A stretch of DNA of 64,000 bases from contig NZ_LMPD01000002.1 in assembly GCF_001424305.1 (NCBI RefSeq), positions 419,531-483,530 on the forward strand, in the 5' to 3' direction. The stretch's first letter is position 1. Each line of letters begins with the position of its first letter. A program made the translations under genes and the position numbers. Below the pieces are notes generated by a model, which saw nothing but the letters and a program-made list of their open reading frames with translations, was not told the DNA's origin and searched no databases. Origin of the DNA: Pedobacter sp. Leaf176 (lineage in GTDB: Bacteria; Bacteroidota; Bacteroidia; Sphingobacteriales; Sphingobacteriaceae). Of the stretch, positions 1 through 64,000 are shown piece after piece.

Positions 1-1051
1 CGAATCGGAAGCCGTCTACATGCATTTCGTTAATCCAGTAACGAAGGCTGTCCATAATAAACCTGAGCACGGCAGGCATGCGGGTGTTAAGCGTATTTCC
101 CGTTCCGGTGTAATCGGTATAATAACGTTTGTTGTCTTGTTCCAGACGGTAATAGCTTTCATTATCAATACCTTTGAAGCAGAGGGTCGGCCCAAGCTGA
201 TTTCCTTCGGCAGTATGGTTGTAAACCACATCCAGTATTACTTCAATACCGCTTTTGTGCAATGCTTTCACCATGTCCTTGAATTCCTTTACCTGTTGCC
301 CGTAGCTTCCTGATGAACTGTATCCGCTATGCGGTGCAAAAAAACCAATGGTATTGTATCCCCAGTAGTTACTAAGTCCTTTTTCAAGCAGATGCCCGTC
401 CTGAATAAACTGGTGAACGGGCATCAGTTCCACCGCGGTCACACCAAGTGATTTCAGGTAGCGAACACTATCGGGATGGGCAATCCCAGCATAAGTTCCG
501 CGAAGATTTTCCGGAATCCTTTGGTTAAGCTGACTAAACCCTTTCACATGCAATTCATAAATAAGGGTTTGGGTATAGGAAATATCCGGATGAACATCGC
601 CTTCCCAATCATAGGATGGATCCACCACCACAGATTTGGGCACAAAAGATGCACTGTCCAGATCAGAAAAGCTTAGATCCTGCTCCTCGTCGTTCAGATT
701 GTAACCAAATACGGATGGACTCCAGTTCATATCACCGGAAATGGCTTTTGCATATGGATCCAGCAGGAGTTTATTGGGGTTAAAGCGCTTTCCCTCTTCA
801 GGGACATAAGGACCATAAACGCGATAGCCGTAAAGCGCGCCCGGAGCAACCTCATTTATAAAACAGTGAAATACCTGGTGATCGCGATCTGCGAGTTCTA
901 AACGGGTAACTTCGTTATTTTCATTGTTGAACAAGCACAGCTCCACTTTCTCTGCATTTTCCGCAAAAAGTGAAAAATTTGTTCCGTTTCCCATCCAGGT
1001 GGCACCTAACGGATAAGACTTTCCTGGTGTAATTGTATAGTTTTGTTTCAT
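1..1051 (-). CDS. glgX: Glycogen debranching enzyme GlgX (isoamylase-type GH13), 3' end cut by window edge
   Basis: The reading frame starts at the ATG whose complement lies at 1049-1051 and stays open for 350 codons to the window edge, so only the N-terminal half is present. Near the N-terminus the PLGATWMGNGTNFSLF motif is typical of the CBM48/isoamylase N-domain of GlgX. GH13 conserved region I, DVVYNHT, is near residue 273, and the frame leaves the window at VDGFRF, just before the catalytic aspartate of region II. The family hydrolyses alpha-1,6 branches of glycogen in the cytoplasm. A TreZ-like enzyme is the main alternative, but the N-terminal motif favours GlgX. Orientation and family are firm; the missing half cannot be judged. 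Confidence 0.88.
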   Translation of the reverse strand, partial: MKQNYTITPGKSYPLGATWMGNGTNFSLFAENAEKVELCLFNNENNEVTRLELADRDHQVFHCFINEVAPGALYGYRVYGPYVPEEGKRFNPNKLLLDPYAKAISGDMNWSPSVFGYNLNDEEQDLSFSDLDSASFVPKSVVVDPSYDWEGDVHPDISYTQTLIYELHVKGFSQLNQRIPENLRGTYAGIAHPDSVRYLKSLGVTAVELMPVHQFIQDGHLLEKGLSNYWGYNTIGFFAPHSGYSSSGSYGQQVKEFKDMVKALHKSGIEVILDVVYNHTAEGNQLGPTLCFKGIDNESYYRLEQDNKRYYTDYTGTGNTLNTRMPAVLRFIMDSLRYWINEMHVDGFRF

Positions 1052-1290
1052 AGATGTATACTTATGAAACAAACCGTTTTTGAGCAGGGTTTCCGCCGGA
1101 TTACTTTTTGTTAGAAGCCGTAACGTTTCGCGTATTTATAACAGGCCGTGAAAGAAATACTTCTTATAGCATGGGCCGGCCGGACTGCTAACGTTAATTG
1201 AAGGGCTAATGAATTCCTGTTATTTTGAGTCTTGGATGTCCTGTGGAAAATCACGAACAGCAGTAACGTATTGCGGTTAATTCGGTTAGA

Positions 1291-1324
1291 AAAAAATGCC
1301 CTACCTTTTGGCAGGGCATTTTTT
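1291..1324 (-). terminator. Rho-independent terminator after the DUF892 gene
   Basis: AAAAAATGCCCT at 1291-1302 pairs with AGGGCATTTTTT at 1313-1324. The A/T tracts on both sides let it work in both directions. It abuts the stop codon of the ferritin-like gene at 1325. Confidence 0.75.
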
Positions 1325-1846
1325 TTAGGCTGTAGCGCCTGTATTTGCTTCGCTCAATGCGATCTCCGTCAATAAATTATCGGTTTCTTTTTCTTCTGCA
1401 AGCGTCTCAGCCAGCAGTTGTTCTGCATCTGTATGCTCCATTAACTTTGCAAAAGTAACAAGGCATCCATAACTGGCGATCTCATAATGTTCTACTTTTT
1501 GCGCAGCCGTAATTAAGGCGGCATCCAATACCTGCGGGTCGTCACTAAAACTTTCGATTATTTCGTCAGCTTCGCCAAGAAGGCCTTCCATCGCTTTACA
1601 TTTCTTTGCCCTCGGGCTCAGATTTAATGAACCAAAAACCTCCTTTAAGCGTTCAATCTGACCCTCAGTCTGCGCGTAATGTGTTTCAAATGCGTCTTTG
1701 AGTTTTTGCCCTTCAGCCGCAGCGGATAACTTCTTTAATCCCTTTAGCAACTGCTTTTCTGCTCCCAGTATATCCCGGAGCTCATCAACGAATAGTTCGT
1801 GAAGATGTCCATTCGGCATCTCCGCATCATTTTTCTGATTTGCCAT
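1325..1846 (-). CDS. DUF892 / YciE-YciF-type ferritin-like protein
   Basis: This 173-residue protein matches the DUF892 (YciE/YciF) family in length and pattern. It is almost entirely helical, with the opening LHELFVDELRDILGAEKQLLK and later the metal-ligand-like residues of HYAQTEGQIERL, KVEHYEIASYG and LAEEKETDNLL, as expected of a four-helix ferritin-like bundle. Members are stress-induced cytoplasmic proteins with a di-metal site and no firmly established reaction. It stands alone, with its own terminator directly after the stop. Neighbouring genes (BON lipoprotein, DUF421, SPW) are also commonly stress-associated, so a general-stress role is inferred. Confidence 0.85.
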   Translation of the reverse strand: MANQKNDAEMPNGHLHELFVDELRDILGAEKQLLKGLKKLSAAAEGQKLKDAFETHYAQTEGQIERLKEVFGSLNLSPRAKKCKAMEGLLGEADEIIESFSDDPQVLDAALITAAQKVEHYEIASYGCLVTFAKLMEHTDAEQLLAETLAEEKETDNLLTEIALSEANTGATA

Positions 1847-2140
1847 ATCTTTATATGTTTAATTTAAAATAAAACATTACTCTCAAAAAAAAGGTTTCAG
1901 GAATTTGAAAACTTTGAATTTTACGAATCACTCAGTCTTCCATTGTTTTTTTAGGTACATAGTATTATTTTATTGTAAATTCTCATAATAGGTAGTTTGA
2001 TATTCAAGATTCTATAACGAACCTGCGGTGATCAATGTCAGTTTATCCGCTTGGTTACCGCTTGAATTTAGTTTTAAATCACTAACCAGACGCACAAAAC
2101 AAGCACCGCTTTAAAAACAGATACCTGCAGGTTTTAGGCG

Positions 2141-2845
2141 TCATCGATTCGCATCCTTATGATTTCGCACGGCGTATACCCAAACATCTTTCTTGCAATT
2201 GTTGCATTTAGTAGCGTTCCTGCCGGGTTTATAGCTGCCACACCAGGCACATAACTCCTGCTCCGTTAGTGAATGGATTCTTTCAGACATTTCCTGGTCC
2301 CATTTTGGGATGCTGGACAACCCGGGTATTGGCGTGTTCATTTTTAGCAGACTAAAACTCCCGCCCGCCTCAAAGTATAAGCGCTTAACCATGCCCAGGT
2401 GGCTTATGCTCTCCGAACGTAACTGCGCTAATACTCTGTCTTGTGTTATACGCGTAAGCGCCATGGCTTGAACGTTCAACATACCGTCCTTGATTAGCAT
2501 ATTATATTTATCCTGCGTTGCGGCTTCAAATTTTATGTTTTTGGTTGCGATCCAGGCAATCAGCATTTGCAGTGAAATAATAACGCCCGCAATGACTACT
2601 GCCGGCAACAAGCCCCGGTCTGGATTCATTAATGGTACGCCGACGGCTGCTGCCAGGGATGCCACTGCAGCCATTTCATTTCGGCTTAACTGCGAAGACA
2701 TTCTTTTACCCATCAACCGCATCGAAACCATTAATATCAGATAAATCGCTGCCGTACGGAGAATGACTTCAACAAAAAAATGAAAGGGCACCTCACCCAA
2801 CAGGATGCGCTGGATATCTTCAAGCTTAATCTCGTATTCTTTCAT
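2141..2845 (-). CDS. DUF421 (YetF/YcaP-type) membrane protein with C-terminal zinc ribbon, second copy
   Basis: A 234-residue protein with about three N-terminal membrane segments (residues 25-110) carrying the family pattern RLMGKRMSSQLSRNEMAAV, followed by the soluble DUF421 domain. After it comes a tail with Cys199-x2-Cys202 and Cys214-x2-Cys217, a short zinc-ribbon-like motif ending in VWVYAV. Typical DUF421 proteins end without this tail. It is the last gene of an operon with the adjacent paralogue (2-nt gap) and the BON lipoprotein. The function of the family is unknown; in Bacillus, members affect spore or envelope properties. Membrane topology and family are well supported; zinc binding is inferred from cysteine spacing. 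Confidence 0.85.
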   Translation of the reverse strand: MKEYEIKLEDIQRILLGEVPFHFFVEVILRTAAIYLILMVSMRLMGKRMSSQLSRNEMAAVASLAAAVGVPLMNPDRGLLPAVVIAGVIISLQMLIAWIATKNIKFEAATQDKYNMLIKDGMLNVQAMALTRITQDRVLAQLRSESISHLGMVKRLYFEAGGSFSLLKMNTPIPGLSSIPKWDQEMSERIHSLTEQELCAWCGSYKPGRNATKCNNCKKDVWVYAVRNHKDANR

Positions 2846-2847
2846 GA

Positions 2848-3546
2848 TTATTTATTTTGTAAAACGGCATAGCCCCAGTTTGTTTTATGGCAATTTGAAC
2901 AGCTGTTTTCCGTATCCTGCGGATTCAAAGCCGGATTTCCGCATTGCTGGCATACGCTTAACTCACCAATAACTTTGAATTCACTACCGGCTTTTTCATC
3001 TGACGGTGGAAGCAGGCTTAAGCCGGGTTTTGGCTCCTCGAATTTAAAAATTGAAAAAATACCGCAGGCCTCCAGGTAAACCCGCTGTACCTCCCCAAGA
3101 TTATAGATTTTGGAATTTCTTAGTACGGCGAACATTTGTTCCCGGGAGATTTTCATTTTATTAAGTTCATCCGCACACATTACGCCATTCCGGACAACCA
3201 ACGACTCACTTCCCTGAGTTATTAATTCTATTTTATGGTTTTTTACGGCCAGGTAGGTAATGCCGCGCTGAAATATAAAAGCACAAAAAAGTACCAGAAT
3301 ACCTTGCAACAAGCCTTTATCGGGTATTTGCATTGGCACCGATACAATTGCTCCAAGGGTAAGCATCACAGCAAGTTCAGAGATGGTGAGCTGCCCGCCC
3401 ATCCTTTTTCCCAATAACCTTAAGGTAATTAATAGAAAAAGGTAAATGATCACCGTTCTTATCAATACCTCCCATAAGAATTCTGTTGGTGCTGTACCGA
3501 AGAAAATGCGGTGCCAGTCGGCCCAATGTATTTCGTCTTTTTCCAT
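2848..3546 (-). CDS. DUF421 (YetF/YcaP-type) membrane protein with C-terminal zinc ribbon, first copy
   Basis: This 232-residue paralogue of the downstream gene shares the layout: amphipathic N-terminus, about three membrane helices with RLLGKRMGGQLTISELAVM, a soluble DUF421 domain, and a tail with Cys199-x2-Cys202 and Cys216-x2-Cys219 ending in NWGYAVL. The two proteins are clearly diverged in the membrane part, so the duplication is not recent. The start lies 15 nt after the stop of the BON lipoprotein gene, and the next gene begins 2 nt after this stop, so the three genes are probably co-transcribed. The partner copies could form heteromers; this is inference only. Confidence 0.85.
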   Translation of the reverse strand: MEKDEIHWADWHRIFFGTAPTEFLWEVLIRTVIIYLFLLITLRLLGKRMGGQLTISELAVMLTLGAIVSVPMQIPDKGLLQGILVLFCAFIFQRGITYLAVKNHKIELITQGSESLVVRNGVMCADELNKMKISREQMFAVLRNSKIYNLGEVQRVYLEACGIFSIFKFEEPKPGLSLLPPSDEKAGSEFKVIGELSVCQQCGNPALNPQDTENSCSNCHKTNWGYAVLQNK

Positions 3547-3561
3547 TTTATTTACCTATTG

Positions 3562-4053
3562 CTATTGATCTGAAACTTGGTGTAGTTGATTTCTGATAGA
3601 CTTTGGATTGAGCTGCCCGACGGATGTCATTAAAACATTAAATTTGTCGCTGGGAATGACTCCGGCTAAGGTGACTACGTCATTAGCTACTGAAACGGCA
3701 ACGCCAGGGTATTTGGCTGCTACGCTATCCGCCTGCAATTTCAAGTCAAGGCTATGATCCAGTTTTACTGCACCAATTCCAATCTGGTCGCTCACCGCTT
3801 TAATCACATGTATACTCGCTATCTTTTCCCTGACCAATGCCCTGGAATGTTCGGTTGGGCAAAGGCCCCATAGGTACACCTTAGCATTGCTAACCATAAA
3901 TACCACACCTGCAAAGTTGATGTCATCTTTCGCTTTACTTACTAAATCAGCCTTTATCTCCTGATCGCGCTTTTCTGCGCTGCACGAGACCAGGATCGAA
4001 AATAATATCATGAGCCCAAACGGCCGGATGCCACATGTTATAATCTTTTTCAT
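3562..4053 (-). CDS. BON-domain lipoprotein
   Basis: A 163-residue protein with a lipoprotein signal: basic start MKKIITCGIRPFG, hydrophobic stretch, and lipobox LVSC near residue 24. Two BON-like modules follow, the first around residues 33-93 (AKVYLWGLCPTEHSRALV, then VIKAVSDQI), the second around 100-160 (VAVSVANDVVTLAGVIPS). BON domains occur in osmotically induced envelope proteins such as OsmY and are thought to bind membranes. It is the first gene of an operon with two DUF421 membrane proteins, so a role in the envelope stress response is a reasonable inference. The second BON module is weaker in sequence. Confidence 0.75.
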   Translation of the reverse strand: MKKIITCGIRPFGLMILFSILVSCSAEKRDQEIKADLVSKAKDDINFAGVVFMVSNAKVYLWGLCPTEHSRALVREKIASIHVIKAVSDQIGIGAVKLDHSLDLKLQADSVAAKYPGVAVSVANDVVTLAGVIPSDKFNVLMTSVGQLNPKSIRNQLHQVSDQ

Positions 4054-4444
4054 TTTTTGCTTTAATTACATGCACAAACAGGGGGAATTTAATGTGCACT
4101 AAATGCTCAACATCATAATTTATCGACGGTTTGACTTAGTTATAAAACCCGTATTTCAATGGTGTGTCAACCGTATTTTATACGGTACGTTTAAATAGCT
4201 GAAGTTTATTTCGATGGGCCCATAAAAGACTGGCAGGCATTTCCGGGTAGTTAACCTCAAAAAACAGGTATTTTTTAAGTCAACAAACTTCATAATAAGT
4301 GGTTGTATTGTAAGGAACGCATGCAGAACGAACACATCAGGTTGGTGAGCAACTTAATTAACTTTACCTGAGCGATTAAACAGTAGACGTTGGCCTTTAT
4401 CCGTTCCGATTGATATGAACTTTAAACAAAATATATAAAAACTT
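4054..4444. promoter_or_regulatory. Divergent intergenic region between the BON and SDR operons
   Basis: This 391-nt AT-rich gap separates two outward-reading operons and must hold both promoters. No strong palindrome, RNA gene or convincing small gene is visible, and I could not assign a promoter box with confidence. Confidence 0.4.
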
Positions 4445-5200
4445 ATGGAAGATTTTAATTCGTATTTCAGCAGCGCGTTTTTAGGCAAGAAAATAATGAT
4501 TACCGGCGGCAGCACTGGAATTGGGCGCGCTACAGCGATATTATTGAGCTCGCTGGGGGCCAAATGCCTGATTTGCGGCAGGCACAGCGAGCAGGTTGAT
4601 GAAACGCTGGCGGCAATAGAAGCAAAAAACAGGTATGATGCCATCGGAACGGTTGTGGACTTGTCGGCTAAAGATGATGTCGCCGATTTTTTCCGGGTAG
4701 CTGATGAACAACTCGGCGGCCTTGATATATTGATAAACAACGCGGCCTTGGGTTATGGAAGCATTCTTGAAGGCAATTATGAGGACTGGCAATACATTTT
4801 AAACACAAACCTTTTAGCTTACATGGCTTGTAGCAAAGAGGCCATTAGCAGGTTCGAGGGCAAAGGAAAGGGACAAATCATCAACATCGGATCGATGAGT
4901 GCCGATGTGAGAGAACAAAACAGTTCTGTATATGTAGCCACGAAATCGGCAATCCAGGGTTTTTCAGAATCGCTTAGAAAAGAAGTAAATGCTCTTGGTG
5001 TAAAGGTCTCTCTTATAGAACCTGGTGCTGTGGATACAGATATGCAGGAGGCGCCACAAGAAGAAAAGCTCGAACAGATAGAAAACCAGGAAATGTTGAG
5101 GGCAGAAGACATCGCATGGGCGGTTGCATTCTGTATCGCTCAACCACCTGCCTGCGACGTTGTCGATCTAAAAATACGCCCGCACTTACAAATTATATAA
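4445..5200 (+). CDS. SDR family NAD(P)-dependent oxidoreductase
   Basis: A 251-residue classical short-chain dehydrogenase. The cofactor motif TGGSTGIG is at residues 20-27, the NNAALG motif follows mid-chain, and the catalytic pair is Tyr163/Lys167 in VYVATKSA, with an upstream serine in NIGSMSADV. A small residue pattern ICGRHSEQ after beta-2 would fit NADP(H) as well as NAD(H). It is the first gene of an operon with a lactonase (15-nt gap) and a zinc alcohol dehydrogenase (21-nt gap). This set looks like a sugar or polyol oxidation module: dehydrogenase, lactone hydrolysis, second dehydrogenase. The substrate cannot be read from the sequence. Confidence 0.88.
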   Translation: MEDFNSYFSSAFLGKKIMITGGSTGIGRATAILLSSLGAKCLICGRHSEQVDETLAAIEAKNRYDAIGTVVDLSAKDDVADFFRVADEQLGGLDILINNAALGYGSILEGNYEDWQYILNTNLLAYMACSKEAISRFEGKGKGQIINIGSMSADVREQNSSVYVATKSAIQGFSESLRKEVNALGVKVSLIEPGAVDTDMQEAPQEEKLEQIENQEMLRAEDIAWAVAFCIAQPPACDVVDLKIRPHLQII

Positions 5201-5215
5201 TCATTAACGGTTATT

Positions 5216-6313
5216 ATGATTGACAAGGGACGTATAGATTTGTTCATCGGTAATTATGCATCAGCAGAAGATGATTCTATTTTCAGGTATAGTTTTGATG
5301 GCTCGAACGGTCAGCTTAAATTGTTATCTTCGGTTGGCGGGATAGAGAACCCGTCGTACCTTATTGCAGATCATCGTCATAAACTGCTTTTTGCCATCAG
5401 CGAGAAAAAAGAAGGGACTCAATCGAAAATGGCAAGTTTCATCGTCGCGAATGAACAGCAGCCAATCATGCTAAGCGAGGTATCTTTTGAAGGTGCCGGC
5501 GCCTGCCACATTTCAATTCACACACATGCTAATATGACAATTTCGTCTAACTATGGAGGTGGCAGTCTGGCCGTGCTCCCTTTTGATTCCCAGGGAAAAC
5601 TAGCCCAACCGGTTCAGCTGTTCAGGTTCGATGGCTCAGGGCCGAACCAGGAGCGGCAGGAACAGGCACATATCCACAGTTCGCTATTTTCCCCGGACCA
5701 TAAAATGCTTTTTGTTGCAGATCTGGGCAGCGACCGGATTTACACCTACCATTACAACCAGTATGGTGTTCAACCCTTAAGCCCTACAGCGCCATCCTAC
5801 ATCGATTTGCCCGGCGGTGTTGGGCCCAGGCAGATGGTCTTTCACCCCAGTGGAGCCTGGTTTTATGTACTATGCGAACTCAGTGGCGATGTCTTTGTTT
5901 TCTACAGCAAAAAGTTCGACAAATGGTTATACCGGTATACGATAGCAACAGGCGATGAGCTGAAGAGCGGCGCGGAAGCCGGAGGCATAACAATTGACCA
6001 GCGTGGCAATTATTTATATACCAGTAATCGTGGTGAGGCCAATGTAATTGTTGTTTTTTCAATCAATAAAGAGTCGGGAATTTTAAAAGAAATACAAAGA
6101 ATTCCCGCCGGCGGAGAGGGTCCCCGTCATTTGGCAATAGACCCTTCTGGCAGCTACCTGTTTTCTGCCAATGAAAAAGGGAACAACATCACCAGCTTCC
6201 ATATAGAACGGGAGAACGGCAGACTAACCTATGCAGGCGTGGCAGCTGAAATTGGCGCACCCACTTGTCTGCAGTTTCTGGAAATGGCACCAAATACATT
6301 TGTTAACGATTAA
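5216..6313 (+). CDS. Lactonase family beta-propeller protein (6-phosphogluconolactonase-like)
   Basis: The 365-residue protein has the repeated blade pattern of the seven-bladed Pgl/YbhE lactonase fold: IGNYASAEDDSIFRY at the start, PSYLIADHRHKLLFA, HSSLFSPDHKMLFVADLG, GPRQMVFHPSGAWFYV, and GPRHLAIDPSGSYLFSANE. The GGEGPRH motif near residue 298 is strongly conserved in this family. No signal peptide is visible, so it is probably cytoplasmic. Members hydrolyse 6-phosphogluconolactone or related aldonolactones. Placed between an SDR and a zinc alcohol dehydrogenase, it may open a lactone made by one of them. Family assignment is strong, substrate is inferred. Confidence 0.88.
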   Translation: MIDKGRIDLFIGNYASAEDDSIFRYSFDGSNGQLKLLSSVGGIENPSYLIADHRHKLLFAISEKKEGTQSKMASFIVANEQQPIMLSEVSFEGAGACHISIHTHANMTISSNYGGGSLAVLPFDSQGKLAQPVQLFRFDGSGPNQERQEQAHIHSSLFSPDHKMLFVADLGSDRIYTYHYNQYGVQPLSPTAPSYIDLPGGVGPRQMVFHPSGAWFYVLCELSGDVFVFYSKKFDKWLYRYTIATGDELKSGAEAGGITIDQRGNYLYTSNRGEANVIVVFSINKESGILKEIQRIPAGGEGPRHLAIDPSGSYLFSANEKGNNITSFHIERENGRLTYAGVAAEIGAPTCLQFLEMAPNTFVND

Positions 6314-6334
6314 AAATTAATTAAAATAACCAGC

Positions 6335-7399
6335 ATGAGCAGTAAAATGAAAGCGGCTTTAAAAAAGTCAGACGGAACTTTCGAGGTACAAGAAGTAGAT
6401 AGGGTTGAAATACCTGCACCGGATTGGGTATTGGCGAGAATTAAAGTGTCGGGCATATGCGGCACCGATCTCCGCCACTGGAAAAAACATGAACCTGAAC
6501 TGGAGTGCAAAATTATGGGGCACGAACTTGCTGCGGAAGTTGTGGAGGTTGGGCCGGCCGTGAAAAATGTAAAACCGGGTGATCGGGTTGTGGTGGAAAC
6601 CCTTTTGGGCGACGGCGACTGCGACTGGTGTAGGATACAACAATATAACCTCTGCCCTAACCTCTACAAAGTAAGGATGGAAACCGTTTCCAGGTCATTC
6701 GCAGAATATTTAATCGGTCCGGCCACAAAATTCCATATCCTGCCCGATAATGTAAGTGATGAAGAAGCCGCGCTTCTGGATACTTTTGCCGTTAGTTTGC
6801 ATGCGCAGCAACTTAGCGGTCTGCATATCAATGACAAAGTCGCCATCATTGGTGGGGGTCCGATTGGCCTGGCACAATTGCAGCTTGCAAAAGCATCAGG
6901 AGCAGATGTGATTCTTTTTGATGTGGTTCCGAGCGCTTTGGAAATCGGCAAGGAATTGGGTGCGGATGAAGTTGTAAACATCGAGACGGAAGATGCGCTG
7001 GCGCGCCTAAAGAGATTCACTTTAGGCAGGGGCGCAGACATTACTTTCGAATGCGCCGGCGGCCCTTCCATGCCCATTACGCTTCCGCAGGCCGTTTCCT
7101 TTACACGCATCGGCGGTAAAGTAGTTGTAGTTGGCGGTTTCGAGGATGGCGACACGCCCATATCATTGAACTGGCAGCAAATGCAGAAGTCAGGTATCTC
7201 CCTTATTCCCAGTGCAAGCTATGGCTTCTGGGGTATTTATCCGGAAATGTCGCTATGCCTCGATCTGCTTTCCAAAGGTAAAATCAACGCAAAAAAGATG
7301 ATTACCCACGCTTTTCCTTTAGATAAGATTAACGAAGCATTTGAAACTGCCCAAAACAAAAAAGATACCGGCGCCGTATTCATCGCACTTACAATGTAA
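6335..7399 (+). CDS. Zinc-dependent medium-chain alcohol/polyol dehydrogenase
   Basis: A 354-residue MDR enzyme of the sorbitol/threonine dehydrogenase type. Catalytic-zinc residues are visible in SGICGTDLRHW and MGHELAAEV, and the Rossmann motif GGGPIGL is near residue 171. The structural zinc loop reads GDCDWCRIQQYNLC: the usual four cysteines are reduced to three, the first position apparently being Asp. The gene is third in an operon with an SDR and a lactonase, consistent with oxidation of a sugar, polyol or sugar acid. The start has the short leader typical here. The loss of one structural cysteine may mean weak or absent structural zinc, as in sorbitol dehydrogenases. Confidence 0.87.
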   Translation: MSSKMKAALKKSDGTFEVQEVDRVEIPAPDWVLARIKVSGICGTDLRHWKKHEPELECKIMGHELAAEVVEVGPAVKNVKPGDRVVVETLLGDGDCDWCRIQQYNLCPNLYKVRMETVSRSFAEYLIGPATKFHILPDNVSDEEAALLDTFAVSLHAQQLSGLHINDKVAIIGGGPIGLAQLQLAKASGADVILFDVVPSALEIGKELGADEVVNIETEDALARLKRFTLGRGADITFECAGGPSMPITLPQAVSFTRIGGKVVVVGGFEDGDTPISLNWQQMQKSGISLIPSASYGFWGIYPEMSLCLDLLSKGKINAKKMITHAFPLDKINEAFETAQNKKDTGAVFIALTM

Positions 7400-7438
7400 A
7401 GGTGATACATTGTTCAATTTAGTCATTCGTTTAATATG

Positions 7439-7478
7439 TTGATAACACAATGTCATTTCATAGACCTTATGTTATCAA
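7439..7478. repeat. Inverted repeat between convergent genes
   Basis: TTGATAACA at 7439-7447 and TGTTATCAA at 7470-7478 are perfect reverse complements with a 22-nt spacer. It lies between two convergent stop codons, so a weak bidirectional terminator is likely, though no clear T-run follows. Confidence 0.4.
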
Positions 7479-7489
7479 TCTACTCACAA

Positions 7490-9670
7490 CTACCAGCTTA
7501 TTTTCACCTTACGATTACCGGCTAGACTATATTCCAGCATTTCCGGATTGTTTTTAACTGGAATAATTTTTTCTTTTTCAAGGAAAACTTCAAGTCGGTT
7601 ATCCTCCGTTTTTCTGGGTTCCTGAAATAATATCATGAGCCTGCAACTCAGGCGCTCATCGCCGCCGGTAATAAATGAAGCCGATTTTCCTCGTTTCTGG
7701 AAATTAGATATCGGATAATCACAAAAAAGAATGAATGATTCATTTTTGATTTTATAATACTGCTGTGGGATGATGCCAAAAGCGATTCCCGCACCATATA
7801 CCTCCTGTCCTACTTCTCCCGACTGCTCCCATCCGTCGTGAAGGTCTTCGAGCGCGATCCAGAGTTTAGGATCAATTTCGCCGGTTTTGATTTCATCGGC
7901 AATCATATCGCTTTTCAGCATGGGTGGATAATAATAAGCCACACGCCCCACCATATGCCTGATAAATTCGGCGATTAACAATCTTAATGATGGCAGAATC
8001 TCTATATCCTCTGCTTCATTGATATAGTCGTGAAGGGCAGAATATACTTCCTGCTCTTCATAAGCTGCGGTATAAGGCGCATCTTTAAGCGGGAAAACGC
8101 CGAAAAAAGTCGGAAAATTTTTTGCATTCCCATAATCACATTCCCAGAGCTGAACATTGTCGAACAGGGCCGCCAGACAAACATAGCTCAGTTCAAGATA
8201 GGTTTTATCCTTTGTTTCCTTATACAATCTAATCATGGCTCCCGCGGAGAACGCCGTATTATTGGCCTGGTAAAATAGCTCAAAACTTAGCCCTTTTAAT
8301 TTATCTGCGGCTTTTTTAGCCTCTTCAAAAAACCTGGATTCTCCTGTTAATTTCCACATGCGTAGCATCAGGTCGGCATAGGTACCAGGAACGTCTTTTT
8401 CGCCACCCTGCCCTTCGGCGGTTTCTGCTTTAATGATGTCGAGTGTATCCATCTGATAAAATACGGGCCACTCGTAATCAAATTTTTGCGCCACCCTGAT
8501 GACATAGTCGATTGAATTTAATAACATATCCTTCGCATTCTTATCGCCCCGTTCGCTCAGGCGTGCCAGATTCATTAAAGGATGATGCAGGTACCAGGAG
8601 TCCATTACACGTGGTTTTTTTTGCTCTTCAGAATGGTCGAGATTTTTCTCGGCCGCGGGTAGCCACCTTACGATTGTCCCCATATCTTCCTGATAAAAAC
8701 TTTCTAAACCAGCCCTCAGCTCTTCAACCAATATGTGGCTTTTCTCACCTTTCCAATCGAGATAATCCAGCATTGGCATTAGTACGGCTAACTGTACCAT
8801 TACTTCCGGAGGGCTTTTATAATCTGCTACATAAGCATTCAGATAGCTGTGTCCGCCGGCAAATGTCCAGCAACCTTTATGATAAGTCAGGTCATTTAAA
8901 CCTTTTTCTACCGTATCCAGCCAGTTGTAGTAAAAACGCTCCGGGCGAGGCAGCTGTAAATAGGTGCTTGCCAGGTGATTCATATATTCTGTTGCAACTT
9001 CTACTGGATTAGCAGGTAATTGAGGCGAAAAAGTTACGAAGCCATCACTCAAACCATAGGTTTTACCTTTCTCCAAGGGCGCGTTTGTCGGCGGTAAATA
9101 AAAGCCTATTTCCGGCCATTCGCCGCCGACTGTTTCTCCCAAACTGCTCTTTGCTGTTTCACAATATTGGTTTAATGCTGTGAGGTTCTGGAAGTAAAAC
9201 ACCGAACCGGACTCACCGTCATTGAAAAATAGAATTCCAGAACGGGTACCCCTTTGATGGGTATGTATTTTACCTTCTTGTTTGATGTTTCCTTCTTCGT
9301 CGAAGCTTAAAATATCTTTGGGCCAATAGGGAATAAACAAGGGTATTTTCGGTGTTGCCTTAACCGTATACCTAAAGGATTTTGACTCCAGATCATGCAG
9401 TACCGTAACCTCATGAATGACGGTTGAACAAGCCAGAATGAAATTGATTTTGCTGTTTCCGTGATTAATCTTTTTGATGGTTAGTTTGCCCGAAGGTGAA
9501 AATGCACTGCGGAAAGCGATACGATTTCCATCGGGCCATTCTTTAACCAGCCATAGTGTATCGCTCGTTAAATAAGCGGACAACATAAGTTCTTTGGATA
9601 GTTCCGCTGTAGGTTTAAGTGATTTAAGCTCTGACTGGGCATTTGCCGCCCAAATGGAAATGGGTTTCAT
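7490..9670 (-). CDS. Large six-hairpin-glycosidase-like protein, function unknown
   Basis: A 726-residue protein with an apparently beta-rich N-terminal third (residues 20-225), then a long helical region with repeated Trp/Tyr-rich hairpins (PERFYYNWLDTVEKGL, MDSWYLHHPLMNLARL, YEWPVFYQMDTLDI, DVPGTYADLMLRMWKL), and a beta-rich end. That layout resembles (alpha/alpha)6-barrel glycoside hydrolases. I cannot place it in a numbered GH family and see no convincing catalytic pair. No signal peptide is evident despite hydrophobic stretches near the N-terminus. It faces the SDR/lactonase/dehydrogenase operon convergently, so a role in sugar breakdown is plausible but not shown. The long plus-strand frames inside it are shadows. 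Confidence 0.5.
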   Translation of the reverse strand: MKPISIWAANAQSELKSLKPTAELSKELMLSAYLTSDTLWLVKEWPDGNRIAFRSAFSPSGKLTIKKINHGNSKINFILACSTVIHEVTVLHDLESKSFRYTVKATPKIPLFIPYWPKDILSFDEEGNIKQEGKIHTHQRGTRSGILFFNDGESGSVFYFQNLTALNQYCETAKSSLGETVGGEWPEIGFYLPPTNAPLEKGKTYGLSDGFVTFSPQLPANPVEVATEYMNHLASTYLQLPRPERFYYNWLDTVEKGLNDLTYHKGCWTFAGGHSYLNAYVADYKSPPEVMVQLAVLMPMLDYLDWKGEKSHILVEELRAGLESFYQEDMGTIVRWLPAAEKNLDHSEEQKKPRVMDSWYLHHPLMNLARLSERGDKNAKDMLLNSIDYVIRVAQKFDYEWPVFYQMDTLDIIKAETAEGQGGEKDVPGTYADLMLRMWKLTGESRFFEEAKKAADKLKGLSFELFYQANNTAFSAGAMIRLYKETKDKTYLELSYVCLAALFDNVQLWECDYGNAKNFPTFFGVFPLKDAPYTAAYEEQEVYSALHDYINEAEDIEILPSLRLLIAEFIRHMVGRVAYYYPPMLKSDMIADEIKTGEIDPKLWIALEDLHDGWEQSGEVGQEVYGAGIAFGIIPQQYYKIKNESFILFCDYPISNFQKRGKSASFITGGDERLSCRLMILFQEPRKTEDNRLEVFLEKEKIIPVKNNPEMLEYSLAGNRKVKISW

Positions 9671-9817
9671 AAAAATTAAAGAAATTAGTAAAACAAAGTA
9701 CTACAATACGCTCATTTGACATCAGAAAGGTTTACTACCATCTAATCGCCAATGAAGTTGAATTTCAGCTTTCCATAAGCGTTCGTCCAGAAGTCCACTC
9801 TATATCAAATCTTTGTA

Positions 9818-10195
9818 CTACATACTCTGAGCACTATTAACACCTGTTAGTAAAGAATTACGCTGGGTGATTAAGCCCGATACGATTGCAAATAAGCCCA
9901 TAATAACATGTGGCAAAAATACCTGCTCATGGAATCCAAACAACCATGGTGAAATGGCAAGGCAAAGCCCAAGAACCATATCCATGTCGAGATGGAAAGT
10001 CATTGGTAATCTTTTCCAAATTCCCAGTTCATAATTTGTAAATAGCGACAACACCAGGGTGCTGGCTGAGGCAATAAAAAAACAGATTGCTGCAGGAATT
10101 ATTTCGGCAAAACCTAAAACAAAGGGTAACACAATCATAACTACGACCCAGAAATAGTCTATTAATCCATGAATTTTTCTCGGTATTTTACTCAT
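9818..10195 (-). CDS. SPW repeat membrane protein
   Basis: The 125-residue protein has four predicted membrane helices and one clear copy of the SPW-family signature, ISPWLFGF, near residue 81. The first half holds a diverged counterpart, MIVLPFVLGF, so it is a two-module protein typical of the family. The N-terminal MSKIPRKIHGLIDYFWV is also common in the Bacteroidota members. The function is unknown. It lies with other general-stress-type genes (DUF892, BON, DUF421) and is separated from the next minus-strand gene by about 60 nt, so the two may share a transcript. Confidence 0.75.
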   Translation of the reverse strand: MSKIPRKIHGLIDYFWVVVMIVLPFVLGFAEIIPAAICFFIASASTLVLSLFTNYELGIWKRLPMTFHLDMDMVLGLCLAISPWLFGFHEQVFLPHVIMGLFAIVSGLITQRNSLLTGVNSAQSM

Positions 10196-10258
10196 ATTAT
10201 TTAGTTATTTATATCCCTTGTGATTACCATTCATAAGATGATAAACACATTATCCGAA

Positions 10259-10489
10259 TCACTTAGCCCCTGACTGGCTGGGTTCGTCGCTGGAACCAGC
10301 TGTTCGTTCTGTTTGCTGACCTGACGCTCGCTGAACCGGCACCACATGATCGCCCTCCGCTCTTAACGCACCAAACTGCCCGCCACTAACATCCTCTTCG
10401 CTATCATTGAATTCATGCAGCCCAATACTCCAATCAATGTGCTTTTCTTGATTTATTATCTCTCGCTCGTTATTTTGGGTTGTTTTCAT
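10259..10489 (-). CDS. Small hydrophilic protein, unknown
   Basis: A 76-residue, charged, Gln/Ser/Glu-rich protein with no membrane segment and no recognisable domain. The C-terminal third is low complexity and likely disordered. It lies 63 nt upstream of the SPW gene on the same strand and may be its operon partner. Codon use looks ordinary, and the start ATG is preceded by only a weak purine stretch. It may be a small stress protein; this is a guess from context. Confidence 0.5.
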   Translation of the reverse strand: MKTTQNNEREIINQEKHIDWSIGLHEFNDSEEDVSGGQFGALRAEGDHVVPVQRASGQQTERTAGSSDEPSQSGAK

Positions 10490-10866
10490 AATGTAGTTTT
10501 AACTATGATGATAACCTGCCTAAACCATCTCCGGTTTTTCAAATTGAAACAAAACGTATTTATACTAAATTTATCAGGTATTTCATTCCTTATGCGATAG
10601 GTGTGCATTTTTTGTTATAAATTACGGTTGAAGTCGAGTATTTTATAATTGAATAGCTGACTGGCGGGAACCGGAGGATGGAAAAATAATGCTGCTGATG
10701 AAAACAAAGCAGACCGAAATTGAAGTGTACAATACATTAGAAAGTATTATCCTGACTCCAGGCTTCCAATAGCATAAGCAGCAACAAATACCGATCTTTA
10801 TTATTAATTAACTGGAAACGAAAAACTGCTTACAAATGCAGCCTGATTAATATAGTACAAAAATCT
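10490..10866. other. Intergenic region between divergent genes
   Basis: This 377-nt AT-rich stretch lies between the small hydrophilic protein and the PAS protein, which read outward. It must contain promoters. No RNA gene, strong hairpin or supported small gene was found; a short plus-strand frame crossing 10415-10600 is not convincing. Confidence 0.4.
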
Positions 10867-11484
10867 ATGACAAACTTCTCTGAGACAAAAAAACTGCTGG
10901 AGCGATCAAACTCCTTTTACATTATAACCGCTGGAATGGATGGTAATTATTCTTATGTTAATGAGCATTATTCACGCCAATTCAATTACATCCATGAAAA
11001 TTTCGTTGGCCAACCATACTACATCACCATGCATGAAGACGATAGGGAAATTTGCAGTGAGGTTTCTTTAAAATGCTTTCAAAATCCCGGCTCGCTATTT
11101 CCGGCAATTATCAGAAAACATGATGGCGAAGGAGGCTATATATATACACAGTGGGAATACCAGGCTATGTTTGATGAGCAGGGAAATCCGGAAGGTATAT
11201 TTTGTCTAGGTTTCAATATAACAGAATTTGTTGCGCACAAAGCACTTTTAGACGGCGCTATGGATCAGATCCGGCAAAAATCCCATCTTCTAAATAAGAT
11301 CGCATTTAACCAATCGCACCTAATCCGTGCGCCTTTAACCAATATTCTTTCCTTAGTACCTTTATTACAAAAGTATACGCACGATAAACAGAGCTTATCA
11401 TTGTGCAATATGATTTATGAAAGTGCGGTGAACCTCGACAATTCGGTCAGGTCTATTGTATCTAATATTGATGAAGAATCTTAG
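10867..11484 (+). CDS. PAS-domain protein with histidine-kinase H-box but no ATPase domain
   Basis: The 205-residue protein has a PAS fold at residues 10-120 (SFYIITAGMDGNYSYVNEHY, PYYITMHEDDREIC, GEGGYIYTQWEYQA) followed by a dimerisation helix pair containing SHLIRAPLTNIL near residue 150, the H-box variant common in Bacteroidota PAS kinases. The frame stops about 50 residues after the H-box, so the HATPase_c domain is missing. The next gene, 89 nt downstream, is a lone receiver domain. Together they could form a phosphotransfer pair that depends on another kinase, or this gene is a truncated kinase. The end is a clean TAG. Confidence 0.75.
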   Translation: MTNFSETKKLLERSNSFYIITAGMDGNYSYVNEHYSRQFNYIHENFVGQPYYITMHEDDREICSEVSLKCFQNPGSLFPAIIRKHDGEGGYIYTQWEYQAMFDEQGNPEGIFCLGFNITEFVAHKALLDGAMDQIRQKSHLLNKIAFNQSHLIRAPLTNILSLVPLLQKYTHDKQSLSLCNMIYESAVNLDNSVRSIVSNIDEES

Positions 11485-11573
11485 CTTCCGCAAGTAAATA
11501 TCCATTAAAACAAACCAAGTCGGAATAGATTTGTTATTGAATAAAAAAATTTTCAGATTAAAAGCCTTATAGA

Positions 11574-11984
11574 TTGCGTTATAAAATTTTGATAGTAGAC
11601 GATGATGAAATCGCCCTTTTTCTACATGAAATGGTTGTAGGCGATTGTGGTCCGATAGATGATGCAGAAACATTTTCATCAGCAGAAACTGCACTTTCGT
11701 ACCTTGGCGATATTAATGACGGTTCTTGTGAGTACCTTATATTGCTTGATATCAACATGCCTCAGATGAATGGATGGGAATTTGCGGAAGTTGTAAAAAA
11801 CCATCCCTTGCGCGAAAAGATTAAAATCGTGATGGTGAGCTCATCTGTAGAAAAGAAAGACATCGAACGTGCCGATTCATCTGTTGTTATAGATGATTAT
11901 CTGATTAAACCATTGCGCGAAGAACAAATTTTAACGCTTAAAGAACAACCAAAATTTCGTGCTTTTTTTAATGACCATCAATAG
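11574..11984 (+). CDS. Single-domain response regulator
   Basis: A 136-residue receiver domain with no output domain. The acidic pocket is VDDDE at residues 8-12, the phospho-acceptor aspartate is in LLDINMPQMNGWEF near residue 62, and the conserved Thr/Ser and Lys are in VMVSSSVE and YLIKPL. The only usable start is TTG at 11574, because an in-frame stop lies 15 nt upstream and the first codons (RYKILIVDDDE) are needed for the fold. It follows the H-box PAS protein and likely works as its phosphotransfer partner or as a diffusible receiver, as CheY-like proteins do. Confidence 0.85.
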   Translation: MRYKILIVDDDEIALFLHEMVVGDCGPIDDAETFSSAETALSYLGDINDGSCEYLILLDINMPQMNGWEFAEVVKNHPLREKIKIVMVSSSVEKKDIERADSSVVIDDYLIKPLREEQILTLKEQPKFRAFFNDHQ

Positions 11985-12270
11985 GCTGTAGACCAAGAAT
12001 GTTAATGCCCATTCGCCTTGCTTCTCACATTGTATTAAAAAAGGGCAAACAATTTAATGTCTACCCCTTACCTATACCAAAATAATCTATCGCTTGTGAC
12101 GCTCTCACCTTTCACATTACAAATGTAGCGTGTATTTGGTATGCTTTCTTCATTCCAATTGTTCATTTTACCTCACTAAACTGTTCATTTTCTGTTCAAC
12201 TTGCTTTAGCGGCAGCAGCTTCATGAATACTCATTGATGTTAGGCCGTAGCCATTTAGAGTATTCCCTCG

Positions 12271-13119
12271 TTATTTACGATAAAGAGGACACCTTTTCAT
12301 TAAGTATTCCAAAGGGCCGCTGTAAGATCCATCTGTATTGCTTAAGAAAGCTTTATGTCGCTCATTGTAAATACTGGCGTTATTGTCCATGTAGATCTGA
12401 AGGCTTACACTAACATCATAACGTTGCGCCGAACTGCTATTAGAAGAACTATAACTCGATATTCCCTTCACTTTCTCACCCTCATTCCGCTTGATTTTAG
12501 TATCATCGCTAGTAGCCGTAGTACTTGTTGAATAGCCTTTGTTCTGAGTAACGGTTCCGTCGATTATGTATTCCACACCAAGGATATCACAGAGGTTTTT
12601 CATGGTGAAACCTATCATTTTATCCCTGGTCGCTCCCGCCTGAATTAAAGCCGCATTCGTTGTACGGGGATCAATTATTATATAACCAGCCGAATGCTGA
12701 CGAAGTAAACCGTAGGCATCCTGCTGTGCTTTTAAACCTATAGCTTCTGCTCCGGGTTGATTATCCATCAAAAAAGTGAAAGGAAGAATCGCAATTCTAT
12801 TATGGTGATCTGCCGGGGTCGCACTCATTATAATTTGATCTTTTTGCCTCGTGTCAGTAGGCATATTTGTTGAAGAAAAAGTTTCTACCCGGCCACTAGA
12901 ATGTACAATTTGCGAAATGTCTGCTTTTTTAATCACATATTCTGCAGTCTCTCCGAGATAAACAAAAGAAACATCAGCGTCTGTGACCCTGATAATTTTT
13001 CCTTTGAGTTCCTCCCCGTCAGACTTTCTAATAAGATCAACTTTTGCTTCTGATTGATTTTGTGCAAAGCCGCATACCCCAATTAATACATACAAAACTA
13101 AAAGATAGATTTTTTTCAT
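12271..13119 (-). CDS. Secreted protein with CsgG-like domain
   Basis: The 282-residue protein starts with a signal peptide (MKKIYLLVLYVLIGVCGFAQ, cleavage expected near Gln20). Residues 25-75 form a short beta-rich module (DGEELKGKIIRVTDADVSFVYLG) that is common in Bacteroidota secreted proteins. From about residue 105 it runs RIAILPF, LLRQHSAGYIIIDP and LCDILGVEYIIDGTVTQN, resembling the CsgG/FlgO-type nucleoside-hydrolase-like fold where DGTV follows a family-conserved pattern. The C-terminus looks low complexity and Ser-rich before a final folded tail. The function is unknown; a periplasmic or outer-membrane location is likely. It is transcribed divergently from the MscS channel. Confidence 0.55.
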   Translation of the reverse strand: MKKIYLLVLYVLIGVCGFAQNQSEAKVDLIRKSDGEELKGKIIRVTDADVSFVYLGETAEYVIKKADISQIVHSSGRVETFSSTNMPTDTRQKDQIIMSATPADHHNRIAILPFTFLMDNQPGAEAIGLKAQQDAYGLLRQHSAGYIIIDPRTTNAALIQAGATRDKMIGFTMKNLCDILGVEYIIDGTVTQNKGYSTSTTATSDDTKIKRNEGEKVKGISSYSSSNSSSAQRYDVSVSLQIYMDNNASIYNERHKAFLSNTDGSYSGPLEYLMKRCPLYRK

Positions 13120-13236
13120 AGCTTATAGATTTCCGTAAATTTAATCAAAACTACGTATTATTTAAATTAACATGCCAATTGATTGCTTTATTTCAATCCG
13201 TTTGTGATCCTTTATTTTTTTCGGTATTATTGATTA

Positions 13237-15720
13237 ATGAATGCCCATCATCCCCACCTCAAGAACATCGTAATTTTTTTAATGACCTTGAGCGGTATTC
13301 TCTTTGGCATAAGCGCTTTCTCTCAAAACAATAATCGACCTGTTAAAAAACCGGACAGTGTAAAAGCCCGACAAGAAACATTTCTAGAGAAAATGCGGGC
13401 ATTGGCAAGTAAATCTGCCAAGGAAAGCAGGGAGGATTTCAAGACAGATAACATTTCTCTTATACAACTCAAAGTCATCAATGAAATCCGGGTAAATACG
13501 CAAAATGCAAAGGCATACCTTAAAACGTCCTCTGATACCGCCGGTATAAAAAATTACCTCGCCAAACTTAAATCTGTTTTTAAGATTGCATCTGAGGGTG
13601 TGTTTACAAACGTTGGTTCGATCCAAACCTACCGAAACTTAGCCTCGACGAAACGGATTTTGAGGGAACTTTTAGAAACGACTACAAGAATAAAGAAAAA
13701 CCTGGATGCCAGACAAGAGGCATTTACTGGATATCATTACAAACTTGATTCATTGTCGACCATTCCGGAGCTTTTTGCTCTCCCAAAAGATTCAGCATCC
13801 GTGGCCGATTATTTAAAAACCCTTGGAACTGTTGCCTATGAGACAGCCCCTATGGATTCTATTTTGAAAGCCCGGAGCCTGCAGATTCAGAAACAATTGA
13901 ACACCTATAATTTAGCCATCAGTCAGCTTACCAATAGTATTGAACAAGCGGAACAGTATGAGCGTTCAATGGCGTCCAATACACTAAATCGTGAGTTACC
14001 ATACATCTGGCAACATCCTAAACATTTTCGTGATTTTAAGGAAATCATCAAATTTTCTCTTGAAAAAAATCTGCTTACATTGAAATATTACGTGGGTAAT
14101 AATCTGAGTAAGCTTGTTGTAATTCTTCTTTTGGTTTTCTGCTCTTTTTTGTACCTGAGCGCATTAAGAAATATCTATACGCGCAAAGGCCTTCTTAAAG
14201 ACGACATGGATGGTCAGCTCGTTATCCGTTATCCCTTATTATCAGCGATAGTAATCGTATTGAGTTTATTTCAGTTTATCCTTATCTCCCCCCCATTTAC
14301 ACTTAGCCTGATAATTTGGGTAATTAGCATTATATCCCTTACTGTCCTGTTTAAAAATTTTATCACCAACTACTGGATGAAAGTATGGCTGTTCATGGTC
14401 TTGCTACTTTTAGTTTCCTCATTTAGTAATATTTTACTGCAAGCCTCGCGAGATGAACGGTGGCTTATGCTTGGATTCTCAGTCGTGGGTGCATGCACAG
14501 GTATAGTCATACTTATGCAGAAAAAATACTCCGAGCTAAAAGAAAAATGGATTTGCTATTCCATTTACGTCATGGTGTTATTTGAAGCCGCTTCCGCATT
14601 ATTAAATATCTATGGTCGGTTCAATCTTTCTAAAACGCTATTTCTGGTTGGCTTTTTAAACGTAGTCATATCTATTCTTTTCTTATGGGTAGTTAGATTC
14701 ATAAATGAAGGGCTTCTCTTAGCCTTCGATGTTTACACGGTGCAGGACAGAAAACTTTTCTACCTCAACTTTGGAAAGGTTGGAAGTAAAGCACCTGCGA
14801 TTTTATATTTTCTTTTAGTTTTGGGATGGTTGGTGATTATTGGACACAATTTTCCACAATTCGATTTGCTCTCCACCCCATTCCTGGAGCTTTTGGACCG
14901 TGAACGCCAAATTGGAGACTACAGCTTCAATATCAATGGGCTTTTACTGTTTTTCGGTATTATGGTCATCGCCGTCATCGCATCAAAAATTGTCTCCTTT
15001 TTTACCTCCGACGACCATCTGGTAAACAGCAAGAATGAACAGTCTGCAAAAAAAGGATTAGGAAGCTGGGTACTCTTGGTAAGACTGGTAATACTTTGCA
15101 TAGGTCTTTTTCTGGCCTTAGCGGCTGCGGGAATTCCACTCGATAAGATTACCATTGTTATAGGTGCATTGGGAGTAGGAATTGGTTTTGGCTTGCAGAC
15201 ATTAGTGAATAACTTGGTAAGCGGACTAATAATTGCTTTTGAGAAACCAGTAAACGTAGGCGATGTGGTGGATGTAGATGGGCAGGGCGGCACTATGAAA
15301 TCCATAGGATTCCGCAGCAGCGTAATTAGCACCTTTGATGGCGGAGATCTGGTGATGCCAAACGGCGACCTGTTAAATTCACATCTAATGAACTGGACAT
15401 TAGCCGGAGGTCGAAGGCGGATATCTATTGATATCGGCGTGAGCTATGAAACCGACCTGAAAAAATGTAAAAACCTGATTATCGGAATCCTGGAAAGCGA
15501 AGAACGGGTGTTAAACAATCCGAAGCCTGTGGTGCAATTTGAACAATTCGGAGAAAATTCCATTGAACTTAAAATATTGATCTGGACTAGAAACTTGAAG
15601 GAAAACAGTTCAACAAAAAGTGATCTAATCATTACTATAAATGAATCTTTCAAACAAAACGGCATTAAAATTCCTTTCAGTCAACAGGAAATTTACCTGC
15701 ACAGTCCTAATGGATTATAA
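13237..15720 (+). CDS. MscS-family mechanosensitive ion channel, large form
   Basis: An 827-residue channel protein. A signal peptide ends near Ala28, a long helical periplasmic region follows (residues 30-270), then about ten membrane segments. The MscS pore helix and beta domain are near residues 640-740: IGALGVGIGFGLQTLVNNLVSG is the pore-lining signature, followed by FEKPVNVGDVV and MPNGDLLNS. Large members such as MscK/YbdG types release osmolytes on hypo-osmotic shock. It resembles the KefA/MscM class in layout. It is transcribed away from the CsgG-like gene. No C-terminal extension beyond the MscS domain. Confidence 0.88.
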   Translation: MNAHHPHLKNIVIFLMTLSGILFGISAFSQNNNRPVKKPDSVKARQETFLEKMRALASKSAKESREDFKTDNISLIQLKVINEIRVNTQNAKAYLKTSSDTAGIKNYLAKLKSVFKIASEGVFTNVGSIQTYRNLASTKRILRELLETTTRIKKNLDARQEAFTGYHYKLDSLSTIPELFALPKDSASVADYLKTLGTVAYETAPMDSILKARSLQIQKQLNTYNLAISQLTNSIEQAEQYERSMASNTLNRELPYIWQHPKHFRDFKEIIKFSLEKNLLTLKYYVGNNLSKLVVILLLVFCSFLYLSALRNIYTRKGLLKDDMDGQLVIRYPLLSAIVIVLSLFQFILISPPFTLSLIIWVISIISLTVLFKNFITNYWMKVWLFMVLLLLVSSFSNILLQASRDERWLMLGFSVVGACTGIVILMQKKYSELKEKWICYSIYVMVLFEAASALLNIYGRFNLSKTLFLVGFLNVVISILFLWVVRFINEGLLLAFDVYTVQDRKLFYLNFGKVGSKAPAILYFLLVLGWLVIIGHNFPQFDLLSTPFLELLDRERQIGDYSFNINGLLLFFGIMVIAVIASKIVSFFTSDDHLVNSKNEQSAKKGLGSWVLLVRLVILCIGLFLALAAAGIPLDKITIVIGALGVGIGFGLQTLVNNLVSGLIIAFEKPVNVGDVVDVDGQGGTMKSIGFRSSVISTFDGGDLVMPNGDLLNSHLMNWTLAGGRRRISIDIGVSYETDLKKCKNLIIGILESEERVLNNPKPVVQFEQFGENSIELKILIWTRNLKENSSTKSDLIITINESFKQNGIKIPFSQQEIYLHSPNGL

Positions 15721-15931
15721 ACTCAGTAGAGCTTTCAAATACACTAATTCCTTTACCATTCCGGCAACGCATTCGTTCCTGCCTGAAATTATTTGCGTTC
15801 CATATCACCTGGCTCATCCAGACTAGAGACATTAAATAATTGGGCGCACATGCCATATTTATATTGGAGGGTGTTTGCTATGGTTTGACACAGTAATCAT
15901 GGAACGTATTGGCTTTGAAACTGTTACTTAT

Positions 15932-16405
15932 TTATTTACCTGCGTCTGTTTTTCCTTGATGCAACCGTTTCAGCATAGTCTTCATCTCCCTGATTTCTTT
16001 TTCTTGTGAAGCTATAATGGATAAAGAAAGTTTTTTAAGCTCAAGGTCCTGAATATCGGCATGACGGCTCGTCATGATGGCAGAAGAATGGTGGGGAATC
16101 ATCGCCTTGATGTACTGGGCATCGGTAACCGCAATCTGGCTGCGAAGCATCCAGAAGCTTAAAAGAAATACCGCAGATGAGAAGATGTAGATGATCCTGT
16201 TTAGTCGCTTGTTTTGATACATTGCAGGCATCAGTGATAGCATCAGTATGGCCATGGGTGCTATCATGAGAAAGGTCATGTAGGTTCTTGTGACGCTTAG
16301 ATAAATATGATCTGCCTGGTCGACATTTAAAAACATAACGCCGTACATTATAATAAAAGAAAGGCAAAGCATTAGCCCAAAGGTTTTGTAGCTGTTGGTC
16401 TTCAT
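15932..16405 (-). CDS. DUF305 membrane protein
   Basis: The likely start is the ATG at 16405, preceded by an AGGAT-type ribosome site, giving MKTNSYKTFGLML and 157 residues. Three or four membrane helices (residues 10-90) are followed by the DUF305 signature MIPHHSSAIMTSRHADIQD and a helical tail ending in KREMKTML-like residues. DUF305 domains are helical, ferritin-like and often bind metals such as copper through the His/Met cluster. The function is unknown. A longer frame with 10 more N-terminal residues is less likely. It is divergent from the DUF389 gene. Confidence 0.75.
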   Translation of the reverse strand: MKTNSYKTFGLMLCLSFIIMYGVMFLNVDQADHIYLSVTRTYMTFLMIAPMAILMLSLMPAMYQNKRLNRIIYIFSSAVFLLSFWMLRSQIAVTDAQYIKAMIPHHSSAIMTSRHADIQDLELKKLSLSIIASQEKEIREMKTMLKRLHQGKTDAGK

Positions 16406-16532
16406 GGTAATCCTATTTTGTAAAATGTTATACAATTCAAACAGTTTAGCTATGTAAATGTTTAGAACATGCCGGATTGTTCACCATTCTGTATGGTAAA
16501 TCAGTTGCAGATTAAGACAAAAAAAGGGATAC

Positions 16533-17405
16533 ATGCAAGACGAAAACGATACTGTGCAAGGCGCACTGCGAACATTCTTCTCCAAGCGCTTCAATCTGAA
16601 TCTGGGGAAGGCAAATGAAGAAGAGGTAGTGAATTCCATCTCCAGGAATTCTGTATTTTTGGGGGGGCCGCTCTGGACCCTCATTTTTGCCATCATTATC
16701 GCTTCAGTAGGGCTGAATGTAAACTCCACCGCAGTGATTATTGGCGCTATGCTGATTTCTCCACTTATGGGACCGATCATGGGAATAGGCCTTGGTATAG
16801 GTACAAACGATTTCGAGCTCGTTAAGAGAGGTGGTAGAAACCTGCTTATTGCTACCATCATTAGTATAGTCACTTCGACCATATATTTTTATATCACTCC
16901 ACTTCATGAAGCCCAGAGCGAGCTTCTCGCGAGAACCACACCATCCATATGGGATGTATTTATAGCTTTCACAGGTGGGCTGGCAGGCATCATTGCTGCT
17001 ACCAGGAAAGACAAGAGTAATGTTGTACCAGGTGTGGCTATTGCTACAGCGCTGATGCCACCGCTTTGCACAGCTGGCTATGGGCTTGCTATGGGCAACT
17101 GGCCTTTTTTCTTTGGCGCCTTATATTTATTTTTCATCAACAGCCTTTTTATCTGCATCTCGACCTATCTTATCGTAAGATTTTTGAAGTTTAACAAAAA
17201 ACATTTTGAGGATGCTGGGGTGGAAAAGAAGGTTTCGAGATATATTCTTATCAGTGTGCTTGTCACCGTTATTCCCAGTATATATCTTGCCTACGGAATT
17301 GTTCAAAAGAGTATTTTTGAAAATAATGCACAGACCTTCATTCGTGAGCAGTTTAACTTTACAACTACCCAGGTAATTAACCGGAATCTTCGTTACGGCA
17401 AATGA
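16533..17405 (+). CDS. DUF389 membrane protein, N-terminal part before an in-frame stop
   Basis: 290 codons end at a TGA at 17403-17405. The membrane core of DUF389 is complete: STAVIIGAMLISPLMGPIMG near residue 65-85 and VVPGVAIATALMPPLCTAG near residue 165-185. The start ATG follows a GGGA ribosome site. Codons after the TGA continue in the same frame as a natural extension (EKEIDLLLIGEELPENK) to 17870, so this is one family gene split by a single nonsense codon rather than by a frameshift. The family's function is poorly known; members are predicted cytoplasmic-membrane proteins. The truncated protein may still insert into the membrane. Confidence 0.8.
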   Translation: MQDENDTVQGALRTFFSKRFNLNLGKANEEEVVNSISRNSVFLGGPLWTLIFAIIIASVGLNVNSTAVIIGAMLISPLMGPIMGIGLGIGTNDFELVKRGGRNLLIATIISIVTSTIYFYITPLHEAQSELLARTTPSIWDVFIAFTGGLAGIIAATRKDKSNVVPGVAIATALMPPLCTAGYGLAMGNWPFFFGALYLFFINSLFICISTYLIVRFLKFNKKHFEDAGVEKKVSRYILISVLVTVIPSIYLAYGIVQKSIFENNAQTFIREQFNFTTTQVINRNLRYGK

Positions 17406-17426
17406 GAAAAAGAGATAGATCTGTTA

Positions 17427-17870
17427 TTGATAGGGGAAGAACTTCCAGAGAATAAATTGGACTCAATAAAAGGTAATTTAAAAAAATATAAACTAGATGG
17501 AACTACCTTGAAGGTAAGGCAGGGCCTTAATGCCAGGCAGGAAATTGACTTTTCCCAGATTAAGGCCAGTATAATGGAAGACGTCTTCAAGAAAGGAAAT
17601 CAGTCTGGTACTCCGGTAAAAGTTGATAAGCTTTCCCGACCCCTGCCCGACATTAGTTCTGAACTCATTGCTCTTTTCCCGGAAATCAAAAGCTATTCAC
17701 TTTCCAATACGGTAATAAACAGGCTGGATAGCCAAAGTAAGGACACCCTTACCCTTTTTAATGTGGAAGTATCCAGGGTGCCAAGTCCCGCGAGTCAGGT
17801 AAAAATCCGTTCCTGGCTTAAGAGTCGGCTAAAAGTCGATTCGTTAAGGGCAATTTATAGTAGCAATTGA
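17427..17870 (+). CDS. DUF389 C-terminal soluble part, in the same frame after an internal TGA
   Basis: The reading frame resumes directly after the TGA at 17403 and is open to 17870. The first possible start is TTG at 17427, giving 147 residues beginning MIGEELPENKLD. Its content (LKKYKLDGTTLKVRQGL, IKSYSLSNTVINR, LFNVEVSRVPSP) is the conserved C-terminal soluble domain of Bacteroidota DUF389 proteins. It is more likely the severed tail of the upstream gene than an independent gene. It could be translated by reinitiation or stop read-through. The tail shows no further damage, so the mutation looks recent, or the stop is a sequencing error. Confidence 0.65.
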   Translation: MIGEELPENKLDSIKGNLKKYKLDGTTLKVRQGLNARQEIDFSQIKASIMEDVFKKGNQSGTPVKVDKLSRPLPDISSELIALFPEIKSYSLSNTVINRLDSQSKDTLTLFNVEVSRVPSPASQVKIRSWLKSRLKVDSLRAIYSSN

Positions 17871-18008
17871 TGCGATATCAGACAAAGAAAATAGCATAAT
17901 ATTTTTGCTATTGGATTTGAAAAATAAGAAAATGAATATTATAATATAACGTCTAAAGACCTCCTAACGGAACGCTTCGTTTTTTAATAAATTAATATAA
18001 AATACTAA

Positions 18009-19238
18009 ATGATGAACCAATACATACTATTAATGCTGATTGCGGGCGTTGCCAGTATTGGTATGGCCTTTATTCCCGCTCTGGCCAAAAAACTAGGAAT
18101 ATCCTATGCTATTGTGTATGTTGCTATCGGCGTTTTAATATATTTGATATGGCCGGAAGTGTTGCCCTCTCCTCTTCCGCAGAAAGATAACAGCCTTGTG
18201 GTACATCTGACAGAACTCATCGTTATTATCTCGCTAATGGGTACAGGGATTAAGATTGATCGAAGTTTTTCCTTCAGAAAATGGTCTACACCGCTCAGGC
18301 TGATATTCATCGCCATGATATTAGCCATATTAATTTCTGCTTTGCTGGGTGTCTTCTTTCTTGAACTAAATCTATCCGCTGCCATACTACTCGCCGCGGT
18401 TCTTGCGCCGACAGATCCGGTTCTGGCCGCCGATGTACAGGTTGGGCCGCCAAATGAGCGTGGCAAATCCGAGCCCCGTTTTGCATTGACCTCGGAGGCA
18501 GGGCTCAATGACGGACTGGCATTTCCGTTTACCTGGTTAGCTATCGTTATAGCCTCGCAAGGAATCAGTTCATCCTCCATATGGCACTGGACATGGTTCT
18601 ACCTAATTTATAAAATTGCCGGAGGCCTCGTTATAGGCTGGCTATGCGGTAAAATGGTGGGCTACCTGGTATTCTCTATTTCGGAAAAATATCGTTTACT
18701 AAAAGCTTCTGACGGATTTCTTGCCATATCCCTAACCTTTATTACCTACGCCATAACCGAATCATTCCATGCCTACGGGTTTATCGCCGTATTTATTGCC
18801 GGACTGACGCTGCGGCATTATGAGAAAGGCCATGATTATCATCAGCAATTACATTCCTTCACCGACCAGATGGAAAGGATGCTTCTTGCCGTGCTGCTGA
18901 TTTTTTTCGGCGGTTCCCTGGTTGGCGGCATATTGGTACCCCTGACCTTTAAAATGGCGCTGGTATCACTGGGATTTGTCGTTCTGGTGAGACCTATTGT
19001 TTCTTACATATCCCTTTTGGGAAACTCAACCCCCTTAAGGGAAAAATTTGCAATCAGTTTCTTCGGTATTCGAGGTATGGGGTCAATATATTACCTGGCC
19101 TTTGCTTTTGGGGAAGTAAAATTTGAGCACCAGGATGCGCTCTGGGCCATTGTAGCCTTCACCATACTAATCTCCATCATTCTCCACGGTCTTACGGCAG
19201 CTCCGGTTATGCAACGTATTGGAAACAAAGAAGCATAA
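18009..19238 (+). CDS. CPA1-type cation:proton antiporter
   Basis: A 409-residue membrane protein with about twelve hydrophobic segments. Family marks include the APTDPVLAADV motif near residue 137 and the SEAGLNDGLAFPF motif near residue 160, which holds the Asn-Asp pair used in sodium/proton exchange by NhaP/CPA1 proteins. It lacks a cytoplasmic C-terminal regulatory domain, so it is a compact form. The two possible starts ATGATG make no practical difference. It has its own promoter region 140 nt after the DUF389 tail. The role is likely pH or sodium homeostasis; the exact ion cannot be read. Confidence 0.85.
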   Translation: MMNQYILLMLIAGVASIGMAFIPALAKKLGISYAIVYVAIGVLIYLIWPEVLPSPLPQKDNSLVVHLTELIVIISLMGTGIKIDRSFSFRKWSTPLRLIFIAMILAILISALLGVFFLELNLSAAILLAAVLAPTDPVLAADVQVGPPNERGKSEPRFALTSEAGLNDGLAFPFTWLAIVIASQGISSSSIWHWTWFYLIYKIAGGLVIGWLCGKMVGYLVFSISEKYRLLKASDGFLAISLTFITYAITESFHAYGFIAVFIAGLTLRHYEKGHDYHQQLHSFTDQMERMLLAVLLIFFGGSLVGGILVPLTFKMALVSLGFVVLVRPIVSYISLLGNSTPLREKFAISFFGIRGMGSIYYLAFAFGEVKFEHQDALWAIVAFTILISIILHGLTAAPVMQRIGNKEA

Positions 19239-19260
19239 GTTAATCATAGATGATGCAAGG

Positions 19261-19689
19261 TTATTCCCCCTGGTCGGACAAAGCAATCAATATGGCTCCC
19301 GCGAGCATCACTGTTCCACCGAGTATAATCTGCCAGGTTAATTTCTCCTTTAAAAAGACAACGGAGAGCACAATTGCGATTACGAGGGACATCCTCTCTA
19401 CTGTAGCCACATAGGATGCCGGCCCGATTGACAGCGCCTTATAGGAGAATAGCGTAGAGAGCGATGTAAAGATACCCGCAGCAATCAGGAAAATCCATGC
19501 GTTTTTTTCAATTGCCTTCCAGGAACTAAAATTCCCCTGGAAAAGCACAACACCCCAGGTAATCAATAGTATTAGTATCGCCTGAATGGCAAAGGCCAGA
19601 CTGGGGTCGACATTTTTCAGTCCGGCTTTAGTGAGCACAATGACCAATGCTGCCGAAACTGCGGCCAGTACCGCCCATACAATCCACAT
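19261..19689 (-). CDS. EamA-type (DMT superfamily) single-repeat transporter
   Basis: Starting at the ATG at 19689, the protein has 142 residues and five membrane helices, which is one EamA repeat rather than the usual two. Family-like elements are ALSIGPASYVATVERMSLVIAI and the closing VVFLKEKLTWQIILGGTVMLAGAILIAL. Single-repeat DMT proteins must pair as homodimers or heterodimers. The upstream residues MLQSIWPLVCSLLKRNI would be a 17-residue extension with no clear ribosome site, so the shorter start is preferred. It lies convergent with the CPA1 antiporter gene (22-nt gap). Substrate unknown. Confidence 0.7.
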   Translation of the reverse strand: MWIVWAVLAAVSAALVIVLTKAGLKNVDPSLAFAIQAILILLITWGVVLFQGNFSSWKAIEKNAWIFLIAAGIFTSLSTLFSYKALSIGPASYVATVERMSLVIAIVLSVVFLKEKLTWQIILGGTVMLAGAILIALSDQGE

Positions 19690-19841
19690 AATATTTCTTT
19701 TTAAAAGAGAACAAACAAGCGGCCAAATAGATTGTAACATTACCGACAGAACAGCATTTTGATGTTTCCTTCGGACGTACAGGTATAAGATAGCTTTATC
19801 GTTTAAAGGTTTATAAATTAAAGTTTAACATTTTATTTCGA

Positions 19842-20495
19842 TTACGATTGTTTAAAGTTCAGGATTTTAAAGTCACTGACATGAAATTTTTCACGCAGTA
19901 TAGTGGCCACCCTTCCTTCAGGGTTTATATTATTCACCTTAACCGGTTTAACTTTACGGTAAGTTATGGATACCCTTCTGCCCCGGTGATGAACCTGTCC
20001 TTCAATTGTGTCTTTTTTTCTTGGCGGTATACCGTGGCTCCATTTCTTGCGGGCATCATTCTGCATGATGTATACGGAGCGCCTGGGAATCTCAACATCA
20101 ACAATTTCAAGGTTCTTTCCCCTGATAAAACGCATGATGCAGCTACTTCCAAGGTTTACGCCACAAATCTGGTTTTCATAATAGTTGCGATCTTTATGAG
20201 GACGAATCCCTTCACCCGGCATATATTCATTAATAATGACCTGGTCCGGCTGGATGTCCAAAAGTTTTTTATTGACAATTTCTTCAGATAACATATAAAT
20301 CCGCGGTGGAATTTGCAGCGGGATTGCAATCAGCGGATAAGGCTCTTCAAGTTCATTTCTGAATCCATAATACTGAAGTCGCCGGGCATAGTCAACCATC
20401 CACAATTGTTCGTCAATTTCAGTTAGCAATTCCTTTTCCGTGTTTGCGCTTATAAAATCAGGATATAAAAATAATCCCGGTACTGCTGTTTCCAT
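19842..20495 (-). CDS. alkB: AlkB-type 2-oxoglutarate/Fe(II) dioxygenase
   Basis: From the ATG at 20495 the protein has 217 residues, the usual size for AlkB. The iron and cosubstrate residues are in order: the INEYMPGEGIRPHKD segment contains the HxD motif, WSHGIPPRKKD carries the distal histidine, and the C-terminal RRVSITYRKVK holds the arginines that bind 2-oxoglutarate. The enzyme removes alkyl groups from DNA or RNA bases. An upstream TTG start would add 19 residues and is less likely. It stands alone, flanked by an intergenic gap of 276 nt upstream. Assignment to the AlkB family is firm; whether it repairs DNA or RNA cannot be told. Confidence 0.85.
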   Translation of the reverse strand: METAVPGLFLYPDFISANTEKELLTEIDEQLWMVDYARRLQYYGFRNELEEPYPLIAIPLQIPPRIYMLSEEIVNKKLLDIQPDQVIINEYMPGEGIRPHKDRNYYENQICGVNLGSSCIMRFIRGKNLEIVDVEIPRRSVYIMQNDARKKWSHGIPPRKKDTIEGQVHHRGRRVSITYRKVKPVKVNNINPEGRVATILREKFHVSDFKILNFKQS

Positions 20496-20771
20496 TTTTA
20501 AATAACAGTAAAACAACAGTGCGGTTTGCCCGCTTAATGAAAAATGCTCCACCCGGTTCCAAGCTACAGCATTTCAACATCTTTCTTTTTAATAACTCCA
20601 CCAATATGAGTGAATTGAAGAGCTCCAATGCAACAACTTACAATATACGGAACTAGAATGAACGCCATAAAAAATACCTTTTGGGATTCGATGCCTATGT
20701 AAAAATTATTTTATAGTACGGCATCCCTAACTTAATAATGAACGATTGGTTAATGGTAGTAAAATCGGTAG

Positions 20772-21581
20772 TTAGTTATTCCGGTCTCCCTTCTGATTTC
20801 TTTCTTCCTGCGATTTTTGATTAAAGCGACGATACTGTAAGCGGTCATATTCCTTTACATAATCTGGATGCTCTGTACCCATCACCCTGTCCCAGATTCT
20901 GAAATACAAGCCGTAGTTTCCTTTAAATTTACTATGATGGAGGTTATGGTGAACAGAAGTATTCAGAGTTTCAAATGCCCAGGTAAAGCGGAACCATTTA
21001 GGCATAATTTCATAGCCTAAGTGTCCGTACACGTTAATGATGAAGCCCGTTACAGTAAAGAGCAATATCGTTAAGGGATGCATCGGCAGCAGTAAAACGA
21101 TTGGTACTAAAACAAGTCCTTCAGTGATGGCTTCGAGTATATGAAAACTGTAGGATGTCCATGGTGAGGGATTAGTGCTTTTATGATGAACCAGATGGGT
21201 AAGTCTGAACAGTCTTTTATGATGTAATAACCGGTGCATCCAATAAAAATAAGTATCGTGTATAATCAGGCTCAGCAACAACGCAACGCCCATATACCAT
21301 ATTGGGAAATCGTTAATGTGTGTATAAATCCGGGTATATTGATGCCGGGGCGTGAAAACTAATCCAGCTGCGATGATTGAAAATACCAGTGTACTCTGCA
21401 TGGAATGCCATACCTCACGGACGAAGTCCTTTTTTGTGGCTGTTTTCTGTTGAATCTTAAATTTACCTAGTTTAGCAGGCATAAGCAGATAAAACAGCGC
21501 AAAAGGAATCCCGGCAAGCACAAAATACCGGATAGCCGAAACACTAAAAATACTAAATGTGGCTTCTATTATCTTTTCCAT
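20772..21581 (-). CDS. Sterol desaturase/fatty acid hydroxylase family membrane protein
   Basis: A 269-residue membrane protein with the eight-histidine di-iron pattern of the family: HDTYFYWMHRLLHH near residue 110-123, HLVHHKS, and HHNLHH near residue 219. Four to six membrane helices are expected. Members oxidise lipids such as sterols, fatty acids or carotenoids at the inner membrane. It lies directly downstream of a Crp/Fnr-like regulator on the same strand (about 90 nt), so the regulator may control it. The C-terminus ends in a charged tail with no homology seen. Substrate unknown. Confidence 0.82.
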   Translation of the reverse strand: MEKIIEATFSIFSVSAIRYFVLAGIPFALFYLLMPAKLGKFKIQQKTATKKDFVREVWHSMQSTLVFSIIAAGLVFTPRHQYTRIYTHINDFPIWYMGVALLLSLIIHDTYFYWMHRLLHHKRLFRLTHLVHHKSTNPSPWTSYSFHILEAITEGLVLVPIVLLLPMHPLTILLFTVTGFIINVYGHLGYEIMPKWFRFTWAFETLNTSVHHNLHHSKFKGNYGLYFRIWDRVMGTEHPDYVKEYDRLQYRRFNQKSQEERNQKGDRNN

Positions 21582-21670
21582 ATCTATTTGTTTTTATACT
21601 CCAAAAGTATAAAGCAGGTAGATTTGACGCCGTTAACAAAAGATAATTTAGCCGCTTAACAAAGGATAAT

Positions 21671-22273
21671 TTATGTTACTGTTTTTCCTTTAGTATGCAT
21701 CCTTTTGCGAATCCGGCTTAAGGACACCGGGGTGATGCCCAGCATGGATGCGATGTATTTATCAGGCACACGGTTTACCAGATCGAATCGTTCCGATAGG
21801 AGCTCCCGATAACGCTCTTCCGGTGATTGTGTAACAAAGGATTCCAGCATTTTTAAAGATTCCGCCAGCATTTTCATCAGGAAAAAGTTGCGGATCGGTT
21901 CATACTCCGGATGGGTTTTCAAAATCTCCTCCAAAACATCATAATCAATCTGCAGCAGCTTTACAGGCTCCAGGGCACGGTAAATAAATCGTGAGGGTTG
22001 ACGGTTAATAATGGTATCATGTGAGGCAATAAACTGCCCCTCCCAGCGCAAAAAAAGTGTAGCTTCATCTCCATTTTCCTTAATGGTATATGCGCGGACG
22101 ACCCCCTTTTCAATAAAAGCCAGTCGACGGCTGTTTTCTCCCTCTCGGATATAGGCTTCATTGGTTTCAAGCGATACCGGAGTGGTCATGGCAAATAATG
22201 GTGCGGTATCGGCAGGCAGTACACCCGCTAAATCAAACAATAATTCCTGTAAGGTATCAATTGATGTTCCCAT
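21671..22273 (-). CDS. Crp/Fnr-family transcriptional regulator
   Basis: A 200-residue protein with an N-terminal cyclic-nucleotide-binding-like beta barrel (residues 20-130, SRRLAFIEKGVVRAYTI, FLRWEGQFIASHDTI) and a helical C-terminus with the HTH pattern of Bacteroidota Crp/Fnr proteins, PDKYIASMLGITPVSLSRIRKRM near residue 171. No cysteine cluster typical of Fnr is present, so it is not an iron-sulphur oxygen sensor. Usual members in this phylum respond to oxidative or acid stress, though the ligand is unknown. The adjacent sterol desaturase gene is a likely target or operon partner. Confidence 0.82.
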   Translation of the reverse strand: MGTSIDTLQELLFDLAGVLPADTAPLFAMTTPVSLETNEAYIREGENSRRLAFIEKGVVRAYTIKENGDEATLFLRWEGQFIASHDTIINRQPSRFIYRALEPVKLLQIDYDVLEEILKTHPEYEPIRNFFLMKMLAESLKMLESFVTQSPEERYRELLSERFDLVNRVPDKYIASMLGITPVSLSRIRKRMHTKGKTVT

Positions 22274-22515
22274 ATATCAATAGCAAAAATGCCGATGAGC
22301 AATCTGCTAAATTAAAAATATTCCAGCAAGGCTGCAAAAAACTATGGCACTGCACATTTGCCTTAATTTAAACGAATAATTTAGGCCGGCAGAATCTTAC
22401 TCCGGTTATAAAAAATACCTTTAAAAACGGACTAAAATGCAAAGAATACAATAGCATAAAAAATAAAAAGCATGGTATCTGTTGAAGATAAATATTAGCG
22501 TCTGCATGGATCACA

Positions 22516-22543
22516 AACAGCCTCAGTGAAATCTGAGGCTGTT
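22516..22543. terminator. Strong hairpin in the gap between the Crp/Fnr and SDR genes
   Basis: AACAGCCTCAG at 22516-22526 and CTGAGGCTGTT at 22533-22543 form a perfect 11-bp stem with a 6-nt loop, followed on the plus strand by CCTTTT. It lies in a 394-nt gap (22274-22667) that otherwise shows nothing convincing. It probably ends transcription of the minus-strand SDR pair, although the T-run on that side is poor. Confidence 0.55.
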
Positions 22544-22667
22544 CCTTTTGAGACGCCGGGATGCAGTTTAAAATCTGTGTATTATTCAAATCAGAGATGA
22601 ATGGACAAACCGTCCGTTCGAAGGGCTAATTGTAAAAATACCGCATCTGGTTACTTATTCTTCGGCC

Positions 22668-23438
22668 TTATTTCATCATACTGATATTGGTGAGGCCACC
22701 GTCGGAAAGAATTTCCGTACCCACTATAAAGGATGAATCATCAGATGCAAGAAATACAGCAGCATTCCCGATGTCTGAAGGCAACCCTTGCCTGCCAACC
22801 GGCGTGATATCTACCCACATCTGCTTCACTTGTTCCAATTGTTCTTCTGGGACGATCTTTCCGAAAACCGGGGTGTCAATAGATCCGGGTGAAAGCGTAT
22901 TCACCCTTATTTTTCTGTGCAGTAAATCCGAAGATAAACCCTTGGCAAGTGAAATAACTGCTGCTTTTGCCGCTCCGTAAATGGTCATCCCGGGTGCGGC
23001 CCGATGGGCAGCACTAGATCCTATTAAGATAATTGACGCACCATTATTTAGATAAGGCAGGGATTTCTGGACGGTGAAATAGGTGCTCTTTAAATTGAGA
23101 CCCATATAACTGTCATAGTTTTCTTCGGTAACCTCACTGATTGCAGCCATTGGCATACCATCAACAATACCTCCAGCATTAACGACAAGCACATCGATCT
23201 TTCCAAACCGCTCAGTGGTTTTCCTGAAAATTTTTTCCAGATCCTGGTTAACGGTTACATCTGCTGTTACGCCCAAAAAGTCCGCACCCAGTTCCGTAAC
23301 TGAATTATCCAGTGTTGTCTGATTTCTACCGGTAATTACACCCACTGCGCCTTCATTTTTGAAAGCCTCCGCAATTCCGAAACCAATCCCACTATTGCCG
23401 CCTGTAATCACAGCGACCTTATTTTTTAGTTTATTCAT
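22668..23438 (-). CDS. SDR family oxidoreductase, operon member 2
   Basis: A 256-residue classical SDR. The cofactor motif GGNSGIGF is at residues 13-20, VNAGG follows mid-chain, and the catalytic motif is GSSAAHR...YGAAKAAV with Tyr and Lys in the expected spacing. The C-terminus ends in GGLTNISMMK rather than the shorter tail of its neighbour. It is the downstream gene of a two-gene operon (15-nt gap) that diverges from an HxlR regulator. The pair is similar in fold but not close in sequence. HxlR-controlled SDRs often act on aldehydes or quinones; this is inference. Confidence 0.85.
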   Translation of the reverse strand: MNKLKNKVAVITGGNSGIGFGIAEAFKNEGAVGVITGRNQTTLDNSVTELGADFLGVTADVTVNQDLEKIFRKTTERFGKIDVLVVNAGGIVDGMPMAAISEVTEENYDSYMGLNLKSTYFTVQKSLPYLNNGASIILIGSSAAHRAAPGMTIYGAAKAAVISLAKGLSSDLLHRKIRVNTLSPGSIDTPVFGKIVPEEQLEQVKQMWVDITPVGRQGLPSDIGNAAVFLASDDSSFIVGTEILSDGGLTNISMMK

Positions 23439-23453
23439 TTTTTTCGATGTATT

Positions 23454-24209
23454 TTAAATTCCGTATATGCCTCCTGAAACCGAAATTTTTTCTCCGGTGA
23501 TCCATGCCGCCTCATCGGAGGAAAGAAAAACGGCAACTTTTGCTATATCTTCCGGCTGGCCGGTACGTCCAAGCGGGGTAGTGGCAACTAATTTAGCTTC
23601 GAATTCGCTACCAATAAATCCCGCGCTATGCGAACCTTCCGTTTCCACGACACCCGGCAAAATAGAATTGATACGGATATTTCTGCCACTAAGCTCTTTT
23701 GATAAAGCAATAGTAACCGCATCTAACGCGGCCTTAGTTGCAGAATATACACTCCCTGTGGGTAAAGGGGTATTACTTGCGCCTGAACTAATGTTGATGA
23801 TATTCCCACCACGGTCGCCGAATAACTTTAAAGCGCCCTGGATGGTCAGGATAGCACCTAAAACATTAATATTAAACTGCTGATGAAAAGAATTCTCTGA
23901 TACCTGTTCGATGGGCAAATATTGGTAAATACCAGCATTATTTACCAGAATATCCAAAGTGCCGAAAGCTTCTTTTGTTTCTTCAAATAACCTGCTTACG
24001 TCTGCCTGGTTTGATACATCGCCCTGTACAGCAATAGCCGATCCGCCGTTATCGGTAATCGTTCTGACAACTTTATCAGCGTCTTCTTTGCTTGATGCAT
24101 AATTTACAACCACCTTCGCCCCTTCTGCGGCTAAATGACGGGCTATAGAAGCACCTATTCCTTTTGATGCCCCGGTAACGATAGCTACCCTATTTTTTAA
24201 TCTATTCAT
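23454..24209 (-). CDS. SDR family oxidoreductase, operon member 1
   Basis: From the ATG at 24209 the protein is 251 residues: MNRLKNRVAIVTGASKGIG opens it, with TGASKGIG as the cofactor site. The catalytic residues are in SSGASNTPLPTGSVYSATKAAL (Ser, Tyr, Lys), and the end GGIYGI is a common family finish. The upstream residues MLNNSISRK are an unlikely extension that reaches into the regulatory region. It is the first gene of the SDR pair and reads away from the HxlR regulator. A 3-oxoacyl-ACP-reductase-like (FabG) activity is possible, but the context suggests a detoxification role. Confidence 0.85.
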   Translation of the reverse strand: MNRLKNRVAIVTGASKGIGASIARHLAAEGAKVVVNYASSKEDADKVVRTITDNGGSAIAVQGDVSNQADVSRLFEETKEAFGTLDILVNNAGIYQYLPIEQVSENSFHQQFNINVLGAILTIQGALKLFGDRGGNIINISSGASNTPLPTGSVYSATKAALDAVTIALSKELSGRNIRINSILPGVVETEGSHSAGFIGSEFEAKLVATTPLGRTGQPEDIAKVAVFLSSDEAAWITGEKISVSGGIYGI

Positions 24210-24264
24210 TTTTCTGCTTATTGAATTATTGAGCACCGAAGTTAGGCTATATGAATATATTTTA

Positions 24265-24312
24265 GTTACTTTGTTTCTAAAAGTAACAGTAACCTAGAGG
24301 TAACAAAGTAAC
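24265..24312. promoter_or_regulatory. Candidate HxlR operator between divergent genes
   Basis: GTTACTTTGTT at 24265-24275 and AACAAAGTAAC at 24302-24312 are a perfect 11-bp inverted repeat with a 26-nt spacer. Inside it AGTAAC is repeated at 24282-24287 and 24288-24293. The right arm ends 2 nt before the HxlR start codon. HxlR proteins bind direct or inverted repeats in their own upstream region, so this is a likely operator for both directions. Confidence 0.6.
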
Positions 24313-24314
24313 AT

Positions 24315-24665
24315 ATGGAGTGCAAACCAATAGATCAAAATGATCGCAAAAAAGAAATGATGGCCATCCATGATGCCATGGACGTTTTGAGTGGAAAATG
24401 GAAAATCTACATCATCTCCTCAATATGCCATTACAATAAACGAAGATTTTCCGACATTCTAAATGATGTTATCGGAATTTCAAACAAAATGCTTAGTAAG
24501 GAATTAAAAGAATTGGAAGTCAACAAACTGGTCAACAGAACCGTATTAGACACCCATCCTGTCACCATACAATACGAGCTTACCAAGCACGGAAAAACCC
24601 TACAGACCATTATTAACAACCTGACCAACTGGGGAATTCAACACCGAAAAGAAATTATTGGATAA
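24315..24665 (+). CDS. HxlR-family winged-helix transcriptional regulator
   Basis: A 116-residue winged-helix protein of the HxlR/MarR-like family. Its pattern is complete: DAMDVLSGKWKIYIISSICH at residues 17-36, KRRFSDILNDVIGISNKMLSKEL as the recognition region, and the wing VTIQYELTKHGKTL. The N-terminal cysteine at position 3 may be redox-active, as in some HxlR (YodB/HypR) members, but no second conserved cysteine is placed for certain. It is divergent from two SDR genes with an inverted-repeat operator between. A response to aldehydes, quinones or disulphide stress is a reasonable inference. Confidence 0.87.
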   Translation: MECKPIDQNDRKKEMMAIHDAMDVLSGKWKIYIISSICHYNKRRFSDILNDVIGISNKMLSKELKELEVNKLVNRTVLDTHPVTIQYELTKHGKTLQTIINNLTNWGIQHRKEIIG

Positions 24666-25054
24666 GGTTACATTTGATATAAATTAGAGTTAACACAGTA
24701 CGTGTTTACTATATAACTGCTTGTTATTGAGGCTGAACTACATTTATGAAATTACAATTATAGATCCGTCGCTTAAGGATTTTATATAAGATACACCAAC
24801 ATTTCTCCCTAAGTGTGACCGCTTCATCATCATTCTGTATCTCTGATTTGAGTATCTTCAATTTAATTTTCTGCCCGGAATTATCCGCTACCGCAACCAT
24901 AAAACTAACCCCGAGAAAGCTTCGCCATCTTGCTAGCCAAAATCGCATAATCATTACATTGCCTATGTTATAGAAGTATCAGTAGCATTAACTCTCAATG
25001 AATCTTTCCGCCAAAGCAATTAAGCCAAGGCTAAACCTCGATTAGGGCCATTAT
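24666..25054. other. Intergenic region between HxlR and the molybdenum hydroxylase operon
   Basis: This 389-nt gap has convergent genes on both sides. A 76-codon minus-strand frame (24724-24954) has no family resemblance and a poor start, so I do not call it a gene. No terminator of good quality was found. Confidence 0.35.
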
Positions 25055-27313
25055 TCAGGCCATCAATGGTGTGTACCCTTCACTCTCAAACAACTCATCA
25101 AAATGGATGGGCAGTTTGTTAATCCTTTTTCCCGTGGCATGGAAGATCGCATTGGCAATGGCTGCTGGCATTGCGACCAGCCCGATTTCTCCTACCCCTT
25201 TAGATCCGAGCTCATTGATCATATCATCCTTTTCATCGGCAAAAATCACTTCGAGCTCACCGATATCCGCGTGCACGGGGATATGGTATTCGCCAAGGTT
25301 GGGGTTCATGTATTTGCCAAGTTTGGCATCCATGATCGTTTCTTCATAGAGCGCCTTGCTGATTCCCCAAACCATTGAGCCCAATACCTGGCTCCTTGCC
25401 GTTTTGGGATTGATAATTTTCCCCGCTGCAACGGCTGAAACGGCCCTCGAAACCGTGATGGTTTTCAGCTGCTGATCAACTTCTACTTCCACAAATGCAG
25501 CGCTATGGGTGCCCAGGCTATATTTTTTCAGCTTGAGCATATTGGGCATGGTCATCTTTTTTATCCGGATGGGCTTTTTGTTATGTATTACTAAATCGGC
25601 AAAAGAAACCCAGCTGCCATTAATACCAGCTATCCCTCCATTTTTAAGGCTTAGCTCCTCTTCGCTAACGCCTGCAAGTGAGGAATTTTTCATGCTTTTG
25701 GCGATTTTAAACAATTTCTTCTTCAAAAGTTTTGCCGCTACAATAATCGCTGATCCCGTAGATGCAGTCATAGCGGATCCTCCCTGAAACATCGAAAAAG
25801 GCTTCCTGCTATCGCCATAGCTGAAGGTGACCATGTCAATCGGGATTCCCAGTTCATCCGCAGCAATCTGTGTCATTACCGTCAGGGTTCCTGTACCAAT
25901 ATCAGTTACCGCATTGTTCACCGTAACCCGCCCGGATTTGTCCAGAACCATTTCAATCCTTGAGGGAAACTGGAACGCATCCCAAATTCCTGTCGCCATA
26001 CCATATCCAACCAGCTTGTTCCCCCTCTTCATGCTTCCAGGTTTGGGATTCCTTTTCTCCCAACCAAACTGTTCAGCCGCCTTCAGGTAGCATTGCCTCA
26101 ATTCCTTGCTGGTGTACGGTTTTCCGGTAGAAGGGTCCGTGTCTGTATAATTAATCAACCGGAGCTCAACCGGATCGATATCCAGTTTGTAAGAAAGTTC
26201 GTCCATGATACACTCAATGGCATGCATTGCTGTGGAGCCACCCGGTGCCCGCATGTCTACCGGTGTATACACATCCAGCGGAACGAGCTTATATTCGAAG
26301 AGCGTATTTGGTGCGGGATAGAGCTTATGGCTCCAGGTAGACACCACTTCGGTATAATCTTCAAACCTGGAAGTTTCCGAAATGGCCTGATGGGAAATAG
26401 CAGTTAGCCTACCGTTTACCTCGCTTGCAAAACGCAACCGCTGCACATTTGGTGGCCTGTGTCCAAAGGTAAACATCTGTGCTCTGTCCAGGGTTACCCT
26501 CACGTTCCGTTTCAAATGCATCGCGGCCATTACGCAGAGAAAAAGCTGGTACTGCGGTCTCAAGCCTGAGCCGAAAGCGCCTCCAACGTAGGGCGCCAGT
26601 ACGCGCACATCTTTGTAGTGCAATCCGAAGATATTGGCCACATAAAACTGGCTATTGATTGTCCCCTGGGTTTTGTCATAGATGGTCAGCTTCCCATCAC
26701 CCTCAAAAATAGTGGTCGTTGCAAATAGTTCAATTGGGTTGTGGTGCTCAGTGCCATGCTGGTAAGTGGAATCCACTTTTACAGGTGCCCGAGCATAGTC
26801 CTTCTCAAAATCGCCGGTTGGCGAAGGCGGTGGGGGCTTGAGCATTGTTGCCATTCCCTTTTTTGCATCCCTAGCCTTATCAATGTGGTCATCTAAACAG
26901 GTCTGGAATTCCTCACTTTTATAACTCACCTTAACAAGTGTCGATGCATATCTGGCCGTTTCAAAATCGTTGGCCAGCACCAGTGCAATCGGCTGCCCGT
27001 TGTAAACGATTTCATCATTATAAAGCGGTTTAAAAACGGTGCCCGGTGGCGCATCCATATCCGCATAAAAGAGGTCGAACCAGGGCAATTTCGGACGGTT
27101 TTCATGCGTAATCACCTCTACAACGCCTTCCAGTGCCAGCGCTACTGAAGAGTCGATCGTCAGAATTTTACCTGTGGTGATGGTGCTATTGACGACGTAG
27201 CCATAAAGCAGATTTTCTACATTATATTCGCCGGCATATTTCGCAGCGCCAGTTACTTTTAGTTTTCCTTCGAGCCTGCTGAGGGGCGTTCCGACTGTTC
27301 TGTTGTTTTCCAT
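25055..27313 (-). CDS. Xanthine-dehydrogenase-family molybdopterin-binding subunit
   Basis: A 752-residue large subunit of a molybdenum hydroxylase (xanthine oxidase/aldehyde oxidoreductase type). It opens with GTPLSRLEGKLKVTGAAKYAGEY, the family N-terminal motif, and has GGAFGSGLRPQ and the QGGSAMTASTGSA molybdopterin contacts. The catalytic glutamate is in the C-terminal GSKGVGEIGL. Overall length fits the PaoC/YagR-type subunit. No twin-arginine signal is seen, so a cytoplasmic enzyme is likely. It is third in a three-gene operon with an FAD subunit and a 2Fe-2S subunit. Substrates are probably aldehydes or N-heterocycles; the sequence does not decide. Confidence 0.9.
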   Translation of the reverse strand: MENNRTVGTPLSRLEGKLKVTGAAKYAGEYNVENLLYGYVVNSTITTGKILTIDSSVALALEGVVEVITHENRPKLPWFDLFYADMDAPPGTVFKPLYNDEIVYNGQPIALVLANDFETARYASTLVKVSYKSEEFQTCLDDHIDKARDAKKGMATMLKPPPPSPTGDFEKDYARAPVKVDSTYQHGTEHHNPIELFATTTIFEGDGKLTIYDKTQGTINSQFYVANIFGLHYKDVRVLAPYVGGAFGSGLRPQYQLFLCVMAAMHLKRNVRVTLDRAQMFTFGHRPPNVQRLRFASEVNGRLTAISHQAISETSRFEDYTEVVSTWSHKLYPAPNTLFEYKLVPLDVYTPVDMRAPGGSTAMHAIECIMDELSYKLDIDPVELRLINYTDTDPSTGKPYTSKELRQCYLKAAEQFGWEKRNPKPGSMKRGNKLVGYGMATGIWDAFQFPSRIEMVLDKSGRVTVNNAVTDIGTGTLTVMTQIAADELGIPIDMVTFSYGDSRKPFSMFQGGSAMTASTGSAIIVAAKLLKKKLFKIAKSMKNSSLAGVSEEELSLKNGGIAGINGSWVSFADLVIHNKKPIRIKKMTMPNMLKLKKYSLGTHSAAFVEVEVDQQLKTITVSRAVSAVAAGKIINPKTARSQVLGSMVWGISKALYEETIMDAKLGKYMNPNLGEYHIPVHADIGELEVIFADEKDDMINELGSKGVGEIGLVAMPAAIANAIFHATGKRINKLPIHFDELFESEGYTPLMA

Positions 27314-27329
27314 GTTGAATTTCTTTGGT

Positions 27330-28349
27330 CTATCTCGATGGGCCAGCGCCCGGTACTTGTGATGCCGGATCGAGCGCCATCAGGCAGTTTCGAATGATCG
27401 CTTTTTTCGCAAGTTCTATCTTAAAGTTATTGTATTTATAACCCTTAGCGCCTTTCAAAATGATATCGGCCGCTGTTGAAAAGCTTTCCTCCGTTGCAGG
27501 CTTACCCTTAAGGAAATCTTCCGCATCAACTGACCGCCAGGGCTTATGGGCAACCCCGCCAAGCGCAATCCTGGCAGAACTTATCCTGTTGCCATCCAAC
27601 GCAAGGCCGGTGGCTACAGAAACTAGGGCAAAAGCGTATGAATGCCTGTCTCTTAGTTTCAGGTAGGAATAGTGTTGCGCATATCCTTCCGGAGGAAGAT
27701 CTATCGAAGTAATCAGTTCGCCATGGGAAAGGTTGTTATCGATATCAGGTGTATCTCCCGGAAGTCTGTGGAAATCTGCAAAAGGAATACTTCTCTCCCC
27801 GGCTGGTCCTTGTACATTCACCACGGCATCAAGCGCGGCCAGTGCCACGCACATGTCGGAGGGAAAAACAGCAATACAGCAATCGCTGGCACCCAGGATT
27901 GCGTGTATGCGGTTATAACCTTCAATTGCACTACAGCCCGATCCAGGTTCCCGCTTATTGCAGGGTAAGTGGGGGTCGTAAAAATAATAGCACCGCGTGC
28001 GCTGAATCAGGTTGCCGCCATTAGTGGCCATGTTTCGGATCTGAGCAGAAGCCCCGGCCAGGATTGCCTTTGACAGCAATGGATACCTTTCTTCTATAAT
28101 GGAATGATAAGCTGTACGGGCATTGCTAAGTGTGGCACTTATCTGTATGCCGCCATCCTGTTTTTCTGTAATCCCATCTGAAGCATCAATATGGTTGATA
28201 TCCACCAGTAGTGCCGGATGGGTAATATCGTACTTCCATAAGTCAAGCAGGTTAGTTCCCCCGGCAAGGAAAAATGCGTTTTCATTCTGGGAAACCGATC
28301 GAATCGCTTCCTCGGTTGTGGCACTTTGCTGGAATTCAAAATCGTTCAT
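27330..28349 (-). CDS. Molybdenum hydroxylase FAD-binding subunit
   Basis: The start at 28349 gives MNDFEFQQSATTEEAI, and this ATG overlaps the stop codon of the 2Fe-2S gene in the ATGA arrangement, which argues for it over a longer start. The 339-residue protein has the FAD-contact motif LAGGTNLLDLWKYDI and the QIRNMATNGGNLIQRTRC motif, followed by a cluster of cysteines (CYYFYDPHLPCNKREPGSGC) that resembles the extra 4Fe-4S cluster site of PaoB/HcrB-like subunits. The C-terminal CO-dehydrogenase-flavoprotein domain is complete. It transfers electrons between the iron-sulphur and FAD centres. Confidence 0.9.
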   Translation of the reverse strand: MNDFEFQQSATTEEAIRSVSQNENAFFLAGGTNLLDLWKYDITHPALLVDINHIDASDGITEKQDGGIQISATLSNARTAYHSIIEERYPLLSKAILAGASAQIRNMATNGGNLIQRTRCYYFYDPHLPCNKREPGSGCSAIEGYNRIHAILGASDCCIAVFPSDMCVALAALDAVVNVQGPAGERSIPFADFHRLPGDTPDIDNNLSHGELITSIDLPPEGYAQHYSYLKLRDRHSYAFALVSVATGLALDGNRISSARIALGGVAHKPWRSVDAEDFLKGKPATEESFSTAADIILKGAKGYKYNNFKIELAKKAIIRNCLMALDPASQVPGAGPSR

Positions 28350-28852
28350 CGCCTGCCCTCCTTTACTTCCATAATCGCATCGATAATGCCTACGTTTGCT
28401 CCGCAACGGCAGAGATTTCCGCTCATGAGTTCTTTTACCTCCTCCCTGGAGTTCGCTTTACCTTCTTTTAAAAGACCAATTGCACTACAGATTTGTCCGG
28501 GTGTACAATAGCCACACTGGAAAGCGTCGTGATCGATAAAGGCCTGCTGGATAGGATGAAGTTCACCGTCTTCTGCAATCCCCTCTATGGTAGTCACTTC
28601 GGCGCCTTCTTTCATTACTGCCAGGGTGAGGCAACTTAATATACGCTCGCCATCGCAAAGTACCGTACATGCACCACACTGGCCATGGTCGCAGCCCTTT
28701 TTTGATCCGGTAAGGTCGAAGTGTTCCCTGCATAGGTCAAGCAGGGTTACCCATGGTTTTATGTTGATTGATACTGGTTTACCATTAATTTTAAGGCGGA
28801 GCGGCTTTATATTTCTGGAATTATAGGGCGTGGCGGGGCTTCGGGTTTCCAT
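28346..28852 (-). CDS. Molybdenum hydroxylase 2Fe-2S subunit
   Basis: A 168-residue small subunit. The plant-type 2Fe-2S cluster motif is GCDHGQCGACTV with a further cysteine in LSCLTLAV, and the second cluster is in FQCGYCTPGQI and NLCRCGAN. No twin-arginine motif precedes the first domain, so it probably stays in the cytoplasm, unlike the E. coli PaoA enzyme. It is the first gene of the operon and overlaps the FAD-subunit start by 4 nt. Length and motif spacing match CoxS/XdhC-class subunits. There is no molybdopterin cytosine-transferase or chaperone gene nearby, so maturation must come from elsewhere. Confidence 0.9.
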   Translation of the reverse strand: METRSPATPYNSRNIKPLRLKINGKPVSINIKPWVTLLDLCREHFDLTGSKKGCDHGQCGACTVLCDGERILSCLTLAVMKEGAEVTTIEGIAEDGELHPIQQAFIDHDAFQCGYCTPGQICSAIGLLKEGKANSREEVKELMSGNLCRCGANVGIIDAIMEVKEGRR

Positions 28853-29251
28853 AGGCTAAATCTGGTTTAAGTACTCAGATAACACGCCGGTAGAAAAATG
28901 GTTTAGGATAAAGACAAAATGGAATGGTTCTTAGCAGAGATGGAGTGCATTTCGGGAGTAATTAACCGACTTAGAGAACTTAAGCTCCTTCTTAGTTCAA
29001 AGTACGACCCCTTGGCCATCACTAAATAATTTAATGTGTGATGACATCTTGAGCCGATCCAAGTAAGTTAACACTACGGTTATGTAAATACGACATAATT
29101 AGAATTTGAACGGGATTAGCAAAAAACTGATGTATTTTTAAAGTAAGTTAGATAAACGTATACTAATAGTTAAGGGATTAGAAGCTTTTTGATTTAACAA
29201 ATCAATACCTAACCATACACTTTAAATTGTTCAAAAAAATATAGTATCCAT
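28853..29251. other. Intergenic region upstream of the molybdenum hydroxylase operon
   Basis: The 399-nt gap must contain the operon promoter. It is AT-rich from about 29000 on, marking the start of an AT-rich island. No gene, RNA or clear operator was recognised. Confidence 0.35.
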
Positions 29252-29515
29252 CTAGACCATTTTATCAAATCCTTCTCCAAAAAAATCGGTAAGGCTGATA
29301 TCCAACGCGGTGAGCACTTTTAGTAGCGATGTAAAACGAAAGTCTTCCCCATTCTCATATCTCCAAAGTTGCGTACGGCTAAGGTTACGTTTGAAGGCGA
29401 ACTTTTCATAATTAGGCTCACCCTTAGCTTCTCTTATAGACCGTATCCGGGCGCCAACCATTTTCAAAACTTGCTTCGCATTTTCAACCTCTTGATCATT
29501 TTTAACTCTTGTCAT
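29252..29515 (-). CDS. XRE-family helix-turn-helix regulator
   Basis: An 87-residue protein with one HTH_3 domain. Residues 20-75 contain RIRSIREAKGEPNYEKFAFKRNLSRTQLWRYENGEDFRFTSLLKVLTALDISLTDFF in a typical XRE order, where LSRTQLWRYENG includes the recognition helix and LTALDI the closing helix. There is no effector domain, so it may be a phage-type or toxin-antitoxin-type repressor. A set of four 14-bp direct repeats lies about 43-97 nt upstream of its start. It is the first gene at the left edge of the AT-rich island. Confidence 0.8.
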   Translation of the reverse strand: MTRVKNDQEVENAKQVLKMVGARIRSIREAKGEPNYEKFAFKRNLSRTQLWRYENGEDFRFTSLLKVLTALDISLTDFFGEGFDKMV

Positions 29516-29557
29516 GCAGTAAAGTAAATTAAAATGATGCGCTTTAGGTACCCCTAT

Positions 29558-29613
29558 TTAGAAACATCTTATTAGATACATCTATTAAGATACATCTAAT
29601 TAGAAACATAAAT
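29558..29613. repeat. Four tandem 14-bp direct repeats upstream of the XRE gene
   Basis: Units begin at 29558, 29572, 29586 and 29600: TTAGAAACATCTTA, TTAGATACATCTAT, TAAGATACATCTAA and TTAGAAACATAAAT. The common core is T(T/A)AGA(A/T)ACAT. The exact 14-nt spacing places the units 1.3 helical turns apart. An autoregulatory binding array for the XRE protein is likely; a plasmid-like iteron set is the other reading. Confidence 0.6.
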
Positions 29614-30233
29614 ATTATATTATCTGTTTTGTAGATATATTGAAAAAAAAGAAACCGAGGAAATTATGCATATTACTTTTCACGAGCTCATTTTTAGTAC
29701 CAGTTTTGTAATTCTTGGGAATTAATGGGTTTCAAGAAATTGAAAGACGGAGTTCTTATACGCGGAATAGTTGATCAATAATAAAGGGTTTAGCTATGCA
29801 TGGCTAGGAGAGCTAGTGCATACTTGAATAAGAAAGGATTGTTAAATTTGTTCAGCCAATGCCGGGAAATTCTGATTAATCTGTTGTAGCATTCATAGTA
29901 AAAAATCCTACACACATGGCCGTATGTTGGTTAACACTGTACATTTCTTTACTCAGGCTACCAGTCGAAATTACAGATTCTGTTGATCTAATGCTCGGCG
30001 AAATCTTTACCAGCCATCGGCAAACTGGTCATATTTTATATAATAGATTCGGCTCCTTTCAGCCTAAGGCAATTCCTATATTAAATCATATATAAGTATA
30101 ATTTTGTGTTATTACCTGCAAATTCATCAGGAAAAAGACATGTGAGGCGTAGCAGAGAGTTTAAATTCAGCTCCATTTTTGATTCGCTTAAACGCGAAAA
30201 AAAATCAGAAATTTAGCTTTGACAGCGATTTAC
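29614..30233. other. AT-rich region without a supported gene
   Basis: About 620 nt between the direct repeats and the next small gene. The only frames are short and broken. It may hold old gene remains, but I could not match any to a family. Confidence 0.35.
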
Positions 30234-30503
30234 TTAACTTTTCACGCCTTCAATTTTACCCTCTTCAATCAAAGTTTCTATGGCTCTAACCAATTCTATC
30301 AAACTGTCGAAAACTTCACTAACCTGCTCCTCGCCAATATCTAACTTTAAAAAGCCACTTTTATCATTTAATGCATAACCCTGAAATGCTTCCAACAGAG
30401 TCAGCTTTACCTTATCAATAGTGTGGGTGTTATAAAATGATTCGATCATTTGGGCAGGTGTTTTCGAATTTATATCTTCAAGGTTTGAATCAGACGTACT
30501 CAT
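30234..30503 (-). CDS. Small protein of unknown function
   Basis: An 89-residue acidic, helical protein with no membrane segment or known motif. Residues 15-60 (TPAQMIESFYNTHTIDKVKLTLLEAFQGYALNDKSG) suggest two helices and a short linker, and the C-terminus (EVFDSLIELVRAIETLIEEGKI) looks like a coiled-coil-prone helix. It stands alone in the AT-rich island. Codon use fits the AT-rich surroundings. It could be an accessory, plasmid or phage-derived gene; no claim on function. Confidence 0.5.
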   Translation of the reverse strand: MSTSDSNLEDINSKTPAQMIESFYNTHTIDKVKLTLLEAFQGYALNDKSGFLKLDIGEEQVSEVFDSLIELVRAIETLIEEGKIEGVKS

Positions 30504-30717
30504 AAATTGATTAATTTAGCGTATTTGTTGCTTAAAGTTAGTGCAAAATTCGACACTATTATAGCAAAACTCATTAAACGGCTTTTTTTCAAGCCATTGT
30601 ATAGGATGCAACCATCAGCGGTAGTTAAATCTAGGATTTTAGTAATATGATTGATGGGATTTTGATAGGGAAAAGTAATAAATAGAATCTTTATCGCGTT
30701 GAGCGCAGATTTTTTTT

Positions 30718-31069
30718 CTTAAAGAACTTGAAAAAACACGAGTAAAATCAATCAGATATTTGTCGGACGGCATTTTTACCAGACTCACCTTCACTTCATA
30801 GGGCACTTCATGGACAATACATGGATGAAATTCATGACTATGTCTTATGGAACTTTTTATCCCAAAGTCTTCTGTTTTATAACAATCCTTAAAAATGGGA
30901 AGCTATCGTAGGTAGTGCCAATTTTAGCAGCGCAGCATTCCGCATAAAATGAAAAAGGCGTATTGATCACAAGCGAAGACAGTGGCATCAATATGTGTCA
31001 CTAGATCAAGATCAATTAATCAAAACTTGGAACAACGCAAAAAAAATTGACACAACAATTTTGAACTAA
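30718..31069 (+). pseudogene. Broken phospholipase-D-like gene fragment
   Basis: The stretch holds scattered pieces that match a PLD-type domain: IRYLSDGIFT in one frame near 30757, IVGSANFSSAAFR at 30905-30943 in a second, NEKGVLITSEDSGIN just after it in a third, and LIKTWNNAKKID near the end. Frame changes and in-frame stops (TGA at 30950) separate them. The GSANFS-type motif followed by an NE pair is the most typical part of the PLD active-site region. Remains of a PLD nuclease or helicase-associated PLD protein are the likely origin, and the gene is no longer functional. Confidence 0.45.
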
Positions 31070-31320
31070 TATTGAAGGTGATCGGAAATACAACAGTCAA
31101 AAATAAATTCACTTTCGTGAATAGAAAATAAGCAAAATCTTTGCATAACTTATTTGAGCATTCCGATCATTTCTAGGAATATTTTGCAACTTCACTAAAA
31201 GGAAACTGTCCATTTTCACTTGTCGTTGAAATAGTTTTTTTTAGTTACCCATTACCACTCACGTATGATAGAAGTCTGACTGAACAGCATTAAGCTAGCA
31301 AAATACCAAATGAAAAATCT

Positions 31321-31575
31321 CTATTTAAAGGTCTCCTCAATAAAACGACTCATATTATTTAATTCGTCAACTTCTTTCGCAACTAATGACTCATCACGCT
31401 TCCTGAGCAACATGTCAACTTCTTTCCCAGTTATCATTCGGTATTTACCATTTTGGCTATCACCAATTTTACTCCTTAGAACTTTTTTAACCACCTTTTG
31501 CCCGTCACCAAGAACTACTAATCGGCGACCGCTTTTGGGAATTATTACATGCTTTTTACTACTATATTTTTTCAT
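31321..31575 (-). CDS. Small basic protein downstream of the zeta-like kinase
   Basis: An 84-residue, Lys/Arg-rich protein (MKKYSSKKHVIIPKSGRR at the start, helical C-terminus MLLRKRDESLVAKEVDELNN). Its ATG overlaps the stop of the kinase gene by the ATGA arrangement, so the two are translationally coupled. No family is recognised. Basic charge and a helical tail would fit nucleic-acid binding, an antitoxin-like partner, or a modifier of the kinase, but none of these is shown. It is the third gene of a compact operon in an AT-rich island. Confidence 0.6.
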   Translation of the reverse strand: MKKYSSKKHVIIPKSGRRLVVLGDGQKVVKKVLRSKIGDSQNGKYRMITGKEVDMLLRKRDESLVAKEVDELNNMSRFIEETFK

Positions 31576-32213
31576 AAAAATAAATTTACAGGACTATCAT
31601 CTGTTAAATTAGCACATTTCGGTCCATCACCATAGGGAACATCAGTCGAAACTTCGCCAAAACTTGCAAATAGTTCTGACTCTCGTTGTTTTGCGTAATA
31701 ATAATTTAGAGTAGGCTCGTTACTGTAGCAATCGAATATTAACCCCAATGGTACATATCGGTTAGTCTTAATATAACGTTCTATCGCTCTATGTGTTGCC
31801 TTTTGTCTGTCCAAATTAACCAAAATCAGATGAACCTCATAACCGGCAGAATTTTTTAAAGAATCAGCATATTTAATTAAAGAAACATAATCCTGCCCAA
31901 CTGTGGGATAAACAAAATTCATTCCTAATTTAATTACTTTTTCACTCAAAGTTTCAAAAGGCTGATCAATTGTCATTTTGCCTGGAAACACAATTCCACC
32001 AGATTCTGCATGAACCAAAGAGGCGCCACTCTTAAAACCACCAAATTCAGGCAGTTTTCTTTTAGCATAATCAGAGTCTAAGATAATCGCAGAATATTCA
32101 TCAGCGATTCGGTTTGCTATACCAGATTTACCTGATGCCGGGAGTCCGATTATTATAAAGGCTTTCTTTTGACTTCTAGCACCTCCAACCGGTATTGCGC
32201 CCCCTACCCCAAA
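31572..32213 (-). CDS. Zeta-toxin-like P-loop kinase, start codon uncertain
   Basis: The open frame (stop to stop, about 213 codons) contains the Walker A motif GLPASGKSGIAN near residue 24, IILDSDYAKRKLP as the next strand with an acidic pair, ESGGIVFPGKM, and the late arginine motif ATHRAIERYIKTNRYVP. This order matches zeta/PezT-type toxins that phosphorylate UDP-N-acetylglucosamine. No ATG or GTG lies upstream of the Walker A motif; TTG at 32016 would cut the P-loop off. Candidates are a non-standard ATA at 32193-32195 or a -1 frameshift from the upstream gene. The 3' end is coupled to the small basic protein. Confidence 0.7.
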   Translation of the reverse strand, partial: FGVGGAIPVGGARSQKKAFIIIGLPASGKSGIANRIADEYSAIILDSDYAKRKLPEFGGFKSGASLVHAESGGIVFPGKMTIDQPFETLSEKVIKLGMNFVYPTVGQDYVSLIKYADSLKNSAGYEVHLILVNLDRQKATHRAIERYIKTNRYVPLGLIFDCYSNEPTLNYYYAKQRESELFASFGEVSTDVPYGDGPKCANLTDDSPVNLFL

Positions 32214-32476
32214 TTAATTTTTTCGTCGTCCACTAGACGTTCGAGAGTTAATAATTCTTCGACTATTTTTGTCCTAAGTTGCCACCTGGATTCGTCCGTG
32301 GCATAGGCTGGCAATCTGTTCCTGCGACTCGAACTAGTTTGTTCATGCTCCGTAATAGTCATCAATTCCGCGTCAACAAAACTCCCTAGAAGGTTTTCAT
32401 CTATAGAATATTTAATCGCTTTAAAAAAATGGTCAAATGATTCCACATCATTTAGCCTGCGAGAGAAGTTACCCAT
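32204..32476 (-). CDS. Small protein upstream of the zeta-like kinase, possible antitoxin
   Basis: A 90-residue acidic protein, MGNFSRRLNDVESFDHFF at the start, a helical middle and an acidic C-terminus (EELLTLERLVDDEKINLG). It ends just inside the 5' part of the kinase frame, in the -1 relation. The last codons AAT TTG GGG and the stop TAG form a U UUG GGG heptamer immediately before the stop. In toxin-antitoxin pairs with zeta kinases the antitoxin is normally a small helical protein encoded just upstream, so this gene is a candidate. Not recognised by sequence. Confidence 0.55.
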   Translation of the reverse strand: MGNFSRRLNDVESFDHFFKAIKYSIDENLLGSFVDAELMTITEHEQTSSSRRNRLPAYATDESRWQLRTKIVEELLTLERLVDDEKINLG

Positions 32477-32573
32477 TTAAATTTTATACTTAAAGCATAA
32501 ATTTAGAAATTAACTCTAATAACTATGAGTGTATTTATAAACATATTAACATCATTTATGCTTCATTAAGAAT

Positions 32574-32812
32574 TTATTCTACGACTGTACGATTTTTCAA
32601 TAATGACCTTTTTGCATACGTTGGAATAGTAACATCTATAATATCAAAAACTTGTTTATACTTTCTTCAACGACGAGCTCTGCTTCATCGTTATATGGAT
32701 AGATTACTTTTGATTTAAGATCCTTTATGAATTCTCCGGAATATTTATGTAATCTTCTTCTAAAATATTTTCTTGCATTTATCTTAGCTCTTGCATAAAC
32801 GTTGAGAAGTAC
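32574..32812 (-). pseudogene. Decayed small gene, family unknown
   Basis: Two minus-strand pieces look coding and join with one frame change. The first (upstream, from about 32812) reads NVYARAKINARKYFRRRLHK and onward to VVEESINKF; the second, shifted by one base, reads VFDIIDVTIPTYAKRSLLKN to a TAA at 32574. No start codon precedes the first piece and a stop lies just before it. It seems to be the remains of a basic, helical protein, but I cannot name the family. Confidence 0.35.
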
Positions 32813-32946
32813 TTAATTGAAATTCTCGAGATCAATGCGATGCTCACATCGGAGTTCTCTATGTATGCTGATTGAATAAGTTTGGAAATAGGAAATCTAG
32901 TTCATCATTAATATAATGATAATAAACACAAAAAACTAACAATCAA

Positions 32947-34305
32947 CTATTTACCGATACAAAACTTCGTAAAAATGTTCTCAAGCAAATCATCCGTTGT
33001 AACAGTGCCTGTAATTTCCCCCAGGTAATGCAGCGCCTGTTTAATGTCCATGGCTAAGAAATCAGATGTTACCGGGTTATCTACATTTTCTAAAACGCGA
33101 TGCAGGGCATTCTCTGTTTGTTTTAAAGCTTCAACATGGCGGATATTGGTCACCAGTGTTTCGCTCGTATTGATGTGGTGTAGATTAACCTGTTCTAAAA
33201 GCGTTTCCTTAAGCTCATCAATACCTAGTTTTTCCTTTGCAGAAATAAAAACGACCTGTAGCCTGGCAAGTTCCTCTTTTTTCTGTGGTGATAGTAAATC
33301 GGCCTTGTTCAATAAAATCAGGTATGGAATTTCAAGTTTTGCCAAGCCCCGCACCTGTTCTTCAATTTCATCTGTGCTTTGGGCTGCATCTGCCATATAA
33401 ATAATCAGTTTGGCCTGCTTCATTTTCTCCAGCGTGCGTTCTACACCTAAAGCTTCTATAACATCGGCTGTATCGCGAATGCCTGCCGTATCAATAAAAC
33501 GGAAAACAATGCCACCAATGGTTAATTCATCTTCAATTGTATCGCGGGTGGTTCCGGCAATGTCAGAAACAATTGCACGTTCTTCGTTTAATAAAGCATT
33601 GAGCAAAGTCGACTTACCAACGTTGGGTTTACCTGCAATCACAATTGGAACACCATTTTTAATTACATTACCCAATTCGAAGGAGGATATCAAACGACTT
33701 AAAACGTGATTTATCCTCGTAACGAGATTGCGCAATTGCTCCCGGTTGGCAAATTCGACATCCTCCTCTGCAAAATCCAGTTCAAGTTCTATCATCGAGG
33801 CGAAATGAATGAGTTGCTCACGTAGTGCTTTTAATTCATTGGCAAAACCGCCACGCATCTGCTGCATGGCAACATCGTGCGATGCCTTAGAATTAGAAGC
33901 GATTAAATCGGCAACGGCCTCGGCCTGGCTCAAATCAAAGGCGCCATTTAAAAAAGCACGTAAGGTAAACTCACCGGGTTTAGCAGCCCTTGCCCCTCTA
34001 CTGATCAATAAATTAATTATCTGCTGAATAATATAATTTGAACCGTGGCAGGAAATTTCCACAACGTTTTCTTTTGTATAAGATTTTGGTGCAACAAACA
34101 ACCCAGCTACAACTTCATCAACAATTTGCCCGCCATCTTTTATCAATCCAAAATGCAAAGTATGCGAATCCTGTTCTTCAAGGTCTTTACCATAAAAAAC
34201 CGAATTAACTAATGCGATGGCATCCGGCCCCGAAAGGCGGATTACACCGATAGCACCCGAACCAGGTGGCGTAGATAAAGCAATAATTGTATCTTGATTA
34301 GTCAT
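32947..34305 (-). CDS. mnmE: tRNA uridine-5-carboxymethylaminomethyl modification GTPase MnmE
   Basis: From the ATG at 34305 (MTNQDTIIALSTPPGSGAIG) the protein is 452 residues. The N-terminal formyl-THF-binding domain is followed by a helical domain, the GTPase core with GKPNVGKSTLLNALL near residue 225 and a DTAGIRDT switch, and the C-terminal CIGK that carries the family's catalytic cysteine. With MnmG it makes the cmnm5 modification on U34 of some tRNAs. A longer start (8 codons upstream, MQFGTIDM) is less likely. The gene ends only about 100 nt from the decayed island, and the tRNA partner gene mnmG is not in the window. Confidence 0.95.
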   Translation of the reverse strand: MTNQDTIIALSTPPGSGAIGVIRLSGPDAIALVNSVFYGKDLEEQDSHTLHFGLIKDGGQIVDEVVAGLFVAPKSYTKENVVEISCHGSNYIIQQIINLLISRGARAAKPGEFTLRAFLNGAFDLSQAEAVADLIASNSKASHDVAMQQMRGGFANELKALREQLIHFASMIELELDFAEEDVEFANREQLRNLVTRINHVLSRLISSFELGNVIKNGVPIVIAGKPNVGKSTLLNALLNEERAIVSDIAGTTRDTIEDELTIGGIVFRFIDTAGIRDTADVIEALGVERTLEKMKQAKLIIYMADAAQSTDEIEEQVRGLAKLEIPYLILLNKADLLSPQKKEELARLQVVFISAKEKLGIDELKETLLEQVNLHHINTSETLVTNIRHVEALKQTENALHRVLENVDNPVTSDFLAMDIKQALHYLGEITGTVTTDDLLENIFTKFCIGK

Positions 34306-34410
34306 ATCGATTGTACCGAATTGCAAAAATAAATTTAATCCTCCGGTATATCATTAGCCTGAAGTAATTTTTTATTTTAGCCAGTGCATTAAACCCATTT
34401 TATCAATAAC

Positions 34411-34466
34411 GGGAAATGGACAACAGAAAATGGAAACTGGAAACAGATAATGGGAAATGGATAACC
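34411..34466. repeat. Imperfect purine-rich tandem repeat upstream of the AI-2E permease
   Basis: GGGAAATGGA occurs at 34411-34420 and again at 34452-34461, with AATGGAAACTGGAAACAGA-like copies in between. All units share a GGAAA(C/T) core on one strand. It is likely a low-complexity array of the kind seen between genes in this phylum; no function is known. Confidence 0.5.
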
Positions 34467-34593
34467 TCTACATTAGACCCATTTGTATAAAAACATCAGG
34501 AAATATAATAAACATTGCTTCTGCATCGCATCAATTTACCTCCAGCTAAAACAATATTAGATCATTCCTGTTTAATGGGGAAACCGGAAACGC

Positions 34594-35721
34594 ATGCTTA
34601 ATAATTTACCACTTACCGTAAAAAGATCAATAGAATTGCTCGGCCTTATTGCACTCACAACTGTGATTGTTATAGGTAAGGATATTATTATGCCAATTTT
34701 GATGGCATTTTTTATCAGTATCGTATTATTGCCTATATATCGGTTCCTTAAAAGCAAAAAAGTACCCGAGAGTTTATCCATTATATTTTCCATTCTCGTA
34801 GTAGCCCTTTTTGTTGCGCTCATAGTCTGGTTTTTTTCAAACCAAATCGGCATACTGGTAAAGGATTTCCCGGACATAAAAAGAAACGTAACACAGCACA
34901 TTAATTCGCTAAGCGACTGGGTAAGTCGAATTACCCATTACAATGATAAGCAGCAAAAAGCATTTATACAGGATAAGAGTGATGATTTGATGAACATGGG
35001 AACTTCTCTTGCCGGCGGAGCAGCAGTAACACTAAGTGGAATTTTTGTTTTTATCGGCTTACTTCCGATTTACATTTATTTGATGCTTTTTTATAAAGAT
35101 ATTTTGCTTCGATTTATTTTTATGTGGTTTAAAACAGATGACCATCCGAAAGTAAAAGAAGCCATATATGAAACCGAGTCCATCATCAAAAGTTATTTAA
35201 TTGGCTTGTTGATTCAAGTGACTTACATGACGATTTTGTTGGGTGGAATTTTGATGCTTATTGGAATTAAACATGCTTTGTTAATTGGGGTAATATTTGC
35301 CATCCTTAATCTTATTCCATACGTTGGCGCTTTGATAGGCAATCTAATTGGCGTTTTATTAACGCTGACTTCTTCACAGGAATTATGGCCGGTTATTACG
35401 GTATTGGGTGTAATTGCTTTTGTACAGTTTCTTGACAACAACATCCTGATGCCCCGGATCGTAGGGTCGAAAGTTAAAATAAATGCCTTATTTGCTATCC
35501 TTGGGGTATTTATTGGCGGCAGCATTGCTGGTATTTCCGGAATGTTTCTTGCGCTGCCAAGTGTGGCCGTATTAAAAATTATATTTGACCGAACCGAATC
35601 ATTTAAACAGTGGGGGGTTTTACTGGGCGATGAACGCCCCGCCCGAAGTCCGATGAGCTTTCCGATATTCAGAAGAAAAAAACCTGTTCCTATTAAGTCG
35701 GGAACTGAAAACGAACAATAA
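34594..35721 (+). CDS. AI-2E family transporter
   Basis: A 375-residue membrane protein with about eight hydrophobic helices. Features of the AI-2E (YdiK/PerM-like) family are the pair of N-terminal helices with LPIYRFLKSKKVPESLSIIF, the amphipathic segment residues 85-125, and the C-terminal half with NLIPYVGALIGNLIGVLL, FLDNNILMPRIVGSKVKINA and IGGSIAGISGMFLALPSVAVL. Some members export the signalling molecule AI-2, others antiport sodium or bicarbonate; the substrate is not known here. The gene sits alone with a lipoprotein gene close downstream (15-nt gap). Confidence 0.85.
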   Translation: MLNNLPLTVKRSIELLGLIALTTVIVIGKDIIMPILMAFFISIVLLPIYRFLKSKKVPESLSIIFSILVVALFVALIVWFFSNQIGILVKDFPDIKRNVTQHINSLSDWVSRITHYNDKQQKAFIQDKSDDLMNMGTSLAGGAAVTLSGIFVFIGLLPIYIYLMLFYKDILLRFIFMWFKTDDHPKVKEAIYETESIIKSYLIGLLIQVTYMTILLGGILMLIGIKHALLIGVIFAILNLIPYVGALIGNLIGVLLTLTSSQELWPVITVLGVIAFVQFLDNNILMPRIVGSKVKINALFAILGVFIGGSIAGISGMFLALPSVAVLKIIFDRTESFKQWGVLLGDERPARSPMSFPIFRRKKPVPIKSGTENEQ

Positions 35722-35736
35722 ACAATTAACACTCTT

Positions 35737-36258
35737 ATGAAAAAGTTATCCATAATGCTCAGCATCTGGGCCTTATTATTTACGGCATGCAGTTCGTCAG
35801 ATAAAAAAGAAGAAACAATAGCGAAGAGCGACACAACCCTTTTGTCAGAAACAAAATCAAGAGACGTTGATCCCATTACGGGAAAAATGATGCTGGTTGG
35901 AAATGCAAAACTGGGTCAGCCGATAAATATTAAGTTCTCGGTGTATAACAATGCAGATACCGCAGCTAAGTTTTGTAAATGGCATACACCTTTTGAAGGG
36001 TTGATGAGTAAATATCTTGATGTTTCTCTGGATGATTATACCCCGGTTGATTATAAAGGCCCGATGGCCAAACGAGTGATGCCGCCCCCTGGTGATAGCT
36101 ACACTACATTAAAAAAAGGCGATAGTACCAGCGTTGATTTTAATTTGAACGATGCCTATACCATCACCAAACCCGGCGCTTATACAATCAAATACAATTC
36201 TGCTACCATTAGTGGTATCATAGTTAAAGACAGCTTAAAAATAAACGTATCTAATTAA
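35737..36258 (+). CDS. Lipoprotein with a deuterolysin-inhibitor-like domain
   Basis: A 173-residue protein beginning with a lipoprotein signal (LLFTACSSSDKKE, lipobox near Cys20). The remaining part is a beta-sandwich-like domain with PINIKFSVYNNADTAAKFCKWHTPFEGLMSK, MPPPGDSYTTLKKGDSTS and AYTITKPGAYTIKYNS. This pattern resembles the N-terminal region of peptidyl-Lys (M35) metalloendopeptidases. The catalytic domain of M35 is absent, so it is a stand-alone version of that domain. It lies directly after the AI-2E permease. Outer-membrane or periplasmic location is likely; function not known. Confidence 0.6.
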   Translation: MKKLSIMLSIWALLFTACSSSDKKEETIAKSDTTLLSETKSRDVDPITGKMMLVGNAKLGQPINIKFSVYNNADTAAKFCKWHTPFEGLMSKYLDVSLDDYTPVDYKGPMAKRVMPPPGDSYTTLKKGDSTSVDFNLNDAYTITKPGAYTIKYNSATISGIIVKDSLKINVSN

Positions 36259-36327
36259 TTTTAAGATTAATAATTTAAAACCATTGGTCGCTGCCGGATG
36301 TTATGACTAATATAAAAAACTAAGAAC

Positions 36328-36528
36328 ATGGGACTATTAAAAACAGCAATTATAGGCGCTGCAATTTATGCAGGCGTTAAATATATCACTAAGAAAGATC
36401 CGGTTACAGGTAAATCGGTAGTGGACGATTTAAAAGATAAAGCTCCTGAATGGATGGAAAAAGCCAAAGGTTACAGAGATGAATTTGAAACCCGGACAGC
36501 TTATGCTAAAGATGACCTTGGAGTTTAA
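36328..36528 (+). CDS. Small YtxH-like membrane-associated protein
   Basis: A 66-residue protein with a short hydrophobic N-terminus (GLLKTAIIGAAIYAGVKYI), then a charged, helical tail (DDLKDKAPEWMEKAKGYRDEFE). The layout fits a single-pass or peripherally anchored protein similar in size to YtxH/YgaM-like stress proteins, though I could not assign a family with confidence. It has its own clear start and a terminator downstream shared with the DUF1810 gene. Typical general-stress type small protein. Confidence 0.55.
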   Translation: MGLLKTAIIGAAIYAGVKYITKKDPVTGKSVVDDLKDKAPEWMEKAKGYRDEFETRTAYAKDDLGV

Positions 36529-36549
36529 AACATCCTATTGACCTCATCC

Positions 36550-36583
36550 AAAAAGCATCGTTGATTAATTAACGATGCTTTTT
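36550..36583. terminator. Bidirectional terminator between convergent genes
   Basis: AAAAAGCATCGTT at 36550-36562 and AACGATGCTTTTT at 36571-36583 form a 13-bp stem with an 8-nt loop. A and T tracts on both sides serve the small plus-strand protein and the minus-strand DUF1810 gene. Confidence 0.8.
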
Positions 36584-37020
36584 TATGATGAAGGGTTACC
36601 AATAATTCGGAGCGTTGCCACATCTTGCTTACCGTGGAAGTATTTGTCGATTACTTGGAGAAAAACCGGGTCTGTACGATTTATATTAGCAAATAAAGTC
36701 ATCGAAGATTTGAGCTTCATGTCGTCCGGATAACCAAAAACCTTGTTGGCATCGTCTTCATTTAACTCAATCAAAACCTGGGTAATTTCGATTAACCTCT
36801 TTCCCAGAACAGGATGAGCCAGATAATCTTCAGCCTCTTTAATATCTTCTATTGCATAAAATCTTGCCATTTCTGAAAACCCAAGGCCTTTGATTTGTGG
36901 AAATACATACCACATCCAATGACTACGCTTTCTTCCTGACTTCAATTCAGCCAGCGCATCCTGGTAACTCTTTTCCTGAGCTTGAACAAATCTTTCCAAC
37001 TTTTTTTCTGATGATGACAT
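36583..37020 (-). CDS. DUF1810 family protein
   Basis: A 145-residue protein with the family signature LKSGRKRSHWMWYVFPQIKGLGFS at residues 26-49, then ARFYAIEDIKEAEDYLAHPVLGKRL and FGYPDDMKLKSSMTLFA. The size and conserved order fit the DUF1810 family of cytoplasmic proteins, where the function is unknown. No signal or membrane part. It shares a bidirectional terminator with the opposite small gene and its stop codon is inside the terminator T-run. About 60 nt separate it from the TSUP permease gene upstream on the same strand. Confidence 0.85.
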   Translation of the reverse strand: MSSSEKKLERFVQAQEKSYQDALAELKSGRKRSHWMWYVFPQIKGLGFSEMARFYAIEDIKEAEDYLAHPVLGKRLIEITQVLIELNEDDANKVFGYPDDMKLKSSMTLFANINRTDPVFLQVIDKYFHGKQDVATLRIIGNPSS

Positions 37021-37083
37021 GTATTTTTATTAAAAAATTCATCAACTTTCAAGCCAGAGACATGGAAAACGTATTTTATTGCG

Positions 37084-37854
37084 TTAAAGGTGTGGCATTA
37101 GAATGTCGTACGCAAATCTTAAAATCGTTGCAAAAACAACGATGAGGAAGAATATCCTGATGAACTTATTCCCTTTCAATAAGGCAAGCTTTGTTCCAAA
37201 ATGTGCTCCTGTGAGGTTGAAAGCAGCCATAGGGACGGCGTATTGAAATAAAATATGCCCTGTTGAACTGAAATAGGCGATTGCTGCCAGGTTTGTAGCT
37301 ATGTTTACAATCTTTGCATGCGCACTCGCTTGTATAAAATCAAAGCCCAGTACTGTAATAAAAACCAAAATTAAGAACGATCCTGTTCCCGGCCCTATCA
37401 ATCCGTCGTAAAAGCCAATTAATAAGCCGAAAATCGTAGCCATCAAAACTTGCGTTTTTACCGAATGATTTTTTTCCAAATGGATGCCAAACTGTTTATT
37501 AAAATAGGTATAAATGGCAACGAAAATAAGTACAATTAAAATGATGGGCTTAATTATAGCATTATCAATTCTGCTTACGAGAAAAGCGCCGGTAAGGGCG
37601 GCAAAAAATGCTGTGGTTGCACAAGCAATTAATACCTTAAAATTGAATTTAACTTGCCTGGAATACCGGAATGCGGCAATCGTTGTGCCGGCAAGCGAAG
37701 GGATTTTTGTTGTGCCCAATAGAGTTGCTACCGGGTAATGTGGCAAAATGAGTAAAGTAGCCGGCGTTTGCAATAAACCCCCGCCACCCACAATAGCATC
37801 TATAAATCCTGCACAGAAAGCAGCAAGGCAAAGTAAAATCAGTTCATTGATCAT
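37084..37854 (-). CDS. TSUP family permease (TauE/SafE)
   Basis: A 256-residue membrane protein with about eight helices in two repeats. Family-typical signatures are the first repeat AGFIDAIVGGGGLLQTPATLLI near residue 15 and the second repeat IGFYDGLIGPGTGSFLILVFI near residue 145. TSUP proteins export sulphite, sulphoacetate or related organic anions. The exact substrate is unknown. It is followed by the DUF1810 gene on the same strand and preceded by argS. No sulphur-metabolism gene is nearby. Confidence 0.87.
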   Translation of the reverse strand: MINELILLCLAAFCAGFIDAIVGGGGLLQTPATLLILPHYPVATLLGTTKIPSLAGTTIAAFRYSRQVKFNFKVLIACATTAFFAALTGAFLVSRIDNAIIKPIILIVLIFVAIYTYFNKQFGIHLEKNHSVKTQVLMATIFGLLIGFYDGLIGPGTGSFLILVFITVLGFDFIQASAHAKIVNIATNLAAIAYFSSTGHILFQYAVPMAAFNLTGAHFGTKLALLKGNKFIRIFFLIVVFATILRFAYDILMPHL

Positions 37855-37911
37855 TGACCAGGATTTAAGAATTTTAAGATTATAGTATATTCACTATATC
37901 TAAAAATCTCC

Positions 37912-39684
37912 TTACATTCTTTCCGGAGAAGTTATTCCTAAAATTAACATACCTGTGTGAATAATATCCGCTGTCTTCTTGCTTAAATTTAAACGGAATT
38001 GTTTGACGTCAGCATCCTCCGTTTTAACAATTGGCGGTACATCATGATAAAACTTATTAAACAACTTGGCAAGCTCATATAAATAATTAGCCAAACTCGC
38101 CGGACTATGTGCTTTAGCGGCTAGTTCAATTTCCGAAGGATATTTTGCTAATAACATAATCATTTCTAACTCCACATCAGAAATTCCTGAAAACTGCTCG
38201 CTGTTAACCGCAAACTGATATCCCGCTTTGTTTAACAGCGATTTTATACGGGCATGCGTATATTGAATGAATGGACCTGTATTTCCCTGAAAATCAATGC
38301 TCTCATTGGGATCAAACAACAGACGTTTTTTCGGCTCTACTTTTAAAAGGAAATATTTTAGAGCGCCTAAACCAATATTTTTATACAATTCAGCTTTATC
38401 TTCAGCGGTAAAATCGTTCGTTTTTCCTAATTCTTCGGTTTTTTCCTGAGCCGTGGCGACCATATCATCGATTAATTCATCCGCATCAACCACAGTTCCC
38501 TCGCGACTTTTCATTTTTCCGTTAGGCAAGTCAACCATTCCATAAGATAAGTGATAAAGACCTTTCGCCCAGCTTTTGCCAAGTTTCTCCAGAATTAAAA
38601 ACAAAACCTTAAAATGATAATCCTGTTCATTGCCAACGACATAAATCGATTCATCCATTCCGAAATCATCAAATTTCATTTTAGCAGTTCCCAAATCCTG
38701 GGTAATGTATACCGAGGTTCCATCGGCACGCAAAACAAGTTTCTGATCTAAACCATCAGCCGTTAGATCTATCCAGACAGAACCGTCTTCTTTTTTAAAG
38801 AAAACGCCTTTTTGTAAGCCTTCTTCAACAGTGTCTTTTCCTAATAAATAGGTATTGCTTTCATAGTAAAACTTATCAAAATCAACCCCCAGGTTTTTGT
38901 ATGTTACAGCAAAGCCGTCGTAAACCCAGCCATTCATGGTTTTCCAAAGCGAAACAACGGCCTCATCTCCCGCTTCCCATTGCTGAAGCATTACCTGAGC
39001 CTCTTTAATCAACGGCGCATTCTTTTTTGCTTCCTCTTCAGTTTGTCCCTGTTCTTTCAAGGCATCAATTTCCTTCTTATACTCTTTATCAAAGGTGACA
39101 TAGTATTTTCCAACCAAGTGATCACCTTTTAAGCCTGAACTTTCTGGCGTTTCGCCATTACCCCATTTTTGCCAGGCCAGCATTGATTTACAGATATGGA
39201 TACCCCTATCATTAACCAGGTTAACTTTCGTCACCTCATAACCGTAAGCTTTAAGCAATTCTGCAACAGAATAGCCAAGCAAATTATTGCGGACATGCCC
39301 TAAGTGTAATGGTTTATTTGTGTTTGGTGAAGAATACTCGACCATTACCTTTTTACCATTCGGCTTATAAATACCAAATTCCGGCGATAAAATTTCTTCG
39401 TTAAATTGTTTCAGGAAATAGCTTTCTGCAATGCTCAGATTTAAAAATCCCTTAACAACATTGAAGGCAGTTATCTCAGCAACGTTTTCAACTAAGTATT
39501 CGCCGATGGCTTGTGCGGTTTGTTCAGGAGATTTTTTTGAAATTTTTGTTATCGGAAAAACAACTACCGTTGCCTGACCTTCAAATTCTTTGCGGGTTTC
39601 TTGTATATTGATTACGCTTTCTGCTATCTCTTCATTATAAAGTTGTTTAATTGCATCAAGCGTTGCGGTAATAATAAAATTCAT
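37912..39684 (-). CDS. argS: Arginyl-tRNA synthetase
   Basis: A 590-residue class I synthetase. The arginyl-specific N-terminal Add1 domain comes first, the HIGH-type motif is in KPLHLGHVRNN near residue 125, and the KMSKS-equivalent is GKMKSREG near residue 393. The C-terminal anticodon-binding domain closes with GMLILGITSPERM. All expected parts are present and the length is usual. It charges tRNA-Arg in the cytoplasm. It lies back to back with the arginine deiminase gene, with the 7-bp repeat array and a promoter for the deiminase between them. Confidence 0.96.
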   Translation of the reverse strand: MNFIITATLDAIKQLYNEEIAESVINIQETRKEFEGQATVVVFPITKISKKSPEQTAQAIGEYLVENVAEITAFNVVKGFLNLSIAESYFLKQFNEEILSPEFGIYKPNGKKVMVEYSSPNTNKPLHLGHVRNNLLGYSVAELLKAYGYEVTKVNLVNDRGIHICKSMLAWQKWGNGETPESSGLKGDHLVGKYYVTFDKEYKKEIDALKEQGQTEEEAKKNAPLIKEAQVMLQQWEAGDEAVVSLWKTMNGWVYDGFAVTYKNLGVDFDKFYYESNTYLLGKDTVEEGLQKGVFFKKEDGSVWIDLTADGLDQKLVLRADGTSVYITQDLGTAKMKFDDFGMDESIYVVGNEQDYHFKVLFLILEKLGKSWAKGLYHLSYGMVDLPNGKMKSREGTVVDADELIDDMVATAQEKTEELGKTNDFTAEDKAELYKNIGLGALKYFLLKVEPKKRLLFDPNESIDFQGNTGPFIQYTHARIKSLLNKAGYQFAVNSEQFSGISDVELEMIMLLAKYPSEIELAAKAHSPASLANYLYELAKLFNKFYHDVPPIVKTEDADVKQFRLNLSKKTADIIHTGMLILGITSPERM

Positions 39685-39745
39685 GGCGTAAAAATAGGAT
39701 TAAAAGCGGAAAGCTGAAAGGCCAAAGCATAAAGCGATATCTTGA

Positions 39746-39794
39746 TACCTGATACTTGCTACTTGCTACTCGATACTTGCTACTTGATACTCTC
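39746..39794. repeat. Seven tandem heptamers upstream of the arginine deiminase gene
   Basis: The units are TACCTGA, TACTTGC, TACTTGC, TACTCGA, TACTTGC, TACTTGA and TACTCTC in exact 7-nt register. They end 6 nt before the promoter -33 box. A short version (TTGATACTTGATACT, 41349-41363) is also directly in front of the CtlX start. Whether the array binds a protein or is a slippage product cannot be told from the sequence. Confidence 0.6.
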
Positions 39795-39799
39795 CACAC

Positions 39800-39829
39800 T
39801 TGATACTCCATGAAATTCTAATAGCTTTG
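39800..39829 (+). promoter_or_regulatory. Candidate Bacteroidota promoter for the arginine deiminase gene
   Basis: TTG at 39800-39802 is followed after 19 nt by TAGCTTTG at 39822-39829, matching the Bacteroidota consensus TTG-N19-TAnnTTTG. The start codon is only 14 nt after the box, so the leader would be very short. Confidence 0.5.
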
Positions 39830-39842
39830 TACAACTAAATTT

Positions 39843-41291
39843 ATGAGCGAGCTAAATCAAAATTTCCAGGTCAACGTAAAAACCGAGATCGGCCGGTTGC
39901 GTAAATTGTTAATCCATAGTCCAGACAGTGGACTGGGCAAAGTTGTTCCATCAAAAGCGCAGGATTGGCTTTTCGAAGATATTGTACATTTGGATACCAT
40001 CCGGAAAGGTGAATATGATTATTACATCAAACTACTCCTTTATTTTCTTGATCCCGGAAAAATTAAAGGAAAGCTTGCGAAAATCGATTCAGAAGAGCAA
40101 AATCGCAATTTCTACAAACCAAATCATCCTGACTTCCATAATTCTGCCTCGGTGATAGAGATTCAAAACCTTTTAAGCGAAATGCTGGAAAGTGAATCCA
40201 TTCGTAGGAAGTTAGTAGCAGCTGTTTGTGCAATTGAAGGTTGTACCTACAAAGTACAAATGGAACTTACCAATACCGACCCCAAAGAACTGGCAGAAAT
40301 TTTTATCTCCGGAACATTGGCGAACGACACGATGATTTTCCCACCAATTCCGAACTTAATTTTCACCAGGGACGTTGGTATAACAATAAACAACTATATT
40401 TTATTAAATAAGCCGGCAAAAAAAGCCCGTGTGCGCGAAACACTTTTAATGCGCTACATTTTCTTTAACCACCCGCTTTTCGAAAGCTACAGCAACAACA
40501 TCCTGGAAATCCCGGATGTGACTATGCACTTTTTACGTCCGGGCGATGAACCAGCTTTCAGTACCACACTGGAAGGTGGCGACGTGATGATGGTAAGTCC
40601 GAACCATGTGCTTATCGGCTGTAGTGAAAGAACATCCGAACATGGTGCAAATGAAGCCATTAAACTATTATTTGATAATGATGTGGTGGAGAAAGTAACC
40701 GTGGTAAAAATTCCAAGCAAGCGTGATTATATGCATCTGGATACGGTGTTTACACAGGTTAAACGCAATACATGGGTTATTTTAAATTCCATTGCCCATT
40801 CACCAAAGTATAACCCATACGAACCCATTAATTTTCTAAAGGAACCTGAGAAACTGGAGGCTACCACCGCCATTCAGTTTACAAAGGCAAACCCACAGGA
40901 ACCAAAACATTTTGAACATGTGGAGGCTTTATTGAATGATATTAGTCAGAATGATTTAAAGAGTACGGAGCCCACAAAAATCATTTATAGTGGGAACAAT
41001 ACGTTTCCTTACGATTCGAGGGAACAATGGACAGATTCCTGTAACCTGCTGGCGATAAAAGAGGGTGTGGTTTTAGGCTACGACAGAAATGATAAAACTG
41101 TTGAAGCTTTTAAGGCAGCTGGTTTTAAAATCATAGACGTAAAAGACTTAATCCAGGATTTAGAAAGTGGAAAAACAAATACAGATACCATTACAGATAC
41201 GTTAATTTTAATGCCTTCAGCAGAACTATCCCGTGCCCGCGGCGGTTTTCATTGTATGAGTTTACCAATTTTAAGAGACGAATTAAGTTAG
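39843..41291 (+). CDS. Arginine deiminase family protein
   Basis: A 482-residue protein of the guanidino-group-modifying superfamily. Motifs in order are FTRDVG (near 176), EGGDVMM (near 243), MHLDTVFT (near 298) and the nucleophile cysteine in RGGFHCMSLP near residue 473. Length is greater than classic ArcA (about 410), with a long insertion before the FTRD motif. The reaction for the family is arginine to citrulline plus ammonia. It is followed by CtlX and an arginine decarboxylase, which together form an arginine/citrulline group beside argS. No ArcB/ArcC gene is nearby, so a classic ATP-producing deiminase pathway is not visible here. Confidence 0.85.
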   Translation: MSELNQNFQVNVKTEIGRLRKLLIHSPDSGLGKVVPSKAQDWLFEDIVHLDTIRKGEYDYYIKLLLYFLDPGKIKGKLAKIDSEEQNRNFYKPNHPDFHNSASVIEIQNLLSEMLESESIRRKLVAAVCAIEGCTYKVQMELTNTDPKELAEIFISGTLANDTMIFPPIPNLIFTRDVGITINNYILLNKPAKKARVRETLLMRYIFFNHPLFESYSNNILEIPDVTMHFLRPGDEPAFSTTLEGGDVMMVSPNHVLIGCSERTSEHGANEAIKLLFDNDVVEKVTVVKIPSKRDYMHLDTVFTQVKRNTWVILNSIAHSPKYNPYEPINFLKEPEKLEATTAIQFTKANPQEPKHFEHVEALLNDISQNDLKSTEPTKIIYSGNNTFPYDSREQWTDSCNLLAIKEGVVLGYDRNDKTVEAFKAAGFKIIDVKDLIQDLESGKTNTDTITDTLILMPSAELSRARGGFHCMSLPILRDELS

Positions 41292-41366
41292 AAGTTTTAA
41301 GTAATACGTGATACGTTTAGACAATAAAAATTAAAGTACCAGACAATCTTGATACTTGATACTAAA

Positions 41367-42278
41367 ATGCAAGCTACCAACCATATTTTAATGATTCGCC
41401 CGGTTAATTTTAAATTCAATGAACAAACCGCAGGGAATAATAAATTTCAGGTTGCCTCGACCGAAACCAATATACACGAACAGGCGCTAAAAGAGTTTGA
41501 TGGTTTTGTTTCCATGCTGAGACAAAATGAGGTTGATGTAACCGTAGTTGATGACACGCTACAACCCGAAACGCCCGACTCTATATTTCCAAATAACTGG
41601 GTTTCTTTTCACGAAGATGGTTCCGTTTTTTTGTACCCAATGTTTTCCGAAAACCGCAGACAAGAACGTAGAAACGACATATTAGAGGACTTAAAAGATA
41701 AGTTTGAAGTAAGCCATGTTAGCGATATAAGTTTTTATGAAAAGCAATATGCATTTCTGGAAGGAACGGGAAGTATGGTTTTGGATCGGATTAACAAAAT
41801 TGCTTATGCTTGCTTGAGTGTGCGCACCGACGAGGAAGTTTTGAACAATTTTTGCATGCTTACAGGCTATGAGCCCGTGACTTTCCAGGCGGTTGACGCG
41901 ACTAATTTCCCGATTTACCACACCAATGTGATGATGTGTATCGGCGATCAGTTTGCCGTAATTTGTTTAGATTCGATTAAAAACCCCGATGAAAAAGATT
42001 TCGTTGCTTTAAGTTTAATCAATAGCGGCAAAAAAATAATTGAAATTTCGCTTGAACAAATGAATCGCTTTGCCGGAAATATGTTGCAGGTAGCAAATCG
42101 TATGAACGAAAACTTATTGGTGATGTCAGAACAAGCTTACCTATCATTAAATGCGGAGCAAATATCAAAGCTGGAAAAGTATAACAGAATTATTTATGCA
42201 CCACTGTATACAATTGAAAAAAATGGCGGTGGCAGTGCCAGGTGCATGCTTGCTGAAATTCATTTACCTACCAAATAA
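41367..42278 (+). CDS. ctlX: Citrulline utilization hydrolase CtlX-like
   Basis: From the ATG at 41367 the protein has 303 residues. It is a member of the guanidino hydrolase/amidinotransferase fold: MIRPVNFKFN at the start, PDSIFPNNWVSFHEDGSVFLYPM near residue 75, EGTGSMVLDR, PIYHTNVMMCIG, and the nucleophilic Cys in the end GGGSARCMLAEIH. CtlX proteins are widespread in Bacteroidota near arginine and citrulline genes. The reaction is assumed hydrolysis of a citrulline- or arginine-like substrate. The alternative TTG at 41349 falls inside the heptamer repeat and is rejected. It is downstream of and co-oriented with the arginine deiminase. Confidence 0.85.
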   Translation: MQATNHILMIRPVNFKFNEQTAGNNKFQVASTETNIHEQALKEFDGFVSMLRQNEVDVTVVDDTLQPETPDSIFPNNWVSFHEDGSVFLYPMFSENRRQERRNDILEDLKDKFEVSHVSDISFYEKQYAFLEGTGSMVLDRINKIAYACLSVRTDEEVLNNFCMLTGYEPVTFQAVDATNFPIYHTNVMMCIGDQFAVICLDSIKNPDEKDFVALSLINSGKKIIEISLEQMNRFAGNMLQVANRMNENLLVMSEQAYLSLNAEQISKLEKYNRIIYAPLYTIEKNGGGSARCMLAEIHLPTK

Positions 42279-42438
42279 ATAAACTATTGTTCTTAACTTT
42301 GAAGGACCAATTCATATTGAAATAAGTTAACATGAGTTGTGTTGGATCGATACAAATAATAGCGCTTACAGCTGGGGTTCATGTAATCCAAATCATATTT
42401 TATTCCGAAAAGTTTTAGTATTTTCGCCGATCTAGAAA

Positions 42439-43023
42439 ATGAATATGTCTTTAATACAGGAATTACAAACACGATCGGGTAATAAATGTGAATTATGCAC
42501 ATCAGAAACTGCTTTAAACATTTATGAAGTTCCGCCGACAAGCAACCCGAATAGCGATAACACAATTTTAGTTTGTAAAACCTGCTTAAATCAAATTGAA
42601 AAAACGGAGCAGCTCGATGCCAATCACTGGAAAATATTGACAGAGACGATGTGGTCTGAATTTCCGGCGGTACAGGTTGTTGCCTGGAGAATGTTGAGCA
42701 GATTGAGAAATGAAGGCTGGGCAGCAGATAGTTTAGATATTTTATACCTGGAAGACGAAACTTTAGAATGGGCAAAAAAAACAGGTGATCATGAATCAGA
42801 AGGAACGGTAGAATTTCATCAGGATAGTAATGGTACCCGATTATACGAGGGCGATACAGTGGTTCTTGTTAAAACATTAGATGTAAAAGGTTCAACCTTA
42901 AGTGCTAAATTAGGTACCGTCGTAAAAAATATCCGGTTAGTCCATGATAATGTAGACCAAATTGAAGGTAAAGTGGAAGGCCAGACGATTGTGATTTTGA
43001 CAAAGTATTTAAGAAAAGGCTAA
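42439..43023 (+). CDS. PhnA/YjdM-type zinc-ribbon protein
   Basis: A 194-residue protein with an N-terminal zinc ribbon (CELC near residue 18 and CKTCL near residue 46) and a C-terminal domain of the YjdM/PhnA type (DSNGTRLYEGDTVVLVKTLDVKGSTLSAKLGTVVKNIRLVHD). The middle region is an extra helical insert compared with the roughly 110-residue E. coli protein. Names such as alkylphosphonate utilisation protein are historic; no phosphonate genes are near. Function unknown. The start MNMSLIQEL has a second ATG two codons later. Confidence 0.85.
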   Translation: MNMSLIQELQTRSGNKCELCTSETALNIYEVPPTSNPNSDNTILVCKTCLNQIEKTEQLDANHWKILTETMWSEFPAVQVVAWRMLSRLRNEGWAADSLDILYLEDETLEWAKKTGDHESEGTVEFHQDSNGTRLYEGDTVVLVKTLDVKGSTLSAKLGTVVKNIRLVHDNVDQIEGKVEGQTIVILTKYLRKG

Positions 43024-43025
43024 TG

Positions 43026-43121
43026 AAAATTTCCCTGTAGATTGCGCAGAAAAAGCCAATTAAAAATCTGCGTGGATCTGCGAAATCTGCGGGAACCAAT
43101 TTGCTCACGGAGGGAAATTTT
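43026..43121. repeat. Inverted-repeat-bounded element with ATCTGCG copies
   Basis: AAAATTTCCCT at 43026-43036 and AGGGAAATTTT at 43111-43121 are a perfect 11-bp inverted repeat. Inside are ATCTGCG copies at 43066, 43076 and 43085. The unit AAATCTGCGGGA at 43083-43094 recurs inverted as TCCCGCAGATTT at 43187-43198, and ATCTGCG again at 43230. This is a small MITE- or REP-like structure. It fills the 401-nt gap 43024-43424, in which nothing else was found. Confidence 0.6.
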
Positions 43122-43424
43122 AAACACGGCTATCTTATACAAATTCATCGAAATACAGGTTTTTCTCTCCGAATCAATCAAAATTCTCCCGCAGATTTAA
43201 AATGATTTACGCAGAATAGACCAATCCGGATCTGCGGTAACCTATGACTGCCTGGTTCATGTCCACCGCCATGGTTCGTGTCCCCAAGAACCATTATTTC
43301 CATGCTAGTACACCGAGTTTAAAATTTATTGTCAGACTAACCGTTGCTCTACAGTAAAAATATCTTCAATTAAGATTAATTCTCGATTTAAAATTACATT
43401 TTTGCAAAAATTATTTAAAAGTAA

Positions 43425-44813
43425 ATGCAGAGTTACTCAGAATTTCTCGATCTAAGCGTTGGCTTTCCTCAGGATGGCTTTGATGTTATAGAAGATGAGT
43501 TATATTTTCAGGATTTAAACCTGATGGAAATGATTGAAACTTATGGTACCCCCTTACGTTTCACCTACTTACCAATGGTAAGCAAGAAAATTCAGCAAGC
43601 GAAAATTCTCTTCCAGACTGCTATTTTAAAAAACAATTACCGTGGTGACTATAAATATTGCTACTGTACTAAAAGTTCGCACTTCCGCCATATTGTAGAA
43701 GAAGCATTGAAGAACAACATCCACCTGGAAACTTCATCTGCTTTTGATATGCCTATGGTTGATGCTTTAGAGAAAAAAGGGCATTTAACAAAGGATACCA
43801 CCATAATCTGCAATGGCTTTAAAACCTATCAATACAAACAGTATATTATTGATATGCTGCACGATGGTTATAAAAACATCATCCCGGTATTGGATAACAA
43901 AGAAGAGTTTAATCTTTTTGATGATGAGGTTGATATTGATACACCTTGCAATCTAGGTATCCGTATTGCTGCAGAGGAGCAACCGGATTCTCAATTTTAC
44001 ACCTCGAGATTAGGTGTTCGTATGGAAGACATTATCGATTTCTACAACAATAAAATTGTCCATAACCCCAATTTTCGCGTAAAATTACTTCACTTCTTTA
44101 TCAATTCCGGTATTACCGATTCACCGTATTATTGGAACGAATTAGAAAAATATGTAACACTTTATTGCAAGTTCAAAAAGATTAATCCTGATTTAGATAC
44201 TTTAGACATTGGCGGCGGTATGCCGTTTAAGGATTCATTGGTATTTGATTTCGATTACGAATACATGGTTAATGAAATCGTAAAAAGGATTAAAGAAATT
44301 TGTGCCATTCATGATGTAATGGAACCTGATATCATTACCGAGTTTGGTAAATACACTGTTGCTGAGGCATCGGGCATTTTATATAAGGTATTAGGCAGAA
44401 AGCAACAAAACGACCGCGAACGTTGGTTAATGCTGGATGGTTCTTTCATCACCAACTTGCCAGATGTTTGGGCATTAAACCAAAAATACATCTTATTGCC
44501 GGTCAACAACTGGGATGCTGAATACGAGCGGGTTAACTTAGGAGGCATTACCTGTGATGGACAGGATTATTATAATCAGGAAGCACATATGAATAGTGTA
44601 TTTATGCCTAAAACACGTAAGGTCCAGTACTTAGGCTTCTTTCACACCGGTGCTTACCAGGAAGTTTTAAGTGGTTATGGAGGTATTCACCACTGTTTAT
44701 TGCCAAGTCCGAAACACGTTTTAATTCGCAGAAACCGTGATGAAAGCTTCAATTTTGAGGTTTTTGGGGAAGAACAGAATAGCAAGCAGGTTTTGAAGAT
44801 ATTAGGTTATTAA
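43425..44813 (+). CDS. Arginine decarboxylase (PLP-dependent, fold type III)
   Basis: The 462-residue protein is an alanine-racemase-fold decarboxylase. PLP lysine is in YKYCYCTKSSHF near residue 84, the phosphate-binding glycine loop is LDIGGGMPFKD near residue 263, and CDGQDYY near residue 375 holds the decarboxylase cysteine. It is shorter than classic SpeA (about 650) and resembles the Bacteroidota type annotated as arginine decarboxylase. The product would be agmatine for polyamine synthesis. It follows the arginine deiminase and CtlX region on the same strand, separated by a repeat element. Substrate specificity (arginine rather than ornithine or diaminopimelate) is inferred. Confidence 0.82.
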   Translation: MQSYSEFLDLSVGFPQDGFDVIEDELYFQDLNLMEMIETYGTPLRFTYLPMVSKKIQQAKILFQTAILKNNYRGDYKYCYCTKSSHFRHIVEEALKNNIHLETSSAFDMPMVDALEKKGHLTKDTTIICNGFKTYQYKQYIIDMLHDGYKNIIPVLDNKEEFNLFDDEVDIDTPCNLGIRIAAEEQPDSQFYTSRLGVRMEDIIDFYNNKIVHNPNFRVKLLHFFINSGITDSPYYWNELEKYVTLYCKFKKINPDLDTLDIGGGMPFKDSLVFDFDYEYMVNEIVKRIKEICAIHDVMEPDIITEFGKYTVAEASGILYKVLGRKQQNDRERWLMLDGSFITNLPDVWALNQKYILLPVNNWDAEYERVNLGGITCDGQDYYNQEAHMNSVFMPKTRKVQYLGFFHTGAYQEVLSGYGGIHHCLLPSPKHVLIRRNRDESFNFEVFGEEQNSKQVLKILGY

Positions 44814-44815
44814 AT

Positions 44816-44951
44816 TTAACCGCAAAGAACACAAAGTTTCTCGCAAAGGGCGCTAAGTATTTACTTGGCGCTTTTTTTATGTGCTTTTCAATGCACTAAA
44901 ACTTTCCTTTGTATTTCTTTGCGGAATTTTCTTTGCTAACTTAGCGGTTAA
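44816..44951. repeat. Palindromic MITE-like element after the arginine decarboxylase gene
   Basis: TTAACCGC at 44816-44823 and GCGGTTAA at 44944-44951 bound the element. Just inside, CGCAAAGAACACAAAG (44821-44836) is nearly the reverse complement of CTTTGTATTTCTTTGCG (44907-44923). The centre holds a terminator hairpin. It is probably a repeated intergenic element of this genome. Confidence 0.6.
44850..44878 (+). terminator. Rho-independent terminator of the arginine decarboxylase gene
   Basis: GCGCTAAGT at 44850-44858 pairs with ACTTGGCGC at 44863-44871 (one G-U pair), followed by seven T at 44872-44878. It lies inside the palindromic element. Confidence 0.75.
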
Positions 44952-44964
44952 TTAAATAAACCAT

Positions 44965-45867
44965 ATGCAATTCGGTAAAGTTGAAGACCCATCCATCATA
45001 GATTTCACACTGCCGGCCGATGCTCCTGAAACTGCAGAGATATTAGCCGCCAACAAACCACACCAGGATTTCAAAGCTTTCGTAGGTTGTGCCAAATGGA
45101 ATAAAGCAGATTTAAAAGGCTTCTATCCAAAAGGTACAAAAGATGAGTTGACCTACTACTCTACCCAGTTTAATTCAATCGAATTGAATGCAACTTTCTA
45201 CGGCATGCCCAGCAGTGAGCAGGTCATCACCTGGACGCAAAAAACACCTGCTGATTTCAAATTTTTTCCGAAACTGACCAATACCATTAGCCACTTTAAA
45301 AGACTAATAAACGTTAAAGAACCAATTGAACAATATTGCGATGCAATCAGCAATTTTGAAGATAAGCTAGGCATGGCTTTTCTCCAGCTGCATGATAATT
45401 TCAAACCGAAAGATTTAGAACGACTTAAAATTGTTGTAAAAGAATTTCCAAAAGTAATTCCCCTGGCTGTTGAGGTGAGAAATGAAGAATGGTTTTCAAA
45501 CTCTGCGATTGCCAGTGAATTTGCGGCATTATTTGAAGATAATGGCATTGCAAATATTATTGTAGATACCTCGGGCAGAAGAGATATGTTGCATATGCGT
45601 TTAACCACGCCTACTGCTTTTATCCGCTTCGTTGGCGCAAATGATGATTTAATTGATAAAAAGCGTTTAGACGATTGGATTGAAAGAATTGTGGTATGGA
45701 AAGAACAAGGTCTTCAAAACCTGTATTTCTTCGTCCATCAAAATGTAGAGCTATCTTCTCCACTATTTTCAGCTTATTTTACAGAGAAACTCAATAAAGC
45801 CGTTGGAACGGATTTAAAAATCCCGGTCATGGCGAATGGAAATAATACAGGCCAAACTTTATTTTAA
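44965..45867 (+). CDS. DUF72 family protein
   Basis: A 300-residue TIM-barrel-type protein of the DUF72 (YecE) family. Family marks are FVGCAKWNKADLKGFYPKG near residue 40, TYYSTQFNSIELNATFYGMPS, and TPADFKFFPKLTNTISHFKRL near residue 95-115. The end matches LYFFVHQNVEL, and length is usual. The function is unknown; it may bind a sugar or nucleotide. It stands alone between a repeat element and a convergent DUF1579 gene. Confidence 0.88.
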   Translation: MQFGKVEDPSIIDFTLPADAPETAEILAANKPHQDFKAFVGCAKWNKADLKGFYPKGTKDELTYYSTQFNSIELNATFYGMPSSEQVITWTQKTPADFKFFPKLTNTISHFKRLINVKEPIEQYCDAISNFEDKLGMAFLQLHDNFKPKDLERLKIVVKEFPKVIPLAVEVRNEEWFSNSAIASEFAALFEDNGIANIIVDTSGRRDMLHMRLTTPTAFIRFVGANDDLIDKKRLDDWIERIVVWKEQGLQNLYFFVHQNVELSSPLFSAYFTEKLNKAVGTDLKIPVMANGNNTGQTLF

Positions 45868-45902
45868 AAGATAAACCTATAGGTTCTGGAAAATTTACAG
45901 GT

Positions 45903-46400
45903 TTAAACCCGCTTCATAAGCGCCTCAGTTGCTTTTGCGGCTTCACCATCCGGAGAAATATTATAAGCTGAAAGAAGGATTTCGTTGTTATTAATAATTT
46001 GCAGTTGCGTTCGCCATCCCCAAAGTTGTTCCCCGTATTCAGGACTTCCATAGGTTCCCAAAATTGAGAATCCATTATGGGTAGCATCTCCACTCGACAG
46101 CATGATTTGCGTTCCCATATGGAAACTATCAATCCAGCTGCTGGTAAATTTTTGATAAGGGATATCATATCCGATAATCATCTTTCCTTCAACCGGTTTC
46201 TCGCTTAAGCTTCCCTGGTAATCGTAAGAAACAAATCTACCTCCCAAAATTGAAGAAAATATGCCCTGTACCGCTGACTCATCAGCAAGCACATCTTTTT
46301 CAAACCAGGTTTTCGATGTACCTTCCCAGTTTCCTACCAAATCTGAAAGAATTTTATGAGGACCTTCTTCCAGGGATATTTCAAATTTGCTTTTAGCCAT
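45903..46400 (-). CDS. DUF1579 family protein
   Basis: From the ATG at 46400 the protein is 165 residues, MAKSKFEISLEEGPHKILSDLVGNWEG. The DUF1579 (lipocalin-like) pattern is GNWEGTSKTWFEKDV near residue 23, GGRFVSYDYQGSLSEKPVEGKMIIGYD and WIDSFHMGTQIMLSSGDA. The family is a small beta-barrel with no known reaction. The alternative start at TTG 46406 is unlikely. Convergent with the DUF72 gene with a 35-nt gap. Cytoplasmic. Confidence 0.85.
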   Translation of the reverse strand: MAKSKFEISLEEGPHKILSDLVGNWEGTSKTWFEKDVLADESAVQGIFSSILGGRFVSYDYQGSLSEKPVEGKMIIGYDIPYQKFTSSWIDSFHMGTQIMLSSGDATHNGFSILGTYGSPEYGEQLWGWRTQLQIINNNEILLSAYNISPDGEAAKATEALMKRV

Positions 46401-46492
46401 AATCAAACTTAAAAAAATATTATCGAATTGTTAAACATGTTTAGCTTGAAATTGAAAATTGCGAACTGAAAACTATTTACGTATCTTGTTTT

Positions 46493-47206
46493 ATGCTAAA
46501 GACACTGGATCTCAACCAGGTAATGGTTATCGACATCGAAACTGTACCACAATATGCCTCCTATGAGGAAGTTCCTTCACACTTGCAAGAACTCTGGGAA
46601 CAGAAAACGCATTACCAGCGTAAACCAGAACAAAGTCCTGACGATTTTTACGAACGTGCGGGCATTTTAGCAGAGTTTGGGAAAATTATCTGCATTAGCC
46701 TGGGCATATTCTACATCCACGATAAAACACCGTATTTACGTATAAAATCCATTTCTGGCGATGATGAAACCCAGCTGCTAAAAGAATTTTCAGCTTTACT
46801 CCACAAACAGGCGCCCACACTTCAATTTTGTGCACATAATGGCAAGGAATTCGATTTTCCATATTTATGCAGGCGATTATTGGTTAACGGAATCGAGATT
46901 CCGGTTCAGCTTCAAATTTCCGGTAAAAAACCCTGGGAGGTAAACCACATCGATACAATGGAACTCTGGAAATTTGGTGATTATAAACATTACACTTCAT
47001 TAAATTTACTTGCGGCCATTTTGAATGTTCCAACGCCTAAAGACGATATTGATGGCAGTATGGTGAGAAAGGTTTTTTATGAAGAAAAAAACCTGCCACG
47101 CATTGTAACCTATTGCCAGAAAGATGTAATTACTACGGCTCAGGTTCTTTTAAAATTTAAAGGAATCAATGTAATTCCACCAGAAAATATTACAATTGTA
47201 TCCTGA
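46493..47206 (+). CDS. 3'-5' exonuclease, PolB exonuclease-like
   Basis: A 237-residue protein of the predicted 3'-5' exonuclease family related to the DNA polymerase B proofreading domain. The DEDDy residues are visible: VIDIETVPQ near residue 14, CAHNGKEFDFPYLCRRLL near residue 117, and the C-terminal YCQKDVITTAQVLL near residue 205. No polymerase domain follows. The stop shares one base with the start of the ABC transporter gene (TGATG), so translation is coupled. Single-strand DNA or RNA trimming is a likely role, but unproven. Confidence 0.82.
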   Translation: MLKTLDLNQVMVIDIETVPQYASYEEVPSHLQELWEQKTHYQRKPEQSPDDFYERAGILAEFGKIICISLGIFYIHDKTPYLRIKSISGDDETQLLKEFSALLHKQAPTLQFCAHNGKEFDFPYLCRRLLVNGIEIPVQLQISGKKPWEVNHIDTMELWKFGDYKHYTSLNLLAAILNVPTPKDDIDGSMVRKVFYEEKNLPRIVTYCQKDVITTAQVLLKFKGINVIPPENITIVS

Positions 47207-48909
47207 TGCTAAATGTAGAAAACCTAAATATCGATTTTTTCAATCATGAAGAAAAAACATGGTTCAAGGCGGTAAAAAAAATTAGTTTTAATGTTCAGGA
47301 AGGTACAGTTTTAGGTATTGTGGGCGAGTCCGGTTCCGGTAAATCTGTCACCTCTTTTTCGATTATGCGCTTACACGACGAACGATCGGCTAAAATTACC
47401 GGAGAAATAAAATTTGAAAGCGTAAGTTTATTAAACCTGGATGCTAATGAAATAAGACAATACCGTGGAAATCAAATTTCAATGATTTTCCAGGAACCTA
47501 TGACCTCACTGAATCCAGTCTTCACTTGTGGTTATCAGGTTGCCGAAGCGATTATTCTGCATCAAAAAGTAAGCAGAGAAGAGGCAAAATTAAAAACAAT
47601 TCAACTTTTCAACGAGGTTCAGCTGCCACGTCCCGAGAAAATATTTGAAAGTTATCCGCATCAGATTTCAGGTGGACAAAAACAACGGGTAATGATTGCA
47701 ATGGCCTTAAGCTGCAATCCAAAGTTACTGATAGCCGATGAACCGACTACGGCCTTAGATGTAACTGTTCAGAAAACCATTCTTCAGTTGCTTTTGAAAC
47801 TCAAAGAGGAACGGAATATGTCTATGGTATTTATTTCACACGATTTAGGGGTGGTACATGAAATTGCTGATGAAATTGCTGTGATGTACAAAGGTGAAAT
47901 TGTAGAACAAGGTAATGCCAAATCCATATTTCAAAATCCACAACACCCTTACACCAAAGGTTTATTGGCTTGCAGGCCATCGCCTGTGTTAAAATTGAAA
48001 AGATTACCTGTTGTAGCCGATTTTTTAACCGGCTTAGTCGAAGATGCATCGGCGCATTTAAGTCCCTCAAATCAAATAACAGAAGAGGAGACACGGGCAA
48101 GGCATAGCAAACTTTACGCTAAAGAGCCGCTGTTGGAAATCAAAAATTTATCAACCTGGTATCCGGTAAACAGCAGTTTTTTCAGTAAAACGAAAGAATA
48201 TGTAAAAGCTGTAGACGAAATTAATTTTAAGGTTTTCCCCGGCGAAACGTTAGGTTTGGTAGGAGAATCAGGTTGCGGGAAAACTACATTAGGGCGAAGC
48301 ATTCTGAGATTAATCCAACCGACCTCCGGAAATATAATTTTTTCCGGGAAAGATATAACTCACATAAGCAAAGCGGAAATGAGAAAATTAAGGAAAGATA
48401 TTCAAATCATTTTTCAAGATCCATATGCTTCACTAAATCCAAAGCTAACCATTGGTCAATCCATAATTGAGCCTTTAAAGGTACATAACCTTTTTAAAAA
48501 TGAAGCAGAGCGCAAAACAAAGGTTTTAGAACTATTAAATAAAGTCGGACTGAAAGAGGAGCATTATAACCGGTATCCACACGAATTTAGTGGCGGGCAG
48601 AGACAACGTGTTGTTATCGCCAGGGCCTTAGCTTTAGAACCGAAGTTTATCATTTGCGATGAATCCGTTTCTGCCCTGGATGTTTCTGTTCAGGCACAGG
48701 TTTTAAACCTAATTAAAGATTTGCAACGGGAATTAGGCCTTACTTACATTTTCATATCGCATGATTTAGCGGTTATAAAACACATATCAGATCGGATTTT
48801 AGTAATGAATAAGGGAAAAATTGAAGAGGAAGGATTTCCTGAAGACATATTTAATTCGCCAAAAGCTGCTTACACTAAAAAACTAATTGATGCGATTCCC
48901 GGTAGCTAA
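47206..48909 (+). CDS. Fused di/oligopeptide ABC transporter ATPase (two nucleotide-binding domains)
   Basis: A 567-residue protein with two complete ATP-binding domains. Domain one has GESGSGKS, signature SGGQKQR and Walker [13 protein letters not shown]; domain two has GESGCGKT, signature SGGQRQR and [12 protein letters not shown], where the usual Pro after Glu is Ser. The C-terminal part of each domain ([14 protein letters not shown], and [12 protein letters not shown] at the end) is typical of oligopeptide importers, as in YejF/DppD-DppF fusions. No permease or binding protein gene is in the window. The gene starts within the exonuclease stop and overlaps the sialidase-like gene by about 20 nt. 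Confidence 0.9.
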
Positions 48910-49954
48910 AACATCAGAATTTATTCGTTTTGCTTTTCTGACATTGTCTTTAATATTTCCAGCAACTACCAAAGCTCAGAAAACATCAGTTAAAATAGTA
49001 CGATCTGGCTTTATTTTCGACGAGGCTCCCTTTGCATCATGCCATGCATCGACATTGCTGGAGTTAAAGGGTAATAGAATTATGAGTGCCTGGTTTGGAG
49101 GAAAGTTTGAGGGTAGTAAAGATGTTTCTATTTGGTACTCGGTCAGAGCCAATAGCAAATGGTCTAAACCGGTTGAAATTGCAAACGGTTTACAAAATGA
49201 TACTTTAGGTTATGCTTGTTGGAATCCCGTATTGTTTAAAGCCAGGAATGGAATTTTGTACCTGCACTATAAAGTTGGCCCCAACCCCAGAACATGGTGG
49301 GCAGAATATAAAACGTCAAACAATAATGGAAAGACATGGTCTCCAGCAAAAAAACTGCCTAATGGATTTTTAGGCCCGATAAAAAATAAACCCGTTCAAC
49401 TCGCAGCTGGCGATATCCTTTATCCCTCAAGTACCGAAAGTTTGGATGAGAAAAAATGGTTGATTCACCTCGAAAAATCGGACAAATATGGAAATAACTG
49501 GAGGAAAATCGAAATTGATTGCGATACTTTTGGCGTAATTCAGCCTTCTATTTTAACCTATCCAAATGGAAAAATACAGCTATTGTGTAGAAGCCGCCAA
49601 AATGTAATCGTTCAGAGTTGGTCTGAAGACAATGGTGAGTCCTGGTCGAAACTCTCGAAAACAAGTTTGCCAAATCCAAATTCTGGTAGCGATGCAGTAA
49701 CCTTAAAAAGTGGTAAGCAAATATTAATATATAACCCCTTGGAAGCTGGAAAAAATTGGTGGGAAGGCCGTTCAGTTTTAAAATTGGCGGTATCTTGTGA
49801 TGGGGAGCACTGGAAAGATATTTACACATTGGAAAACCATAAAGAAGGAGAATACAGCTATCCGGCAATTATTCAAGGCAAGAATGGTCACGTTTATCTA
49901 AGTTATACCTCGCTTCGGAAAAAGATTAAGTCGTTTGAACTGCTGGTCAAATAA
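48890..49954 (+). CDS. Sialidase-like/BNR-repeat secreted protein
   Basis: The ATG at 48890 lies inside the last codons of the ABC ATPase gene, giving 354 residues. A signal peptide follows ([20 protein letters not shown], with cleavage near the TTKA site around residue 30). Several Asp-box-like motifs of six-bladed propellers are visible (SNNNGKTWSPAKK, SEDNGESWSKLS, KYGNNWRKI). The family includes exo-alpha-sialidases and related glycosidases; the catalytic Arg triad could not be verified. The overlap with the transporter ATPase suggests coupled expression, though a link between these functions is not known. Confidence 0.72.
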   Translation: MRFPVAKTSEFIRFAFLTLSLIFPATTKAQKTSVKIVRSGFIFDEAPFASCHASTLLELKGNRIMSAWFGGKFEGSKDVSIWYSVRANSKWSKPVEIANGLQNDTLGYACWNPVLFKARNGILYLHYKVGPNPRTWWAEYKTSNNNGKTWSPAKKLPNGFLGPIKNKPVQLAAGDILYPSSTESLDEKKWLIHLEKSDKYGNNWRKIEIDCDTFGVIQPSILTYPNGKIQLLCRSRQNVIVQSWSEDNGESWSKLSKTSLPNPNSGSDAVTLKSGKQILIYNPLEAGKNWWEGRSVLKLAVSCDGEHWKDIYTLENHKEGEYSYPAIIQGKNGHVYLSYTSLRKKIKSFELLVK

Positions 49955-50058
49955 TTGATGTTTTCATTAGCAATAGCATCATTACTATCACATTTTCCGT
50001 TTGCATCCTAACCTTCATTTCTATCTTTTCCGTATCTTCGATAAAATACATTTAGCAT

Positions 50059-52188
50059 ATGGCAAAGAATAAATCTGCAAATATAAAATTGGTTCTGAAT
50101 CAGCTGGTTAGTGATGTCTTCGAAAAAAACAGCAATCAACCGTTAAATTATAAGCAGGTTTCTGCCAAATTAAATCTCAATGATCAGGAATCCCGCGAAA
50201 CGATTCTCGAAGTTTTAAAGGAGGGTAAAAGCGCCGGAATTTTCCTTGAGCCTGAAAAAGGAAAATTCAAGCTAAAGGAGTTGCAAAACTTTTTAACGGG
50301 CCGCGTAGACATGACTGCAGATGGTTCAGCTTACATTATACCAGATGATGAATTTGAAAAAGATGTCTTTGTTGCCCCACGCAAGCTTAAGAACGCCTTG
50401 CATGGCGATTCGGTAAAAGTTTATGTTTTTGCAAAAAAGCATGGCCGTAAAAATGACGGAGAAGTTATTGAAATTATTAAGCGGGCAAAGTCGGACTTTA
50501 CAGGCGTTATCAAAATATCTGAGCGGTTCGCTTTTGTGATAGCTGACGATAAAAAGATGATGCATGATATTTTTGTACCGCTTTCTGACACTTTAGGTGC
50601 TAAAAACGGACAAAGGGTTTTGGTGGGCTTAACCGACTGGCCTGAAGGCGCTAAAAACCCGATAGGTACGGTTAAGCACGTATTGGGCGATCAGGGTGAG
50701 AATAACACGGAGATGAATGCGATTTTGGCACAGTACGGCTTCCCATTATCCTTCCCTCCTGCTGTAGAAAAAGAAGCTGATGCAATCCCGGAAGAAATTT
50801 CTGAAACTGAAATTGCCAAACGCAAAGATTTCAGAGAGATATTAACTTTCACCATTGACCCTGCAGATGCAAAAGATTTCGATGACGCCATTTCTTATCA
50901 GAAATTACCTAATGGTAACCACGAAATCGGAGTTCACATTGCTGATGTTTCCCATTATGTACATCAAGGAACCGAATTGGATAAAGAAGCCTACAGCCGT
51001 GCCACCTCTGTTTATTTAGTAGATAGAGTAATACCCATGCTTCCCGAAAGGTTAAGCAACGGCGTTTGTTCTCTACGCCCGCATGAAGACAAACTATGCT
51101 TTGCGGCCGTTTTTGAACTTGATGATGAGGCAAACATCAAATCAGAATGGTATGGAAAAACAGTTATTCACTCAGACAGGCGGTTTAGCTATGAAGAAGC
51201 GCAGGAAGTTATCGAGAATAAAGAAGGCGATCATAGCTCAGAAATCCTGAAGTTGAACGAGCTTGCGCACATCCTTCGCGAAAGAAAGTTTAAAAACGGC
51301 GCTATCAGCTTTGAAAGTACTGAAGTGAAATTCAAACTTGATGAAAACGGCAAACCAATCGGCGTTTACGTTAAAGAACGAAAAGATGCACATAAACTTA
51401 TTGAAGATTACATGCTTCTGGCGAACAGAAAAGTAGCCGAATTTATAGCGACAGAACTGAAAGGAAAAAACAAATTAACTTTTGTATATCGTGTTCATGA
51501 CTCTCCTAACATGGAAACCTTAAATACATTTGCAAATTTTGCATCACGTTTCGGTTATAAAATCAATACCAAATCAGACAAGGAAATTGCAAAATCGTTA
51601 AACCATTTAATGGCCGACGTTGAAGGTAAAAAAGAACAGAATGTGCTAACCTCCTTAGCCATCCGTTCTATGGCGAAAGCAATATATACAACGAAAAAAA
51701 CCAGTCATTACGGACTTGCCTTTGAATATTACACCCATTTTACTTCTCCAATCCGTCGTTATCCTGATGTGATGGTACACCGACTTTTGCAAGATTACCT
51801 GGCTGGGGAAAAATCCGCCGATGCTGAATTTTACGAAGTCGCAAGTGCACATTCATCTGCAATGGAAAAAAGAGCTGCAGAAGCAGAGCGTGCCTCAATT
51901 AAATACAAACAAGCCGAATACCTGGAAGAAAATGTAGGAAACGTTTATGCAGGAATCATTACTGGTGTAACGGAATGGGGCATGTATGTAGAAATTGAAG
52001 AAAATAAATGTGAAGGAATGGTTCGCCTTCGCGAAATCTCTGATGATTTCTATGTACTTGACGAAAAAAATTATTGTATAATAGGCCAACGCAAAAAGAA
52101 AAAATACCAGTTAGGTGATGAAGTAACAATTAAAGTTAAAAAAGTAGATCTTGCCAAGCGGCAGATAGATTTTTCGCTCGTAATATAA
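50059..52188 (+). CDS. rnr: Ribonuclease R
   Basis: The 709-residue exoribonuclease has an N-terminal helix-turn-helix, two cold-shock domains (GRVDMTADGSAYIIPDDEFEKDVFV near residue 80), the RNB catalytic domain with DPADAKDFDDAIS (aspartates around residue 272-281) and HYGLAFEYYTHFTSPIRRYPD, and a C-terminal S1 domain (VGNVYAGIITGVTEWGMYV). It degrades structured RNA from the 3' end. It lacks the long Lys-rich tail of the E. coli enzyme. Own promoter region expected in the 100-nt gap after the sialidase gene. Confidence 0.94.
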   Translation: MAKNKSANIKLVLNQLVSDVFEKNSNQPLNYKQVSAKLNLNDQESRETILEVLKEGKSAGIFLEPEKGKFKLKELQNFLTGRVDMTADGSAYIIPDDEFEKDVFVAPRKLKNALHGDSVKVYVFAKKHGRKNDGEVIEIIKRAKSDFTGVIKISERFAFVIADDKKMMHDIFVPLSDTLGAKNGQRVLVGLTDWPEGAKNPIGTVKHVLGDQGENNTEMNAILAQYGFPLSFPPAVEKEADAIPEEISETEIAKRKDFREILTFTIDPADAKDFDDAISYQKLPNGNHEIGVHIADVSHYVHQGTELDKEAYSRATSVYLVDRVIPMLPERLSNGVCSLRPHEDKLCFAAVFELDDEANIKSEWYGKTVIHSDRRFSYEEAQEVIENKEGDHSSEILKLNELAHILRERKFKNGAISFESTEVKFKLDENGKPIGVYVKERKDAHKLIEDYMLLANRKVAEFIATELKGKNKLTFVYRVHDSPNMETLNTFANFASRFGYKINTKSDKEIAKSLNHLMADVEGKKEQNVLTSLAIRSMAKAIYTTKKTSHYGLAFEYYTHFTSPIRRYPDVMVHRLLQDYLAGEKSADAEFYEVASAHSSAMEKRAAEAERASIKYKQAEYLEENVGNVYAGIITGVTEWGMYVEIEENKCEGMVRLREISDDFYVLDEKNYCIIGQRKKKKYQLGDEVTIKVKKVDLAKRQIDFSLVI

Positions 52189-52500
52189 TGGGGATTTACT
52201 TTATTTATGTTCCCTTAACTAAAAAAGGCGGCTTACATATATATATATATGAGATGCCATTTATATTAAATGCTATATGAACTGATTATAACATAGCCAC
52301 AAAAATACATATCTATAATCAAGTGAGTAAAATTGGTTTTCAGATTTCAATAAGGGCAATTCAAAAGAAAAAACGTACATCAACTATAAAAAATAATAAC
52401 GATTTTTGGCAAATAATCCAATTGTTAAGCTAAATACAGCTTGAGACATTCCAGTAATCACAGATGTCTGCAAAACAATGATTAACATATAAAACCGCGA
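52189..52500. other. AT-rich intergenic region with an AT dinucleotide run
   Basis: This 312-nt gap between rnr and the polyprenyl synthase gene includes (AT)7 at 52237-52250. No gene or RNA was recognised; it presumably holds the next promoter. Confidence 0.4.
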
Positions 52501-53475
52501 ATGTCCAGCATATCACATTTACAAAAAATTTTAGAAACGGCAATTACAAATTTAAAGTTTCCTGAAAACCCAAAACAACTTTACGATCCAATCACTTATA
52601 TTATAAACTTAGGAGGGAAAAGAATTCGTCCTTTACTGGTTTTAATGTCGACAGAATTATTCGGTAAAGACCCAAATGATGCAATTCACGCAGCAATGGC
52701 TATAGAAGTATTTCACAACTTCACGCTGGTGCATGATGATATTATGGATAACGCGCCATTAAGAAGAGGTAAAGCAACAGTTCACGAAAAATGGAGCACC
52801 AATACGGCCATACTAAGCGGAGACGTTATGATGGTTGAAGCCAATAAAAACCTGGCAAAAGTAAACCCATTGTTCTTGAAAAATGCGCTTGAAACCTTTA
52901 ATGCAACGGCTCAGGGTGTTTGCGAAGGGCAGCAACTCGATATGGAATTTGAAGACCGTGAGGATGTAACCATTAATGACTACATCAATATGATACGGTT
53001 GAAGACAGCAGTATTGCTTGGCGGGGCATTACAATTAGGTGCAATCATCGCCGAAGCTTCACAAAAAGATGCCGACTTAATTTACCAGTTCGGCGAAAAT
53101 ATAGGCATTGCTTTTCAACTACAAGATGATATTTTAGACGTTTATGCTGACCCTGAAAAATTCGGAAAGCAAGTGGGCGGAGATATCATCGCCAACAAAA
53201 AAACTTTCTTGTTGTTAAAGGCTTTTGAGCTTGCAGAAGCAGAAAATCTACAATTGCTTCATACATGGACTAATCACCAGGATTTTGACGTAAAGGAAAA
53301 AGTGGAAGCCATCAGGCAGGTTTATGACGATTTGGGCATCAGGAACATTGCCGAGGAAACAATGAATAATTACATGAACATTGCGCTTGCATTAATGGAA
53401 CAAATCAGTGTAAGTAACGAGGCTAAATCAAACCTTTTGGACTTGACCAAGCAACTAATGGCAAGGCAGTATTAG
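52501..53475 (+). CDS. Polyprenyl synthase (trans-isoprenyl diphosphate synthase)
   Basis: A 324-residue class I prenyltransferase. LGGKRIRPLLVLMS is at residues 39-52, the first aspartate-rich motif is LVHDDIMDNAPLRRG near residue 79, and the second is LQDDILDVYADPEKFGK near residue 202. It makes long-chain isoprenyl diphosphates from IPP and allylic substrates, usually for menaquinone side chains in this phylum. Chain length cannot be read with certainty from the region around the first motif. It stands alone before a terminator facing the ribosomal protein operon. Confidence 0.92.
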   Translation: MSSISHLQKILETAITNLKFPENPKQLYDPITYIINLGGKRIRPLLVLMSTELFGKDPNDAIHAAMAIEVFHNFTLVHDDIMDNAPLRRGKATVHEKWSTNTAILSGDVMMVEANKNLAKVNPLFLKNALETFNATAQGVCEGQQLDMEFEDREDVTINDYINMIRLKTAVLLGGALQLGAIIAEASQKDADLIYQFGENIGIAFQLQDDILDVYADPEKFGKQVGGDIIANKKTFLLLKAFELAEAENLQLLHTWTNHQDFDVKEKVEAIRQVYDDLGIRNIAEETMNNYMNIALALMEQISVSNEAKSNLLDLTKQLMARQY

Positions 53476-53605
53476 GTCGGATTATAACAACTTGATTTGG
53501 ATTGTATAAATGGCAATTGAATCATCTTAGTTTCCTTCGGATATTATGGTTAAAAAATATGTTGGACCGAAACTGAGGCTAAAATTTCTGACAGGCTATA
53601 ATGCA

Positions 53606-53636
53606 AAAAGCTCCCGAAATGTATTCGGGAGCTTTT
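53606..53636. terminator. Bidirectional terminator after rpmA and the polyprenyl synthase gene
   Basis: AAAAGCTCCCGAA at 53606-53618 and TTCGGGAGCTTTT at 53624-53636 form a 13-bp stem with a 5-nt loop, with A and T tracts on both sides. Confidence 0.8.
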
Positions 53637-53657
53637 CAATTATACTTTATAGACTGA

Positions 53658-54074
53658 TTATTCTGCAGGTGCAGCTTCTTCAGCCGATTCTTCTCTTTTT
53701 GCTACTGCTTTCTTAGCAGGCGCTTTTTTTACCGGTGCATCTTCAAGGATTGGTGCAGCTACAGCCTCTTCTTTAACAGCTGGTTTTTCGGCAATTTCCG
53801 CAACAACCGCAGTTTTAACAGCTGCAGGAAGTATAGAAACATAAGATTTATTATCCTGTTTCTTTTTGAAGATAACAGTACCATCTACTAAAGCAAATAA
53901 AGTGTGGTCTTTACCAATACCAACACCTTTATCAGGGTGGTGTTTTGTACCGCGTTGACGTACTAAAATGTTTCCTGCGATAGCTTCCTGACCACCGAAA
54001 ATTTTAATACCTAAACGCTTACTATGCGATTCACGTCCGTTTTTCGAACTACCGGCTCCTTTTTTGTGTGCCAT
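53658..54074 (-). CDS. rpmA: 50S ribosomal protein L27 with long C-terminal tail
   Basis: A 138-residue L27. The core (residues 1-83) begins [19 protein letters not shown] and ends with YVSILP, like the usual 85-residue protein. A further 55 residues, rich in Ala, Lys, Glu and Pro ([33 protein letters not shown]), form a likely disordered tail. L27 lies near the peptidyl-transferase centre, so the tail points out from the ribosome surface. The tail shows normal codon use and no frameshift, so it is a real extension. It is second in an operon after L21 with a 52-nt gap. Confidence 0.93.
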
Positions 54075-54126
54075 GATTTTATATTTTTTAACTCACTTAA
54101 AAGTGAATTATTGGGTTAACAATTAA

Positions 54127-54438
54127 TTATAGCGTGATGTCAGAAATCTGAATCTTTGTGAAAAACTGGCGGTGACCGTTTTTCTTTTTGTAACCTTTTC
54201 TACGTTTTTTGTGGAAAATAATTACCTTATCACCTTTTAAATGAGATACGATAGTAGCTGAAACTTTAGCACCTTTAACCGCAGGAGCACCTACAGTGAT
54301 TGCACCACCATTATCAACCAACAATACATTATCAAATTCAATACTAGCGCCTTCATCTCCTTGTAACCTGTGTACAAAAAGGTGCTGGTCTTTAGCAACT
54401 TTAAATTGCTGCCCTGCTATATTTACTATTGCGTACAT
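54127..54438 (-). CDS. rplU: 50S ribosomal protein L21
   Basis: A 103-residue ribosomal protein with the standard pattern [21 protein letters not shown] at the start, [22 protein letters not shown] in the middle and the closing [20 protein letters not shown]. It is first in the L21-L27 operon, the universal pair arrangement. Binds 23S rRNA near the exit of the large subunit. Length and ends are typical. No L27-like extension. Confidence 0.95.
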
Positions 54439-54862
54439 TGTTTAAATATTAGTTTTTTAATTTTTATTTAACGAGGTGCAAATATAGAACAAATTCAGTT
54501 AACACACAAACCCATATCAAAAATATTTTTTACTTAAACCCTCCGGGACCAGGATTTGTAAGATTGAAAGATTTTATGATCAATATGCACCAGGATTTTT
54601 AACGTTATTTGGAAAGCAAGGTCTAAGTATATATAGGTTATTCACTGCTATCAATTCAAGTGTTTCTAAAAATCGGCTGCATAATCGCTCCTGTCAGCTT
54701 TTACACAAGCTGGTATTTCAAAATTCTATAAGCTTCCCCCTCAATATTGGTTATCTGAAACTCCAAAAACATTCTAAAGCCACCTCTGAGTTAAAAAATG
54801 TTAAAGTGTTTTTATATTACGAATATTTCGTAGATTTACGAAAATTAAATAAACTTACTTAT
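54439..54862. other. Intergenic region before the GLPGLI operon
   Basis: The 424-nt gap carries the divergent promoters for rplU and the GLPGLI gene. Apart from the BlaI-type operator at its right end I saw no gene or RNA. Confidence 0.4.
54817..54844. promoter_or_regulatory. Candidate BlaI-type operator in front of the GLPGLI operon
   Basis: The core TACGAATATTTCGTA (54818-54832) is a TACGA-N5-TCGTA palindrome, and TCGTA and TACGA again form a second, overlapping one (54828-54841). The same pattern with few changes lies upstream of the BlaI gene at 60457-60484. It ends 18 nt before the GLPGLI start. Confidence 0.65.
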
Positions 54863-55825
54863 ATGAAAACCATTATTACAACCTGCTGCGCGGCAATGTT
54901 ATCGATAACTGTTTATGCGCAAAAGCCAGATAAAGCTTTGGCTAGAGTTCGCTATACTTTTACGCACATACAGGATACGACTCAAAAAGACAAACCCAGA
55001 ACAGAGAACATGTTGCTGGTTACAGGCAATAATGCATCTGTTTTTACAAGTTATGACAAGATCAATCAAAGCATGAATTTGCAGAAACAAATGCAGGAGC
55101 AAATGAAAAACCAGGCTGGTAACAACAATTTCTCCATCAACATTAAAAGTGAAAGCAAGGGGCCTATAACACAATCTGATTATTTTTACTTCGCTGCAGA
55201 ACATAAATTAATCATTAAAGAACGCTTAGTCAATAACTACCTGATTGAAGAAGCCGCACCAACAATAGATTGGAAGATATTAAAAGATACCATAAGTTTT
55301 TCTGGAATTCATTGTCAGAAAGCCACAACAAATTTTAAAGGCAGAAATTGGATAGCCTGGTTCGCTACGGAAATCCCCTTTCAAAGCGGTCCATGGAAAT
55401 TAAATGGCCTCCCAGGCCTGATTGTAGAAGCCTATGATGAAAAAAAAGAAGTAAAATTCGAATTTGCAGGGCTGGAAAACGTTAAAGACGAGGATGGTAA
55501 GGATATAGAAAATGGCGATCCGAAACTGACAATGCCTAATGGTACAGTTGGTACAATTAAAATTGTTGGTATTGATACCGGGAACCCCTATTTCGGACCG
55601 GAAATTAAACTTCCGGCAGATGCCATAAAATCAACCAAGCAGGAATTGGATAGGCTGAAAGAAGCAAGGGATAAAGATCCTCAAGGCTTTATGCAAGCCC
55701 AGATGGCCGCCAATGGAATAAAAGGTTCGTTTAATAGTTCAACGGTTTCCAGGCCAGCCGGTAGCTCCTCTTCAGTACCAAAAGCAGCCATTAACAACCC
55801 TATAGAGCTACCTGAGAAAAAATGA
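54863..55825 (+). CDS. GLPGLI family protein
   Basis: From the ATG at 54863 the protein has 320 residues with a signal peptide (MKTIITTCCAAMLSITVYAQ). The family signature NGLPGLIVEAYDEKKEVKFEFAGLENV is near residue 180, after GIHCQKATTNFKGRNWIAWFATEIP, which is the GLPGLI (TIGR01200) arrangement. Function unknown; the family is secreted or periplasmic and often next to TonB-type receptors. It overlaps the barrel gene by the ATGA arrangement, and the upstream operator suggests control by the nearby BlaI. The longer frame beginning at 54806 crosses the operator and is rejected. The C-terminus is Ser/Pro-rich. Confidence 0.9.
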   Translation: MKTIITTCCAAMLSITVYAQKPDKALARVRYTFTHIQDTTQKDKPRTENMLLVTGNNASVFTSYDKINQSMNLQKQMQEQMKNQAGNNNFSINIKSESKGPITQSDYFYFAAEHKLIIKERLVNNYLIEEAAPTIDWKILKDTISFSGIHCQKATTNFKGRNWIAWFATEIPFQSGPWKLNGLPGLIVEAYDEKKEVKFEFAGLENVKDEDGKDIENGDPKLTMPNGTVGTIKIVGIDTGNPYFGPEIKLPADAIKSTKQELDRLKEARDKDPQGFMQAQMAANGIKGSFNSSTVSRPAGSSSSVPKAAINNPIELPEKK

Positions 55826-58488
55826 GCAGGTTATTCACATTTATCTTATGCTACGCATTGATAAGTTTCAGCACTGCATTTGCCCAGAAACTGTTGAGAG
55901 GAAAGGTTTTGGATGTTTCAGGAAAAGGAATTTCAGCAGTAAATGTTACTTTGAAAGATACTGAAGGCAATATCATCAGTTATAACCGTTCGGATGCCAA
56001 AGGCGATTATTCCATTAGTCTTAAAAACGAGGATGTTCTTAATTACAGTATTGAGGCATCCAGCCTTGGGTACAAGAAAACAGCAGTCAAAATAGTTGAC
56101 GTAAACAAGAGTTACGATTTAATTCTTCAGAATGGAGAAATTAACCTTGAAACAGTAACTGTTAAAAATAGGCCAAAATTAACATCTAACGGAGATACCC
56201 TAAATTATCGGCCATCTGATTTTGCAGATAAGCAAGATAGAAGCATAGGGGATGTTTTGAAAAAAATGCCCGGAATTGAAGTTGCCGAAGATGGAAAAGT
56301 AAGCTATAATGGAAAGGCGATATCGAATTTATATGTTGATGGGGATAACCTGCTCGATGATAAATATAATATTGGCACCAAGAGTATTCCTCAAGGTGCT
56401 GTAGATAAAGTTCAGGTTATTCAGAATGACCAGCCAATTAAAATGATGCGGAAAAATAACACCAGCGATGATGTGGCCCTTAATTTAGTTCTGAAAGATG
56501 AAGCTAAACTTAAAGTTATGGGCGACGCAACTGCTGGGGCCGGCACGCCCGACCGGTTTGATGAAAATATAACAGCGATGTTATTTAATAAAAAATTGAA
56601 ATTCATCAACAACATTAAGGGAAATAACATTGGTGTCGACCCTGGAATTGATTTAACATCGCATAATTTTTCTGATTACCTGAAAAGGCTCGAAAATGAC
56701 AAACCGTCCGGATTACTTTCTACAGGTGCCGCAGGCGTTCCATTTTTACCGCAAAGCCGTTATCTTTTTAATAAAGCCGGCTTAATAAACTTAAATAACC
56801 TTTATAAGTTTAATGAAGATTTGCAACTGAGAGCCAATCTTCATTATTTATACGATAAAAGAAACCAACAATATAATAAGCTTTCAGAAACCTATTTACC
56901 AGGAAAAACCGTGAGGTATACAGAAGTTCAAAGCAACGATATAAATCCACAAAAATTAAGGGCTCAGTTTAATCTAAATGGAAATGCAGACAAGTATTAT
57001 CTGAACAATAATTTTGTGTTGGATTACATTCCTTTCAAAACAAAATCTGGAATCGTAATCAATGATATACCTGCTTATCAGGCACTCAACAGGAAAAATT
57101 TCGATGTTTCAAATGAATTTAATTATCGAAAAAAACTTAAATCGGATAATGTCTTAAACTTTTATTCCTATTTAAACCGCACAACGCAGCCGGAAAGTTT
57201 AAACATCACGCCCGGTTTAAATGCAAATGTTTTAAACAACGGACAAGCCTATGCAGGGTTACGCCAATTTGCGAAACTACCAACTTCTTACACAAATAAT
57301 TATATTTCCTACGCCTTGATTAGCGGCAAATTTATGCAAACGTATCGCGCGGGATTTAACATTCAGGAGCAGCATTTAAATTCCCAACTTTTTAAAATTC
57401 AGGATGACGGAAAAACTGAATTCATTTCCCAAAGTTCAGTAAATAATTTGGATTGGCTTAAAACTAAGGTTTACACCGAAGGCAGCTATGACTTCACTGG
57501 GGAAAAATTAAAAATGAGCCTTTCCCTACCGGTAAGCTACAACATAGTAAACTATGAGGACACAGGGAATAATGTGAATAAAAGTTTGTCCAGATTTTTC
57601 GTAAATCCATCATTAAACTTTAAATACCAAACCAGCCAGGAAAATTATATATCAGCGAACTATTCTTTTAAAAATGACCTCGGTGGTATTGATGAAGTGT
57701 ATAGAGGAACTATTTTGCGTAATTATCGATCACTTTTTGCCAATGATGCGCCAATTTCTGAAAGTAAAACACATAATGTTGGCGCAGGTTTTAATTTTAG
57801 GAAAGCAATGCAAATGCTTTTCATTAACATCAACACCAGTTATAACGATGCGGAACTAAATACAATTTCATCGTATACATTAACCAATAACATCCAGCAG
57901 CGAATAGTCCTGCCTTTATCAAACCACGTTAAAAGTTTTTCATTCAATGCAAATGCAAGTAAATATTTATTTGCGCTAAAAAGCACAGTTAACGCAGGAC
58001 TAAGCTTTATTCAAAGCAATTATAGCCAGTTACAAAATAACGAACTACTGCCTATAAATACTCAAATGGTAACGTATACAGGAGGTATCGATGCGAAGTT
58101 AACCAACTTTATAAACTTTTCTTACAACGCGGTTTATTCGACAACTAATAATGCGGTTGAAACAGAAAACGTGGTCAAAACGAATTTCCAGCAGCTAAGG
58201 CAGCAATCTACATTATCTTTTACAACAGTCAAAAATGTGTACATAAACCTTTCTGCCGAACACTTATTTACACATCAGAACACCCAGCCAAATTTGAATT
58301 ATCTTTTTGCTGATGCCAACGTAAAATACAAATTAATTAAATTTAAAACTGATTTGGAATTCGGATTAACGAATTTGGCAAACATTAAAACTTTCGATGC
58401 CGTGTATCTTTCTGCCAATTCGTTAACAACAGGCAGTTATTCCATCCCTGGAAGAGTAGCGATGCTGAGAGCGAGATTCAATTTTTAA
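55822..58488 (+). CDS. Outer-membrane beta-barrel protein with carboxypeptidase-like regulatory domain
   Basis: An 888-residue protein. Signal peptide to about residue 22 (SFSTAFAQ), carboxypeptidase-regulatory-like domain at 23-100 (GKVLDVSGKGISAVNVTLKDT), plug-like segment (GDVLKKMPGIEVAEDGKVSYNGKAI near 145-165, VIQNDQPIKMMRKNN), and a long C-terminal beta-barrel with alternating aromatic strands. This is the TonB-dependent-receptor-like family common in Bacteroidota. No TonB box was identified with confidence. It is translationally coupled to the GLPGLI gene. The ligand is unknown; the shared BlaI operator suggests stress- or envelope-signal control rather than nutrient control. Confidence 0.87.
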   Translation: MSRLFTFILCYALISFSTAFAQKLLRGKVLDVSGKGISAVNVTLKDTEGNIISYNRSDAKGDYSISLKNEDVLNYSIEASSLGYKKTAVKIVDVNKSYDLILQNGEINLETVTVKNRPKLTSNGDTLNYRPSDFADKQDRSIGDVLKKMPGIEVAEDGKVSYNGKAISNLYVDGDNLLDDKYNIGTKSIPQGAVDKVQVIQNDQPIKMMRKNNTSDDVALNLVLKDEAKLKVMGDATAGAGTPDRFDENITAMLFNKKLKFINNIKGNNIGVDPGIDLTSHNFSDYLKRLENDKPSGLLSTGAAGVPFLPQSRYLFNKAGLINLNNLYKFNEDLQLRANLHYLYDKRNQQYNKLSETYLPGKTVRYTEVQSNDINPQKLRAQFNLNGNADKYYLNNNFVLDYIPFKTKSGIVINDIPAYQALNRKNFDVSNEFNYRKKLKSDNVLNFYSYLNRTTQPESLNITPGLNANVLNNGQAYAGLRQFAKLPTSYTNNYISYALISGKFMQTYRAGFNIQEQHLNSQLFKIQDDGKTEFISQSSVNNLDWLKTKVYTEGSYDFTGEKLKMSLSLPVSYNIVNYEDTGNNVNKSLSRFFVNPSLNFKYQTSQENYISANYSFKNDLGGIDEVYRGTILRNYRSLFANDAPISESKTHNVGAGFNFRKAMQMLFININTSYNDAELNTISSYTLTNNIQQRIVLPLSNHVKSFSFNANASKYLFALKSTVNAGLSFIQSNYSQLQNNELLPINTQMVTYTGGIDAKLTNFINFSYNAVYSTTNNAVETENVVKTNFQQLRQQSTLSFTTVKNVYINLSAEHLFTHQNTQPNLNYLFADANVKYKLIKFKTDLEFGLTNLANIKTFDAVYLSANSLTTGSYSIPGRVAMLRARFNF

Positions 58489-58615
58489 AATGCTTACTGC
58501 GTATCGATTGATCATACAGGGCGAACCGACAAACTCAGCTAAATGAAGTCAGAAATATTATGGGTTTAAAACAACACATTCAGGAGGCGATTCGAAATTG
58601 ATAAAGCTCCCTGAT

Positions 58616-60085
58616 TTATTTTTGTTTGGTTTTAATATCTATTAAGCCATTTTGCCTCACAACTATATTTTTGATTTGTTCAGTAGCTAATTTGTTTAAA
58701 TCTGCCGCGGAAATTTTATTACCATCCACAGTATAAGTGGCCGATTGTGTAAAGAAAAATTGCTTTATTTTATTTGGTGTTGATACTGAATCTTCAGGTG
58801 TTCTACCTAATCCGGCAACGTTCACCACCCTAGCCCTATCATTGTCATCTGAAAAAGAATAGCCAACACCTTTATCAGTTCTCATTATGATTTTAATGTT
58901 CCTGATTTCGGGATTTTGTGCATTACTTGTCGTATCATTAAACATGAAACTGCTTATAAAAATCTTTTTATCCCCTTTTACGCTTGAAGGAATCTTGGCC
59001 ATCTTATTTTTTAAAAAAATATTCAAAACCTGATGTGATGAATCTGCCTGCTGTACGCCATTGCTTCTTATAAGAATGGTACCATTACCTATGGCAACCT
59101 TATTCTTTAACTCGGATGACTTATTAACTTTTTTATTTTGATTTGGCTTTGGTGAAACATTTTTTGCTCTTTTGTCTGGGGCAGTTAAGATAATTTCGTT
59201 GATTGGTCTCAGACGTTTTTGAACTTTCTTTTTATCAATAGTAAAAGCCAGGGTTAAGAATAACAAAGCAGGCAAAACAAAAACATACCTCGTTAAATTT
59301 ATTGTTGATGAACGCTTGGAGTTCATCATTTTGATTCTTTTTTTAAGATCGGATAAATTAAAATGATTCACAATTGCGACCGATGGACGCAGGGTACCAA
59401 CATCCAGCAAACTGTACTGGTATGCCTTTTTATCAATGCCTTTTTTTAAAATTTTTGCATCGGTAACAAACTCAATATTTTCTCGAACAGCCTTTTTCAT
59501 CAACCATACACCAGGATTGAACCAGTAAAAAACCAAACTTATTTCTGCAAGAACAATATCTAAAGTATGCCACTCTTCCACGTGTACCCTTTCATGCTCG
59601 ATAATATTTTTCAAATCTTCCTTTTTATGCAAAAGCGGATTAATGTAAATGGTTTGCCAGAAAGAAAATGGGCTCACTTCATCGTTTAGAATACGTACTT
59701 TGAAATTATCAACTCGCCCTGGCTTAGAATTTTTATGCACACGACGGAGCGAAATAAACTGAATAATTAATCTTGATGCCATAAAAAGCACGCCTGCATA
59801 AAAGACAAAAGTCAGAACTTGCCAAAGAAGAGAAACTGAATCTTGCTGGGCTAATCGATTAATGTTTTGATTTAACTGGGGCAAAAAGGCTGGAGTAGAT
59901 CTGAAACCGTCGAGAACCTCAGTTAGATTTATAAATGGATAAACGGTAGAAAACGAAATTCCGAAAAACAGAAAAACACGATTTAAAGTATAAAATGTTA
60001 GCTTGCGCAGTACAAGATGGTATGCAGCTGCAAAAAGCACCAAAACCAGATTTATCTTGAATAAGATTATAAAGAAATGTGGCAT
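58616..60085 (-). CDS. M56 family (BlaR1-like) membrane metallopeptidase
   Basis: A 489-residue protein with about four membrane helices in the first 290 residues, the zinc motif HERVH near residue 163, and the family's NPGVWLMKKAVRENIEFVTDA-like strand. The penicillin-sensing C-terminal domain of BlaR1/MecR1 is absent. The C-terminus instead ends in a TonB-plug-like segment (VDGNKISAADLNKLA, IKNIVVRQNG) preceded by a disordered Lys/Asn-rich linker. In BlaR1 the protease cleaves BlaI to relieve repression. This form is common in Bacteroidota and the signal is unknown. It is 4 nt downstream of the BlaI gene. Confidence 0.85.
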   Translation of the reverse strand: MPHFFIILFKINLVLVLFAAAYHLVLRKLTFYTLNRVFLFFGISFSTVYPFINLTEVLDGFRSTPAFLPQLNQNINRLAQQDSVSLLWQVLTFVFYAGVLFMASRLIIQFISLRRVHKNSKPGRVDNFKVRILNDEVSPFSFWQTIYINPLLHKKEDLKNIIEHERVHVEEWHTLDIVLAEISLVFYWFNPGVWLMKKAVRENIEFVTDAKILKKGIDKKAYQYSLLDVGTLRPSVAIVNHFNLSDLKKRIKMMNSKRSSTINLTRYVFVLPALLFLTLAFTIDKKKVQKRLRPINEIILTAPDKRAKNVSPKPNQNKKVNKSSELKNKVAIGNGTILIRSNGVQQADSSHQVLNIFLKNKMAKIPSSVKGDKKIFISSFMFNDTTSNAQNPEIRNIKIIMRTDKGVGYSFSDDNDRARVVNVAGLGRTPEDSVSTPNKIKQFFFTQSATYTVDGNKISAADLNKLATEQIKNIVVRQNGLIDIKTKQK

Positions 60086-60089
60086 ACCA

Positions 60090-60452
60090 TTACTTTTCAG
60101 GGTTTTCGATAAGATTGATTATCTCTTTTAACTCCTCAGCACTAATCTTTTTATCTTTCGCAAAAAAAGCAACCAGTTCTTTGTATGAGCTTTTAAAGTA
60201 ATTATCTACAAAGCCACTCATAAAACGTTTTTTATAATCGGCTTCCTTAACCTTAGCACTGTAACGATTGGCATTTGCGAAACGCTCACTATTAAGATAA
60301 CCTTTGCGTTCCAGATTTTTAATGGTCGATGCTAAGGTAGTATATGGCGGTTTTGGCTCCGGCAGAACATCCATAAAATCTTTTATAAAGCCCTTTTTTA
60401 TTTGCCATACGGCAAGCATCGCCTCTTCTTCCTGTAAAGTCAATTTCTCCAT
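60090..60452 (-). CDS. BlaI/MecI/CopY-family transcriptional repressor
   Basis: A 120-residue winged-helix repressor with MEKLTLQEEEAMLAVWQIKKGF at the start, the recognition helix in PKPPYTTLASTIKNLERKGYLN near residue 33-55, and the wing and dimerisation helices to the end. The order is typical for BlaI. It is followed by the M56 protease gene, so the pair is a two-gene repressor/protease unit. Its own promoter carries the TACGA-N5-TCGTA operator 4 nt upstream of the start, and the same sequence lies before the GLPGLI operon 5.6 kb away. The repressor likely controls both. Confidence 0.9.
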   Translation of the reverse strand: MEKLTLQEEEAMLAVWQIKKGFIKDFMDVLPEPKPPYTTLASTIKNLERKGYLNSERFANANRYSAKVKEADYKKRFMSGFVDNYFKSSYKELVAFFAKDKKISAEELKEIINLIENPEK

Positions 60453-60456
60453 TTAA

Positions 60457-60484
60457 TTACGAATATCTCGTAAATATACGAAAT
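60457..60484. promoter_or_regulatory. BlaI-type operator in front of the BlaI gene
   Basis: TACGAATATCTCGTA at 60458-60472 is the same TACGA-N5-TCGTA palindrome as upstream of the GLPGLI operon (one base different in the spacer), and the following ATATACGA extends it in the same way. It is 4 nt upstream of the BlaI start codon, consistent with autoregulation. Confidence 0.7.
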
Positions 60485-60489
60485 ACCTT

Positions 60490-60540
60490 TAAAAAAAAGG
60501 CTTTAATAAAATGTTTAACATCAACATTTTATTAAAGCCT
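60490..60540 (-). terminator. Long-stem terminator after the 166-residue membrane protein gene
   Basis: The arms at 60498-60515 and 60523-60540 are perfectly complementary over 18 bp (outer pair AGGCTTTAA/TTAAAGCCT) with a 7-nt loop. A run of A at 60490-60498 gives a U-run on the minus strand. It separates the upstream gene from the BlaI promoter. Confidence 0.8.
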
Positions 60541-60564
60541 GAAATATTTTCAACAGAATAAATT

Positions 60565-61065
60565 TTACTTCCCGCTTCTCTTTTCTGCCTGGTTTATAGT
60601 TTCTTCGATAACTTTTCTCATTTGCATTGCGGCATCTAAAAGTTTGGGATTTCCGTCAAAGTCTCCATAAATTACAACATGTTTCGACTTTTCCTTGTAT
60701 TTAAAGAACATATCATAACGAGGCACAGCGACAGACTTGGCACTTTTTCTGCCTATTGTATCCGGAAAATTCCATAGACCTATTTCGTTTGCTTTTGCAT
60801 GCATGTAAAGGATATCGTCGCTTTTTAATCCGACTTTTTTCTGTATTATCGAATCTCGACTATTTACGTACTGATATGAACTATCCGCAGAATTGTACTG
60901 GTTTTCTAAAGTATCTTTAATACCCCATTTGTAAGTCATCGATACGAAATCATTTTTACGAAATGGTGCGTTCTGAATAATAGGCTTATAATAAATATAA
61001 CAATAAATTATCATCGGCACGATGATGGTTAACGCCAAGAATATCTTTTTTCCTTTGTTCGACAT
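60565..61065 (-). CDS. Single-pass membrane protein of unknown function
   Basis: The 166-residue protein has one N-terminal membrane helix (KIFLALTIIVPMIIYCYIYY) followed by an extracytoplasmic domain of about 130 residues with no recognised family. The end QAEKRSGK is charged. It has its own terminator directly downstream. It is near the BlaI/M56 operon but separated from it by that terminator. No functional clue in the sequence. Confidence 0.6.
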   Translation of the reverse strand: MSNKGKKIFLALTIIVPMIIYCYIYYKPIIQNAPFRKNDFVSMTYKWGIKDTLENQYNSADSSYQYVNSRDSIIQKKVGLKSDDILYMHAKANEIGLWNFPDTIGRKSAKSVAVPRYDMFFKYKEKSKHVVIYGDFDGNPKLLDAAMQMRKVIEETINQAEKRSGK

Positions 61066-61220
61066 TGTGAATTATAGAATGATTGAATTTTGATTGAGTG
61101 AATAATTGTACAGGTTTGAAAACGATGCAAAGCTTAAAAAATTTTGTTGATTGTCATGCTATCTTTAAATCAAATAAATTGATTAGCGGTATAATTCTAA
61201 AATCCCAAAATCCTGTATCC

Positions 61221-62597
61221 CTAGCTATCTTTCAGCTCACCTTCCCATTTGCTCACTACAGCTGTCGCTATACTGTTACCCACAACATTTGTTGCCGATC
61301 GCCCCATATCTAACAATGGATCGATGCCAATTAACAAGGCTAAACCCGCTTCGGGAATGTTAAAACTAGCAATTGTACCTGCAATTACAACCAGGGAAGC
61401 CCGTGGAACACCGGCAATACCTTTGCTGGTTAACATCAAGATTAAAAGCATTGAAATTTGCTGCTCGAAACCTAAATGAATACCGTAAGCTTGCGCTATA
61501 AATAGTGAAGCGAATGTCATGTACATCATTGAGCCATCTAAATTAAAAGAATAACCCAGCGGCAAAACAAAACTTACGATTTTATCTTTACAACCAAAAC
61601 GCTCTAAAAGCATCATCGTTTTAGGATAGGCGGCCTCGCTACTTGCGGTACTGAATGCTAAAATCGCAGGTTCTTTCATATCGTTTACCAAACGGAAAAC
61701 CCTTTTCTTTAAGATTAAAAACCCGAGAAAAATAAGGATGCACCAAAGAATGGCTAAGCCAAAATAAAACTCGCCTATAAATATAGCATAGGTATTTAAA
61801 ACGTTTAAGCCCTGCTTGGCTACGATTGCGGTCATGGCACCGAAAACGGCAAGTGGTGCAAAGTTCATCACATAGCCTGTCATTTTTAAAATAACATGCG
61901 CAATTGCATCGAATGCTTTGATTACAACCTGGCCTAAGTCGCCGATTGCAGCAGTTGCCACACCAAAGAATAAAGAGAAAACAACAATCTGCAGTATTTC
62001 ATTTGTCGCCATAGATTCTGCTATACTTTTTGGAAACACGTGAGCAATGAAATCTTTTACGCTCATCGCCGTTTTTTGAATCCCGGTATTAACCAACTGA
62101 TCAGGTAAGGTTAATTTCATGTGTTTTCCCGGCTCAAAAAGATTCACCAGAATTAATCCAAGAACTAACGACATCAACGACATGGCAACAAACCAACCTA
62201 AAGTTTTACCGCCAATCCGACCGACCGCTTTTATATCACCAACTTTTGCAACACCTACAACAAGTGTTGTAAAAACCAAAGGCGCAACGATCATTTTTAT
62301 CAAACGAAGAAAAATATCACTCAATAAGGTAAAATATTCCAGCTTCTTCTCACGTATGTCCTCGTTTTCTTTCTTAATTTTCGAATTTGCCTTCTTATCT
62401 GCTTTTAACTGAGCGTAGGTTGAGGTGGTGGTATCGGCCGTTTTAGCTATATTAACTTCAATGCTTTTGACTTTTGCATCTGCATTAATTATATTCTGGT
62501 TATAAACATCAATGGAATTAACATTTAAGATGTAACCCAAAGCAATGCCTGCGATCAACGCAATAAAAATAAAAAGCGTGAGTTTGTTTTTCTTCAT
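61221..62597 (-). CDS. Dicarboxylate/amino acid:cation symporter (DAACS family)
   Basis: A 458-residue secondary transporter of the GltP/DctA fold. The first helix is followed by a charged, helical, coiled-coil-like insertion (residues 35-80, rich in Lys and Glu) in front of the family's LSDIFLRLIKMIVAPLVFTTLVVG. Conserved parts are the SSEAAYPKTMMLLE stretch (hairpin one), LPLGYSFNLDGSMMYM, and ATNVVGNSIATAVVSKWEGEL at the end (NMDGT-type motif is NLDGS). It takes up C4-dicarboxylates, glutamate or aspartate with protons or sodium. The insertion is unusual. Confidence 0.88.
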   Translation of the reverse strand: MKKNKLTLFIFIALIAGIALGYILNVNSIDVYNQNIINADAKVKSIEVNIAKTADTTTSTYAQLKADKKANSKIKKENEDIREKKLEYFTLLSDIFLRLIKMIVAPLVFTTLVVGVAKVGDIKAVGRIGGKTLGWFVAMSLMSLVLGLILVNLFEPGKHMKLTLPDQLVNTGIQKTAMSVKDFIAHVFPKSIAESMATNEILQIVVFSLFFGVATAAIGDLGQVVIKAFDAIAHVILKMTGYVMNFAPLAVFGAMTAIVAKQGLNVLNTYAIFIGEFYFGLAILWCILIFLGFLILKKRVFRLVNDMKEPAILAFSTASSEAAYPKTMMLLERFGCKDKIVSFVLPLGYSFNLDGSMMYMTFASLFIAQAYGIHLGFEQQISMLLILMLTSKGIAGVPRASLVVIAGTIASFNIPEAGLALLIGIDPLLDMGRSATNVVGNSIATAVVSKWEGELKDS

Positions 62598-62750
62598 GAA
62601 TAATAAATTGGCTTTTTTAATTTGGTAAAACTACGATATTTAGCTCGTGTAACAAATTTAGATTTATGCAGTAAGGAATTTAATCTATTTTAAACTATCA
62701 TTGTAACAAAAAACGTAGCTCACCATCTAAAAAGCAATATAACCCGTTAA

Positions 62751-63248
62751 ATGGAACAAAAGGACAAGTTATTTAAGCAAATCTTTGATTCGAATTCCAA
62801 AAAAATATTTCATTTATGTTACGGTTATACAGGCGATACCGATTCGGCAAACGATCTTTTACAAGAAACATTTTTAAAAGTTTGGCAAAATCTGGATAAG
62901 TTTCGAAACAAGTCATTAATATCTACCTGGATATACAGAATAGCTGTAAACACATGTCTAACCTACTTACGCTCAGAAAAACGTCAGGCGAAAGATGAGT
63001 TAACTGAAAATATAATTGAGAATAAGATTGAAGAATTTTCTGAGAAAAACGAACAGGTTGCCCTGCTTTATACCTGTATTTCGAAACTCGAGGAAAATGA
63101 TCGTTTAATCATCACTATGGTTTTAGATGAGTTACCATATCATGAAATTGCAGACATCTCCGGTATCAGCGAAGGCAATTTAAGGGTAAAAATTCACCGT
63201 ATTAAACAAAAATTAACAGAACTATATAACCAGTATGCAAGCGTTTGA
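62751..63248 (+). CDS. ECF-type RNA polymerase sigma factor
   Basis: A 165-residue sigma-70 family protein. Region 2 is at residues 18-70 (YGYTGDTDSANDLLQETFLKVWQNL) and region 4 at residues 110-160 (VLDELPYHEIADISGISEGNLRVKIHRIKQKL). No region 1 or 3 is present, so it is an extracytoplasmic-function factor. The downstream gene overlaps it by 14 nt and encodes a membrane protein, the usual place of an anti-sigma factor. The target genes cannot be read. Confidence 0.9.
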   Translation: MEQKDKLFKQIFDSNSKKIFHLCYGYTGDTDSANDLLQETFLKVWQNLDKFRNKSLISTWIYRIAVNTCLTYLRSEKRQAKDELTENIIENKIEEFSEKNEQVALLYTCISKLEENDRLIITMVLDELPYHEIADISGISEGNLRVKIHRIKQKLTELYNQYASV

Positions 63249-63834
63249 TCAAATACAGGAGTTGTGGCAAAAGCACGAGGTAGAAGTTAAAGTTTCTGCT
63301 GATGAGATGTTGCAACAAGCTAAAAAAGAGGTTAATGGTTTAAAGTTAAGGTCTGCTTTAAATATCTTAGGTATGGTGGCCTCTTTTTTAACAATCGCAG
63401 CATTATTAGTCTTTTTCCATTTCGAATCCTGGACTACTTATCTAGGAATTGCTATCTTTCTCATTGCCATTCTTTCAAGTACAATTATATTATACAGAGA
63501 CCATAGATTAATATCAAAGAAAGATTTTACTGTTCACCCTAATGAATATTTAAAAAACCTGAAAACTTATCAGGTTAATAGATATAAAATTTATAATTCT
63601 CTCTTCTGGGTTTATACCTTTGCATTATCATTGGGAATACTCTTCTATTTTATTGAAATTTTTTCTTATTTGACTCTGATTCAAAAAGTTTTTGCCGTAG
63701 GCTTCACGGCACTTTGGATGATTTTTTGCTCCACTATTCTACGGAAGGCGGTAATCAAACGTGAAAAAGAAAGAATCGCATTGCTTATCGAAAAATTCGA
63801 ACGTATAAGTAATCAGTTCTCGGTAACAGGGTAA
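63235..63834 (+). CDS. Membrane protein coupled to the ECF sigma factor, possible anti-sigma
   Basis: The 199-residue protein begins with a helical cytoplasmic stretch (MQAFDQIQELWQKHEVEVKV) and has four membrane helices (about residues 40-60, 65-85, 122-142 and 148-168), ending in a charged cytoplasmic tail. It overlaps the sigma factor gene by 14 nt, which strongly suggests coupled translation. The N-terminal helices resemble anti-sigma domains of Bacteroidota but contain no zinc-binding HCC motif. A membrane anti-sigma factor is the best guess. Confidence 0.6.
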   Translation: MQAFDQIQELWQKHEVEVKVSADEMLQQAKKEVNGLKLRSALNILGMVASFLTIAALLVFFHFESWTTYLGIAIFLIAILSSTIILYRDHRLISKKDFTVHPNEYLKNLKTYQVNRYKIYNSLFWVYTFALSLGILFYFIEIFSYLTLIQKVFAVGFTALWMIFCSTILRKAVIKREKERIALLIEKFERISNQFSVTG

Positions 63835-63865
63835 TTTAGGCACGGTTTTTACTTTGGGTTTTATC

Positions 63866-64000
63866 ATGAAAAGCCTGCTGATTATTTTTTCTTTATTCTT
63901 CGTTACACCGCTATTGTCTTTCAGGCAGGATGCCGGCGGACCCGAGCAGTTGGATTGGAACATTCACTTCAAAGGAAAACCGGATAATAACTCGCCTTTC
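63866..64000 (+). CDS. Secreted protein, start only
   Basis: The frame begins at 63866 with MKSLLIIFSLFFVTPLLSF, a signal peptide, and runs to the window edge with 45 codons (GGPEQLDWNIHFKGKPDNN follows). It is 31 nt after the membrane protein gene and may be the third gene of the sigma operon. The short visible part shows no recognisable family, so function is not assigned. Confidence 0.6.
   Translation, partial: MKSLLIIFSLFFVTPLLSFRQDAGGPEQLDWNIHFKGKPDNNSPF

Follow-up and report, generated by a model that had tools for sequence, protein, structure and literature searches.

Upstream of a gene for an 87-aa XRE (Cro/C1-type HTH) protein in Pedobacter sp. Leaf176 stands an ordered array of 14-bp units whose register is fixed to the start codon. 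Many relatives carry these evenly spaced likely sites equally far from their own start codons, so that XRE is probably a self-controlling switch, and we consider it quite probable that it binds its own array and autoregulates. An activating step, also predicted from the arrangement of the sites, is given slightly under an even chance.

The array, its gene and the promoter

The DNA analysed, referred to as the window, comprises 64,000 nt of Pedobacter sp. Leaf176 (GCF_001424305.1, contig NZ_LMPD01000002.1, positions 419,531-483,530, forward strand); the genome of 4.75 Mb is distributed over 9 contigs, and the window's contig measures 769 kb. The features discussed are the following, with the evidence for each in brackets:

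29252-29515, minus strand: intact XRE (Cro/C1-type HTH) gene, 87 aa, proposed controller-like autoregulator (ORF, HTH profiles, PDB and Foldseek matches)
29519-29526, minus strand: predicted -7 box TACTTTAC, 3 nt before the ATG (sequence, T[AG]NTTT counts; consensus from PMC7366714)
29543-29557, from 29544, minus strand: degenerate promoter-proximal fifth unit TTAGGTACCCCTAT with GGTACC, GT at -36 (same register)
29552-29563, minus strand: proposed operator palindrome 1 TTCTAAATAGGG, axis -42.5 (axis ranks first, 24 representatives)
29558-29611, plus strand: four 14-bp units of the preliminary description (repeat detection, mismatch count)
29566-29577, minus strand: proposed operator palindrome 2 ATCTAATAAGAT, axis -56.5 (axis ranks second)
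29580-29591, minus strand: proposed operator palindrome 3 ATCTTAATAGAT, axis -70.5 (window sequence on axis)
29594-29605, minus strand: proposed operator palindrome 4 TTCTAATTAGAT, axis -84.5 (window sequence; extra rung relative to orthologues)
29651-29815, plus strand: remnant of the small divergent gene, 79 aa in the module (tblastn E=8e-6, 59 columns at 41% identity)
29816-29986, minus strand: remnant of the 382-aa gene, C-terminal part (tblastn E=3e-5, 59 columns at 42% identity)

The four 14-bp units given in the preliminary description were recovered at 29558, 29572, 29586 and 29600, with spacings of 14, 14 and 14. The first of them begins 43 nt from the XRE start codon at 29515, in agreement with the distance of about 43 nt given there, and the G+C content drops from 0.46-0.50 to about 0.35 at the array, which thus does lie at the edge of an AT-rich island. 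Measured against TTAGAWACATCT, the units carry 0, 0, 1 and 2 mismatches. The degenerate fifth unit TTAGGTACCCCTAT had been overlooked, as had the palindromes, the likely leaderless promoter and the orphan status of this copy of a module; the repeat search took the fifth unit as the reference copy. The period-14 signal reached 6.47 at the array and a maximum of 5.01 over 300 dinucleotide shuffles of positions 28853-32946, which bears out the earlier view that the exact period is not that of random AT-rich repeats. A single 12-mer, allowing up to 2 mismatches, gave 24 matches in the window compared with 15.5 expected, and 4 of 100 shuffles reached 24; as this exceeds expectation only slightly, the evidence is the ordered array and not the word. 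Searched over the whole genome with up to 3 mismatches, a two-unit pattern gave 5 matches, 4 of them overlapping at the window array and one in front of the paralogous XRE gene of contig C7, and its reversed control gave zero matches in the 4.75 Mb. At 0-1 mismatch a three-unit pattern likewise found nothing in this genome but the window and C7 XRE loci; at 3 mismatches it found two further places. A second tandem array of the window (39736-39792, with a period-14 call at 39741) is of GATACTT type with periods of 7, 14 and 21; its score equals that of the XRE array, and its sequence differs.

The XRE array can be read as a row of TCT-nnnn-AGA palindromes whose 4-nt spacers hold a central GT. 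When all axes between -120 and -12 were scored for complementarity across 24 cluster representatives of the wider family, axis -42.5 ranked first (0.44) and axis -56.5 second (0.42), 14 bp apart; the maxima of 300 shuffles averaged 0.382 with a highest value of 0.444, so that the observed 0.44 lies near the top of the null. Within the close group alone, axis -34.5 scored highest, and the dyad axis is less clear there because -34.5, -70.5 and -63.5 all outscore -42.5. The dyad symmetry at -42.5 and -56.5 is suggestive, not overwhelming. A reading in which every palindrome is centred on its GT was rejected, since the representatives favour the axes -42.5 and -56.5 between the GTs.

The predicted -7 box fits the Bacteroidota consensus TAnnTTTG (PMC7366714) and was assessed in a fixed-position test: 17 of 24 representatives and 51 of 74 loci have a T[AG]NTTT that begins 10-12 nt ahead of the ATG, compared with 7 of 371 control ORFs, whose starts are longest-ORF starts and hence partly wrong. 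The box is missing at the tested place in the other 7 of 24 representatives. Because it lies so near the ATG, the XRE mRNA should be leaderless; 5' leaders shorter than 10 nt make up only about 3.7% in Bacteroides thetaiotaomicron (PMC7366714). A -33 box was not evident by eye at the XRE promoter, which is weak evidence because Flavobacterium johnsoniae promoters likewise yielded no -33 motif (PMC7366714).

For the protein, Pfam gave HTH_26 and HTH_3, both slightly below their cut-offs, and PADLOC gave Control_protein (E=9.8e-5). In a phmmer search of the PDB, the controller (C) protein C.AhdI came first (E=4.6e-4), followed by the HTH domains of CapH and PezA and, more weakly, C.BclI and C.Esp1396I. 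An AlphaFold2 monomer model, built from 15 family sequences (pLDDT 82.9, pTM 0.68), retrieved C-protein chains at Foldseek ranks 1-21, with a best E of 1.2e-3 and none at E<=0.001. R47 and T48 of XRE align with R35 and T36 of C.Esp1396I, which are two of the three main base-contacting residues of that protein (PMC4041747); R47 is invariant in the 15-sequence alignment, and the orthologue at L016, outside that alignment, has His there. Of 7 comparisons of XRE with relatives, 4 gave a dN/dS value; these values lie at 0.065-0.148, with a saturated dS of 1.4-2.8. No match to the protein was obtained at E<=1e-5 in 50,697 phage records. In one relative (L011, G048 contig C14) the first 41 codons of the XRE gene are repeated in frame.

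Conservation of the array and its register

XRE homologues were searched at E<=1e-10 in 99 Pedobacter genomes, with matches in 35; at least 67% identity over the whole protein was found at places in 10 of these genomes, including the source genome itself, where a close paralogue of the window XRE (67% identity) lies on C7. Of the 14 upstream sequences, 13 are distinct, counting that of the window, and all can be aligned gap-free from the start codon. Their mean pairwise identity per ten-base bin is 0.66-0.89 between -80 and 0 and 0.30-0.47 above, with a sharp conservation boundary near -80. Counted from the gene, the rungs of most close orthologues read GTACC, GTTTC, GTATC and GTTTC; L002, L017 and L039 each depart from this series in one rung, and the window array has one rung more than the aligned orthologues. 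The same repeats, which the preliminary description had suggested seeking upstream of XRE homologues, are thus present there, ungapped in 13 regions, and most other clusters show a 14-bp ladder, strongest at -36, in constant register with the start codon. This comparison supports the array proposed in that description as probably autoregulatory.

A pattern combining two rungs with the promoter, derived from the close group, was run at up to 2 mismatches over 98 Pedobacter genomes. At 0-1 mismatch it marked 14 places, 13 of which precede an XRE gene of the same family (the G051 gene being broken) and 1 a non-XRE gene in G079; at 2 mismatches most places lie in other parts of the genomes, and some are also obtained with the reversed control pattern. 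Occurrence in unrelated places, which had been named as a point against the reading, is absent from the source genome but seen once in another species. The sequence concerned (L130:3961-4052, G079 contig C4) holds an array of this kind and a leaderless-type promoter before a 213-aa non-XRE ORF without a Pfam match above cut-off, and this ORF is a possible trans target.

The wider family comprised 79 non-redundant loci, excluding L001 and L003-L008 (repeat views of the window and C7, and a weak match), L045 and L046. Five of the 79 (L011, L124, L094, L123, L120) were dropped before counting, their start or upstream region being ambiguous, and the remaining 74 fell into 24 clusters at 60% protein identity, with start codons set via protein alignment and independently of the motif. 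Position -36 holds GT in 17 of 24 representatives and in 53 of 74 loci; the average position gives 1.4 (1.41) and 4.0, respectively. The loci are related by descent, and this kinship inflates the counts. Seven of the 24 representatives have no GT at -36. The next GT positions in the 74 loci are -50 (26), -64 (21) and -78 (16). Without the close cluster, GT is found at -36 in 39 of 60 loci and at -50, -64 and -78 in 12, 7 and 3, compared with about 3.5 at neighbouring positions, which -78 does not exceed. Among the 23 representatives that then remain, 16 have GT at -36 (rotation null maximum 8 in 2000 runs), and the rungs at -50, -64 and -78 sum to 13, with a null mean of 4.1 and the observed sum reached once in 2000. 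The -50, -64 and -78 rungs are therefore much weaker than that at -36, as their counts outside the close cluster are low and the close cluster supplies much of them. Autocorrelation over the 24 representatives peaks at lag 14 (0.371, compared with 0.267 in the 371 control ORFs) and has a z of 8.3 against these controls without the close cluster; lags 13, 15, 17 and 28 are raised too (z about 4 to 5), below lag 14.

Replication across the phylum was weak: of 395 genomes drawn, 16 had a match, and among 14 new homologues, of which 13 come from outside the bacterial family and whose starts are uncertain, 4 have GT at -36; the 14-bp ladder is not clearly reproduced outside the bacterial family. 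The one plasmid-borne relative, on Microscilla pSD15 (56% identity), has GT at -36 and -50 only if translation is taken to start at an ATG 39 nt within the annotated gene. Operator and protein similarity were compared over the 136 pairs of the 17 representatives, which are not independent, with a Spearman coefficient of 0.37 and values of 0.06 and -0.01 for two flanks; over the 53 loci with GT at -36 the coefficient was 0.57, and there the flanks also correlate (0.40 and 0.15).

The intact module and the orphan copy

Seven loci of 18 kb, that of C7 (L052) among them, share a common block ending in the array and XRE. Its order is a large dehydratase ORF, a response regulator, a histidine kinase, a protein of 381-386 aa, a gene of 60-81 aa, the array and XRE, where the small gene is convergent with the 381-386-aa gene and divergent from XRE. 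The exceptions are L050, with the dehydratase split in two ORFs and the small gene shortened, and L047, with a dehydratase listed as 805 aa; L053 is a more distant case of the block. Pfam, run on L052, returned Lant_dehydr_N, Lant_dehydr_C, LytTR, His_kinase, MauE and SusD, and the other module loci were assigned by resemblance. An assignment of the 382-aa neighbour as RteC was rejected because Pfam and NCBIfam gave no such match. The product of the 79-aa gene resembles the C-terminal domain of the RNA polymerase alpha subunit, below cut-off only (E=0.16). No further ladder was seen in the six module loci scanned with a unit matrix, which gave the known arrays and scattered matches only.

In the window, the divergent 79-aa gene and the 382-aa gene are reduced to the remnants listed above, and XRE with its array is an orphan copy of the module that is intact on C7 of the same genome. 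Two other genomes depart from the intact arrangement: in G067 (L131) an insertion parts the small gene from XRE, with an array retained by each, which counts in favour of the proposed switch, and in G051 (L129) a third module copy has a broken XRE, a preserved small gene and no promoter-proximal rung. At L059 the XRE relative is flanked by one ORF matching DndE and one matching DndF, each over its first 70 residues, which would place this family member inside a DNA phosphorothioation system; L057 and L060 are similar by resemblance. The window also holds a 148-aa ORF (31572-32018, minus strand) with a partial Pfam Zeta_toxin match (E=2.9e-7, residues 22-100), which looks like a fragment within the same AT-rich island as the XRE array.

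Proposed switch, rival readings and known controllers

We propose that the 87-aa protein is a controller-type autoregulator whose dimer would bind the TCT-nnnn-AGA palindromes; with four palindromes 14 bp apart, adjacent dimers should aid each other's binding. The first palindrome would be centred about 42 nt upstream of the likely transcription start, and lambda-CI-like activators contact the sigma factor at about -42. This position, together with the fixed register, the palindromes and the lack of an evident -33 box, suggests activation at low XRE concentration, when dimers on the upstream palindromes would probably activate; once the promoter-proximal end (GGTACC) is filled, the promoter would probably be shut off. 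In intact modules, the array between XRE and the divergent 79-aa gene probably serves both, and the window orphan may cross-talk with the C7 module. For C.Esp1396I, activation followed by repression and a strong cooperativity of adjacent dimers are described (PMC4041747, PMC3758141).

The main rival is pure autorepression, in which XRE on the rungs would only repress its own and the divergent promoter in the manner of Cro or an antitoxin; it shares its core with the best explanation, and the odds of the two overlap. Simple autorepression is common among XRE genes and the GGTACC rung overlaps the -33 region, both of which count for this reading, but the first dyad lies near -42, a place typical of activators. 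C proteins, moreover, activate first and repress later (PMC4824078, PMC4041747), and we regard autorepression alone as a real possibility of less than even weight. It is also conceivable, if improbable, that another protein of the module (the 382-aa protein, the 79-aa protein or the LytTR regulator) reads the array and XRE is merely regulated. The three genes are adjacent in the 7 module loci and the LytTR regulator is DNA-binding by Pfam; yet GT also stands at -36 and -50 at L019 (= L055) and L066, whose listed neighbours include none of them, the window keeps its array though the 382-aa and 79-aa genes are remnants, and operator similarity tracks XRE similarity among the representatives. As a variant, a copy of such a protein encoded on C7 may act in trans.

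That the window copy is a dead relic, with regulator and array decaying and inert, would be compatible with the core reading for the intact copies. Both of its neighbours are degraded, but the ORF is intact and has the dN/dS given above, with its saturated dS, and the array has one rung more than its orthologues and retains the promoter block, so that we think this unlikely. That the array is a plasmid iteron, or an AT-rich repeat due to chance or low complexity, is disfavoured already and very improbable: the setting is AT-rich and the window holds the second period-14 array at 39741, yet 0 of 300 shuffles reached the signal and the array is conserved across species. The suggested search for plasmid iterons, run over 72,556 plasmid records, gave no DNA match at E<=0.01, and no replication protein was among the 7 window proteins scanned with Pfam.

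Beyond the autoregulatory switch itself, we tentatively suggest that Bacteroidota possess an unnamed family of controller switches without an R-M (restriction-modification) tie, consisting of a leaderless XRE gene and an extendable ladder locked at -36/-50/-64/-78, in which the operator drifts with the protein and the geometry is fixed. Placed next to lantibiotic-type clusters, genes of Dnd phosphorothioation and other loci, such a family could time the expression of costly genes by a shared kind of switch, its several stacked dimers forming a short protein-DNA filament. If so, timing switches of the R-M controller type would serve other gene sets of Bacteroidota, lantibiotic-type clusters included, and the ladder with its leaderless promoter would be a simple sequence signature for finding them. 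If operator and protein co-vary, the family would offer a natural data set on DNA recognition by controller-type proteins, and with the orphan copy one could test whether a stray regulator cross-talks with an intact cluster of its own genome.

In the titles and abstract openings of the open-licence literature, no description of an XRE-ladder system was found. Several known systems are related to it in part. Operator arrays of the lambda CI and 434 type present neighbouring palindromes to XRE dimers and give a graded response; the window XRE differs from these in its contiguous 14-bp spacing, its single short domain and the lack of a match in the phage records. The class I lanthipeptide clusters of Pedobacter are similar in gene content, as the C7 module likewise lies beside Lant_dehydr_N/Lant_dehydr_C, MauE, SusD, LytTR and histidine kinase genes, whereas the window copy has lost the cluster; the lanthipeptide work on P. 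lusitanus NL19, as it is cited in excerpts of PMC12328550, appears there without mention of XRE or the array.

Nearest by sequence and fold are the R-M controllers of the C.AhdI, C.Esp1396I, C.BclI and C.PvuII type, which, like XRE, are small single-domain HTH proteins. They are autoregulated via tandem palindromes upstream of their own gene, with a GT-centred spacer and, in the cases described, leaderless transcripts (PMC4824078). Their operators have two palindromes with GAC/GTC half-sites, in contrast to four palindromes at 14 bp with TCT/AGA half-sites here, and the classical C-box, GACT-n3-AGTC twice, does not describe the window array. The C-box-like sequence ACTTATAGTC was observed upstream of the distant homologues L172, L173 and L174, which for this reason look like true R-M controllers. 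The 6 neighbouring ORFs of the window scanned with Pfam (28.3-34.3 kb) gave no restriction-modification families; the host promoter is of the Bacteroidota type, and related loci adjoin a lantibiotic dehydratase. The window switch is thus different from the known controllers in sequence, in operator number and in context.
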